A stretch of DNA of 46,356 nucleotides from Calidithermus chliarophilus DSM 9957 (GTDB lineage Bacteria; Deinococcota; Deinococci; Deinococcales; Thermaceae). The notes under the pieces were generated by a model. That model saw only the letters and a list, made by a program, of their open reading frames with translations. It was not told where the DNA came from and did no database searches. Made by a program: the position numbers and the translations under genes. The stretch lies in assembly GCF_000430045.1 (NCBI RefSeq), contig NZ_KE387026.1, positions 4,789-51,144 of the forward strand. Reading direction: 5' to 3'. This document shows, piece by piece, positions 1 through 46,356 of the stretch. Numbering within the stretch: position 1 is the stretch's first letter; each line of letters begins with the position of its first letter.

Positions 1-479
1 GGGCCTTCGCCGGGGCCCGGCGCCGCTTCGAGCGGATCGGCGAGTGGCAGGGGGCGCTGGTGGTGGACGACTACGCCCACAACGCCACCAAGCTCGCGGC
101 CCTGCTGGCCGCCGCCAGGGCCACCGGCCTGCGGGTGCGGGCGGTGTTCCAGCCCCACCGCTACGGGCGCAGCGAGCAGGAGTGGCCCGGCTACGCCCGC
201 GCGCTCGAGCAGGCCCACGAGGTCCTGCTCCTCGACGTCTACGCCGCCTCCGAGAAGCCCCTGCGCCTGAGCAGCGCCCAGATCGTGGGCAACATCGTCG
301 AGCACCTGCAGCAGCGCGGCCACGCCGCCCGGCACTACGCCTGGGACGAGGCGCTGGCCTACCTGCGCCGCAGCGCCCGCCCCGGCGACCTCATCCTCAC
401 CGTGGGCGCGGGCGACGTGTCCCGGCTCGGCCGGCTCCTGGTCAGCCCGGCCCCCACCCCGGGCCAGGAGGTCGTGTGA
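1..479 (+). CDS. murC: UDP-N-acetylmuramate--L-alanine ligase, C-terminal part
   Basis: This is the last 158 codons of MurC, the cytoplasmic ATP-dependent ligase that adds L-alanine to UDP-MurNAc in peptidoglycan precursor synthesis. The reading frame is open from base 3 and the gene begins before the window. The visible part starts with an RRRFERIG stretch and then VVDDYAHNATK, the Mur ligase C-terminal domain signature (DDYAHxP-like, here with N for P). It continues with FQPHRYGR and ends near ILTVGAGDVSRLG, both typical of MurC. The stop overlaps the GTG start of murB, so the two are translationally coupled at the head of a murC-murB-ftsQ-ftsA-ftsZ cluster. Confidence 0.95.
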   Translation, partial: AFAGARRRFERIGEWQGALVVDDYAHNATKLAALLAAARATGLRVRAVFQPHRYGRSEQEWPGYARALEQAHEVLLLDVYAASEKPLRLSSAQIVGNIVEHLQQRGHAARHYAWDEALAYLRRSARPGDLILTVGAGDVSRLGRLLVSPAPTPGQEVV

Positions 480-1309
480 AGGTCGAGCGGCTCCCCCTCA
501 GCAAGCTCACCACCCTGGGCGTGGGGGGCCCGGCCGAGGTCTGGACGGTCGAGACCCCCGAGGACCTCGCCCGCGCCACCGAGGCCCCCTACCGGGTGCT
601 GGGCAACGGTTCCAACCTCCTCGTCGCCGACGCCGGCGTGCCCGAGCGGGTCATCGCCCTGGGCGGGGTCTTCAAGGAGTGGGACTTCGCCGGCTGGGTG
701 GGGGCCGGGGCGCTGGTCAGCACCCTGCTGCTCAAGAGCGCGCGGCTGGGGCTGGGGGGCCTCGAGGGCCTGCACGGGGTCCCCGCGCAGGTGGGCGGGG
801 CCGTGAAGATGAACGCGGGGACGCGCTTCGGGGAGATGGCCGACGCGCTCGAGCTCGTCGAGATCTTCCACGACGGCGCCCTGCACGTCTACCGCCCCGA
901 GGAGCTGGGCTTCTCCTACCGCCACTCCGCGCTGCCCCCCGGCTCGGTCGTGACCCGCGTCAGGCTGCGCCTGCGCGAGGCGGGCGAGGAGGCGGTGCGG
1001 GCCAAGATCGCGCTGGTGGACGCCGCGCGCAAGGGCCAGCCCAAGAAGAAGAGCGCGGGCTGCGCCTTCAAGAACCCCGCCGGGGACTCGGCGGGCCGCC
1101 TCATCGACCGGGCCGGGCTCAAGGGCCTCACGGTGGGCCGGGCCATGATCAGCCACGAGCACGGCAACTTCATCGTCAACCTGGGCGGGGCCACCGCCCG
1201 GGAGGTCTACGCCCTGCTGCGCCAGGTGCAGCAGGTGCTGCCCCTGGAGGTCGAGTGGGAGATCTGGGGGGAGCTGGAGGCCGAGTTGGGAGAGGAGGTG
1301 GTCGCGTGA
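476..1309 (+). CDS. murB: UDP-N-acetylenolpyruvoylglucosamine reductase
   Basis: MurB reduces UDP-GlcNAc-enolpyruvate to UDP-MurNAc with FAD and NADPH in the cytoplasm. The start is the GTG at 476, which overlaps the murC stop and gives 277 residues, the short form of the family. Visible motifs are the FAD-binding YRVLGNGSNLLV (about 41-52), GLHGVPAQVGGAVKMNAG, GFSYRHS, and SAGCAFKNPAGDSAGRLID. In that last motif the usual Ser proton donor of SAGS(x)FKNP is Cys. An upstream extension of the frame is only the shadow of murC. The end overlaps the ftsQ start, so the genes form one operon. Confidence 0.95.
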   Translation: MKVERLPLSKLTTLGVGGPAEVWTVETPEDLARATEAPYRVLGNGSNLLVADAGVPERVIALGGVFKEWDFAGWVGAGALVSTLLLKSARLGLGGLEGLHGVPAQVGGAVKMNAGTRFGEMADALELVEIFHDGALHVYRPEELGFSYRHSALPPGSVVTRVRLRLREAGEEAVRAKIALVDAARKGQPKKKSAGCAFKNPAGDSAGRLIDRAGLKGLTVGRAMISHEHGNFIVNLGGATAREVYALLRQVQQVLPLEVEWEIWGELEAELGEEVVA

Positions 1310-1893
1310 TCCGAGGCTTGTTGGCGCTGCTCACGCTGGTCGCCCTCGGCGTGGGCAGCCGGGTGGTCTGGCCGGTGGAGCAGGTGGTGGTGGCGGGCAA
1401 CGCCCAGCTCTCCGACGCCGAGGTGCGCTCGATCACCGGCCTCGAGGCCGGCACCCCCTGGCTGTGGGCCTGGCCGCACGCGCTCGAGCCCCTGCGCGCG
1501 AACCCCTGGGTGCGCTCGGCCCGGCTCGAGCGCCCGGCCATCGGGGAGTTGCGGGTGGTGCTGGAGGAGCGCAGGGCCCTGGCGACGCTGGTGCGCGAGG
1601 GGAGGGAGTGGGGCCTCAGCAGCGACGGGGTGCTGCTGCCCAACCCGCCCAAGACCCGAACCCGCATCGAGGGCAGCGGCACGCCCCGCCTCGCCGACCT
1701 CATCGCCATCGTCAAAAGCCTTCCCAACGCCACGGCCATCCGCTATACTCCTGCGGGTTATACGGTCCGTGGGGAGGGCTTCGAGGTGTGGGCCGCCACG
1801 GCCGAGGAATTGAAAAAGTGGGCCAAAGACCGTAAATCCCTTGCAAACAAGCCCACCTACCTCTATCCTTGGGGGGAGAGTAAAAGCCGATGA
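1306..1893 (+). CDS. ftsQ: Cell division protein FtsQ
   Basis: FtsQ is the bitopic divisome scaffold that recruits FtsB and FtsL. This copy has 195 residues, with a very short cytoplasmic tail, one membrane segment (about residues 4-21) and then a POTRA-like region (VEQVVVAGNAQLSDAEV, followed by PWVRSARLERP). The later FtsQ/DivIB domain is short and has an Arg/Lys-rich C-terminus. GTG at 1306 overlaps the murB stop (GTGA) and the stop overlaps the ftsA ATG (ATGA). The last 150 bases are less GC-rich than the cluster around them. Identity rests on both the POTRA pattern and the position between murB and ftsA. Confidence 0.88.
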   Translation: MIRGLLALLTLVALGVGSRVVWPVEQVVVAGNAQLSDAEVRSITGLEAGTPWLWAWPHALEPLRANPWVRSARLERPAIGELRVVLEERRALATLVREGREWGLSSDGVLLPNPPKTRTRIEGSGTPRLADLIAIVKSLPNATAIRYTPAGYTVRGEGFEVWAATAEELKKWAKDRKSLANKPTYLYPWGESKSR

Positions 1894-3164
1894 TTCTTGT
1901 AGGAATTGACGTAGGGACCACCAAAGTCTGCACCGTGATTGGTGAACTCTCGTCCGACGGTCACCTGGACGTGATCGGTGAAGGCACCGTTCCTTCCCAA
2001 GGGCTCAAGCGGGGAGTGGTCACCAACCTCGAGCGCACCAGCGAAGCCATCCGGCAAAGCCTCTTCCAGGCCGAGCGGGTGGCCGGGGTCAAGGCCGAGC
2101 AGGTGTTCGTGGGGGTCGCGGGCTCGCACATCAAGAGCGTGACCAGCCACGGGCTCGCCGCCATCCGGCGCGGGCACAGCATCACCCAGGCCGACATCGA
2201 CCGGGCCATCGAGCAGGCCAAGGCCTACCCCTTCGAGGGCGACGTCGACCTCATCCACGCCCTGCCGCTGGAGTTCCGCGTCGACGGCCAGGAGGGCATC
2301 CGCGACCCCATCGGCATGGCCGGGGTGCGCCTGGAGGTCGACGTGCACCTGGTGGCCGCCGGGCGCGGCCCCATCACCAACCTGCGCAAGGCCGTCGAGG
2401 ACGCCGAGGTGAGCGTGGGCGGGGTCATCCTGCAGTCCTACGCCTCCGGGCTCGCGGTGCTCTCCCCCGAGGAGATGGGCATGACCGTGATGCTCATCGA
2501 CATGGGCGGGGGCACCACCGACGTGGCCGTGTTCAAGGGCGGCCGCCTGGCCCACTCCGCCGTCATCCCCCTGGGCGGCGACCACATCACCGGCGACATC
2601 TCCCAGCTCCTGCGCATCCCCTTCGAGGAGGCCGAGCGGGTGAAGAAGAAGTACGGGGCGGCCCTGCCCGAGCTCGCCGACCCCGAGCTGGTGCTCGAGA
2701 TCAACCAGGAGGGCGGCCCGCCCCAGGTGGTGCAGGCCACCGAGCTCGCCAAGATCATCCGCCCGCGCCTGCGCGAGATCCTGCACTTCGCCCGCTCCAA
2801 CGTCGACGAGGCGCTGGGGCCGCTGGAGATCACCGTGGGCAAGGTGGTGCTCACCGGCGGCAGCGCCCTGGTGCGGGGCCTGGAGGAGCTCGCCCGCAAG
2901 CAGTTCAACCTGCCCGTGCGGCTGGGGCGGCCCATCGGGGTCTCGGGCCTCACCGACGTGGTGGCCTCCCCCACCCACGCCACCGCCGTGGGCCTGGTGC
3001 GCTACGCCAGCCTCTACGCGCAGCCCGCCGCCGGCAAGGCGGGGGTGCTGCGGCTGGGGCGTAAAACGGCACAGTCGGCCAACAACCCGGCCACAGCCAG
3101 CAAGGAAGAGGAAGGGCCGGGGCTGTGGGAGCGGATCAAAGGCGTATTCAAGAACTTCTTCTAA
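1890..3164 (+). CDS. ftsA: Cell division protein FtsA
   Basis: FtsA is the actin-like ATPase that tethers FtsZ filaments to the inner membrane. The 424-residue protein starts with the actin-fold phosphate loop VGIDVGTTKVC. It contains the second phosphate loop LIDMGGGTTDVAVF and the VVLTGGSALVRGLEE adenosine motif. It ends in an amphipathic helix, LWERIKGVFKNFF, that fits the conserved membrane-targeting sequence. The insertion with many charged residues after the first strands corresponds to the FtsA 1C domain. The ATG overlaps the ftsQ stop and ftsZ follows after 12 bases. Confidence 0.96.
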   Translation: MILVGIDVGTTKVCTVIGELSSDGHLDVIGEGTVPSQGLKRGVVTNLERTSEAIRQSLFQAERVAGVKAEQVFVGVAGSHIKSVTSHGLAAIRRGHSITQADIDRAIEQAKAYPFEGDVDLIHALPLEFRVDGQEGIRDPIGMAGVRLEVDVHLVAAGRGPITNLRKAVEDAEVSVGGVILQSYASGLAVLSPEEMGMTVMLIDMGGGTTDVAVFKGGRLAHSAVIPLGGDHITGDISQLLRIPFEEAERVKKKYGAALPELADPELVLEINQEGGPPQVVQATELAKIIRPRLREILHFARSNVDEALGPLEITVGKVVLTGGSALVRGLEELARKQFNLPVRLGRPIGVSGLTDVVASPTHATAVGLVRYASLYAQPAAGKAGVLRLGRKTAQSANNPATASKEEEGPGLWERIKGVFKNFF

Positions 3165-3176
3165 GGAGACGGGGTT

Positions 3177-4238
3177 ATGGGAGACGTGGTGATTAAAGTC
3201 ATCGGCCTGGGCGGCGCGGGCAACAACGCGGTCAACCGCATGATCGAGTCCGGCCTTTCCGGCGTGGAGTTCATCGCCGCCAACACCGACGCCCAGGTCC
3301 TGGCGACCAGCCTGGCCGACATGCGCATCCAGTTGGGCGACAAGCTCACACGCGGCCTGGGCGCCGGGGCCAACCCCGAGATCGGCGAGAAGGCCGCCGA
3401 GGAGACCCGCGACGTCATCGAGGAGCAGCTCGAGGGCGCCGACTTGGTGTTCGTCACCGCCGGCATGGGCGGCGGCACCGGCACCGGCAGCGCCCCCGTG
3501 GTGGCCGACATCGCCAAGAAGCTCGGCTGCCTCACCGTGGGCGTGGTCAGCCGCCCCTTCTCCTGGGAAGGGCCCCGCCGCATGCGGGCCGCCGAGGAGG
3601 GCATCCGCAAGCTGCGCGAGCGCGTGGACGCGATGGTGGTGGTCTCCAACGACCGCCTGCTGCAGGCGCTGGACAAGAAGATCGGCATGAAGGACGCCTT
3701 CATGGTGGCCGACCGGGTGCTCTACCACGGCGTGAAGGGCATCACCGACGTGATCACCCTCCCCGGCCTCATCAACCTCGACTTCGCCGACGTGCGCGCG
3801 CTGCTGGAGAACGCCGGCCAGGTGCTCATGGGCATCGGCTCCGGCCAGGGCGAGAACAAGGTCAGCGACGCCGTGCGCAGCGCCGTGCACTCCCCGCTGC
3901 TCGAGCGCTCCATCGAGGGCGCTCGCCGCCTGCTGGTCAACGTGGTGGGCTCGGAGGAGCTGGGCCTGGCCGAGGCCTCCGCCGTGGCCGAGCAGATCCG
4001 CGAGTCCACCGGCATGGAGGACGTGGACGTGCTCTACGGCCTCACCTACGACGACCGCGCCAAGGACGAGATGCGCGTCATCCTCATCGCCGCCGGCTTC
4101 GGCGAGGGCGCCGTGATCGCCAAGCCCGCCGGCTCGCGCCTCGTGGACTTCCCCGCCACCAACGTCGACCTCTCCAACATCGACATCCCCGCCTTCATCC
4201 GCTACGGCGACGGGGACATGCCCAAGCGGGGCAACTGA
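3177..4238 (+). CDS. ftsZ: Cell division GTPase FtsZ
   Basis: FtsZ is the tubulin-like GTPase that forms the cytokinetic ring. The 353 residues carry the nucleotide-binding [13 protein letters not shown], the tubulin signature [10 protein letters not shown], and the loop around [11 protein letters not shown] that completes catalysis in the next subunit. The conserved C-terminal peptide is present as [10 protein letters not shown], but the linker between globular domain and peptide is only about 20-25 residues, so the protein is shorter than E. coli FtsZ (383). TAAGGAGACGGGG just before the ATG is a strong ribosome binding site, and the stop is followed by an intrinsic terminator. Confidence 0.97.
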
Positions 4239-4253
4239 AGCCCGTCGAGCGCC

Positions 4254-4287
4254 AAGGGTCGAGGGCCAGACATGCTCGACCCTTTTT
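4254..4287 (+). terminator. Intrinsic terminator after ftsZ
   Basis: GGGTCGAG (4256-4263) pairs perfectly with CTCGACCC (4275-4282) and is followed by TTTTT; two flanking A residues can pair with the first T residues. It closes the murC-ftsZ cluster ahead of ruvC. Confidence 0.85.
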
Positions 4288-4312
4288 CGGCTCTGGACCC
4301 CTGACCCCTGAC

Positions 4313-4804
4313 ATGATCGTTTTAGGCATCGACCCCGGCATCACCAACATGGGCCTGGGGGTGGTGGAGCAGGTGGGCAAGCAGCAGCGGTTGCTGCACG
4401 CCGACGTGATCACCACCCGGCACTCCGACCCCGCCCCCGAGCGCATCGGGAAGATCTACCAGACCGTGCTCGAGGCCGTCCGCACCTACAAACCCCAGGC
4501 CATCGCGGTCGAGGAGCAGTTCTTCTACCGCCAGAACGAGCTCGCCTACAAGGTGGGCTGGGCCATGGGCGCCCTGCTGGTGGTGGCCGACCAGCACGGC
4601 CTACCGGTCTACGGCTACGGCCCCCCCAAGGTCAAGCAGGCCCTCGTAGGCTACGGCCACGCCGACAAGGACCAGGTGGCCTTCATGGTACGCGCCGTGC
4701 TGGGCCTGAAGGAAACCCCCAAGCCCAGCCACAAGGCCGACGCCATCGCCATCGCGCTCACGCACTGTTTCTTCATCAACCTGGGGCAACCGAGCCCGGT
4801 GTAG
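4313..4804 (+). CDS. ruvC: Holliday junction resolvase RuvC
   Basis: RuvC is the dimeric endonuclease that cuts Holliday junctions during recombinational repair. The 163-residue protein begins MIVLGIDPG with the catalytic Asp7. It has the acidic pair in AVEEQFFYRQN (Glu67/68) and the final acidic motif HKADAIAIALTH (Asp143), so the RNase H-like active site is complete. The start is the ATG at 4313. No strong Shine-Dalgarno or TANNNT box sits directly in front of it. It stands alone after the ftsZ terminator and no ruvA or ruvB is in the window. A mosaic heptamer repeat element follows the stop. Confidence 0.95.
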   Translation: MIVLGIDPGITNMGLGVVEQVGKQQRLLHADVITTRHSDPAPERIGKIYQTVLEAVRTYKPQAIAVEEQFFYRQNELAYKVGWAMGALLVVADQHGLPVYGYGPPKVKQALVGYGHADKDQVAFMVRAVLGLKETPKPSHKADAIAIALTHCFFINLGQPSPV

Positions 4805-4995
4805 GAAGCGGTCAGCCGTCAGCCTGTGGCTCGTGGCTCGTGGTGACCCCTCCCCGTCCCTCCCCGCGCACGGGAGGGAAATATCCCCCCAGCCCCCCTT
4901 GCTAAGGGGGGTGACAAGGCGTCGTGCGTCTTGCGTACGACGTACGACGTAGGACGCACGACGCACGACCCGCACCCCGCGTTCAGCACGCAACC
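4805..4995 (+). repeat. Mosaic heptamer repeat element (copy after ruvC)
   Basis: The element holds GTCAGCC-type and GTGGCTC-type period-7 repeats. A CCCTCCC/GGGAGGG arm pair follows, then a CCCCCC-TTGCTAA-GGGGGG hairpin (4893-4911), and then CGTACGA- and CGCACGA-type heptamers (about 4929-4970). The same hairpin with the same loop recurs at 43819-43837. No convincing ORF lies here. Confidence 0.75.
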
Positions 4996-5000
4996 CTCCC

Positions 5001-5016
5001 CCATGACATTTGTCAC
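5001..5016. promoter_or_regulatory. TGACA-TT-TGTCA inverted repeat, possible operator of the exporter operon
   Basis: A short inverted repeat, TGACATTTGTCA, lies about 75 bases before the ATPase start. TTGTCA in it could serve as a -35 box, but no clear -10 was found at the usual distance. It might be bound by the response regulator encoded downstream; this is only a positional guess. Confidence 0.3.
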
Positions 5017-5086
5017 CGCCCGGCGCTGACCTTTGGCAATACCCCCCTCCCTCCGGCCCTGCGAGACTGCGGCCTGGGAGGGATTC

Positions 5087-6019
5087 ATGGTTCATAGCCT
5101 CACCGACGTCGTCCACAAACCCCCGGGCCCGGCGGTGCTCGAGCGGGTCTCCAAGCACTACGGCAGCGTGAAAGCCCTCGAGGACGTGAGCCTCGAGGTG
5201 CGCGCGGGCGAGGTGCTGGCCCTTTTGGGCCCCAACGGCGCGGGAAAGACCACCGCCGTGAGCCTGATGCTGGGGCTGATGCGGCCCGGCAGCGGGCGGG
5301 TCACGCTCTTCGGGCAGGACCCCGGCAGCCCCCGGGCCCGGCAGCGGGCCGGGGCCATGCTCCAGCTCTCCGGGGTGCCCCAGACCCTCCGGGTGCGCGA
5401 GCTGATCGACCTCTTCCGCAGCTACTACCCTGCGCCCCTGCCCCTGGAGCGCGTGGTCGAGGCTGCGCAGTTGGAGGGCATCCTCCACCGGCTCTACGGG
5501 CAGCTCTCGGGCGGGCAGAAGCAGCGCGTCCACTTCGCCCTGGCGGTCTGCGGCGACCCGGACGTGCTGTTCCTCGACGAGCCCACGGTGGGGATGGACG
5601 TGGAGTCGCGCCGGTCCTTCTGGTCGCAGGTGCGCTCGCTGGCCCGGGCGGGCAAGACTGTCCTGCTCACCACCCACTACCTCGAGGAGGCCGACGCGCT
5701 CGCCGACCGGGTGGTGGTGCTCAACCAGGGCCGCGTGACCGCGGAGGGCACCCCGGCCGAGATCAAGGCCCGCACCGCGGGCCGCCAGATCCGGGCCGTG
5801 ACCCGCCTGAGCCCCGACCTCGTCCGCCGGTTGCCCGGCGTGACCTCGGTGCAGGCCAAGGGCACCGCCCTGCAGGTCCTGGCCGTGCGGGCCGAGCCGG
5901 TGGTGGCCGAGCTGTTGCGGCTCGACCCGGGCCTGAGCGACCTCGAGGTGACCGGCGCCGGGCTCGAGGAGGCCTTCCTGGCCCTCACCACCCCCGCCGA
6001 GAAGGAGGCCGTTCGATGA
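5087..6019 (+). CDS. ABC exporter ATP-binding protein
   Basis: This is the cytoplasmic ATPase of an ABC-2 type exporter. The 310 residues contain Walker A GPNGAGKT (48-55), signature LSGGQKQR, Walker B VLFLDEPTVGMD and the switch His in LLTTHYLEEAD. A C-terminal DUF4162-like segment follows. I chose the ATG at 5087 because GGGAGG precedes it by 4-5 bases and the longer frame adds an unrelated stretch. It overlaps the permease gene by ATGA. With the histidine kinase and regulator that follow, the set resembles exporters of antibiotics, lipids or peptides under DesKR-like control. The substrate cannot be told from sequence. Confidence 0.93.
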   Translation: MVHSLTDVVHKPPGPAVLERVSKHYGSVKALEDVSLEVRAGEVLALLGPNGAGKTTAVSLMLGLMRPGSGRVTLFGQDPGSPRARQRAGAMLQLSGVPQTLRVRELIDLFRSYYPAPLPLERVVEAAQLEGILHRLYGQLSGGQKQRVHFALAVCGDPDVLFLDEPTVGMDVESRRSFWSQVRSLARAGKTVLLTTHYLEEADALADRVVVLNQGRVTAEGTPAEIKARTAGRQIRAVTRLSPDLVRRLPGVTSVQAKGTALQVLAVRAEPVVAELLRLDPGLSDLEVTGAGLEEAFLALTTPAEKEAVR

Positions 6020-6777
6020 ACACCCTGAGGATCTTCGCCCTCGAGGCCAAGTACGAGTTCCTGAAAAGCTGGCGGCTGCCCATCTACTCCCTCTCCACCC
6101 TGGCCTTCCCGCTGATGTTCTACGCCATCTTCGGGCTCTCCTTCGGCAACCAGAACGCCGGGCCCGTCAACACCGCGACCTACATGCTCGCCACCTACGG
6201 CGCTTTCGGCACCATCGGCGCGGCGCTCTTCGGCTTCGGGGTGGGGGTGGCGGTCGAGCGCGGGCAGGGCTGGATGCGGCTCAAGCGGGCCTCGCCCATG
6301 CCCCCGCTGGCCTACTTCTTCGCCAAGATCGCCCTGGCGCTGCTGTTCGGCGCCCTCATCGTGCTGGGCATGACCCTACTGGGCACGCTGGCGGGCAAGG
6401 TCAGCCTCGAGCCCCTCACCTGGCTGCGGCTCTTCGGCGTGCTGCTGCTGGGGGTGTTCCCCTTCTGCGCGTTGGGCCTGTTCTTCGGCTACGTGCTCGG
6501 CCCCAACTCGGCCCCCGGCGTGCTCAACCTGGTCTACTTGCCCATGGCCTTCGCCAGCGGCCTGTGGGTGCCCCTCGAGGCCCTGCCAAAGGCGCTCCAG
6601 AGCGTCGCCCCTTTCCTGCCGCCCTACCACTACGCCCAGCTCGCCCTAAGAACCCTGGGCGCCGGCCGCGGCGAGAACCCCTGGCTGCACGCCCTGGCGC
6701 TGGTGGGCTTCACCCTGGCCTTCCTGGCCCTGGCGCTGTGGGCCTACCGCCGCGACGAGGGCAAGACCTACGGATAG
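6016..6777 (+). CDS. ABC-2 type exporter permease
   Basis: This is the membrane subunit of the exporter whose ATPase is encoded just upstream (ATGA overlap). The 253 residues form about six hydrophobic segments: an N-terminal re-entrant/TM1 region (LPIYSLSTLAFPLMFYAIFGLSF), then segments near residues 55-85, 105-130, 140-165 and 175-195, and a C-terminal one (ALALVGFTLAFLALALWAY). NLVYLPMAFASGLWVPLEALP matches the conserved ABC-2 FxSG/P region. It most likely forms a homodimer with two ATPases. Confidence 0.9.
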   Translation: MNTLRIFALEAKYEFLKSWRLPIYSLSTLAFPLMFYAIFGLSFGNQNAGPVNTATYMLATYGAFGTIGAALFGFGVGVAVERGQGWMRLKRASPMPPLAYFFAKIALALLFGALIVLGMTLLGTLAGKVSLEPLTWLRLFGVLLLGVFPFCALGLFFGYVLGPNSAPGVLNLVYLPMAFASGLWVPLEALPKALQSVAPFLPPYHYAQLALRTLGAGRGENPWLHALALVGFTLAFLALALWAYRRDEGKTYG

Positions 6778-6859
6778 CTCGTGGCTCGTGGTCAGGTCCA
6801 CTCCTTTGCCTTGACGGCTACGGTGCCGTTGCCCAGAGTGCCGACCCCGCCCACGGCCC

Positions 6860-6863
6860 TACA

Positions 6864-6865
<2 letters not shown>
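6860..6865 (+). promoter_or_regulatory. Possible -10 box (TACAAT) for the histidine kinase gene
   Basis: TACAAT ends 7 bases before the ATG at 6873 and overlaps the ATG at 6864. This is the leaderless spacing seen elsewhere in the window, so the kinase could also be transcribed separately from ATG 6873. Confidence 0.4.
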
Positions 6866-8047
<1,182 letters not shown>

Positions 8048-8051
<4 letters not shown>

Positions 8052-8650
8052 TCCGCGTCGTCATCGCCGAAGACCAGGGCCTCATCCTCGGGGCCCTGGC
8101 CGCGCTGCTCGAGCTCGAGGGCGACATCGAGGTCGTCGGCCAGGCCAAGGACGGCAAGAGCGCCCTCGAGGAGGTCAAAGCCCGCCAGCCCGACGTCCTG
8201 CTCACCGACATCGAGATGCCCCACATGACCGGGCTCGAGCTCGCCGCCGAGGTCAAGCGGCTGGGCCTCAAGACCCGCGTCGTCATCGTGACCACCTTCG
8301 GCCGCGCCGGGTACCTGCGGCGGGCGCTCGAGGCCGGGGCCAGCGGCTACCTCCTCAAGGACGCGCCCTCCTCCGAACTCGCCGAGGCCGTGCGCCGCGT
8401 CCACCTGGGCGGCCGGGCCATCGACCCCCACCTCGCCGCGCAGGCCTGGAGCGAGGAAGACCCCCTCACCGACCGCGAGCGCAAGGTGCTCCGCCTGGCC
8501 GGTGAGGGCCAGAGCAGCGCCGAGATCGCCGCCGAGCTGGGGCTATCGGAAGGCACCGTGCGGAACTACCTCTCCGAGGCCATCAGCAAGCTGGGGGCGC
8601 AGAACCGGGTGGAAGCAGCCCGCATCGCCCGGGAGAAGGGCTGGCTTTAG
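8048..8650 (+). CDS. Response regulator, NarL/DesR type
   Basis: This is the transcription factor partner of the preceding kinase. The 200 residues hold a receiver domain with acidic pocket AEDQ near residue 8, phospho-acceptor Asp54 (LLTDIEMP), and the switch Thr and Lys (VTTFG, YLLKD). A LuxR-type helix-turn-helix is at the C-terminus (LTDRERKVLRLAGEGQSSAEIAAELGLS). The gene overlaps the kinase. The likely target is the exporter operon 5087-6777. It ends 13 bases from the convergent DoxX-like gene. Confidence 0.93.
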
Positions 8651-8663
8651 CCCTGAGGCTTCA

Positions 8664-8981
8664 TCAAACCCACGGGAAAAGCGTCGCGGATATCCGCACG
8701 ACCGTCACCCCGATCAGCCAGACGCCGGCCCAGGCCAGCACGTACTTGGGCCACAGCCCCGCGAGGATCAAGAGCCCCACGATCAGGTCGTTGTACTTGA
8801 TGAACTCCACCCACGGGCGCAGGTCCTCGAGGATGCGCCCCATGAAGCTCGTGCGCAGGAGGTCCATGTAGGAGCTGGTGTCGTACCAGGCCCCGATGCT
8901 GTTGCTGATGAAGACGCCGGCCAGCCCCAGCCGCAGCAGCCAGCGCAGCAGCAGGTCGGTCCGGCCAGGTTCAGGTTGCAT
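8664..8981 (-). CDS. Small membrane protein, DoxX-like
   Basis: A 105-residue protein, almost entirely hydrophobic, with about four membrane segments: LLLRWLLRLGLAGVFISNSIG, YNDLIVGLLILAGLWP, KYVLAWAGVWLIGVTVV and a short last one. The layout and length fit DoxX-family proteins, but the match is by general pattern only. The start at ATG 8981 is chosen over GTG 8990 (three more codons); neither has a clear ribosome binding site. It lies 49 bases after the DUF3500 gene on the same strand, so the two are probably co-transcribed. Confidence 0.55.
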   Translation of the reverse strand: MQPEPGRTDLLLRWLLRLGLAGVFISNSIGAWYDTSSYMDLLRTSFMGRILEDLRPWVEFIKYNDLIVGLLILAGLWPKYVLAWAGVWLIGVTVVRISATLFPWV

Positions 8982-9030
8982 AACGGGCACGGGCGCTGGG
9001 GCCTATCCGCGGCGGGGTATCGGCGGCTCC

Positions 9031-10011
9031 CTACAAATTCGCCCCGAAGTCGGCCTCGTAGTCGCGCCAGACGCTGTGGATGTGGGTTGCGCCGTTGCGC
9101 GAGTTGTCGTGCTCGAGCAAAAAGGTGGGCCCCTGCAGGCGCCAGTAGTGGGGACGGCGCGGCTCGAGGCTTCCCGCCCAGCCGAAGCGCACCTTGTCCA
9201 GGCCGGCCTTGGTGACGCGCTCGAACATGGGGGCGGCCACCGCGGCCGGCAGCGACCCCAGGTAGCTCTGGATGAGTTCGACCACCAGCTTCTCCTGAGC
9301 CGGGTTCAGCTCGGACACCGGCAGGCCCACGGGCTCGAGCGGCCCCACCCTGACCTCGTTCCAGGTCACGTGCCGGAACAGCGCCTCGCGCTGGAAGACG
9401 GCGATGCCCTGGCGGCGGGCGTCCAGCGAGCGCACGAGTTCGCGGGCGGCGTCCTCCTCGCGGGCCATCACCCGCACCCCGGAGCGGGTCTGGGTGGGCC
9501 AGGTGCCGTGGAAGAAGGGGGTCATGGCCACCCGTTCGCCCGAGATGGCGTACTGGCGTGAGAGGTGGTGCCCCTCCCAGCGCCAGCCCCAGGGCTCGCG
9601 GCCGCCCGGCGTCCCGAACACCGAGACGAAGAACAGCTCGGGGTCCTGGCCCAGCTCGGTCTGGAGCTGCATGATGTCGAGCGACTTCTTGTAGCCCGCC
9701 TCCGAGACGCCGGTGCGCAGCAGGGCCAGGGCGGCGGTGCGCTGGGCCTGGGTCATGCCGCGCAGGGGCACGCCGTTGCGCGGGAAGCCCTGCGGGGTGG
9801 TCCAGTGCCAGCGCAGGCGCTCGGCGCTGTCGAAGGCGAAGGTGGCCTGGGAGCGCTTGTCGCCCAGGGCGCTGAGGAACTGGTTGGCCGCCTGGGCCAT
9901 GCCCGCGGCCAGTGAGCCGCCCTGCTGGGCCCAACCCCGCTGGCCGAGCAGCAAGGCCCCTGCGCCGATGGCTGAAGCCTCAAGAAACCTACGCCGGGTC
10001 CACCTGTTCAC
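9031..10011 (-). CDS. Tat-exported DUF3500 family protein
   Basis: A protein of 326 residues with a clear twin-arginine signal (RRRFLEASAIGAGALLLG, then a hydrophobic stretch ending near AQQG), so it is exported folded. The mature part resembles DUF3500: FDSAERLRWHWTTP, GREPWGWRWEGHHLS, and the C-terminal FLLEHDNSRNGATHIHSVWRD with conserved His, Asp and Asn residues that could bind a metal or cofactor. The biochemical role is unknown to me. GTG at 10011 is preceded by GAGGAGGT. The DoxX-like gene follows. Confidence 0.8.
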   Translation of the reverse strand: MNRWTRRRFLEASAIGAGALLLGQRGWAQQGGSLAAGMAQAANQFLSALGDKRSQATFAFDSAERLRWHWTTPQGFPRNGVPLRGMTQAQRTAALALLRTGVSEAGYKKSLDIMQLQTELGQDPELFFVSVFGTPGGREPWGWRWEGHHLSRQYAISGERVAMTPFFHGTWPTQTRSGVRVMAREEDAARELVRSLDARRQGIAVFQREALFRHVTWNEVRVGPLEPVGLPVSELNPAQEKLVVELIQSYLGSLPAAVAAPMFERVTKAGLDKVRFGWAGSLEPRRPHYWRLQGPTFLLEHDNSRNGATHIHSVWRDYEADFGANL

Positions 10012-10142
10012 GGTTACCTCCTCGCAGCCTTAAGAACTTTCGCGACGCAGGGGTTGTGGATGGGTTGGGCTAATGGTAACCGGCCTCGAGCCCGGCGCGT
10101 GGAGGCTAAGGCTCAATCCTCGACCGAAGAGGGTAGCGACCT

Positions 10143-11909
10143 TCAGAGGCCCAGGTCGCGCTCGAGCGCCTCGGTGCTGATCTCGGCCTCGAGGTTCTGC
10201 TCCGAGGCCTTGGTAGCCCAGGCCGGGTAGGGGAAGTTGAGCGGCAGCGGCACGGGGAGCTCGGGCTGTTGCACGATCATGGTGCCCTGGGGCAGGATCA
10301 CGGCGCGGTCGCGGAAGGAGGCGGGCATGAAGCGGTACTCGGGGCGCTCGGCCTCGGCGGCGTCGAGGCGGCCCACCACCCGGATGGCGGCGTTGCCCAC
10401 CACGCGGCGCTCCACCTCGCTCGCGGTCTGCTGCGCCCCGATCAAGATGACGCCCAGCGAGCGTCCGCGCTCGGCGATGTCGAGCAGGATGTCCTTGATG
10501 GGGCTCTCGTCCTCGCGGGGGGCGTACTTGTTGAGCTCGTCCAGCACGATGAACACCGCGCCGGGCCGCCCCGCGCTCTTCTTCTCGAAGACCTCGCGCA
10601 AAATCGAGCCCACCACGAACATCTGGGCCTGCGCCGAGAGCCGGTTGATGCCCACCACCGAGACCTGCTCCTGCGCGGCGAGGGGGTCGGGGGGGTTGCC
10701 CTTCTTGTCGCCGCGGATGAGGAACTCGACGTTCTGCACCGAGGCCCGCAGGCGGCGCACGAAGGCCTCGAGGGTCCCCGTGGCCTGCCGCGCGGTCCAG
10801 CGGGGGTCGCCCTTGGGCCGCTTCTCGTCCTCCTCGCCGCCCTCGGGCCCCAGCAGCTTGAACTCGATGTAGCGCACCAGCTGGCCGAAGCTGCTCAGGC
10901 GCATCTTGCCCAGGCTGTCGAAGGTCACGCCCGCGTCGTCGAGGCTCTGCTGGTCCTGCCAGTCCTCGACCTGGAGCGCGGGGCCCCGCTGGTCGGCGGC
11001 CAGCTTGCGCAGGCGCTCGGTCACCTGGTCGATGAGGAAGCCCAGGTTGGTCATCGAGCCGCGGTCGGTGAAGAGGTAGGGCAAGAGGCCGCCCTTGCAG
11101 AACTGCACCAGGTCCCAGTAGAAGGGCAGCACGCCGCCTTTGCGGCTCTCCACGTCGGGGACGACGTCGCCGGGGGTGGGCTTGGGCGGGGCGCGGAAGG
11201 CCACGCTGCGGAAGGGCCCCGCCGGGAGGCCCAGGGCGGTGTACTTGTCGCGGTCCTCGGCCTTGAGGCCCTTGTTGGGCTTGTCGAGGAAGAAGAGGTC
11301 CTCGCCCTTGACGTTGAAGACGAGGGCCTTGGCGTTGAGGGAGTCCTTCATCACCCCGCTCTCGAAGAGGGAGTAGAGCAGGAAGGTGGCGTAGCTGGTC
11401 TTGGTCGCCACGCCCGAGATGCCCGAGATGTTGACGTGGCCGCCCTTGACGCCGTTGAGGAACTCGAGGTTCAAGTAGGCCACCTCGCCGTTCTTGAGGA
11501 TGCCCGCCGGGAGGCGCGTGCTCTGGCCCTCGCTGGTCATCTTGTCGTAGTAGAGGGCCATCTCGAGGTCGCGCTCGCGGGCGACGTACACCGGACAACC
11601 CGGGTCTGGGGGCAGGTATTCCTCGGGGTCGAGGCGCGTCACCTTGACGTGCGCGGCGTAGGACAGGCTGATGGGCAGCAGTTGGCGGTTGGCCAAAAAT
11701 ACGTCGGTGTCGAACTGCGAGCCCTCGTAGAGCTTGAGGACCTGGTCCACCATGCCGTAGTAGCGCACCTGCCCCTTCAGGGGGTCGGGGTGCTGAAACT
11801 CCACGTACACGAGGTCGTCGAGGCGCAGGTACTGCCCCTCCTCGACCGCCACCCAAAAATCCAGGGCCCCGGCTTCCCGGCTGCCCAGCACCATTCCACA
11901 CGGTTTCAT
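10143..11909 (-). CDS. herA: HerA-like DNA translocase ATPase
   Basis: HerA is a hexameric FtsK/VirB4-type ATPase that moves along DNA and drives the NurA nuclease in double-strand break end processing. The 588 residues start with a HAS-barrel-like region (about 1-90). The P-loop region is ISGISGVATKTS (161-172), in which the Gly before the catalytic Lys170 is Thr. Walker B is VFIVLDELNKYAP. A conserved RGRSLGVILIGAQQTASEVERRVVGN provides the sensor and arginine region, and the C-terminus matches the HerA lid. AGGAGA precedes the ATG. It follows nurA on the same strand by 60 bases, which supports the pairing. Confidence 0.85.
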   Translation of the reverse strand: MKPCGMVLGSREAGALDFWVAVEEGQYLRLDDLVYVEFQHPDPLKGQVRYYGMVDQVLKLYEGSQFDTDVFLANRQLLPISLSYAAHVKVTRLDPEEYLPPDPGCPVYVARERDLEMALYYDKMTSEGQSTRLPAGILKNGEVAYLNLEFLNGVKGGHVNISGISGVATKTSYATFLLYSLFESGVMKDSLNAKALVFNVKGEDLFFLDKPNKGLKAEDRDKYTALGLPAGPFRSVAFRAPPKPTPGDVVPDVESRKGGVLPFYWDLVQFCKGGLLPYLFTDRGSMTNLGFLIDQVTERLRKLAADQRGPALQVEDWQDQQSLDDAGVTFDSLGKMRLSSFGQLVRYIEFKLLGPEGGEEDEKRPKGDPRWTARQATGTLEAFVRRLRASVQNVEFLIRGDKKGNPPDPLAAQEQVSVVGINRLSAQAQMFVVGSILREVFEKKSAGRPGAVFIVLDELNKYAPREDESPIKDILLDIAERGRSLGVILIGAQQTASEVERRVVGNAAIRVVGRLDAAEAERPEYRFMPASFRDRAVILPQGTMIVQQPELPVPLPLNFPYPAWATKASEQNLEAEISTEALERDLGL

Positions 11910-11969
11910 CGGGTCTCCTGATAAGGCGTAGCGTCCATGGCCTATAGCGCGGGGTTGCCGATAGCGGCT

Positions 11970-12899
11970 CTACGAGAACAACCCCTGGAGGATGCGGCGG
12001 CGCACCACCTCGGCCTGGCCCATGTGGCGGCCCAGCCACAGCTCGAGCCCGCCCACCGGGATGAGGTTCTGCGGGGCGCGGGGGTCGCGCGAGGGCGAGG
12101 AGGCCATGCCGCACAAGAGCCCCACCGAGAGGTCGGCGAGGGCGCGGGCGTGCTCGAGGTCGCCCGCCGGGGTCTCGACGCGCAGCAGCGCGGCCCCGCT
12201 GTGGAAGGGCGCGGTGGGGTTGAGCGGCAGCCGCATGTACCAGGAGTAGAGCTCGAGGGGGCGGCGGGCGTTCTGCGGGATGCGGAAGACGGGCGTGCGC
12301 TGGCAGGGGGCCAGCAGCGAGAGGATGCGCTCCTCGGCGGGCGGCAGGTAGCGCTGCCACATGGTCTTGGCGTAGCCGATCACCCCTGGACGGGGCAGCA
12401 GGCCGGGCGCGACGAAGATGGGCCCGTCGAGCACCACCAGCCCGCCCTGCAGCTCCTGGGCCAGGCGGGCCTCGAGCGTCCGCATCTGCTCGTTGACCTT
12501 AGCCGCCAGCATCCGCAGGTCGTGGATGCCCTTCAGCGCCACCGGGCGGTAGTAGAAGGGCCCGATCTCGACCGGCCCGAACTCGTGCCCGTCCGGGTAG
12601 AGCAGAACCCGCTCGACGCGGGGCTCGCCCGCCAGCCGGATGCCCGCGTCGTCGCGCACCAGCGCCCCGGCGGCCAGCGTGACCAGCAGCGCCCGCTGCC
12701 CGTGCTCGTTGGCGACCACCGCGTCGATGCGCTGGCGCCCGTCCACGAAGTAGAGCACCGGCCACTCCTGCGCGGGGGGCTCGAGGGGCTGCCAGGGGGG
12801 CTCGAGGTCGGTGACGACCCCGTCCACGCTGCTGCTGTCGTCCAGACCCACCTGCGGCAGCGCGTAGTCGGGGTTCCAAGCTTCGAGTCTTAGCCGCAC
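11970..12899 (-). CDS. nurA: NurA 5'-3' nuclease
   Basis: NurA is the RNase H-like nuclease partner of HerA. The 309 residues contain the NurA start motif YFVDGRQRIDA with catalytic Asp53, a second acidic strand VVLDGPI, and a C-terminal region with NPTAPF and the EHARALADLSVGL helix, where a late acidic residue completes the site. The GTG start at 12899 lies 6 bases after a TAGTCT box, the leaderless layout. It heads the nurA-herA unit. Upstream is a long gene-free, structured region. Confidence 0.85.
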   Translation of the reverse strand: MRLRLEAWNPDYALPQVGLDDSSSVDGVVTDLEPPWQPLEPPAQEWPVLYFVDGRQRIDAVVANEHGQRALLVTLAAGALVRDDAGIRLAGEPRVERVLLYPDGHEFGPVEIGPFYYRPVALKGIHDLRMLAAKVNEQMRTLEARLAQELQGGLVVLDGPIFVAPGLLPRPGVIGYAKTMWQRYLPPAEERILSLLAPCQRTPVFRIPQNARRPLELYSWYMRLPLNPTAPFHSGAALLRVETPAGDLEHARALADLSVGLLCGMASSPSRDPRAPQNLIPVGGLELWLGRHMGQAEVVRRRILQGLFS

Positions 12900-12905
12900 G
12901 TCCTT

Positions 12906-12911
12906 AGACTA
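12906..12911 (-). promoter_or_regulatory. -10 box (TAGTCT) for nurA, leaderless
   Basis: On the minus strand TAGTCT is followed by 6 bases and then the GTG start of nurA at 12899. No convincing -35 box was seen. Confidence 0.55.
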
Positions 12912-12914
12912 AAG

Positions 12915-13394
12915 CTGAAGGGCGAAAGCGTCGAGGGCTGGAGGCTGAAGGCTTGTGATGAGAACGCTCGTTCCTGTGCTTAAGGAGAGGGCGGTTGACG
13001 GTGCTTTGGTTTGGCGACCCTCGTTCCGCCGTCAGGGGCCGGAGGGGGAGGCCATTCCACATGGCGGGGGCATCGCGGTACGCGACCCGGCATACGCCGG
13101 AAACCTGCTCCCCCTGGGCTCCCCCGAGGGACTCCAGGTTACCGGCAAGGCCGGTATGGCCTGCGGCCACCCCCTCGCGGACGTGCCGCCGGGCCTCAGT
13201 GCCCGCGTGTGCGGGGGTGCGGGCCGCACCTTGACCCGGCGGCATGCCCGTCTGCGCCACCCCGCCCACCCCCTCCCGCGTGAGCCGCACACCCCGGCCG
13301 GGGCACGGCAGCGACCACCGAGCGCCCTTCCGCGGGGAAGTGGGGCTGTAGTCGGCCTAGGGGGCGGGCACAACCTCAGTGGATGATTAACTTT
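12915..13394. other. Gene-free, strongly structured GC-rich region
   Basis: About 480 bases with no protein-like frame on either strand; the open frames are rich in Arg, Pro and Gly with no family features. Many inverted repeats are present: TGCCGCCGGG (13184-13193) with CCCGGCGGCA (13235-13244), TACCGGC with GCCGGTA (13140-13156), AACCTG with CAGGTT (about 13102-13140), CCGGC with GCCGG (13087-13100), and TCGCG with CGCGA (13073-13085). I looked for RNase P RNA, tmRNA, SRP RNA and 5S RNA signature bases and found none. It could be an unknown structured RNA or a decayed element. Confidence 0.45.
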
Positions 13395-13422
13395 GTAGGG
13401 ACGCGAGGCCTCGCGTCCCTAC
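13395..13422. repeat. 28-bp perfect palindrome
   Basis: GTAGGGACGCGAGG (13395-13408) is followed directly by its exact reverse complement (13409-13422). Its form resembles dispersed REP-type palindromes of other thermophiles; only one copy was noticed here. Confidence 0.8.
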
Positions 13423-13497
13423 GGCGTTTTGCGTCTTGCGTTCAGCTATCAGCTATGAGCTATCGGCGTTCGGCGTTCAGCGCTCAGCGTTCGACCC
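13422..13497. repeat. Heptamer repeat array with changing unit type
   Basis: About eleven 7-base units run in constant register from the palindrome to the end of the TPR gene. Unit types such as CGGCGTT, TTGCGTC, CAGCTAT, GAGCTAT and CAGCGCT follow one another without a phase break; GC at unit positions 3-4 is nearly invariant. Confidence 0.8.
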
Positions 13498-14583
13498 TCA
13501 CTGCACCCGCGCCAACGCCTCTTCCGCGTCCTTGTAACCCGGGCGCAGTTGGAGCGCGCGGGTGTAGGCGTCCTTGGCGCCGGCTTTGTTGCCCAGTGCC
13601 TCGTTGGCGCGGCCGAGCCAGTAGTAGTACTCTGCGTTGCGGGAGTCCATAGCGACGGCCTTGGTGAAGTTCTCCCGGGCCTTGGCCGCGTCGCCGAGCT
13701 CGAGGTAGGAGCGACCCAGGCCGGCGTAGGCTTCGGGGTACTTGAAGGGGGACTTCACGACGGCGTTTTGGAAGTTGGCCCCGGCGTTCTTCCAGTCCTT
13801 GGCGACCTGATACGCCTGGCCCAGGCGCACGTAGCCCTCGGCCTCGGCGGGGTTGATGATGGTGGCCTGCTTGAGCTGCTCGATGGCGGCGGCGGGCTCG
13901 TTCTTGATGAGGAGGGCGACGCCGTAGTTGAGGCGCAGGGTGAAGTCCTTGGGGAAGGCCTTCACGCCCTCGTCCAGGAGCTTGAGCGCGTCGTCGAGCT
14001 TGCTCTGCTTGAGGTAGACGTTGGCCAGCAGGCCGATGACCTGGGGGTCGCGCTCGAGGGTCAGCGAGCGGTTGAAGGCCTCGACGGCGCGGTCGTAGGT
14101 GCCCAGGGCCGAGTAGACCACGCCCCGGGTGGCGAAGATGGGCGCGTACTTGGGGTTGACGCGCTCGGCGTCGCGCAGCACGGTGAGGGCCTGGTCCAGC
14201 ACGCCCCGGCTGGCCTCGCGGTTGTCGGAGAGGCGGTACTGGTCGTAGTAGGCCTGGGCCAGCGCCACGTAGGCCTGCACGTAGGCGGCGTTCTGGGCGA
14301 TGGCCTTGCGAAGGTTCTCCACGGCGGCGGTGGTCAGGCCCAGCCGCAACTGGGTGCGGGCCAGCCAGTACAGCCCGTCGGGGTTGGTGGGGTTCGAGCG
14401 CACCGAGCGCTCACACACCGCCAGCGCGTCCTGATAGCGCCCCAGCCGGAAGAGCTGCACGCATAAGTTGAGCAGCTCCTGGAATTGGCTGTTCCCCTGC
14501 CCCGGCGCGGGGTTCTGCGCCTGGGCCGCCACGGGCACAGCGAAACTTCCTACCAACATCAGCACCGGCAACAAAACACGCAT
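13498..14583 (-). CDS. Secreted tetratricopeptide repeat protein
   Basis: A protein of 361 residues with an N-terminal signal peptide (about 1-20, ending AAQAQ) and then eight or nine TPR units through the C-terminus. Examples are FRLGRYQDALAVCERSVRSNPTN and GNKAGAKDAYTRALQLRPGY. It should lie in the periplasm or on the cell surface and act as a protein interaction scaffold; the partner is unknown. The ATG at 14583 has GAGGAGG about 7 bases upstream. It lies 12 bases after hslU on the same strand, so it may share that transcript. Confidence 0.88.
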   Translation of the reverse strand: MRVLLPVLMLVGSFAVPVAAQAQNPAPGQGNSQFQELLNLCVQLFRLGRYQDALAVCERSVRSNPTNPDGLYWLARTQLRLGLTTAAVENLRKAIAQNAAYVQAYVALAQAYYDQYRLSDNREASRGVLDQALTVLRDAERVNPKYAPIFATRGVVYSALGTYDRAVEAFNRSLTLERDPQVIGLLANVYLKQSKLDDALKLLDEGVKAFPKDFTLRLNYGVALLIKNEPAAAIEQLKQATIINPAEAEGYVRLGQAYQVAKDWKNAGANFQNAVVKSPFKYPEAYAGLGRSYLELGDAAKARENFTKAVAMDSRNAEYYYWLGRANEALGNKAGAKDAYTRALQLRPGYKDAEEALARVQ

Positions 14584-14595
14584 TCCAAAGCCTCC

Positions 14596-15870
14596 TCACA
14601 GGATGTATCGCGATAGATCGGGGGACGCCAGCACGCCCTTTAACCTGGCCTCCACGTACTCGCGGGTGATCTCCACCCGTCCCAGCTCCGTCTGGAAGGA
14701 AACCTCCTCCAGAACCCGCTCCAGCACCGTCGAAAGCCTCCGCGCTCCAATATCCTCCAGGTCACGGTTAGCCTGATGAGCGAACTCGGCGAGGGCGCGG
14801 ACGGCCTCGAGGCTGAACACCAGCTCGGTGCCGTCGGCGCCCAGTAGGGCGGTGTACTGCTGCAAGAGCGAGGTGGCCGGCTCGCGCAGGATGCGCTCGA
14901 ACTCGTCGGGGCCCAGGGGCTCGAGCTCGACCCGGATGGGGAAGCGCCCCTGCAGCTCGGGGATCAGGTCGCTGGGCTTGGAGACGTGGAAAGCCCCCGC
15001 CGCGATGAACAGCACGTGCTCGGTGGACACCGGCCCCAGCCGGGTGGCGACCACCGTGCCCTCCACGACCGGGAGCAGGTCGCGCTGCACGCCTTCGCCG
15101 GAGACGTCGGGGCCGCCGGAAACGCCCTGCTTGCGGGCGATCTTGTCGATCTCGTCGAGGAAGACGATGCCGTCCTCCTGGGCGCGGCGCAGGGCCTCCT
15201 GGGTGGCCTCTTCCTTGTCCACCAGGCGTTCGGCCTCCTGGTTGCGCAGCACCTCGAGCGCCTCCCGCACCTTCACGCGGCGGCGCACCTTGCGTTGGGG
15301 CATGAGGTTCTTGAGCATCTCCCCCAGCCCCTGCATCTGCTCGTTGCCGAACATGCCCACGAAGGGCATGGCGGCCTCCTCGTTGACCTCGATCTCGACG
15401 AACTGGTCGTCGTAGCGGCCCGAGCGCACCTCGAGCCCCGAGACCCGCAGCAGCGAGGCCACGTTGTCCACGGCCAGCGCGTCGGCGCGCTCGGCGACGC
15501 GGGCCTTCATCTCCTGCATCACGAGCTGGTAGCTGGCCTCGGCCAGATCGCGCACGATGGAGTCGACGTCGCGGCCCACGTAGCCGACCTCGGTGAACTT
15601 GGTGGCCTCCACCTTGACGAAGGGGGCCCCGGCCAGCCGCGCCAGGCGGCGGGCGATCTCGGTCTTGCCCACGCCGGTGGGCCCGATCATCAGGATGTTC
15701 TTGGGCGTGACCTCGCGGGCCATCTCGGCCGAGAGGCGCTTGCGGCGGCTGCGGTTGCGCAGGGCCACGGCCACGGCCCGCTTGGCCGCCGCCTGGCCCA
15801 CGATGTACTTGTCCAGCTCCCGCACGATCTCGGCGGGGGTCAGGTCGGTCTTGTGCAGCGTGACGCTCAT
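14596..15870 (-). CDS. hslU: ATP-dependent protease ATPase subunit HslU (ClpY)
   Basis: HslU is the AAA+ unfoldase ring of the HslUV protease in the cytoplasm. The 424 residues contain the start motif [17 protein letters not shown], Walker [18 protein letters not shown], the pore loop EVGYVGRD, a shorter I domain (about 110-230) than E. coli, Walker [12 protein letters not shown], and the sensor II region [15 protein letters not shown]. The C-terminus LSRYIL is the tail that docks into HslV. The ATG overlaps the hslV stop (ATGA), so the subunits are coupled. Confidence 0.96.
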
Positions 15871-16412
15871 GCTTCTCCCAGGCTGTACACGGTCGGGTTG
15901 CCGCTGGTGTAAAGGTCGACCTCCCCGGCGATGCGGATGGCCTCCTGGGCGATCTCGGGCGCGCTAAGGCCGGAGTGCCGCAGCAGCGCCTTCGCCGCCG
16001 AAAGCGCGTAGGCCCCGCCCGACCCCACCGCCAGCACCGGCTCGTCCGGGGTGAGCACCTCGCCGTTGCCGGAAAGCAACAGCAGGGTATCACGGTCGGC
16101 GACCACCAGCATGGCCTCGAGGTTCCTCAGCACCCGGTCGGTGCGCCACAGCTTCACCGTGTCCACCGCCGCCCGCTGGAGGTTGCCCTTAGCGGCCTGC
16201 AAGGCCCCCTCGAACTTCTCCAGCAGGGTCAGGGCGTCGGCCACGGCCCCGGCGAAGCCCACCAGAACGCCGCCGCCTACCTCGAGGCGGCGGACCTTCA
16301 CGGCACCGATCTTCATGATGGTCTGGCCTAGCGTCACCTGCCCGTCCCCGGCCAGCGCGGTAACGCCATTCTTGCGCACCGCGACGATGGTTGTGCCGTG
16401 CATGGATTCCAT
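15867..16412 (-). CDS. hslV: ATP-dependent protease peptidase subunit HslV (ClpQ)
   Basis: HslV is the threonine peptidase core of HslUV. The N-terminus reads [16 protein letters not shown]; the catalytic Thr would be exposed after removal of the leader at [28 protein letters not shown] and the [16 protein letters not shown] stretch are family hallmarks. Start candidates are GTG 16415, ATG 16412 and ATG 16403. ATG 16412 is chosen because it lies 7 bases after a TAGGCT -10 box, matching the leaderless pattern of the window. The protein then has 181 residues. hslU follows with an overlap. Confidence 0.95.
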
Positions 16413-16419
16413 CACGTGA

Positions 16420-16425
16420 AGCCTA
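16420..16425 (-). promoter_or_regulatory. -10 box (TAGGCT) for hslVU, leaderless
   Basis: TAGGCT on the minus strand, 7 bases before the ATG at 16412, supports that start for hslV. Confidence 0.5.
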
Positions 16426-16439
16426 GCCTTGGGCGATGA

Positions 16440-16620
16440 AACGGGGGTGAGAGTGGTGGTGGTGTGTCGATGGTCGATAGCCGGGCGCCGGGCGAGGGTC
16501 GTACTCCTGCGTCGTACGTCCTACGTCTACGTCGTACGCAAAATGCCTTGACCCTCGACCCTAGGCCCTCGACAAACCACGAGCCCTCTGCTTATAGCTG
16601 ACCGCTGATCGCTGACTGCT
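16440..16620 (-). repeat. Mosaic heptamer repeat element (minus orientation, after lepB)
   Basis: Read on the minus strand, this shows the same block order as the plus-strand copies: GTCAGC units, GGCTCGTGG, TCGAGGG units, TTTTGCGTACGACG units, and then CGCCCGGCTATCGACC. It starts directly after the lepB stop and points the same way as lepB. Confidence 0.75.
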
Positions 16621-16623
16621 CCC

Positions 16624-17463
16624 CTACTGCAACCCCTTGAACCCCTCGGGGATGGGCAACACGCGCCAGCGCAACTGGCCCTGGATCACGGGGGGCCACC
16701 AGACGAAGTTGGCGCGGCCGGCGATGGAGGTGTCGGGGACGGGGCCGAAGGTGCGACTGTCCTCGGAGCCGCCGGGGGTGCGGTTATCGCCCATGACGAA
16801 GTAGTAGCCGGGCTCGAGCTTGAGCGCGCCGGTGTAGCAGTACTCCCGGCCCTGGCTGCGGGCCTTCTCCTCCTCGCCCGGGGGGACCAGCATGCGCAGG
16901 GTGTTCCTCAGGTAGGCGTAGTCGGGGTCGCTCTCGATGTCGGCGGGGCTCACCTGGTAGCGCGACTGGGTGGAGAGGCTGGTGAGTTGGCCGTCGCGCA
17001 GGCAGACGCGGGGGTAGTTGTAGTCGCTGGCGTAGAGCGAGCTCTTGGGGTCGAACTCGAGGAAGTCGGTGATGTGGCGCTCGCTCACCGGCTGGCCGTT
17101 GACGTAGAGCTGTCCCTCGCGGTAGCTCACGGTGTCGCCCGGCACCGCGACGATGCGCTTGATGAAGAAGGCGCGGAAGGGGAAGCCCAGAACGGGGAAG
17201 CGGGCGTAGGCGTTGGGCGTGCCCTCGGGGGGTTTGACGATGGCGACTTCGCCCCGCCGCCACTGCATCAGGCCGAAGCGCACCAGCCAGGTCTCGTACT
17301 TGGGCACGAAGACCCGCTCGCCGTTGAGCAGGGTGGGGTTCATCGAGGAGCCCACCACGCCCACCGTGGTAAAGAGGAAGGTAGTCACCAGAAAGGCCAG
17401 CAGCAGCGCCTCGCCGACCTGACGGAACCACTCGTGGAAAAGATAGCGCCAGAAGCTTCGCAT
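16624..17463 (-). CDS. lepB: Signal peptidase I
   Basis: Signal peptidase I removes signal peptides from exported proteins at the outer face of the cytoplasmic membrane. The 279 residues have one N-terminal membrane segment (about 17-36), the catalytic Ser40 in GSSMNPTL, the general base Lys102 in FFIKRIVAVPGDTV, and the later YYFVMGDNRTPGGSEDSR box. About 90 residues are inserted between the Lys box and MGDNR. The frame is open further upstream, but ATG 17463 is the first start with an export-type N-terminus. A GACGAGG stretch lies about 8 bases before it. Confidence 0.95.
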   Translation of the reverse strand: MRSFWRYLFHEWFRQVGEALLLAFLVTTFLFTTVGVVGSSMNPTLLNGERVFVPKYETWLVRFGLMQWRRGEVAIVKPPEGTPNAYARFPVLGFPFRAFFIKRIVAVPGDTVSYREGQLYVNGQPVSERHITDFLEFDPKSSLYASDYNYPRVCLRDGQLTSLSTQSRYQVSPADIESDPDYAYLRNTLRMLVPPGEEEKARSQGREYCYTGALKLEPGYYFVMGDNRTPGGSEDSRTFGPVPDTSIAGRANFVWWPPVIQGQLRWRVLPIPEGFKGLQ

Positions 17464-17778
17464 GTTCGCCTCGTCCCTAATCGCCCGGGGCAGTCCCCGC
17501 AGACCGCGTGAACGGCGGGAAGGCCGCCCCAGGCGGAAATCGCAACCCCCACAGCATACACGCTCAGCCGGAATCAGAAAGCTACCGGGCCGCCCTCCCC
17601 CTGCCCCAGCACCTCGAGCGCCGCCCGTCGCCCCGCCTCCACGATGTCCTCCGGGCGGTCGAAGCTCCCGGTGCCGCCGTGCTCGAGCCCGCACGCGCCG
17701 CCCCCCGACAGGACCAGCCCTGCACGAAGCCATTCTATGGCCCGGCCATTTGCGGTCCCAAAGCCCGGGCCGAGACCG
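17464..17778. other. Gap between lepB and the kinase, with a coding-like minus-strand frame
   Basis: 315 bases separate the divergent lepB and kinase genes. The minus-strand frame ending at 17574 and open back to about 17740 has a protein-like composition (GLVLSGGGACGLEHGG, then DRPEDIVEAGRRAALEVLG). It has no good start in frame; a TAGAAT-6-GTG arrangement nearby is out of frame. It could be the 3' remnant of a lost gene or chance. I see no other feature here. Confidence 0.25.
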
Positions 17779-17784
17779 TATAGT
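17779..17784 (+). promoter_or_regulatory. -10 box (TATAGT) for the kinase gene, leaderless
   Basis: TATAGT is followed by 7 bases and the GTG at 17792, which supports that start over GTG 17786. Confidence 0.55.
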
Positions 17785-17791
17785 TGTGTTC

Positions 17792-18610
17792 GTGGGGTTG
17801 CCAGGGGCCACGCTGCTGGGGCGTTACCGGGTGATCCGCCCCATCGCCAGGGGGGCGGTCGCCACGGTGTACCTGGCCTTCGATCTCCACGGCACCCCCT
17901 ACGCGCTCAAGGTTTTCCCCAGGGGCTACGAGTCCCGCGCCGACCGCGAGTGGAAGGTCGGGGGGGCCTTGCAGCACCCGCACATCAACCCGGTGTACCA
18001 GCGCCTGGACCTCGAGAGCCAGGCCGCCAGCAGCGAGAACGGCCCGGCGGTGCTCATCGCCTACGCCCCGGGCGAGCGCTTCAACGACTGGCGCTCGCGC
18101 CGCCCCGAGATGGTGCTGCGGGTCTTCGAGCAGTTGCTCGAGGGCCTCGCGCACATGCACCAGCAGGGCTACGTCCACCGCGACATCAAGCCCGAGAACG
18201 TGGTCGTAGACGGCACCGGCGAGGCTCGCCTGGTGGACTTCGACCTCGCCGGGCCGGTGGGCGAGCGCCTGCCCAAGCAATTCCTGGTGGGCACCCCCGC
18301 CTACATGGCCCCCGAGCTGTTCCTGGGCCAGACCACCAGCCCCGCCTCCGACGTGTACGCCGCCGGGATCTTCCTCTACTGGTCGCTCTCCAACGAGCTG
18401 CCCTTCTTCGGCTCCACCGAGGAGGTGATGGAGGCGCACCTCAAGCACGCCGTCCCCGTACCCACGCCCACCGCGGACACGCGCCTGCAGATCACCGCGC
18501 CGCTACTCGAGTTCATCTACACCATGCTCGCCAAAGACCCCGCCGAGCGCTTCGGGTCCGGGGCGGAAGCCCTCGAGGCCTTCCGCGAGCTCAACGCCGG
18601 CGCCCGGTAG
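17792..18610 (+). CDS. Serine/threonine protein kinase, catalytic domain only
   Basis: A cytoplasmic Hanks-type kinase of 272 residues with no membrane anchor or PASTA repeats. The ATP-anchoring Lys40 (YALKVF), the catalytic loop HRDIKPEN (Asp131) and the activation segment end YMAPE are present. The glycine loop is degenerate (ARGAVATVY), and the metal-binding DFG motif reads DFD, though the Asp itself is kept. Activity is still plausible. The start GTG 17792 sits 7 bases after TATAGT. A terminator follows the stop. Substrates are unknown; the divergent neighbour lepB gives no clue. Confidence 0.88.
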   Translation: MGLPGATLLGRYRVIRPIARGAVATVYLAFDLHGTPYALKVFPRGYESRADREWKVGGALQHPHINPVYQRLDLESQAASSENGPAVLIAYAPGERFNDWRSRRPEMVLRVFEQLLEGLAHMHQQGYVHRDIKPENVVVDGTGEARLVDFDLAGPVGERLPKQFLVGTPAYMAPELFLGQTTSPASDVYAAGIFLYWSLSNELPFFGSTEEVMEAHLKHAVPVPTPTADTRLQITAPLLEFIYTMLAKDPAERFGSGAEALEAFRELNAGAR

Positions 18611-18630
18611 CGGCCCGTGAACGTGGCGAA

Positions 18631-18660
18631 ACCCCCGCCGGTGGGCGGGGGTCGTCTTTT
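18631..18660. terminator. Terminator between convergent kinase and citrate synthase genes
   Basis: ACCCCCGCC (18631-18639) pairs perfectly with GGCGGGGGT (18644-18652) around a 4-base loop. TTTT follows on the plus strand and TTT on the minus strand, so it may serve both genes. Confidence 0.85.
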
Positions 18661-18669
18661 GGGCCGGGG

Positions 18670-19809
18670 TCAGCGCTGTTCGAGCGGCACGTAGGGGAGG
18701 TCGAGCTGGCCGATGTAGGCGGCGTCGGGGCGCAGCAGGCGGTTGTCGAGCTTGGTGTACTCGAGGATGTGGCCGGTCCAGCCGGAGATGCGGGCCACGG
18801 CGAAGATGGGGGTGAAGTACTCGAGGTCGTAGCCCAGGTCCTTGTAGACCACGCCGGAGTAGAAGTCGACGTTGGGGTAGATGCCCTTGGGGTTGTAGAT
18901 GGCCCCGGCCTGGCGCTCGACCTCCTTGAGGATGGCGTACTCCTTGCTGTGGCCGTGCTTCTCGGCGACGATGCTGGCGTACTTCTCGAGCACCCCCGCG
19001 CGCGGGTCGTAGGCCTTGTAGACGCGGTGGCCCATGCCCATCACGCGGCCCTTGCTCGCCACGAGGTTCTCGAGCCACGAGCTCACGTTCTCCACGCTGC
19101 CGATCTCGCCGATCATCTTCATGACCGCCTCGTTGGCGCCGCCGTGGCGGGGGCCCTTGAGGCTCGACACCCCGGCGGTGATGGCCGAGTAGATGTCGGT
19201 CTGGGTGGAGTAGGCCGCGACGGCGGTGAAGGTGGAGGCGTTGAAGCCGTGCTCGGCCTGCAGGATGAGCGCCACGTCCATCAGCTTGGTCTCCTCGGCG
19301 CTGGGCTCCTTCCCGGTGCTCATGTAGAGGAAGTTGGCCGCGTGGGAGAGGTCGGCACGGGGGGCGATGGGGTCGAGGCCCTCGCGCAGGCGCTTGTTGG
19401 CCGCGACGATGGTGGCAAACTTGGCGATGAGCGAGAGGCTCTTCTCGTAAAGCGCCTCGGGGCTGACGTTGTCCTCGTCGGCGTCGAGCATCCCCAGCTC
19501 GCTCACCGCCGTGCGCAGCGCCGACATGGGGTGGGCGTCCTTGGGGTAGCGCCGCATCGACTCCAGCAGCACGGGCGGCAGGGTGCGCAGCGAGACCAGC
19601 TTCTCGCTGAAGCCCTGCAGCTCGAGCTTGCTCGGTAGGTGGCCGTGCAGGAGTAGGAAGGAGACCTCTTCGAAGGTGGAGTGCTCCGCCAGGTCCTGGA
19701 TCTTGTAGCCGCCGTAGTAGAGGCGCCCCGCCTGACCGTCGATGAAGCACATGGCGCTCTCGGTGAACAGAACGCCCTCGAGACCTCGGGCAATGGTTTG
19801 GGTGCTCAT
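18670..19809 (-). CDS. gltA: Citrate synthase
   Basis: Citrate synthase condenses oxaloacetate and acetyl-CoA at the entry of the TCA cycle. The 379 residues are the short, dimeric (type I) form. Active site regions are visible: [14 protein letters not shown] with the first His, [13 protein letters not shown] with the second His, and [10 protein letters not shown] with the catalytic Asp. The start [25 protein letters not shown] is typical of Thermus and archaeal enzymes, and GGAGGAACC precedes the ATG. A 2-methylcitrate synthase role cannot be excluded, but no prp genes are nearby. Confidence 0.94.
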
Positions 19810-19978
19810 GGTTCCTCCGTTTTGTTCCGGCTAGATGCCGGATTTTCCCCGCGGTCCCCACTCGCGCTGGCCTCTGCACGGGGCCAGCGGTGCCAATCGG
19901 GTAGCTGCAAGATTCGCTTTGCCTGATCGAGCCGACGCGAAGACCGCTCTAGCCGTGGCATTCTAACACTACGGCGCT

Positions 19979-20764
19979 TTAACGCTCGCAGTATAGGTCC
20001 AGGTCACTCAGTGTAGATACACCGTTTACACCACACCCGGCGCACCCCTCCCGCCGCCGCAGCTTCAGGGTGCGGAAGTCGTTATAAAGCCCGTCATAAA
20101 CGAGCAATTTGCCCGATAGCGGCTCGCCGAGCCCCAGCAGCACCTTCAGCGCCTCGGTCGCCATCAGGCTGCCCACCACCCCCGGCAGCACCCCGAAGAC
20201 CCCGGCCTCGGCGCAGTTGGGCGCGGCGGCGGGCGGCTCGGGGAAGAAGCAGCGGTAGCAGGGGCCCCCGGCGTGGTTGAACACCGCGACCTGCCCTTCG
20301 AACTGGTGGATCGCGCCGTACACCAGCGGCTTGCCCAGGATCAAGCAGGCGTCGTTGACGAGGTAGCGGGTGGGGAAGTTGTCGGTCGCGTCCACCACGA
20401 GGTCGTAGGGGCGGAGGAGCTCGAGGGCGTTTTCGGAGCTCAGGCGGAGCGGGTAGACGTCCACGGCAACGTTGGGGTTGAGGGCCAGCAGGCGCTCACG
20501 GGCGGCCTCGGCCTTGGGCCGCCCGACCTCCTCGGTGGTGAAGAGCACCTGGCGCTGGAGGTTGGAGAGGTCCACGGCGTCCATCTCCACGACGCCCAGC
20601 CGCCCCACCCCGGCGGCGGCGAGGTAGAGCAGCACCGGCGAGCCGAGCCCCCCGGCCCCCACCACCAGCACCGAGCTCTGCTTGAGCCGGGCCTGACCGG
20701 CCCCGCCGACCCCGGGCAGCACGATGTGCCGGGCGTAGCGGTCGAGTTCTTCACGGCTCCACAT
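19979..20764 (-). CDS. E1-like adenylyltransferase (ThiF/MoeB/TtuC type)
   Basis: This enzyme adenylates the C-terminal Gly of a ubiquitin-like sulfur carrier (ThiS, MoaD or, in Thermus, TtuB). In Thermus one such protein, TtuC, serves tRNA 2-thiolation, molybdopterin and thiamine synthesis. The 261 residues show VVGAGGLGSPVLLYLAAAG (GxGGxG, 36-41), DLSNLQRQVLF, DATDNFPTRYLVND, the cross-over loop with PNCAEAGVFG, and two zinc CxxC pairs (CYRC and CAGC). It overlaps the JAMM gene by 14 bases, so the two form one unit. No ubiquitin-like gene lies in the window. Confidence 0.9.
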   Translation of the reverse strand: MWSREELDRYARHIVLPGVGGAGQARLKQSSVLVVGAGGLGSPVLLYLAAAGVGRLGVVEMDAVDLSNLQRQVLFTTEEVGRPKAEAARERLLALNPNVAVDVYPLRLSSENALELLRPYDLVVDATDNFPTRYLVNDACLILGKPLVYGAIHQFEGQVAVFNHAGGPCYRCFFPEPPAAAPNCAEAGVFGVLPGVVGSLMATEALKVLLGLGEPLSGKLLVYDGLYNDFRTLKLRRREGCAGCGVNGVSTLSDLDLYCER

Positions 20765-21137
20765 GCAGCCTCACTTCCTCCCCCTCGGGCAGGTTATACG
20801 CCCGCACCTCGCCCGACTCCAGGGCGAAGATCACGTACGGCACCCGCCAGTAGGCCTGGCCGCGGTCGGCGGGGCTGGGCCGGGCCGGGCCGTAGGGGTG
20901 CGAGTGGTAAATCGCCAGCAGCTCGAGCCCCTCGCGCTCGAGGCCCTGCACCGCCCGCAGCAGCGCGGTGGGGTCGGCGTGGTAGGCCACCCGCGGGGTC
21001 GGGTGAACGTTGGGCAGCGGCACGACCCGCTCCACGAGCCCCTGCCGCCCGGCCCAAAGCCCCACACCCTCCCCCGGCCTCTCCGAGAGGAGGTGGTAAA
21101 AGGTGTGCTCCAGCACGGCCTGGCTTACCCGCAGCAT
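20751..21137 (-). CDS. JAMM/MPN+ metalloprotease
   Basis: A small JAB1/MPN+ zinc isopeptidase of 128 residues. The full JAMM motif is visible: Glu22/24 region in RPGEGVGLW, His78-x-His80 (YHSHP), Ser88 and Asp91 (SPAD). In bacteria such proteins trim or release ubiquitin-like sulfur carriers, and the coupled E1-like gene downstream supports this. The start at ATG 21137 has TAAGCT 6 bases upstream, and that box overlaps the stop of the DUF2461 gene. A role in cysteine or thiocarboxylate metabolism is a family-based inference. Confidence 0.88.
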   Translation of the reverse strand: MLRVSQAVLEHTFYHLLSERPGEGVGLWAGRQGLVERVVPLPNVHPTPRVAYHADPTALLRAVQGLEREGLELLAIYHSHPYGPARPSPADRGQAYWRVPYVIFALESGEVRAYNLPEGEEVRLHVEP

Positions 21138-21143
21138 CGGCCT

Positions 21144-21149
21144 AGCTTA
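21144..21149 (-). promoter_or_regulatory. Possible -10 box (TAAGCT) for the JAMM-E1 unit
   Basis: TAAGCT is 6 bases before the ATG at 21137 and overlaps the stop codon of the upstream gene. Confidence 0.4.
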
Positions 21150-21866
21150 CCCTTTCACCGGCTCCGCCCCGGTGGGGAGCTTGAGCACCTCGCACAGGTA
21201 GCTCACCAGCGCGTCGGTCCGGCGCAGGGCCTCGAGCACCCGATCCATGAAGGCCGCCGAGCATACCTCTTCGTCGCTCAGGGGGAACCAGGCGATGAAG
21301 CTCTTGAGCTTGAGGTCCTCGATGAGGGGGTGGGCGGGGTCGAAGCCCTTGGGCGGGCGCTTGAGCTTGTCCTCCTCGGAGAGGGGCACGGCCTGCTTGA
21401 CCTCGAGCCAGCGGAAGTCCTGCCGGTCGATGGCCGCCCGCACCCGCGCCAGGTTCTCGGGGTCGGGCTGCCACAGCCCCCCGCCCACCCCCGACTGGCC
21501 CGGCTCGAGGTGCAGGTAGAACCCCGGCGCGTGCACGTCGCTCGAGGCCAACAGATGCCGGAACTGCGCCGCCGCGTGCGTCTTGTAAGGGCTTTTGTCG
21601 TGGGAGAAACGGGTGTCGCGGTGGATGCGGAAGAGGCTGCGCTCGTTGGCGGTGTAGGCGGGGTTGAGGGCCTCGAGGTGCGGGGCGAGGTCGGCGATGA
21701 AGCGCAGAAAAGGTCCCTTGACGTATTGCTCGTACCGCGCCTTGTTGGCCTGGAACCAGGCCCGGTCGTTGTTGTAGCGCAGCTCGAGCAGGAACCGGAA
21801 CAACTCCGGCGTGAAGTGAGGGGCACCGCGGGCATCCACGGAACGAGCCAAGGCTTTTCTTGCCAT
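21147..21866 (-). CDS. DUF2461 family protein
   Basis: A soluble protein of 239 residues matching DUF2461 (TIGR02453): FLLELRYNNDRAWFQANKARYEQYVKGPF at the start, FRIHRDTRFSHDKSPYKTHAAAQF in the middle, and GFYLHLEPGQSGVGGGLW after it. The conserved Arg, His, Asp and Lys residues suggest a phosphate- or nucleotide-binding site, but I know of no defined function. The ATG at 21866 lies 6 bases after TAGCAT. It heads a minus-strand run into the JAMM and E1-like genes. Confidence 0.85.
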   Translation of the reverse strand: MARKALARSVDARGAPHFTPELFRFLLELRYNNDRAWFQANKARYEQYVKGPFLRFIADLAPHLEALNPAYTANERSLFRIHRDTRFSHDKSPYKTHAAAQFRHLLASSDVHAPGFYLHLEPGQSGVGGGLWQPDPENLARVRAAIDRQDFRWLEVKQAVPLSEEDKLKRPPKGFDPAHPLIEDLKLKSFIAWFPLSDEEVCSAAFMDRVLEALRRTDALVSYLCEVLKLPTGAEPVKG

Positions 21867-21872
21867 GACGTA

Positions 21873-21878
21873 ATGCTA
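21873..21878 (-). promoter_or_regulatory. -10 box (TAGCAT) for the DUF2461 gene, leaderless
   Basis: TAGCAT on the minus strand, 6 bases before the ATG at 21866. Confidence 0.5.
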
Positions 21879-21924
21879 CCCCGCCGTACCGTCACCAGAT
21901 CGCGAGCAAGGACACAGGGGGTCG

Positions 21925-22200
21925 AGGGCTGTGTGGGCTTGTGGCTTATGGCTCGTGGTTACCCCTCCCCGCCGGCGTCGAGGGTTGAGGGCCAAGGCGT
22001 CCCGCGTCTTGCGTCTTGCGTTTGGCGTCTTGCGTCTTGCGTTTTGCGTCTGGCATCTCGCGTACGCCGTACGACCCGCGCCCGGCTATCGGCCATCAGC
22101 TATCGGCTATCGACCATGCTCAGGACGTATGCCCCCCCACCCCCAGCGTATGACGTAGGGCGTAGGACACCTGGCGTTCGGCGTTGGGCATCCGGCCCAT
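21925..22200 (+). repeat. Mosaic heptamer repeat element (before EF-G-2)
   Basis: Contains GTGGTTACCCCTCCCCG, then about nine units of TGCGTCT and GGCGTCT type (21996-22058), CGCGTAC units, the junction GACCCGCGCCCGGC, and TATCGGC/TATCGAC units to about 22114. A second short stretch runs on to the -35 box of the next gene. Block order matches the copy at 28117. No protein-like frame fills this 367-base gap. Confidence 0.75.
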
Positions 22201-22228
22201 CAAGCGTATACTTTTCTGACAAAGGAGG
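22184..22228 (+). promoter_or_regulatory. Promoter and ribosome binding site of the EF-G-2 gene
   Basis: TTGGGC (22184-22189), 17 bases, TATACT (22207-22212), then AAAGGAGG (22221-22228) 5 bases before the ATG at 22234. The -35 box lies inside heptamer repeat sequence. Confidence 0.65.
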
Positions 22229-22233
22229 CCAAG

Positions 22234-24213
22234 ATGATCCGGACCGTAGCCCTCGTGGGGCACAGCGGCAGCGGTAAAACCACCCTCGGCGAGGCACTGC
22301 TGGTGGCGACGGGGGCCAAGGACCGCATGGGCCGCGTGGAGGACGGCACCACCACCAGCGATTACACCCCGGAGGAGAAGAACCACCGCCTGTCGGTGCG
22401 CACCGGGGTGCTGCCCCTGCAGTACAAGGAGCATAAGATCTACCTCCTCGACGCGCCGGGCTACGCCGACTTCGTGGGCGAGATCCGGGGGGCGTTGGAG
22501 GCCGCCGACGCGGCGGTGGTGGCAGTATCGGCCGAGAACGGCGTGCAGATCGGGACCGAGAGAGCATGGACGGTGGCCGAGCGGCTTGGGCTCGCTCGGA
22601 TGGTGGTCGTCACCAAGCTGGAAAAGGGTGGCGATTTTTTTGCGCTGCTCGAGGACCTCCGCTCCACGCTGGGCCACATCGTCCCCGCGCACCTGCCGCT
22701 GTACGAGAATGGGCAGTGGGTGGGCATCGTGGACGTGCTGCACAACCGCGCCCTGCGCTACGCGAACGGCAAGGCCACGCCCATGGAGGTGCCCGAGGAC
22801 ATGCGGGCGCAGGTCGAGAAGTACCTCAACGAGGCCCGCGAGGCCATCATCGAGACCGACGAGGGGCTCTTAGAGAAGTACCTCGAGGGCGGCGAGATCG
22901 AGGAGGCCGCGTTGTCGAAGTCCTTCCACGAGGCGGTGCGCCGGGGGCTGGTCTACCCCGTGGCCATCGGCTCGTCGGGGGCGATGATCGGCCTGGACCT
23001 GCTGCTGGAGCTCTTCCTCGAGGCCCTCCCCTCCCCCACCGAGCGCTTCGGCGAGGGGAGCCCTCTGGCTAAGGTGTTCAAGGTGCAGGTCGACCCCTTC
23101 ATCGGGCACGTGGCCTTCGTGCGGCTGTACCGGGGCACCCTCAAGCCCGGCGACAGCCTGCAGTCGGAGGCCGGGACGGTGCGGCTGCAGCACCTCAACA
23201 CCATGCGGGGCAAGGACCTGGTGGAGCTCGAGGCGGCCGAGGCCGGGAGCATCCTGGCCTTGCCCAAGGCCGAGAACCTGCACCGGGGGATGCTGCTGTG
23301 GAACGGGGCCAAGCCCGAGTCGGACGAGGTGCCCTTCGCCCGCCTGCCCGACCCCAACGTGATGGTGGCGCTGGCGCTGGAGAACAAGGGCGACGAGGCC
23401 AAGCTGGGCGAGGCCCTGCGCAAACTTTTGGAGGAAGACCCCAGCCTGCGCTTCGAGCGCCAGCCCGACACCAGCGACATGCTGCTGTGGGGCCACGGCG
23501 ACCTGCACCTCGAGACCGCCCGCGAGCGCCTGGGCGACTACGGGGTGAAGGTGCAGTACCGCCTGCCCAAGATCCCCTACCGCGAGACCATCCGCAAGGT
23601 GGCCGAGGGCCAGGGCAAGCACAAGAAGCAGACCGGCGGCCACGGCCAGTACGGCGACGTGTGGCTGCGCTTGGAGCCCGCCCCCGAGTACCAGTTCGAG
23701 TGGCGCATCACCGGCGGGGTGATCCCCACGAAGTACACGGAGTCGGTGGAGATGGGCATCCAGGACGCGGCCAAGCAGGGCACGCTGGCGGGCTTCCCGG
23801 TGATCGGCTTCAAGGCCGTCGTCTACCACGGCTCCTACCACGACGTCGACTCCTCCGACATGGCCTTCCAGATCGCGGCCTCGCTGGCGTTCAAGAACGT
23901 GATGGCCCAGGCCAGCCCGGTGCTGCTCGAGCCGGTCTACAACCTCAAGGTCTTCGTCAGCCAGGACCGCGTGGGCGACATCCTCTCCGACCTGCAGGGG
24001 CGGCGGGGCCGGGTGCTGGGCATGGACCAGGACGGGGCCCTGGCGGTGGTGCAGGCCGAGGTCCCGCTGGCGGAGCTGCTCGAGTACAGCCGCGTGCTCT
24101 CCGGCCTGACCCAGGGTACCGGGGCGTACAGCCTCGAGTTCTCCCACTACGCCGAAGTGCCCCCGCACCTCGCGCAGAAGGTGGTCAGCCAGCGGCAGGC
24201 GGAAGCGCACTGA
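22234..24213 (+). CDS. fusA2: Elongation factor G-like protein (EF-G-2)
   Basis: A translational GTPase of 659 residues with the five-domain EF-G layout, like the second EF-G of Thermus. G1 is GHSGSGKTTL (9-18) and G3 is LLDAPGYADF. The G4 position reads VVTKLEKGGDF rather than NKxD. Domain IV shows KHKKQTGGHGQYGDVWLRLEP and domain V LSDLQGRRGRVLGMDQDG. This is not the str operon: no rpsL, rpsG or tuf is near. The altered G4 suggests changed nucleotide choice or use, and the exact role (stress, ribosome rescue) is open. It has its own promoter and terminator. Confidence 0.9.
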   Translation: MIRTVALVGHSGSGKTTLGEALLVATGAKDRMGRVEDGTTTSDYTPEEKNHRLSVRTGVLPLQYKEHKIYLLDAPGYADFVGEIRGALEAADAAVVAVSAENGVQIGTERAWTVAERLGLARMVVVTKLEKGGDFFALLEDLRSTLGHIVPAHLPLYENGQWVGIVDVLHNRALRYANGKATPMEVPEDMRAQVEKYLNEAREAIIETDEGLLEKYLEGGEIEEAALSKSFHEAVRRGLVYPVAIGSSGAMIGLDLLLELFLEALPSPTERFGEGSPLAKVFKVQVDPFIGHVAFVRLYRGTLKPGDSLQSEAGTVRLQHLNTMRGKDLVELEAAEAGSILALPKAENLHRGMLLWNGAKPESDEVPFARLPDPNVMVALALENKGDEAKLGEALRKLLEEDPSLRFERQPDTSDMLLWGHGDLHLETARERLGDYGVKVQYRLPKIPYRETIRKVAEGQGKHKKQTGGHGQYGDVWLRLEPAPEYQFEWRITGGVIPTKYTESVEMGIQDAAKQGTLAGFPVIGFKAVVYHGSYHDVDSSDMAFQIAASLAFKNVMAQASPVLLEPVYNLKVFVSQDRVGDILSDLQGRRGRVLGMDQDGALAVVQAEVPLAELLEYSRVLSGLTQGTGAYSLEFSHYAEVPPHLAQKVVSQRQAEAH

Positions 24214-24228
24214 TCGCACCTCCCACAA

Positions 24229-24256
24229 ACACCCGCCCTTCCCGGCGGGTGTTTTA
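24229..24256 (+). terminator. Intrinsic terminator after EF-G-2
   Basis: AACACCCGCC (24229-24238) pairs with GGCGGGTGTT (24245-24254) around CTTCCC, followed by TT. The remaining gap to 24419 has only weak repeat-like sequence. Confidence 0.85.
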
Positions 24257-24419
24257 CCCGGTATGGCGGGGTGTACCGTGCCGGGTATACGTGGGAAGTG
24301 CTCTGAGGGCAGGGGAACGGGTTCAGGGCTCCGGGTCCGGGGGCAAAGCGTCCCCGCAACCCTGAACCCTCTCCTCCCGTCAAGTGCCCAAAACGCACAC
24401 GCCCCGCGCGGGAGCAGGT

Positions 24420-24425
24420 TAGAAT
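24420..24425 (+). promoter_or_regulatory. -10 box (TAGAAT), leaderless
   Basis: TAGAAT, then 6 bases, then the ATG at 24432. Confidence 0.6.
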
Positions 24426-24431
24426 CGGCTC

Positions 24432-25865
24432 ATGAAATCACTCGCCCGATGGGCGCTGTTCGCCCTACTGCTGCTCAGTCCCGCTCTGGCTCAAAGCTTG
24501 GTGTCCCTGGCCCCCACGGGGGCCATTGCCGGGTTCTACGTGGGGGACCTGAGCAACAGCCCCTACCTCCAGGGCATCGCCAGTGACTGGCGGCAGAGCG
24601 GGCTCGAGGCCTGGCTCAGCCGCAACCTCGAGAAGGAACTCGGCCAGGACAGCGACCTGCTGGGCATCGCCCAGGGCGGCGCCTTCGCGGCCGTCTACCC
24701 CGACGGGGGCTTCTTCTTCGTCGCCAAGCCCAGCACCCGGACGATGCAGGCGATCCGCGCCGAGGTCAAGAAGGCCAAGGTCGAGAACGGCTGGCTGGTC
24801 GAGCGCAGCGCGGGGATGGTCAACGGCGTGAGCCGCGACCTGGTGTTCATGGCCACGCCCCGGCAGGCCGCCCTCTTCCTGGGCAACAAGCGGGGCCTGC
24901 GCGCGCCGGTGAGCGGCGACCTGTTCTTCTGGGGCGAGCCGCCCCGCAACCTCGACGCCGAGTACGGCCTGCCACCCAGGCTCGGGCTCACGCTGGCCTC
25001 CATCAAGCGCATCAGCGCGGGCATGAAGCTCACCGCCGGGGGCTACACCACCGAGACGCGCCTCGAGCTCGACCGCAACGCCGACCCCGCCTTCAGCAAC
25101 CTCGTCCTGCCCCGCGAGAAGCCGTGGGAGCTGGGCGAGTTCCCGGCCGGCTACTCGGGCGGCGTGGGCGTGCTCGACCTCGCCAGCAGCGGCCGCTACC
25201 TCAGCAGCCTCCTCTCCGACTTCGACGTCAAGCTCAACTTCGACCTCCAGGCCTTCGGCACCCGCTACGCCCTCGTCACCGTGCCCGGCCCGCGCAGCAG
25301 CGGGGTGGGCAACCTCGAGGCCCCCATGGGCCACCAGCTCATCTACCTCGAGGTAAAAGACGGCGCCACCGCCGAGGCCAACTTCCTGGCCGCCGTGCAG
25401 AACCTCGCGGCCTTCGCTACCCCCGAGGGCCAGGGCGGCTTCAAGGTGGCGGGGCAGGAAGGCGGCTTCAAGGTGCTCGAGGTGGGCCTGCTGGGCAACC
25501 TCTACTACCGCCTCGACGGCGACAAGCTCGTTGTCGCCACCAGCAAGGCCGCGCTCGCGGCCGCCTCCGGCAAGCTCTGGAAGGACCGCCCCGAGTACCA
25601 GCGCTTCCGCGTCACCGTACCCCAGAACGCCGTGTCCTACAGCTTCGGCGACCAGAAGGGCCCCGGCCTGGAGTCCCTCGCCACCCTGCGCGAGAGCATC
25701 CCCCAGACCATCGGTGCCGAAGACAAGGAGACCAAGGAACTCACCGACCGCCTGGTCAAGTTCCTCGAGCGCGTCTACAACCGCCTGGGCAACAGCATCT
25801 CCTACTCGGTAATCGAGGGCAGCACCCTGGTGAGCCGCGGGTTCAGCGAGGTGCGGTGGAAGTAA
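24432..25865 (+). CDS. Secreted protein of unknown function (DUF3352-like)
   Basis: A protein of 477 residues with a signal peptide (ALFALLLLSPALAQS, cleavage near residue 21). The mature part has repeated beta/alpha stretches such as AFAAVYPDGGFFFVAKPS and YRLDGDKLVVATSKAALAAA. It resembles the DUF3352 proteins seen in many bacteria, but the match is by general pattern and I would not assign a function. It is probably periplasmic or cell-surface. Transcription appears leaderless from TAGAAT 6 bases before the ATG, and a strong terminator follows. Confidence 0.7.
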   Translation: MKSLARWALFALLLLSPALAQSLVSLAPTGAIAGFYVGDLSNSPYLQGIASDWRQSGLEAWLSRNLEKELGQDSDLLGIAQGGAFAAVYPDGGFFFVAKPSTRTMQAIRAEVKKAKVENGWLVERSAGMVNGVSRDLVFMATPRQAALFLGNKRGLRAPVSGDLFFWGEPPRNLDAEYGLPPRLGLTLASIKRISAGMKLTAGGYTTETRLELDRNADPAFSNLVLPREKPWELGEFPAGYSGGVGVLDLASSGRYLSSLLSDFDVKLNFDLQAFGTRYALVTVPGPRSSGVGNLEAPMGHQLIYLEVKDGATAEANFLAAVQNLAAFATPEGQGGFKVAGQEGGFKVLEVGLLGNLYYRLDGDKLVVATSKAALAAASGKLWKDRPEYQRFRVTVPQNAVSYSFGDQKGPGLESLATLRESIPQTIGAEDKETKELTDRLVKFLERVYNRLGNSISYSVIEGSTLVSRGFSEVRWK

Positions 25866-26003
25866 GGTAGCGCTCAGCCGTCAGCTAACAGCCTTCCCAC
25901 CCACCCCCGTCCCCTCCCTCCGGCCGGAGGGAGGGGATTTTTTGCGTCTTGCGTTTGGCTATCGACTATCGACCATCGACTATCGACAACCGACACCCGA
26001 TCC
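25866..26003 (+). repeat. Mosaic heptamer repeat element with embedded terminator
   Basis: GTCAGC-type units, then a CCCCTCCCTCC/GGAGGGAGGGG hairpin, then TTGCGTC, CGACTAT and CGACCAT units in one register up to about 26003, a few bases before the -10 box of the next gene. Confidence 0.8.
25911..25943 (+). terminator. Intrinsic terminator inside the repeat element
   Basis: CCCCTCCCTCC (25911-25921) and GGAGGGAGGGG (25926-25936) form a perfect 11-bp stem with a GGCC loop, followed by A and TTTTTT. Confidence 0.9.
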
Positions 26004-26007
26004 GTTC

Positions 26008-26013
26008 TATCCT
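26008..26013 (+). promoter_or_regulatory. -10 box (TATCCT), leaderless
   Basis: TATCCT, then 6 bases, then the GTG at 26020; this decides the start of the vWA gene. Confidence 0.55.
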
Positions 26014-26019
26014 GAGACC

Positions 26020-27423
26020 GTGACCTTCGCCTACCCGCTGTGGCTCGCGGCTTTGCCCCCCATCCTGGGGCTCATCTACTGGCTCTACCGCCGCCGCAGG
26101 CCGCAGGAACGCAAGGTGGCGGGGCTGTGGCTGTGGCGGCAGGCGCGGCGGCGGGGGGTGGCCCGGCGGCGTTTCGACCTGCGGCTGTTGCTGTTGCTGC
26201 TGGCCGGGTTGCTGGGCGGTCTGGCGCTGTCGGGGCCGCGCCTCGAGCTCGACCGGCCGGGACCGCTGGTGCTGGTGCTCGACGCCTCGGCCTCCATGGC
26301 CGCGACCGACCTGAGCCCCAGCCGCCTCGAGTGGGCCAAGGCGCAGGTGCGCGAGCGCCTCTCGCGCAGCCCCCGGGCCGTGCTGGTGCGGGCCGGGCGC
26401 AACCCCCAGGCCTTCGGGCCCGCCGCGGGCCGTGAACTGCTCGACGAACTCGAGCAGATCCGCGCCGCCGACGACCGCGCCGACCTCGCCGCCGCCGTGG
26501 CCCTGGGCCGCTCGCGCCTGGACGCCCCGGCGCTGGTGGTCAGCGACGCTCCCCCGCCCAAGGGCGCCGAGGGCTACCTCAACGCCGCGGGCAACGGGGT
26601 CAACGTGGGGATCACCGCCGTCGGGCCGGGCTTCGTGGCGGTGGGCAACAGCGGCCCCGGCCCCTGGAAGGGCGAGGTGCGGGTGGGCGGCCGGGGCTAC
26701 GCCCTCGAGGTACCCGCCGGGGGCTTCAGCACCCTCGAGGTGCCCACGGTCGCCCCGCTCCAGGCCCGGCTGAGCGGCGCCGACGCCCTGAGCCTGGACA
26801 ACGCCGCCGAGTTCGGCCGCCGCAACGTGCGGGTGGCGCTCGAGGGGAGTTCGCCGGTGCTCGAGCGGCTGCTGGGGCTGCTGGGCACGGTGCGCAGCCC
26901 CAACCCCGAGCTCCGCTTCCGCCTGGGCACGCCGCCGCCCGCCCCCCCGGCCTTCAGCGTGTACTTCGCCCGCACCGCGGAGGGCGAAGCCGTGGTGGAC
27001 GACGTGGAGCGCACCGTACCCTACCTGCGGGGCGCCGAGCTGGTGGGCTTCCGCCTCCCCGTCCCCCCCAGCCCGCCGGACACCTGGCAACCCCTCGCCC
27101 GCAGCGAGACCGGGCAGGCGCTGGCCTGGTTCCACCCCGACGGCCTCTACCTGCCCTCCCCCGCCGCACTGCAGAACCTCCCGGCCTTCCCGGTGCTGCT
27201 CTACAACCTCGTCGTCCCCCGCGGCGAGCAGCGGCGCGGCCTGCTGAGCGCCGAAGAAACCCTGCTGCCCCGCCCCCAGCCCAGCCGGCCGCTCCCTCCG
27301 GCCCTCACCCTCGAGCTCACCCCCTGGCTCGCCCTGCTGGCCGCGCTGGTGCTGGGGCTGGAGTGGTGGCTGTTCCAGTACCGGTCCCGCGACCGCCAGG
27401 GGAGCCTCGTCCCTGAAGCCTGA
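26020..27423 (+). CDS. BatA-like membrane protein with vWA domain
   Basis: A protein of 467 residues. The N-terminus FAYPLWLAALPPILGLIYWLYRRRR is the BatA/aerotolerance N-terminal domain with one membrane segment. A second segment (LLLLLLAGLLGGLALSG, about 57-73) precedes a vWA domain with the MIDAS motif LVLDASASM (DxSxS). A long periplasmic region follows, and a last membrane segment lies near residues 432-450. BatA-type proteins bind partners through the metal site and usually sit with a MoxR ATPase; none is in the window. The GTG 26020 follows a TATCCT box. Confidence 0.8.
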   Translation: MTFAYPLWLAALPPILGLIYWLYRRRRPQERKVAGLWLWRQARRRGVARRRFDLRLLLLLLAGLLGGLALSGPRLELDRPGPLVLVLDASASMAATDLSPSRLEWAKAQVRERLSRSPRAVLVRAGRNPQAFGPAAGRELLDELEQIRAADDRADLAAAVALGRSRLDAPALVVSDAPPPKGAEGYLNAAGNGVNVGITAVGPGFVAVGNSGPGPWKGEVRVGGRGYALEVPAGGFSTLEVPTVAPLQARLSGADALSLDNAAEFGRRNVRVALEGSSPVLERLLGLLGTVRSPNPELRFRLGTPPPAPPAFSVYFARTAEGEAVVDDVERTVPYLRGAELVGFRLPVPPSPPDTWQPLARSETGQALAWFHPDGLYLPSPAALQNLPAFPVLLYNLVVPRGEQRRGLLSAEETLLPRPQPSRPLPPALTLELTPWLALLAALVLGLEWWLFQYRSRDRQGSLVPEA

Positions 27424-27436
27424 GGGCCCGACCCTG

Positions 27437-27442
27437 TAGGCT
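27437..27442 (+). promoter_or_regulatory. -10 box (TAGGCT), leaderless
   Basis: TAGGCT, 6 bases, then ATG 27449. The box lies in the short inverted repeat CTGTAG-G-CTACAG (27435-27447). Confidence 0.45.
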
Positions 27443-27448
27443 ACAGCC

Positions 27449-27901
27449 ATGGTCTGCCGCGACATCCACGAACCCGACTTCCCCGCGTTGGAGGCCCTCG
27501 AGCGCGAGCTCCTGGGCCCTCAGCCCGCCCACCGCTACCGCTGCACCCCCGCCGCCCTGCGCTTCTTCGCCCGCAGCGGCCACTCCTTCGTGGCCCAGGA
27601 CGGCCCGCAGGTCGCGGGCGTGGTGCTGGCCCAGGCCGTGTGGCAGGGCGACCAGGTCACGGTGCTCATCACCCGGCTGCTCTCGAGCTCCGACGAGGCC
27701 ACCCGGGCCCTGCTGGGGGCGGTGGTCAAGTCGGCCTACGACGCCGGGGTCTACGAGGTGGCCATGCACGTCGATCCCGCCAACGAGCCCTTGAGCCGGG
27801 CGCTCGAGGACTACGGCTTCCGCCTGGGCCCCCTCCTGCTGGGGGTGCGGGTGCTGGGCAGCCGGGGTGAACGAGGCGAAGTGGCCGGAGTCTTAGAATA
27901 G
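27449..27901 (+). CDS. GNAT-like acetyltransferase
   Basis: A protein of 150 residues with the GNAT outline: an N-terminal strand (VCRDIHEPDFPALEALERELLG), a central strand pair (SFVAQDGPQVAGVVLAQAVWQGDQVTVLITRLLS), an AcCoA-loop region (DEATRALLGAVVKSAYDAG), and the C-terminal VDPANEPLSRALEDYGFRLGPLLLGVRVLG. The canonical R/QxxGxG/A loop is not clear, so activity is uncertain. The substrate is unknown. The stop overlaps the TAGAAT box of the next gene. Confidence 0.7.
   Translation: MVCRDIHEPDFPALEALERELLGPQPAHRYRCTPAALRFFARSGHSFVAQDGPQVAGVVLAQAVWQGDQVTVLITRLLSSSDEATRALLGAVVKSAYDAGVYEVAMHVDPANEPLSRALEDYGFRLGPLLLGVRVLGSRGERGEVAGVLE
27894..27899 (+). promoter_or_regulatory. -10 box (TAGAAT), leaderless
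   Basis: TAGAAT, 7 bases, then ATG 27907; the box overlaps the stop codon of the preceding gene. Confidence 0.55.
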
Positions 27902-27906
27902 AAGCC

Positions 27907-28116
27907 ATGAACCGGGTCTTGATTGGCATTCGTGGCGTAGAGCTACCCGAGCAGATGGAGAAAATCCTCGGCGCCCTGCGGACGCTCGAGGGCGTCCAAC
28001 GCGCCGACCAAGCCTCGCTAGGCCAGGTCGAAGTCGAGTACGACCCCTACCGCCTCACCGTCATGGACCTCATCCGCAGCATCCGCGAGCAGGGTTTCCT
28101 GGCGGGAATGCTGTAA
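27907..28116 (+). CDS. HMA-fold protein lacking CxxC
   Basis: A 69-residue protein with the beta-alpha-beta-beta-alpha-beta order of heavy-metal-associated domains: VLIGIRGVEL, a helix EQMEKILGALRTLEGV, QVEVEYDPYRLTVMDLIRSIREQGF. The metal-binding CxxC that should follow the first strand is replaced by ELPEQ, so copper or zinc binding by the classic site is not expected. It could be a regulatory or interaction domain. A mosaic repeat follows the stop. Confidence 0.7.
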   Translation: MNRVLIGIRGVELPEQMEKILGALRTLEGVQRADQASLGQVEVEYDPYRLTVMDLIRSIREQGFLAGML

Positions 28117-28290
28117 GCAGAAAGCCGTCAGCCATCAGCCGTCAGCCTTCCGCTGACGGTTGGTGGTTACCCTTCCCCGTCCCTCCCTATCGGCGTCAAC
28201 GGTCGAGGGCCGAGGCGTTTGGCGTTTGGCGTACGGCGTAGGACGTACGACCCACGCCCGGCTATCAGCTATCGGCTATCGACTATCGAC
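28117..28290 (+). repeat. Mosaic heptamer repeat element (after the HMA-fold gene)
   Basis: AGCCGTC/AGCCATC units, a CCGTCAGC-CTTCC-GCTGACGG hairpin (28139-28159), GTGGTTACCC and CCCGTCCCTCCC blocks, GGCGTTT and GACGTAC units, the junction GACCCACGCCCGGC, then TATCAGC/TATCGAC units. The tail parallels the copy ending near 22114. Confidence 0.75.
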
Positions 28291-28291
28291 T

Positions 28292-28804
28292 TCACTCCGG
28301 GCTATCCATCCGGGTGTACTCGAGCACCCCTCGCGGGATAGGCTTCTTCCACAGCTCGCCCACGCACACCTGGTTGGGCTCGCGGCCGGTGAGCTTGAGG
28401 GTCACCGCGAACTTGTCCCACTCCCACTCCGCGAAGGGGTAGAGCACACCGCCGTTGGAGGAGATGGGCGGGGTGCCGAGCTGCTGGGAGAGGTGCTGCT
28501 TGATGAGGCCGAAGGCCTGCTGGGCGTTGACGCCGAGCTGCTCGAGGTTGGGGAAGAACTGGGCGTAGCGCAGGCGGCGGGGCTCGGTCTCGGGCTCGTG
28601 CTCCAGCCGCACGAACTTGCAGTGCAGCGCCACGGGGATCCCGCCGAGGATGGGGTAGGTCTCCCACACCAGCGTGCGCTTGTCGGTGCGGTAGTTCTCC
28701 AGGCCCAGGTGCATGCGCGCGGTGGCGTTCACGCACAGCCAGGGTAGCAGGACGTCGGCGCTCTCGATGTAAATTCCTTGGTCCAGGCGGTAGGGCTGCT
28801 CCAT
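28292..28804 (-). CDS. Unknown protein, tandem paralogue 1
   Basis: A soluble-looking protein of 170 residues that I do not recognise. It shares an evident pattern with the neighbour at 28893-29420: LPW-x-C, AR-x2-LG-x-E, a D-x2-T-x-VW stretch, KF-x-R-x-EH followed by RRLR, QHL-x3-LG-x-P, and a C-terminal C-x-G-x-LW-x-KP-x-P-x4-LE. The shared Trp, Cys, Arg and His residues suggest a common fold. No signal peptide, membrane segment or known motif is visible. The ATG lies 8 bases after a TACAAT box. Confidence 0.75.
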   Translation of the reverse strand: MEQPYRLDQGIYIESADVLLPWLCVNATARMHLGLENYRTDKRTLVWETYPILGGIPVALHCKFVRLEHEPETEPRRLRYAQFFPNLEQLGVNAQQAFGLIKQHLSQQLGTPPISSNGGVLYPFAEWEWDKFAVTLKLTGREPNQVCVGELWKKPIPRGVLEYTRMDSPE

Positions 28805-28812
28805 TTGCCGTC

Positions 28813-28818
28813 ATTGTA
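28813..28818 (-). promoter_or_regulatory. -10 box (TACAAT), leaderless
   Basis: TACAAT on the minus strand, 8 bases before the ATG at 28804. Confidence 0.5.
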
Positions 28819-28892
28819 GGCGGGGCGGGCGGGGCGGGGCAGGTCAATCGACCATTCGCCGCCCGGCCCTCCCCCGGGCGGGAGAAGCCCGT

Positions 28893-29420
28893 TCAGATCA
28901 TCATTTCCAGGTAGTTTCCCGGCAGCGGCTTGGGCCAGAGCTGGCCCAAGCAGTGCTCGAGGCCCCGCTTGCTCACGACCTTCCACAGCACCAAGTAGGC
29001 CTCAGTGTCCCAGCGAGAAAACGTGCCCACGAGGCTATCTCCCGGCTCCTTCTCGAGCGTGGGCTCCCCCAGCAGGCCGACGAGGTGCTGCCGGACCAGC
29101 AGGTACTTCGGCACCACCGCCGCCTTTAGCTTTTCGTAAGGAACGAACTCCACCATCCGCAACCGTCGGCGCTCGTCGTGCTCGTCGCGCAGGAATTTGC
29201 CGGTGAGGTGGCACTCGAGGCCGTCTAAGCAGCGCACCGGGTTCCAGACCATGGTCTCGCGGTCGGGGCGCTGGTGCTCGGGGCCCAGCAGCAGCCGGGC
29301 CGTCCCGGTCGAGCAGCCCCAGGGCAGGTTTTGCCCGAGGTCCTCGAGCAGCAAGCCCTGGCTGAGGTCGAAGAGGCCCTTCGACACGATCCTTTTGGGC
29401 ACGGCGGCATGGGGTTCCAT
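28893..29420 (-). CDS. Unknown protein, tandem paralogue 2
   Basis: A protein of 175 residues in the same unrecognised family as the gene at 28292-28804, 88 bases upstream of it on the same strand. Landmarks are LPWGCSTGTARLLLGPEHQRPD, ETMVWNPV, KFLRDEHDERRRLRMVEF, RQHLVGLLGEP and LGQLWPKPLPGNYLEM. The frame extends to a TTG at 29456, but ATG 29420 with AGGGGG about 11 bases upstream is more natural. An ancestral duplication is likely. No function can be given. Confidence 0.72.
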   Translation of the reverse strand: MEPHAAVPKRIVSKGLFDLSQGLLLEDLGQNLPWGCSTGTARLLLGPEHQRPDRETMVWNPVRCLDGLECHLTGKFLRDEHDERRRLRMVEFVPYEKLKAAVVPKYLLVRQHLVGLLGEPTLEKEPGDSLVGTFSRWDTEAYLVLWKVVSKRGLEHCLGQLWPKPLPGNYLEMMI

Positions 29421-29515
29421 CGGCAGTCTGACCCCCTCATTTTGAGAATAGTACAAAGACGGCCAAAACGGGCGGGCTTAATCACAAGCGGCGCGGCGGG
29501 GGTGGGCCGCCGCCG

Positions 29516-29545
29516 TTGCACACCCGGCCCGGCAAGCGTTAGAAT
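29516..29545 (+). promoter_or_regulatory. Promoter P1 upstream of aconitase
   Basis: TTGCAC (29516-29521), 18 bases, TAGAAT (29540-29545). A hairpin with a T7 run lies about 80 bases downstream, before a second promoter. Confidence 0.55.
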
Positions 29546-29607
29546 CAGTGGGCTTGAGGTTGGGCGCACCCGCCCTGGCATCGAAACCAGACCCCCTGAA
29601 AACCCAT

Positions 29608-29630
29608 GCGGTTCGCGCCGCGCTTTTTTT
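29608..29630 (+). terminator. Possible terminator in the aconitase leader
   Basis: GCGG and CCGC flank a short loop (29608-29621), followed by GC and TTTTTTT (29624-29630). The stem is short, but the T run is the longest in this part of the window. The rest of the 328-base gap 29421-29748 holds only the two promoters and GC-rich stems such as AGGCCC/GGGCCT (29631-29648). Confidence 0.5.
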
Positions 29631-29691
29631 AGGCCCTCCGGGGCCTCGGATTCGGTGACCCGGCCCGGTGTGGCCGGCTGCCGGGCGGGCG

Positions 29692-29741
29692 TAGAATCGT
29701 GGGTGCTCAGGTTCGGCTTTCGTGCTGGTTCAAAGGAGAGG
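29692..29741 (+). promoter_or_regulatory. Promoter P2 and ribosome binding site of aconitase
   Basis: TAGAAT (29692-29697) followed by a TCGTGGG stretch similar to that after P1. AAAGGAGAGG (29732-29741) is the ribosome binding site 7 bases before the ATG. Confidence 0.55.
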
Positions 29742-29748
29742 AGCTGGT

Positions 29749-32487
<2,739 letters not shown>

Positions 32488-32520
32488 CGCCAAGATAACC
32501 GTAAATTCGTCGTAAATTCT

Positions 32521-32552
32521 TTATAGGCTCTAGATTGCCTAGAGCCTATAAT
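32521..32552 (+). promoter_or_regulatory. 13-bp perfect inverted repeat containing the RT -10 box
   Basis: TTATAGGCTCTAG (32521-32533) and CTAGAGCCTATAA (32539-32551) are exact reverse complements around a 5-base loop. TATAAT (32547-32552) in the right arm lies 12 bases before the RT ATG. A TTTTT run at 32554-32558 makes an acnA terminator equally possible. Two CGTAAATTC copies (32500-32508 and 32511-32519) stand just before it. Confidence 0.6.
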
Positions 32553-32564
32553 ATTTTTGGCAAT

Positions 32565-33950
32565 ATGAGTAAGCAGCTTTATCTCGACATCTTCTCACGT
32601 GAGAATATACTTCGGCGAGCAATCAAGTTTACTAAGCGCAAGCACGCTGTTGGGATTGATGGGAAGAGAGTTTTTAAGTACACCGAGGCTCAACTCGCTC
32701 ATATAGTCGATACCATTTTCTTGAGTTCTACAAACTACAAATTTAGTCCATATCGAGAGAGGTTGGCAATAAAAGATCGTGACAGGCCGCCTCGCTTAGT
32801 TTCAATTCCAACTATAAGAGATCAAGTTTTTTTATCCTTGCTAAAGGACTATCTGCATGAAATTGTCAAACCTATAGATGATAGGCACCCACCAAACAAA
32901 ATAATCAGTGATGTATACAAGGCTTACCAAAAACTAGCCCCAACTGGTCTAGTGACTAGATTGGATATCCAGAATTATTACCCCTCTGTTGCTCACGAAT
33001 ATCTATATAGTAAACTCAGTAAGGTTATTCCCCTTAGTTTCGTTAATGAGATAATACACAGAGCTATCACCAATCCTACCGTTCCTTTAGGGTACAGCCG
33101 TTCTCAGAAGTCTAGGTATATGAACTCAGAGAGAGGTATTCCTCAGGGATTAGCTATATCAAATGTACTTGCCCACATATATCTAGTTGATCTAGATGTC
33201 AAACTTCGTATGGGAAAACTTGGTTATTGGAGATATGTAGATGACTTTGTCATTTTCACGGAGAAAGATGGCTCGTCAGTTATTGATGAGGCAGGTATTT
33301 ACTTAGCAGAGTTGGATTTATCACTCAATATGGAGAAGGTAACCAGCAAAAAGGCTGAAGATGGGTTTAACTTTCTTGGCTATCGTTTTCAATATCACCC
33401 TGTACATGCATCACCCATTGTTCGAGTAGCTGATCATGGAGTAAGAAGGTTTTTGGTCAGGTGCATCAGTGACATAAGGCGTTTTAAGAAGAAATTTTTA
33501 TCCATGAAAACAAGGGAAGAGCGCGAAGCCATTGTAATAGCATTTATTGATACCCTTAACGAAAAGATAACTGGTGCATATAGTCGAAATAAACGTTACG
33601 GTTGGCTGTTTTACTTCTCACAAACAAAAGACAAGTCTCAACTTCATCTTATTGATAAAGTGATCGCTGAGGAAATCGATTGTGTATCTAGATCGTTAGG
33701 CATAAAGCTTAACGGAATAAAGAGTGCAGTTAAGGCCTATCATTTGCTCTCAGTCAACCCACGCCACGAGTACTTCCTTGATTACGATAAAATCATATCC
33801 CCCCGCGATCGCTATGGTTTTTTAGTCAGAAGAAACAGGCTGAAATCAAACGAGCCGCCTCCCCCAGAGGCTCAAGTACACGAGATTTTTGAATCTACCC
33901 GTGACTTCAACCTCTCCCAATTAGAGTCAGATGTTGGTATATTCTCATAG
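32565..33950 (+). CDS. Reverse transcriptase, defence-associated type
   Basis: A protein of 461 residues. Fingers motifs lie around PRLVSIPTIRDQV (76-88). Motif A is VTRLDIQNYYPSV (catalytic Asp124). Motif B is RGIPQGLAISN (170-180). Motif C is YWRYVDDFVIF with YVDD at 204-207, and motifs D/E lie around NFLGYRF (238-245). The polymerase site is therefore complete. A C-terminal part of about 210 residues has no maturase or endonuclease motif I can name. Followed by a structured RNA and a SLATT-type protein, it fits the UG/Abi defence RT class rather than a group II intron or DGR. ATG 32565 is preferred to the TTG ten codons upstream, which falls inside the inverted repeat. Confidence 0.88.
   Translation: MSKQLYLDIFSRENILRRAIKFTKRKHAVGIDGKRVFKYTEAQLAHIVDTIFLSSTNYKFSPYRERLAIKDRDRPPRLVSIPTIRDQVFLSLLKDYLHEIVKPIDDRHPPNKIISDVYKAYQKLAPTGLVTRLDIQNYYPSVAHEYLYSKLSKVIPLSFVNEIIHRAITNPTVPLGYSRSQKSRYMNSERGIPQGLAISNVLAHIYLVDLDVKLRMGKLGYWRYVDDFVIFTEKDGSSVIDEAGIYLAELDLSLNMEKVTSKKAEDGFNFLGYRFQYHPVHASPIVRVADHGVRRFLVRCISDIRRFKKKFLSMKTREEREAIVIAFIDTLNEKITGAYSRNKRYGWLFYFSQTKDKSQLHLIDKVIAEEIDCVSRSLGIKLNGIKSAVKAYHLLSVNPRHEYFLDYDKIISPRDRYGFLVRRNRLKSNEPPPPEAQVHEIFESTRDFNLSQLESDVGIFS
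33938..33943 (+). promoter_or_regulatory. -10 box (TATATT) for the ncRNA
   Basis: TATATT at the end of the RT gene places a start near 33950, exactly at the first base of the closing stem of the RNA. No clear -35 box. Confidence 0.45.
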
Positions 33951-34034
33951 GTAGGGTGCCTTGACTTGCATCTTTCCCTTTGCGGGGAATATGCAGGGTT
34001 TATTTCTGTTATCAATATGCACCCTACCGTTTTT
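33950..34034 (+). ncRNA. Structured RNA between RT and SLATT genes
   Basis: GGTAGGGTGC (33950-33959) pairs over 10 bp with GCACCCTACC (34019-34028), and TTTTT follows (34030-34034), as in an intrinsic terminator. Inside, TGCAT/ATGCA (33967-33971 with 33991-33995) and TTCCC/GGGAA (33975-33979 with 33985-33989) build a hairpin. About 23 bases rich in U remain unpaired on the 3' side. AATATGCA occurs twice, 26 bases apart (33988-33995 and 34014-34021). It may be the RNA partner or template of the RT; this is inferred from position and structure. Confidence 0.6.
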
Positions 34035-34054
34035 GTTCACGGCAAATAAGGGAT

Positions 34055-34666
34055 ATGACCACTAACCCGATAGTTAAAGCGTTGGAAGGCCTACGTAGTA
34101 AGGTCAATAAAACCCGTCATATAAGATTTGAAGCATCAAGAAGACTCAAGTACAAGCAAGATTTATCTACGGTCTCAGTTGCTATTTTTTCCGTGTACGG
34201 GATTGGATTCAATATCTTTCCGAGTATATTTTTGTCACAAACAGATAGAGATATGCTACCGGTGGTAAGCACACTTGTGTCTGCCTTTGTCCTTGTAATT
34301 TCCCTGTTTGAAGCCTCTAGGGGCTACGCCCAAAGAGCATACGAGTTGCACAATTGCTCTATTCTATTGACCGCACTTATTGATAAGATCGATTTGGTTC
34401 TGCTAAAGAATCAAACAGGCACACTTGCTAGTTCATTAGAAGTGGAGCTAGAGAAGCTACAAGCTGAGTACCTAAAGATTCTGATAGAATCTAAATCGAA
34501 CCATGATTATATTGATTATCTGGTTTACAATTACTCTGTTGATAAATCTGCAGGCTGGCGTAGTCCAATCTACACTAGTTTCCTAAAACACATAACGCCG
34601 TATAAACTGCACTATGCTCTACATATCACTTTTTTCATCGTCATATTCTACCTATTTTTCAGGTAA
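34055..34666 (+). CDS. SLATT-type membrane effector
   Basis: A protein of 203 residues. An amphipathic, basic N-terminal helix (KVNKTRHIRFEASRRLKYKQ) leads into two membrane segments (about 37-60 and 68-87). A long helical cytoplasmic part follows (EASRGYAQRAYELHNCSILLTALIDKID, then SLEVELEKLQAEYLKIL), and a third segment is at the C-terminus (LHYALHITFFIVIFYLFF). This is the layout of SLATT domains, predicted pore-forming effectors in defence systems, some of which pair with RTs. The ATG 34055 is used; the longer frame from TTG 33980 would run through the RNA hairpin. Shared low GC with the RT supports one system. Confidence 0.75.
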   Translation: MTTNPIVKALEGLRSKVNKTRHIRFEASRRLKYKQDLSTVSVAIFSVYGIGFNIFPSIFLSQTDRDMLPVVSTLVSAFVLVISLFEASRGYAQRAYELHNCSILLTALIDKIDLVLLKNQTGTLASSLEVELEKLQAEYLKILIESKSNHDYIDYLVYNYSVDKSAGWRSPIYTSFLKHITPYKLHYALHITFFIVIFYLFFR

Positions 34667-34800
34667 TAGCACTGTGAATGCTGTATTAGATGGCCGAGTT
34701 AAGGCTTAAATAGCCGCTAATCTAAAGTGTGATTAGGCACTATCATCTTAGTGCTCCGTTGAGCTTGGCTAGCCTATACTATCTTAATTCCGAGCCGGCC
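34667..34800. other. AT-rich non-coding tail of the island
   Basis: 134 bases with several small inverted repeats: CTAATC/GATTAG (34717-34722 and 34731-34736), GCACTA/TAGTGC (34737-34742 and 34749-34754), and the palindrome GGCTAGCC (34767-34774). No frame. It may hold the 3' end signals of the SLATT transcript or a further RNA. Confidence 0.5.
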
Positions 34801-35349
34801 CTAAAACACGCCCTGGTAAATCTGGCCCAGCGCGAGGGTGGCCTCGAGGCAGGCCAGGCGGATCTCCCCGCTGCCGGTGATGTCCTCCTGCTGCCAGTCC
34901 CCCGCGGCGTCGCGCCAGAAGTGCCGCACGAACATGTACTCGGGGTCCACGATCAGGTAGGTGTGGAGGGAGGCGATGCCCCGGTAGGCGATCAGCTTCT
35001 CCCGGAGGTCGATGTCCTTGGTGCTGGGGGACAAAACCTCGACCAGGATGCAGGGGTCGGTCTCGTAATACGGGTTCTTCGGCTCGGGGCCGCAGGCTAC
35101 CATCACGTCGGGGTAATAGAAGATGCTCTTGAGGGCGAGCTTGACGTCCGCCTGGTGCAGCCGGCATTGCTTTCGCGTGACGAAGGGCCAGAGGCTCACC
35201 GAGATGTTCATGCTGACACGGCTATGCCGGCGGCTCACCCCGGGCATGGCGTACACGTAGCCGTTGACGTACTCGTGCCGGGTCTGCTGCTTCAGCTCCC
35301 ACTCGAGGTACTCCTCAGGCGTCATGGGCTTGGCGACCGGACGAACCAT
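34801..35349 (-). CDS. Uma2 family (DUF820) putative endonuclease
   Basis: A protein of 182 residues of the Uma2/DUF820 family, which has a PD-(D/E)XK nuclease fold. MTPEEYLEWELKQQTRHEYVNGYVYAM, the acidic YPDVMVACGPE and CILVEVLSPSTKDIDLREKLIAYRGIASLHTYLIVDPE carry the conserved Asp and the E-V-L strand of the site. Such genes are numerous in cyanobacteria and thermophiles and their role is unclear. The ATG lies 6 bases after TACACT. Its GC content is host-like, so it is probably not part of the RT island it borders. Confidence 0.88.
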   Translation of the reverse strand: MVRPVAKPMTPEEYLEWELKQQTRHEYVNGYVYAMPGVSRRHSRVSMNISVSLWPFVTRKQCRLHQADVKLALKSIFYYPDVMVACGPEPKNPYYETDPCILVEVLSPSTKDIDLREKLIAYRGIASLHTYLIVDPEYMFVRHFWRDAAGDWQQEDITGSGEIRLACLEATLALGQIYQGVF

Positions 35350-35355
35350 AGGCTG

Positions 35356-35361
35356 AGTGTA
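35356..35361 (-). promoter_or_regulatory. -10 box (TACACT) for the Uma2-type gene, leaderless
   Basis: TACACT on the minus strand, 6 bases before the ATG at 35349. Confidence 0.5.
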
Positions 35362-35427
35362 GCACCGGCGGCCGGGGCCTCGCGGCGAGCCCTGGACAGG
35401 CTGCGGGGCGGGCCCCGGCCACGCTCT

Positions 35428-38400
35428 CTAGAAAGGCACCACCGTCTCGTTCTGCCCGCCGTTGCCGCCCTGCTGCCCGAAGAGCAGCGCCTCGCGGTCG
35501 GGGATCAGGCGGGCCTCGAGCCAGTCGAGTTCCTTGACCATCCTCACCGCCTCCTCGCTCACCTTGATGCCGCGGGCCTCGAGCGAGGCCCAGCAGTCGG
35601 CGCCGTGGACGCGCATGTGCAGCGGCAGGGTGCCCACGTGCTCGTCGAGGATGCTGTAGAGGTCGCGCAGCTTGTCGTCGTCGAGGATGGCGATGTCCAT
35701 GACGAGCTCCATCACCTTGGGCATGCCCTCGAGGTCGTGGTAGGGGAAGACGTCCTGGGCTACTACCCGCAGGGTCTCCCCTTCCCCGTCGGGCTCGACC
35801 TCGGCCACCACCAGCACCGGGGCGTCCTCGCGCAGGCGGGGCGAGACGCGGTCGTAGGAGCGGCCGAAGCTCACCACCTCCACCGCGCCGGTCTCGTCGC
35901 CCAGGGTGAAGCGGCACATCATCCCGCCCGACTTGGTGGGCTTGCGGACGATGCCCTCCACCAGGCCCGCCAGCAGCAGCTTGGCGCGGCCCTTGCCCCC
36001 GCGCTGGCTCTGGTAGGCCTCGGGCAATTCCTCGATGGTGCAGCTCGCCGCCTCGCGCAGGCCCTCGTAGCGCAAGAGCGGGTGCCCGGTGACGTAAATC
36101 CCCAGCGCCTCCTTCTCGTAGCGCAGCTTGGTCACCTCGTCCAGGGGGGGCACCTTGGGCAGGGAGGGCTCGCTCTGGGCGTCGGCGAAGAGGCCCATCA
36201 TGCCCGAGCTGGCGGTCTCGCGCTCGGCCTGGGCCCACTTGAGCAGGTCGTCGAGGGCGGCGAGCATCTGGCCGCGCTCGCCGAGCTCGTCGAAGGCGCC
36301 CGCCTTGATCAGCGATTCGGCCACGCGCTTGTTGGCCACGCTGGGGTCGCAGCGCTTGAGGAAGTCGGCCAGCGACTTGAAGCGGCCCTTCTCGCGCTCC
36401 TTCAGGATGAGCTCGGCGGGGCCCTCGCCCACGTTCTTCACCGCCGAGAGCCCGAAGAGCACCTCGCCCCCCAGCGCCCGGAAGCTGAAGCCCGAGCGGT
36501 TGATGTCGGGGGGCAGCACCTCCACGCCCATGCCCCTGGCCGCGCGGATGTACTCGGCCACCTTGTCGGAGTCGCCGCGTTCGACCGTGAGCAGGGCGGC
36601 GTGGAACTCGACGGGGTAGTGGGCTTTGACGTAGGCGGTCTGGTAGGTGAGGATCGCGTAGGCCGCCGAGTGCGACTTGTTGAAGCCGTAGTTGGCGAAG
36701 GCCTCGAGCAGGTCGAAGAGCCTGTCGGCCTCGTCCTCGGGGATGCCCTTCTCCGCCGCACCCTTCTTGAACTGGGCGCGGTGCTTGACCATCTCCTCCA
36801 TCTTCTTCTTGCCCATCGCCCGGCGCAGCAGGTCGGCCTCGCCCAGGCTGTAGCCCGCCGCGGCCGAGGCGATCTGCATGATCTGCTCCTGGTAGACGGG
36901 GATGCCGTAGGTTTCGCGGAGGATGGGCTCCAAGATCTTGCCCGCGTTGGGGAACTGCGGGTACTCGACGGGCTCCTTGCCGTGGTGGCGGCGGATGTAG
37001 GTGGGGATGTTCTCCATGGGGCCGGGCCGGTACAGCGCACCCAGCGCGATGATGTCCTGGATGCGGCGCGGCTTGAGCCCGCGCACGGTGGAGGTCATGC
37101 CGGCCGAGTCGAGCTGGAAGATGCCCTTCGTCTCGCCGCGCCCCAACAGCTCGAAGGTCTTCTCGTCGTCGATGGGCAGGGCGTCGTAGTCGATGTCCAC
37201 GCCCTTCGACTCCTTGACGATGCGCTTGCACTCGTCGAGGAAGGAGAGCGTGCGCAGGCCCAGGAAGTCCATCTTCAAGAAGCCCAGCGCCTCGACCGAG
37301 CTCATGTCGTACTGCGTGACCTTGCCCTCGCCGTCGTTGGCGCGCATCAGGGGGATCCAGTCGCGGATGGGCACGTCGGAGATCACCACGCCCGCCGCGT
37401 GCACGCTGGACTGGCGGTTGAGGCCCTCGAGCTTTTGCGCGACCTCGAGCACCCGCCTGACCAGCGGGTCCTTCTCCATCTCGGCCCGTAGGTCGGGGAT
37501 GGTCTCGATGGCCTTCTCCAGCGGGGTCGGCTTGCCGAAGACCACCGGGATGAGCTTGGCGAGCTCGTCGGCCTTCTTGATGGGCAGCCCGAAGACCCGC
37601 GCGGCGTCCTTGATGGCGGCCTTGGAGGCCAGGGTGCCGAAGGTGCCGATCTGGGCCACCATCTCGTCGCCGTAACGCCGGCGCACGTACTCGATGACCT
37701 CACCGCGGCGCACGTCGGAGAAGTCGGTGTCGATGTCGGGCATCGAGACGCGGGCGGGGTTGAGGAAGCGCTCGAAGAGCAGGTCGTAGGCCAGGGGGTC
37801 GATGTTGGTGATGCGCGTGGCGTAGGTGACTAAGCTCCCCGCCGCCGAGCCGCGCCCGGGCCCCACGCTGATGCCGTTGTCCTTGGCCCAGTTGATGAAG
37901 TCGCCCACGATGAGCAAGTAGCCGGGGAAGCCCATGCGCTCGACCACGGTGAGCTCGTAGACGGCGCGGGAGAGGATCTCCCAGGGCCCCCACTCGATGC
38001 CCTCGCTGAGCTCGGGCAGGTGGGCGCGGGCGGCCTCGAGGTCCTCGAGCTCGGCCAGGGCCTTAGCCAGCGCCTCCCCGTCGCCGTGGGGCACCGGCTT
38101 GCCGATCCGGCGGAAAAACTCGCGGTAGAGGTCGTCGGTGACCTTGTCGGGGTAGCGCTTGAGGAGGCCGCTGAAGGTGAGCTCGCGGAAGTAGGTCACC
38201 TCGGTGCGGCCCTCGGGCAGGGGGTACTTGGGGATTCGGTACTGCACCTTCTTGGGCACGAGCTCGACGTTGCACATGCGCCCGATCTCGAGCGAGTTGT
38301 CGAACAGCTCGTCGAAGCGCTTGCCCCACAGCTCGCGCTCGTCGTCGAAGGTAGAGCGCATCTCCTCGGGGGTCTTGACGTAGAACTCGTCGCAGGGGAA

Positions 38401-39183
38401 CTTCCAGCGGTCCGGGTCGTCCCATGTCGCCTTCGACTGCACCGCCAGCACCACCGCGTGCGCCTCGGCGTCCTCCTTGCGCACGTAGTGCCCGTCGTTG
38501 GTCGCCACGATGCCCAGGCCGTACTTGTCGGCGAACTCCTTGAGCACCCGGTTGACCTTGTGCTGCTCGCTCAGGCCGTGGTCCTGGATCTCGATGAAGT
38601 AGCGCTTGTCCCCGAAGATCGAAAGGTACTCCAGCAGGCGGCGCTCGGCGTCCTCGTGGCGCTCCTGCATGATGAACTGCGGGATCTCGGCCCCTAAGCA
38701 GCCCGACAGCGCGATGATGCCCGCGTTGTGCTCGCGCAGGATCTCGCGGTCGATGCGGGGCTTGCCGTAGAAGCCCTCGAGGTAGGCGCGGCTGGAGAGG
38801 CGGCAGAGGTTCTGGTAGCCCTCGAAGTCCTTGGCCAGCAGCGTGAGGTGGAAGTAGCCCCCGTCGAGCCCCTTCCCCTGCTTGCGGTCGAAGCGGGAGT
38901 CGGCGGCCACGTAGGCCTCGTAGCCGATGATGGGCTTGACCTCGGCCTCGGTGGCGTACTTGTAGAACTGCACGGCCCCGAACATGTTGCCGTGGTCGGT
39001 CATGGCCAGCATGGGCTCCTCGGGGCTGACCTTCTTGACCCACTTGATGAGGTCCTTGAGGCGCGCGGCCCCGTCGAGCAGCGAGAACTGGGTGTGCTGG
39101 TGCAGGTGGGCGAACTTGCACACCGGGCAGTTGTCGGCGTCGTGTTTGGGGCGGTCGGCGAAGGGGTTGAGGTCGGTGGCCAT
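35428..39183 (-). CDS. dnaE: DNA polymerase III alpha subunit
   Basis: The replicative polymerase, 1251 residues. The PHP domain starts AHLHQHTQFSLLDGAARL and keeps its metal-binding His residues, as in Thermus DnaE where it binds zinc. The palm Asp pair is in MPDIDTDFSD (about 480-486), with GPGRGSAAGSLV before it. The tau/beta-binding and OB region follow (SGGMMCRFTLGDETGAVEVVSFGRSYD), and the C-terminus NETVVPF resembles the Thermus end. ATG 39183 starts MATDLNPF; the longer frame is not protein-like. Just before the PHP domain is a CPVC pair not found in my memory of T. aquaticus DnaE. Confidence 0.97.
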   Translation of the reverse strand: MATDLNPFADRPKHDADNCPVCKFAHLHQHTQFSLLDGAARLKDLIKWVKKVSPEEPMLAMTDHGNMFGAVQFYKYATEAEVKPIIGYEAYVAADSRFDRKQGKGLDGGYFHLTLLAKDFEGYQNLCRLSSRAYLEGFYGKPRIDREILREHNAGIIALSGCLGAEIPQFIMQERHEDAERRLLEYLSIFGDKRYFIEIQDHGLSEQHKVNRVLKEFADKYGLGIVATNDGHYVRKEDAEAHAVVLAVQSKATWDDPDRWKFPCDEFYVKTPEEMRSTFDDERELWGKRFDELFDNSLEIGRMCNVELVPKKVQYRIPKYPLPEGRTEVTYFRELTFSGLLKRYPDKVTDDLYREFFRRIGKPVPHGDGEALAKALAELEDLEAARAHLPELSEGIEWGPWEILSRAVYELTVVERMGFPGYLLIVGDFINWAKDNGISVGPGRGSAAGSLVTYATRITNIDPLAYDLLFERFLNPARVSMPDIDTDFSDVRRGEVIEYVRRRYGDEMVAQIGTFGTLASKAAIKDAARVFGLPIKKADELAKLIPVVFGKPTPLEKAIETIPDLRAEMEKDPLVRRVLEVAQKLEGLNRQSSVHAAGVVISDVPIRDWIPLMRANDGEGKVTQYDMSSVEALGFLKMDFLGLRTLSFLDECKRIVKESKGVDIDYDALPIDDEKTFELLGRGETKGIFQLDSAGMTSTVRGLKPRRIQDIIALGALYRPGPMENIPTYIRRHHGKEPVEYPQFPNAGKILEPILRETYGIPVYQEQIMQIASAAAGYSLGEADLLRRAMGKKKMEEMVKHRAQFKKGAAEKGIPEDEADRLFDLLEAFANYGFNKSHSAAYAILTYQTAYVKAHYPVEFHAALLTVERGDSDKVAEYIRAARGMGVEVLPPDINRSGFSFRALGGEVLFGLSAVKNVGEGPAELILKEREKGRFKSLADFLKRCDPSVANKRVAESLIKAGAFDELGERGQMLAALDDLLKWAQAERETASSGMMGLFADAQSEPSLPKVPPLDEVTKLRYEKEALGIYVTGHPLLRYEGLREAASCTIEELPEAYQSQRGGKGRAKLLLAGLVEGIVRKPTKSGGMMCRFTLGDETGAVEVVSFGRSYDRVSPRLREDAPVLVVAEVEPDGEGETLRVVAQDVFPYHDLEGMPKVMELVMDIAILDDDKLRDLYSILDEHVGTLPLHMRVHGADCWASLEARGIKVSEEAVRMVKELDWLEARLIPDREALLFGQQGGNGGQNETVVPF

Positions 39184-39252
39184 TACGAGGAAAGCATAAT
39201 GCAAAACCGCCCCGCCGAATGCAACGGCCCTCCGGCCCGCGGTTTTCATGGA

Positions 39253-39281
39253 TTGACACCAGGAAACTCCCTCCTTACCCT
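39253..39281 (+). promoter_or_regulatory. Sigma-A-type promoter
   Basis: TTGACA (39253-39258), 17 bases, TACCCT (39276-39281), upstream of the metallopeptidase-like gene. This is the best -35/-10 pair in the window. Confidence 0.7.
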
Positions 39282-39306
39282 GTGGCTTAGACCGCTCGAG
39301 GGTTCG

Positions 39307-40470
39307 ATGACTCCTGCCCAACGCCCCCCCTGGAAAACGCTCGGCTGGATCCTCCTGGGCCTGCTGCTGATCGCTACCCGCCAGTCCGAGCCTCCTCCGC
39401 CCGCGCGCTGCCCCAGCGACCCCGGCCTGGGGCTAAGCTCCCCCGGCTGCAGGCTCACCGCCGCCCAGCAGACGGCCCTGCGCCCGTGGCCGGTGAAAGA
39501 CCCCCGCCTCTACCCCCACGGCGTGGCCAGAACCTTCCACCCCTACGAGGTGCCCGGCCGCCGCGACCAGACCGAAACCGAGGCCCTGGCCTACCTGAAA
39601 GCCCACCTGCAGGTGGCCGAGAAAAAAGTTCCGGGGATAACCAGGCGGGCCCTGCGCGTGTTCCGCCACCCGGCCGCGCGTGACAAGATCCCCGACCCGA
39701 GCCTCCGGGCCGCCCTCGCCGGGCTGACCGGCACGGTTTTCGAGGCGGCCATTGACTGGGTGCTGCACCAAAACACATCTCTCCTGCGACCGGTCGTGGC
39801 AAGCGTGAGGTGGGGGGAGTTGCCACCGACCCTCCGAGGCCAAACCTGGCCACGGCTCACCGGCGATAGCGAAATCCTGATCAACGGGAGCTACCGTAAC
39901 GAGAACCCCCTGCTGTATGCCCCGATACTGGCTCACGAAGTTCTGCACACCCGCAGCATCGACAACAGCCTGCCGCAAGAAGTCGTAGCCAGCTTTGCTG
40001 GAGCGCTGGTCTACCTAAACCTGTTATACCTGAACCCCACCCTGGCAGGCAGCGGCACCAAACTCAACCGTACGCTCAACTTCGAGGCCGCCATCCTTCT
40101 CAATTCGGGCCGCGGTGCTCGAGTGGGCCTATCGAATTCCAACGACACGGAGGTTCTCCCCCGCCGTGCAGGCCCTGAGCAGATCCGTAGCTTCATAAGC
40201 GACGTGCACCAGGATTACTCCGACATGCCGATCAGCGACGGCCCTTCCGCAGCTCCGGACATCGAGCCCCTGCTCGAGGCCCTCCAGAAGCGCATGAGCC
40301 CGCGCAAGGAGGCCCCCTGCGCCGGCAACCTCTACGACGAGGCCCTGATCGCCTGCCTGGACTCTCACTTGCAAGACGGCACCCTGAGCGCGCCCTTCCT
40401 CGAGCCCCGGGGCATGGTGAAGCTGGCCGAAACCCTCGGGCTGCAGCCCCCGGGGACTACGGCGGAGTAG
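39307..40470 (+). CDS. Secreted or membrane-anchored HEXXH protein of unknown family
   Basis: A protein of 387 residues with an N-terminal membrane segment (TLGWILLGLLLIAT, about 11-24) and then a Pro-rich, Cys-containing region, so it should face the periplasm. The middle holds LLYAPILAHEVLHTRSIDNSLPQEVVASF, a zincin HEXXH motif with a possible third ligand Glu about 10-14 residues later. Two Cys pairs (PARC/PGC and PCAGN/IACLD) could form disulfides. I cannot place it in a named peptidase family. ATG 39307 has GAGGG in front. Confidence 0.6.
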   Translation: MTPAQRPPWKTLGWILLGLLLIATRQSEPPPPARCPSDPGLGLSSPGCRLTAAQQTALRPWPVKDPRLYPHGVARTFHPYEVPGRRDQTETEALAYLKAHLQVAEKKVPGITRRALRVFRHPAARDKIPDPSLRAALAGLTGTVFEAAIDWVLHQNTSLLRPVVASVRWGELPPTLRGQTWPRLTGDSEILINGSYRNENPLLYAPILAHEVLHTRSIDNSLPQEVVASFAGALVYLNLLYLNPTLAGSGTKLNRTLNFEAAILLNSGRGARVGLSNSNDTEVLPRRAGPEQIRSFISDVHQDYSDMPISDGPSAAPDIEPLLEALQKRMSPRKEAPCAGNLYDEALIACLDSHLQDGTLSAPFLEPRGMVKLAETLGLQPPGTTAE

Positions 40471-40480
40471 CCCCGAGGGC

Positions 40481-40924
40481 TCAGGCGCTCGAGCCCCGCA
40501 GCACCAGCACCGGCGTGGAGCAATTGTGCAAGATCTTGTCGGTGACGGAGCCCATCAGCACCCGCTCGATGCCCTTGCGGCCGTGGGTCGCCATCACCAC
40601 CAGGTCGTGCTCCTTGGCGGCCTCGAGGATCGCCGGGACCGGGCTGTCCTCGACCAGCACGGCCTTGGCGCTCACGCCCTGGGCGGTGGCGATGTCGCGG
40701 ATGCGGGCCAGGGCCTTCTCGCTCTCCTCGCGGTAGTGCTCGAACATCGCCTCGGTGTGCTCGGGGGTCTCGGCGCTGTAGGCGGGCAGGAACTCGTAGG
40801 GGTTTTCCAGGGCGTAGAGGATGGTCACCTCGCTGCCCATGAGCCGGGCGACCTCGAGGCCTTGCTCGAGGGCGTTGCGCCCGAATTCGGTTCCGTCGGT
40901 GGGGATGAGGATGCGCTTGAACAT
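40481..40924 (-). CDS. Universal stress protein
   Basis: A UspA-family protein of 147 residues. It begins MFKRILIPTDGTEFGRNALEQGLEVA and ends with the ATP-binding signature ATHGRKGIERVLMGSVTDKILHNCSTPVLVLRG (G-2x-G-9x-G-S). It therefore belongs to the ATP-binding branch. AAGGAG lies about 8 bases before the ATG. It converges on the HEXXH gene with a 10-base gap, and the stop-proximal sequence of that gene can form a GGGG/CCCC hairpin. Confidence 0.93.
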   Translation of the reverse strand: MFKRILIPTDGTEFGRNALEQGLEVARLMGSEVTILYALENPYEFLPAYSAETPEHTEAMFEHYREESEKALARIRDIATAQGVSAKAVLVEDSPVPAILEAAKEHDLVVMATHGRKGIERVLMGSVTDKILHNCSTPVLVLRGSSA

Positions 40925-41074
40925 AGGCCAACTCCTTCTCGCCGCGTCGGTGCTGGCGAAGGCACGTCCCAGGGAGCGGCGCTGATGGCCTTACCCTAGC
41001 CCAACCCTCTGAGGACAAGTGCCCCTCGGCCTGCGGCCGAGACGTTCGTCCCGCAGGCGGTCCATCACGCCCCC

Positions 41075-41107
41075 TTGACATTTTCCTGACAAGGCCACGG
41101 CTACACT
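41075..41107 (+). promoter_or_regulatory. Pho-box-like direct repeat and -10 box of phoB
   Basis: TTGACAT (41075-41081) and CTGACAA (41086-41092) are 7-base repeats spaced by 4 bases, an 11-base period as in Pho boxes. Nine bases later TACACT (41102-41107) stands 8 bases before the phoB ATG. Confidence 0.55.
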
Positions 41108-41115
41108 GAGGCAGG

Positions 41116-41790
<675 letters not shown>

Positions 41791-41827
41791 GGCCCGTGCC
41801 CCCGAATGCTCCCGCCCGCGGTGAGGG

Positions 41828-42775
41828 GTGACCCCCGTGGAAGCCGTGGTCAGCCTCAAGGCCCTCGAGCACGCCTGGGAACAGGCCCGCGAGGGCGTGG
41901 TGCTGCACGCCGAGGAGCGCGTGACCTACCTCAACCCCGAGGCCGCGCGGCTGCTGGAGGTCGCGCGGGAGCGGGTGCTGGGCAGGCCCCTGCTGCTGGC
42001 GCTGCGCGACCACCGCCTCGAGCGGCTGTGCCGCGAGGGCGGCCAGGCCCGGCTCGAGCTGCGCGGGCGGCACCTGTGGGCCAAGGCCGCGCCGGGGGTG
42101 CTGCTGCTGCTCGACCGGACCGGCGAGCAGCAACGGCTGGAGGCGCTCGAGGAGTCGAGCCGGGTGCTCGCGCACGAGTTCCGCACCCCGGTCACCGGCA
42201 TGCTCTCGCTCATCGAGGCCTTGCAGCAGGGCCTCGAGCCCGACCAGCAGGCGGAGGTGCTGGGGCTGCTGCTGCAGGAGGCCCAGCGCCTGCGGCGGCT
42301 GGTCGAGGACCTGCCCCTCACCCGCGTGCCCGGGCAGGAGCGCACCTTCGCCCTCGAGGAGCTGCGCCCCCGGCTCGAGCGCTTCCTCGCCCCCCAGCTC
42401 GCCGAGCGCGGCGCCCGGATCACCTGGAAGACCCCGCACACCGTCTGGGCCAGCCCCGACGCAGTGTACCAGGCCCTCCTGAACCTGCTCGACAACGCCC
42501 TCAAGTACGGCCCCGGCGGGGAGGTCGTGGTGGAGAGCACCCGCGACGCGCGGGGGGTGTGGCTCGAGGTGCGCGACCGGGGCAGCCCCCTCCCCGACTA
42601 CGAGCCGCTGTTCCAGCCGGGCAAGCGCGGCTACCACGCCGCCAGCGTGCGGGGCTCGGGGCTCGGGCTGGCGCTGGTGCGCCGCCTGGCCGCGGGCTGG
42701 GGCGGCCACGCCTACGGCCGGGCCTGGGAGGGCGGCAACGCTTTCGGCTTGCAATTCCCCTACGATAGGGGCTGA
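41828..42775 (+). CDS. phoR: PhoR-like histidine kinase without membrane segments
   Basis: A kinase of 315 residues. A PAS domain (LEHAWEQAREGVVLHAEERVTYLNPEAARLLE) is followed by the HisKA box VLAHEFRTPV with His116, and a HATPase_c domain with NLLDNALKYGPGGEV, a weak VRDRGSPL loop and GSGLGLALVRRLAAG. No transmembrane helix is visible from GTG 41828, whereas most PhoR proteins have one or two. It would sense phosphate status through partner proteins such as PhoU. Position between phoB and phoU supports the name. Confidence 0.85.
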   Translation: MTPVEAVVSLKALEHAWEQAREGVVLHAEERVTYLNPEAARLLEVARERVLGRPLLLALRDHRLERLCREGGQARLELRGRHLWAKAAPGVLLLLDRTGEQQRLEALEESSRVLAHEFRTPVTGMLSLIEALQQGLEPDQQAEVLGLLLQEAQRLRRLVEDLPLTRVPGQERTFALEELRPRLERFLAPQLAERGARITWKTPHTVWASPDAVYQALLNLLDNALKYGPGGEVVVESTRDARGVWLEVRDRGSPLPDYEPLFQPGKRGYHAASVRGSGLGLALVRRLAAGWGGHAYGRAWEGGNAFGLQFPYDRG

Positions 42776-42795
42776 CCGGTGCTGTTGGAGGATGT

Positions 42796-43464
42796 ATGCG
42801 TGAAGCCTTAGACCGTGAACTCGGGAAGCTGACCCAGGAGAGCATCCGCATGGTCTCGCTGGTGCGCGAGATGGTGGAGAAGAGCGCAAAGGCCCTGGCG
42901 GAGCAGGACATCCGCCTGGCCAACGAGGTCATCGCCCAGGACAAGAACGAGGTGGACCCCCTCGAGCTCGAGATCGAGAACGCCGCGGTGGTGCTCATGG
43001 CCCGCCAGAGCCTCGTCGCCAGCGACCTGCGCTTCGCCCTGACCATCATCAAGTCGCTCACCGACCTCGAGCGCGCCGGGGACTACGCCGCCCACGTCGC
43101 CGAGGACGTGATCGTGCTCGCCAAGGAGCCCCCGCTCAAGAGCTACGTGGTGCTGCCCGAGATGGCCCACCGCCTGGCGGGGATGCTCGACCTCGTGGCC
43201 AAGGCCGTCGCCGAGCGCGACCAGGAAGCCGCGCGCGAGGTGCTGCGCCGCGACGACGAGGTGGACGGAATGTACGAGTCGGTAACGCGGGAGTTGCTGA
43301 CCTACATGCTCGAAGACCCCCGCACCATCTCCAAAGCCCTCACCCTCATGCGCATCGCCCGCAGCTACGAGCGCCTGGGCGACCACCTGGAGAACATCGC
43401 CGAGCGCATCCTCTACTGGCTCACCGGCCGCATGGAGAAAAAGCCCGAGGACGTCCACGGCTAG
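42796..43464 (+). CDS. phoU: Phosphate signalling protein PhoU
   Basis: PhoU links the Pst transporter to PhoR and limits phosphate uptake. The 222 residues form the two three-helix bundles of the family. The repeated acidic metal-binding motifs are visible as KSLTDLERAGDYAAHVAEDV (about 87-106) and IARSYERLGDHLENIAERI near the C-terminus. TTGGAGG lies just before the ATG. It follows phoR by 20 bases and completes a phoB-phoR-phoU unit; no pst genes are in the window. Confidence 0.95.
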   Translation: MREALDRELGKLTQESIRMVSLVREMVEKSAKALAEQDIRLANEVIAQDKNEVDPLELEIENAAVVLMARQSLVASDLRFALTIIKSLTDLERAGDYAAHVAEDVIVLAKEPPLKSYVVLPEMAHRLAGMLDLVAKAVAERDQEAAREVLRRDDEVDGMYESVTRELLTYMLEDPRTISKALTLMRIARSYERLGDHLENIAERILYWLTGRMEKKPEDVHG

Positions 43465-43516
43465 CCTGTAGGGCGAAGGTGGCGGGGCTCCTACGCCTCA
43501 GGGGCGGCCCCGCCCT

Positions 43517-43522
43517 TAGCAT
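43517..43522 (+). promoter_or_regulatory. -10 box (TAGCAT), leaderless
   Basis: TAGCAT, 6 bases, then the GTG at 43529. A GGCGGGGC/GCCCCGCC inverted repeat lies just upstream and may end the phoU transcript. Confidence 0.45.
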
Positions 43523-43528
43523 GTTGGC

Positions 43529-43717
43529 GTGGACGCAGCTCGCAAGTGGTTCCTCCGCATCCTCTGGTCGTTCACCCTCGCCTGGGCGGTCGCCGTGATC
43601 CAGGCCGTCCTGGCGATCCTGGACGTCATCAAAACCCCGCCCCAGATCGCCGTAGCCGTGGGCCTGGCGGTCCTGCTGGGCGGCTGGGTGAAGGACTGGC
43701 TCGAGGCGCGGAGGTAG
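43529..43717 (+). CDS. Small two-helix membrane protein
   Basis: A 62-residue protein with two predicted membrane segments (FLRILWSFTLAWAVAVIQAVLAIL and IAVAVGLAVLLGGWV) and charged ends (MDAARK and KDWLEARR). I do not recognise a family; the size and layout are holin-like but also common for unassigned small membrane proteins. The GTG start is supported by TAGCAT 6 bases upstream. A mosaic repeat element begins right after the stop. Confidence 0.55.
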   Translation: MDAARKWFLRILWSFTLAWAVAVIQAVLAILDVIKTPPQIAVAVGLAVLLGGWVKDWLEARR

Positions 43718-43934
43718 CGGGTATAGCCGTCAGCTATCAGCGGTCAGCCGTCAGCAAAAGGCTCGTGGCGTGTGACTTGTGACCCCTCCCCGCACGCGGG
43801 GAGGGGCTATCCCCCCAACCCCCCTTGCTAAGGGGGGTAAACAAAGGGCGTCTTGCGTTCGGCGTTCGGCGTTCGGCGTTCGGCGTTCGGCGTTCGGCGT
43901 TCGGCGTTCGGCGTCTCGCGTACGACGTACGACC
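43718..43934 (+). repeat. Mosaic heptamer repeat element with GGCGTTC array
   Basis: GTCAGC-type units, GCTCGTGG, a perfect CCCCTCCCCG/CGGGGAGGGG stem (43783-43806), and a CCCCCC-TTGCTAA-GGGGGG hairpin (43819-43837). The heptamer array from 43847 includes seven identical GGCGTTC units (43861-43909), then CGCGTAC and GACGTAC units. It ends at the 3' end of lpdA. Confidence 0.85.
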
Positions 43935-45317
43935 TCAAATATGAATCGGCTTGTCGTACGCCGCCATCGCCGCCTCCTTGAGCGCCTCCGCCAGCGTGGG
44001 GTGGGCGTGGGAGGCGCGGGCGATGTCCTCGGAGGAGGCCTTGAAGGTCATGGCGGTGGCCGCCTCGGCGATGAGGTCACCGGCGTGAGGGCCGATGATG
44101 TGGACGCCGAGCACGCGGTCGGTCTCGGCGTGGGTGAGCACCTTGACGAAGCCGTCGGTGCTGCCGATGGCGCGGGCGCGGCCGTTGGCCTGGAAGGGGA
44201 AGCTGCCCTTCTTGTAGGGCACGCCCGCCTCCTTGAGTTCCTCTTCGGTCTGGCCCACCGAGGCGATCTCGGGGTGGGTGTAGACCACGTTGGGCACGGT
44301 GTTGTAGTCCACGTGGCCCCAGCCCGTGACCATGCCCTCGACCGCCGCGATGCCGTCTTCCTCGGCCTTGTGGGCGAGCATGGGGCCCGCGATCACGTCG
44401 CCGATGGCGTAGATGTGGGGCACGGCGGTCTGGAAGTGCGCGTTCACGGGGATGCGGCCCCGGTTGTCGGGGGTGATGCCGACGGCCTCGAGCCCCAGCC
44501 CGTCGGTGTTGGGCACCCGGCTCGCCGCCAGCAGCACCTTGTCGGCGGTGAAGGTCTCGCCGCCCTCGACCTCGACCACGCCCTTGCCGTCCTTGACGTA
44601 GGCCCGCGTGACCTTCTGCGAGGTGCGGATGTCGAGGCCCTGCTTCTTGAGGATCTTCTCGGCGGCGCGGGAGAGCTCGCCGTCCATACCGCCCAGGATG
44701 CGCGGCAGGTACTCCAGCACCGTGACCTTAGCGCCCAGGCGGCTCCACACCGAGCCGAGCTCGAGCCCAATCACCCCACCCCCGATCACCACCATCGTCT
44801 CGGGGACCTGCTCGAGGGCGATGGCCTGGTCGGAGGTGATGACGGTCTGGTAGTCCACCTCGACCCCCTTCAGCATCGCCACCTTGGAGCCGGTGGCGAT
44901 GATGCAGCGCTCGAACTCGAGCTCGGTCTGGCCCTCGGGGCCCTCCACCACCAGCTTGTTGGCCGAGACGAAGCGGGCGTGGCCCAGGTAGCGCGTGACC
45001 TTGTTCTTCTTGAACAAAAAGCTCACCCCGTCGGTGTTGGCCTGCACCACCTTGTCCTTGTGGGCCATCATTGCGGGGAGGTCCAGGCTCACGTCCTGGA
45101 CCTTCACCCCGATGAGCGCGCCCTTCTTGGCCTCGTAGAACTTCTCGCTGGCCTCGAGCAGCGCCTTGGAGGGGATGCACCCCACCCGCAGGCACGTGCC
45201 GCCCAGGGCCTGCTCCTTCTCCACGCAGGCCACCTCGAGGCCGAGCTGCGCGGCCTTGATGGCGGCCACGTAGCCCCCCGGCCCCGCACCGATGACGACG
45301 AGTTGATGTTTCGGCAT
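43935..45317 (-). CDS. lpdA: Dihydrolipoyl dehydrogenase
   Basis: The E3 flavoprotein of 2-oxoacid dehydrogenase complexes, reoxidising dihydrolipoyl groups with NAD. The 460 residues contain the FAD site VIGAGPGGYVAAIKAAQLG, the redox disulfide GGTCLRVGCIPSK (Cys42 and Cys47), the NAD site VIGGGVIGLELGSVWSRLG, the second FAD motif YAIGDV, and the catalytic His-Glu in SHAHPTLAEALKEA. It lies downstream of sucB on the same strand, so it most likely serves the 2-oxoglutarate complex. GGAG precedes the ATG by about 10 bases. Confidence 0.96.
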   Translation of the reverse strand: MPKHQLVVIGAGPGGYVAAIKAAQLGLEVACVEKEQALGGTCLRVGCIPSKALLEASEKFYEAKKGALIGVKVQDVSLDLPAMMAHKDKVVQANTDGVSFLFKKNKVTRYLGHARFVSANKLVVEGPEGQTELEFERCIIATGSKVAMLKGVEVDYQTVITSDQAIALEQVPETMVVIGGGVIGLELGSVWSRLGAKVTVLEYLPRILGGMDGELSRAAEKILKKQGLDIRTSQKVTRAYVKDGKGVVEVEGGETFTADKVLLAASRVPNTDGLGLEAVGITPDNRGRIPVNAHFQTAVPHIYAIGDVIAGPMLAHKAEEDGIAAVEGMVTGWGHVDYNTVPNVVYTHPEIASVGQTEEELKEAGVPYKKGSFPFQANGRARAIGSTDGFVKVLTHAETDRVLGVHIIGPHAGDLIAEAATAMTFKASSEDIARASHAHPTLAEALKEAAMAAYDKPIHI

Positions 45318-45401
45318 AGTCGCTTCGCTCCGCTAAACGTCAAACGCCCAACGCCAAACGCCTTTTTCCAGATCGCGTCTTGCGTTTGGCGTCTTGCATC
45401 T
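45318..45401. repeat. Inverted heptamer repeat block between sucB and lpdA
   Basis: Units of CAAACGC and CAACGCC type stand before TTTTT, and units of TTGCGTT and TTGGCGT type after it, so the two halves can pair. It is a shorter relative of the mosaic elements. Confidence 0.6.
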
Positions 45402-46356
45402 TCAGACTTCCAAGGCCAGCCGCACCGGGTTCTCGATGAGCTCCTTGATCCGCTTGAGGAAGGTCACGGCCTCGCGCCCGTCGACGATGCGGTGGTCGTA
45501 GGAGAGGGCCAGGTTCATCATGGGGCGGATGACCACCTGCCCGCCGCGGGCGACCGGGCGCTCGACGATGGCGTGCATGCCCAGGATGCCCACCTGGGGC
45601 GGGTTGAGGATGGGGGTGGAGTTCAAGGAGCCGTAGATGCCGCCGTTGGTGATGGTGAAGGTGCCGCCCATCAGCTCCTCGGGCTTGATCTTCTTCTCGC
45701 GCACGCGGGTGCCGTAGTCGGCGATGACGGCCTCGATCTGGGCCATGGAGAGCTTGTCGGCGTCGCGGATCACCGGCACCACCAGCCCCTCGCCGCCGCC
45801 CACCGCGATGCCGATGTCGTAGTAGCGGTGGTAGACGATGTCACTGCCGCGGATCTCGGCGTTGAGCTGGGGGATCTCCTGCAGGGCCTGGACCACGGCC
45901 TTGACGAAGAAGCTCATGAAGCCCAGCTTCATGCCGTACTTCTTCTGGAAGCCTTCGCCGTACTCCTTGCGCAACTCCATCACCATGCCCATGTCGGCCT
46001 CGTTGAAGGTCGTGAGCATGGCGGTGTTCTGCTTGGCCGACAGCAGCCGCTCGGCGATGCGGCGGCGCAGGGGCGTCATGGGCACCACGTCGTCGCGGCG
46101 CTCGCCCGGGGCCTTGGGGGTGAGGGGCACCGCGGGCGCAGGGGCGGGGGCCGGAGCCGGTGCAGGGGCCGGGGCCGGCTTGGTGGCGATGGCCTGCTGC
46201 ACGTCCTCCTTGAGGATGCGCCCGCCGGGGCCGGAGGGCTGCACCTGCGAGGGGTCGATGCCGCTCTGGGCCATCAGGCGCTCGGCCGAGGGCATGGCGA
46301 CGGGCTGGCCCTGGGCAGCTTGCGCGGGCTGCGGCTGGGCCGGGGCGGGCTGCGCC
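45402..46356 (-). CDS. sucB: Dihydrolipoyl succinyltransferase (2-oxoglutarate dehydrogenase E2), partial
   Basis: The E2 core of the 2-oxoglutarate dehydrogenase complex. The gene runs off the window end, so the N-terminal lipoyl domain is missing. Visible parts are an Ala/Pro/Gln linker, the peripheral subunit-binding domain ([32 protein letters not shown]), and a second Ala-Pro linker. The catalytic domain shows [25 protein letters not shown], the [14 protein letters not shown] block and the active-site SYDHRIVDG. The NEADMG and TNGG blocks favour succinyl over acetyl transfer. lpdA follows. Confidence 0.92.

What the first reader, a model, noticed from the sequence alone, without database searches (positions are those of the whole stretch)
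33938..34034. Self-contained RNA gene between RT and SLATT, with a 26-base internal direct repeat
Seen: TATATT ends 7 bases before a perfect 10-bp closing stem (33950-33959 with 34019-34028), which is followed by TTTTT. An inner hairpin leaves about 23 U-rich bases unpaired. AATATGCA occurs at both ends of an 18-base spacer. Inference: the unpaired segment may be a template. The repeated AATATGCA would let a cDNA end made at the 5' copy re-pair with the 3' copy, giving a 26-base tandem repeat in a telomerase-like cycle. One copy is partly in each stem, so refolding would be needed.
Basis: partly seen in the sequence, partly recalled or inferred. Interest (0 to 1): 0.85.

Follow-up and report, generated by a model that had tools for sequence, protein, structure and literature searches.

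The report
Compact template RNA of DRT10 defence
The short folded RNA between these two genes is very probably the template RNA of a bacterial anti-virus system that makes repeated DNA much as telomerase does. The system is already known, but this RNA is about half the usual size, and its repeat unit is more likely 9 bases than the 26 first proposed.

Summary
The locus is a DRT10-type system: RT_UG17 reverse transcriptase (E 1.6e-102) and SLATT_5 protein. DRT10 was published in 2025 (PMC12632851) as a system whose ncRNA, upstream of SLATT, templates tandem-repeat DNA by a telomerase-like A-B-A' cycle. Its 26-base unit is not: one copy lies inside the boundary hairpin, the 18-base spacer is near the published limit, and published Eco3DRT10 has a similar 8-base repeat 35 bases apart yet makes 9-base repeats. 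The better candidate is UUAU-UUCUG-UUAU (34000-34012), predicting (CAGAAATAA)n; alone, that pattern is not significant (P 0.2-0.6).

New here: gene order RT-RNA-SLATT marks one UG17 clade (99/96 support), of which this is the deepest branch. The RNA keeps closing stem, one hairpin and a 21-base loop, 79 nt in all; relatives have 118-166 nt, nearly all with three or more hairpins. An extended -10 box sits just upstream, as in relatives. With no close relative, covariation could be tested only elsewhere in the family. Transcription, cDNA and defence are untested.

The parts
32565..33950 (+). Reverse transcriptase of the UG17/DRT10 family, 461 aa, intact, YVDD motif, C-terminal residue Ser461 (candidate protein primer)
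   Evidence: PADLOC RT_UG17 E 1.6e-102 over 3-461; Pfam RVT_1; all 26 aligned relatives match RT_UG17; C-terminal Ser/Tyr shared; AF2 model pLDDT 89, but Ser461 itself is low confidence
33935..33943 (+). Extended -10 promoter element TGGTATATT, placing the start at about 33950
   Evidence: Sequence. -10 elements 4-12 nt upstream of the closing stem are enriched in 26 family loci: mean score 5.25 against 2.98 +/- 0.24 in shuffles, 0 of 300
33950..34034 (+). Template ncRNA (79 nt to the end of the closing stem, about 85 nt with the T-run); starts on the last base of the RT stop codon
   Evidence: Fold z -5.76; same location relative to SLATT and same closing stem-hairpin-loop plan as 30 relatives
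33950..33959 (+). 5' strand of the closing stem
   Evidence: Perfect 10 bp with 34019-34028
33965..33997 (+). Single inner hairpin, counterpart of SL5, the published template boundary
   Evidence: Fold; last hairpin before the loop in relatives
33998..34018 (+). Template loop, 21 nt
   Evidence: Unpaired probability above 0.9 at 33998-34011 and 34016-34018; family loops are 16-28 nt
34000..34003 (+). Candidate A segment UUAU
   Evidence: A-B-A' search of the loop: offset 2, period 9
34004..34008 (+). Candidate B segment UUCUG
34009..34012 (+). Candidate A' (realignment) segment UUAU
33988..33995 (+). First AATATGCA copy, in the 3' arm of the inner hairpin
   Evidence: chance of such a repeat 4.4%
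34014..34021 (+). Second AATATGCA copy, loop end into the closing stem
34019..34034 (+). 3' strand of the closing stem plus GTTTTT, terminator-like
   Evidence: T-runs also follow the closing stem in L026 and L027
34055..34666 (+). SLATT_5 two-helix membrane effector, 203 aa, start 26 nt after the closing stem
   Evidence: PADLOC RTasSLATT E 4.1e-36, Pfam SLATT_5 E 2.7e-32, NCBIfam SLATT_5

Best explanation
This is the template ncRNA of a DRT10-type (UG17) anti-phage system with gene order RT - ncRNA - SLATT. An extended -10 promoter at the end of the RT gene starts an RNA at about 33950. The RNA folds into a closing stem, one boundary hairpin and an open 21-nt loop. The RT binds it, primes on its own C-terminal Ser461, and copies a short loop template up to the hairpin. 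The cDNA 3' end then re-pairs with a second copy of the A sequence and the cycle repeats, giving long single-stranded tandem-repeat DNA; the best candidate is UUAU-UUCUG-UUAU, giving (CAGAAATAA)n. The repeat DNA then controls the SLATT pore protein. Shown here: gene families, RNA fold, promoter-like site, position, and family-level conservation of the plan and of A-B-A' patterns. Taken from the published homologue: RT-RNA binding, protein priming, repeat cycling, defence. Inferred: that this compact RNA does the same, the exact repeat unit, and control of SLATT (unproven in the paper as well).
For: RT_UG17 E 1.6e-102 and RTasSLATT E 4.1e-36. Published DRT10 mechanism. L041 holds the published Eco3DRT10 template CAATGATTCCAAT in the matching loop. 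Nearly every UG17 locus with an intact SLATT neighbour has a structured RNA directly before SLATT, whichever gene comes first. The Eco3-like alignment covaries: 16 of 29 pairs have compensatory changes. RT-first order is one clade, 99/96. -10 elements enriched before the closing stem, 0 of 300 shuffles. A-B-A' enriched at the expected place in the family, 0 of 2000 shuffles. C-terminal Ser/Tyr conserved. Fold z -5.76.
Against: The window RNA lacks the hairpins between closing stem and SL5 that relatives have; in Eco3 scrambling any stem-loop severely reduced defence (PMC12632851). The Eco3-like covariance model ranks it first in the island but at 7.7 bits, E 0.49, not significant. Its A-B-A' pattern is not significant alone (P 0.57 free, 0.21 with family offset and period ranges, 0.03 only when period 9 is fixed). 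No close relative, so no covariation of this very RNA.
Confidence: 0.82

Rival explanations
1. One reading: same RNA, but the cDNA realigns through AATATGCA and the product is a 26-base repeat (GATAACAGAAATAAACCCTGCATATT)n.
For: The 8-base repeat is real and seen in only 4.4% of shuffles. Longer A-A' matches give stronger re-pairing.
Against: The 5' copy lies in a stable hairpin and the 3' copy partly in the closing stem, so both must melt; predicted refolding probability about 3e-6. Published Eco3DRT10 has ATCCTGCC twice, 35 bases apart, in the same zone but yields 9-base repeats. A 20-base B gave no product and a 10-base B little (PMC12632851); here B would be 18. No such repeat in most relatives.
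Confidence: 0.05
2. Same RNA and cycle, but with another short unit in the loop, such as GUU-UAUUUCU-GUU (10 bases) or imprecise repeats.
For: The U-rich loop offers several 3-4 base matches; a shuffled loop gives 4 or more 57% of the time. Eco1DRT10 and Eco2DRT10 work with 2-base A segments (PMC12632851).
Against: UUAU 4-5-4 is the longest match and has the same layout as Eco3 (offset 3, period 9) and others (offset 1-3, period 8-10).
Confidence: 0.25
3. It is only an intrinsic terminator or attenuator between RT and SLATT, not a template RNA.
For: GC-rich closing stem followed by GTTTTT.
Against: Relatives have structured RNA with its own promoter at this place whether SLATT or RT comes first. 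The 21-nt open loop after a stable hairpin is not part of a terminator. UG17 systems need an ncRNA (PMC12632851).
Confidence: 0.07
4. It is a decayed remnant: a deletion removed the middle hairpins and the system no longer works.
For: 79 nt against 118-166 nt in relatives.
Against: RT and SLATT are open and full length with all motifs; stems are perfect; promoter, stem and spacing to SLATT (26 nt) are intact.
Confidence: 0.12

Closest known systems
DRT10 (UG17 RT + SLATT + ncRNA), Eco3DRT10 (PMC12632851)
   Same: RT family, SLATT_5 partner, ncRNA directly upstream of SLATT, closing stem, hairpin before an open template loop, 4-5-4 A-B-A' candidate, C-terminal Ser
   Different: RT gene comes first; RNA 79 nt (Eco3 127 nt between closing-stem ends, 137 nt measured) with one inner hairpin instead of several; about 27% RT identity; does not score significantly with an Eco3-like covariance model
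RT-first UG17 clade: L004 (same order as window genome), L025-L028 (viral contigs), L106/L186/L187 (cyanobacteria)
   Same: Gene order RT-RNA-SLATT, -10 element just before the closing stem, A-B-A'-like loop, forms one clade with the window RT
   Different: RNAs are 133-166 nt with 3-7 predicted hairpins; only about 30% RT identity; most end in Tyr rather than Ser
DRT9 and DRT3a (Class 2 UG RTs with ncRNA-templated repeats)
   Same: Short loop template copied repeatedly, template placed like DRT10's (PMC12483538, PMC13174585)
   Different: Homopolymer or dinucleotide products, different RT subfamilies: Drt9 E 1.9e-15 and Drt3a E 7.9e-30 against UG17 1.6e-102
Eukaryotic telomerase
   Same: Works like it: template plus alignment segment with a stem as 5' template boundary
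   Different: Far larger RNA and protein, primes on chromosome ends, no SLATT; only fold-level similarity of the RT (rank 50 of structure hits, E 5e-8)

Membership tests
DRT10 (UG17) | UG17 reverse transcriptase with YVDD active site | tested here: met
   RT_UG17 E 1.6e-102, next RT family 5e-30; YVDD invariant
DRT10 (UG17) | Adjacent SLATT-domain protein | tested here: met
   SLATT_5 and RTasSLATT
DRT10 (UG17) | C-terminal Ser or Tyr usable as protein primer | tested here: met
   Ser461 is the last residue, aligned with Ser/Tyr of relatives; priming itself not testable here
[quoted passage not shown]
DRT10 (UG17) | Several smaller stem-loops inside the closing stem (four in the Eco3 consensus) | tested here: not met
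   One hairpin only, 79 nt; relatives 118-166 nt. Filed as a variant for this reason
DRT10 (UG17) | Match to a covariance model of Eco3-like ncRNA | tested here: inconclusive
   Best hit in the island is 33949-34028 but 7.7 bits, E 0.49. The other RT-first relatives searched (L004, L025-L028, L106) are missed altogether, so the model is too narrow
DRT10 (UG17) | A-B-A' pattern in the loop downstream of a stable hairpin | tested here: inconclusive
   UUAU-UUCUG-UUAU present at the family position; not significant for this loop alone
DRT10 (UG17) | Protein-primed tandem-repeat cDNA and phage defence | not testable with these tools
   Needs experiments
Retron | Retron RT with msr-msd RNA | tested here: not met
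   Only weak retron RT scores (E 3.2e-6, far below cut-off); no Rfam match

The most novel reading that the evidence does not exclude
A natural minimal telomerase-like RNA: a working DRT10 system whose template RNA is reduced to closing stem, boundary hairpin and template loop, about 80 nt, showing that the other hairpins are dispensable in this deep RT-first branch.
Probability: 0.45. Interest if true: 0.6.

Novelty: new variant of a known kind. Interest (0 to 1): 0.45.

Why it matters
DRT10 has been proposed as the bacterial relative of telomerase. The deepest branch of a separate RT-first lineage with an RNA cut down to boundary hairpin plus template loop would define the smallest RNA needed for repeat addition, and gives a compact complex for structure work. 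The predicted product, (CAGAAATAA)n against a 26-base repeat, can be settled by sequencing one cDNA preparation.

Tried and rejected
Single-protein scans for close relatives found none: genome contigs gave only distant RTs, viral contigs none for RT or SLATT, same family and order none close. An A3-based viral scan returned the same loci as A1. Rfam: no family for this RNA or for the Eco3 RNA; a CRISPR-repeat match at E 0.19 is chance. E. coli has no DNA-level relative of the RT-first locus L026. Empty-site comparison with the same-genus genome failed: gene order after aconitase differs. A first local-fold scan timed out, and one comparison script failed on a missing file. The generic promoter scan did not list the 33938 site because it requires a -35 hexamer. 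A possible longer RNA reaching into the RT gene end (hairpins near 33851-33904) was considered; the -10 box makes it less likely but does not exclude it.

Full report
Observation. The sequence features are all present at the stated places. RNA folding of 33945-34034 gives -36.7 kcal/mol against -20.0 +/- 2.9 for dinucleotide shuffles, z -5.76. The same structure is the predicted minimum up to 70 C. The loop 33998-34018 is 21 nt; four of its bases may pair weakly with 33961-33964. The octamer repeat occurs by chance in 4.4% of shuffles.

Surroundings. The RT is RT_UG17 at E 1.6e-102 and the second gene is an RT-associated SLATT_5 protein. Both lie in a 39% G+C island inside a 68-69% G+C genome, between aconitase and a Uma2 gene, which suggests horizontal gain. 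UG17 RTs were renamed DRT10 in a 2025 preprint (PMC12632851). There a 137-nt ncRNA upstream of SLATT templates tandem-repeat DNA: A-B is copied, the cDNA re-pairs at A', a C-terminal Ser or Tyr primes, and a hairpin (SL5) sets the boundary. An earlier survey found SLATT_5 beside 82% of UG17 RTs (PMC8934634).

Relatives. A viral-contig scan, plasmids and whole genomes gave about 60 UG17 loci; all 26 RTs checked match RT_UG17. L041 carries the published Eco3 template CAATGATTCCAAT and is found in 188 of 5,426 complete E. coli genomes. Most loci have order RNA-SLATT-RT. The window, L004, L025, L027, L028 and L106 have RT-RNA-SLATT. L026 has the RT followed by the RNA but its contig ends before SLATT. 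L186 and L187 have RT followed by such an RNA and an open frame that looks like the start of SLATT (not scanned with a model). In the RT tree the seven RT-first rows form one clade (99/96), window deepest, on a long branch whose exact place is unsure.

RNA anatomy across the family. The Eco3-like alignment shows closing stem, SL5 and other hairpins, with compensatory changes in 16 of 29 pairs. All RNAs examined have a closing stem, hairpins, then an open loop, then the 3' strand of the stem. Lengths between closing-stem ends are 118-166 nt, with nearly all showing three or more predicted hairpins; RT-first relatives are 133-166 nt. The window RNA is 79 nt with one hairpin (two lengths typed into for L186 and L187 were estimates, corrected to 136 and 151). 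The gene gap is 104 nt, so there is no room for the missing hairpins. An Eco3-like covariance model puts its best hit in the island exactly on 33949-34028, but at 7.7 bits, E 0.49. It misses the other RT-first loci searched as well, so this neither confirms nor excludes homology.

Promoter. A -10 element 4-12 nt before the closing stem is enriched across 26 loci (mean score 5.25 against 2.98 +/- 0.24, 0 of 300 shuffles). The window has TGGTATATT at 33935-33943, and L025 has TGATATATT in the same position. This supports an RNA of its own starting at about 33950.

Repeat unit. In the family, repeats at loop offset 1-5 and period 7-11 are longer than in shuffles (3.5 against 2.24 +/- 0.19, 0 of 2000). 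The loops were delimited by hand from predicted folds, so this carries some choice. The window gives UUAU-UUCUG-UUAU, offset 2, period 9; Eco3 is CAAU-GAUUC-CAAU, offset 3, period 9. For the window loop alone this is not significant (P 0.57 free; 0.21 with the family ranges; 0.03 with period fixed at 9, which is partly circular). I put roughly 0.5-0.55 on the 9-base unit, 0.25 on another short unit, and 0.05 on 26 bases.

RT. Ser461 is the last residue and aligns with the Ser or Tyr of relatives. The AlphaFold2 model is confident overall (pLDDT 89) but not at 459-461, so it does not show the primer in the active site. Its best structure matches are group II intron-type RTs, then DRT2 and DRT9.

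Verdict. A DRT10-type system with a template RNA, confidence 0.82, filed as a variant because the published multi-hairpin architecture was tested and not met. What the cDNA does to SLATT is unknown in the literature too; the preprint proposes that it controls a membrane pore.

Noticed in passing
window 32521-32551: A perfect 13-bp hairpin with a T-rich tail lies between the aconitase stop and the RT start. It has the lowest fold z-score in the island. The same-genus genome has a different GC-rich hairpin there. Possibly a terminator shielding the island.
   Followed up: partly
window 32490-34790: A 39% G+C island in a 68-69% G+C genome, holding only RT, RNA and SLATT.
   Followed up: partly
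window 34801-35349, minus strand: Uma2-family protein (Pfam, E 2.5e-30) next to the island.
   Followed up: no
L041:1605-1731: Published Eco3DRT10 RNA has its own 8-base direct repeat ATCCTGCC 35 bases apart, bridging SL5 and the closing stem; could allow strand exchange between SL5 and the closing stem.
   Followed up: no
L030 and L031, upstream of SLATT: SLATT-first UG17 loci in which no strong structured RNA was found in the 330 bases before SLATT; the ncRNA may lie elsewhere.
   Followed up: no
L188 (G498), L077, L083: Broken UG17 RT genes: two stop codons in a cyanobacterial copy, and frames split in two viral-contig copies, beside intact near-relatives.
   Followed up: no
window 33961-33964 with 34012-34015: UUGA/UCAA could form a small helix that would hide part of the candidate A' segment; its role is unclear.
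   Followed up: no
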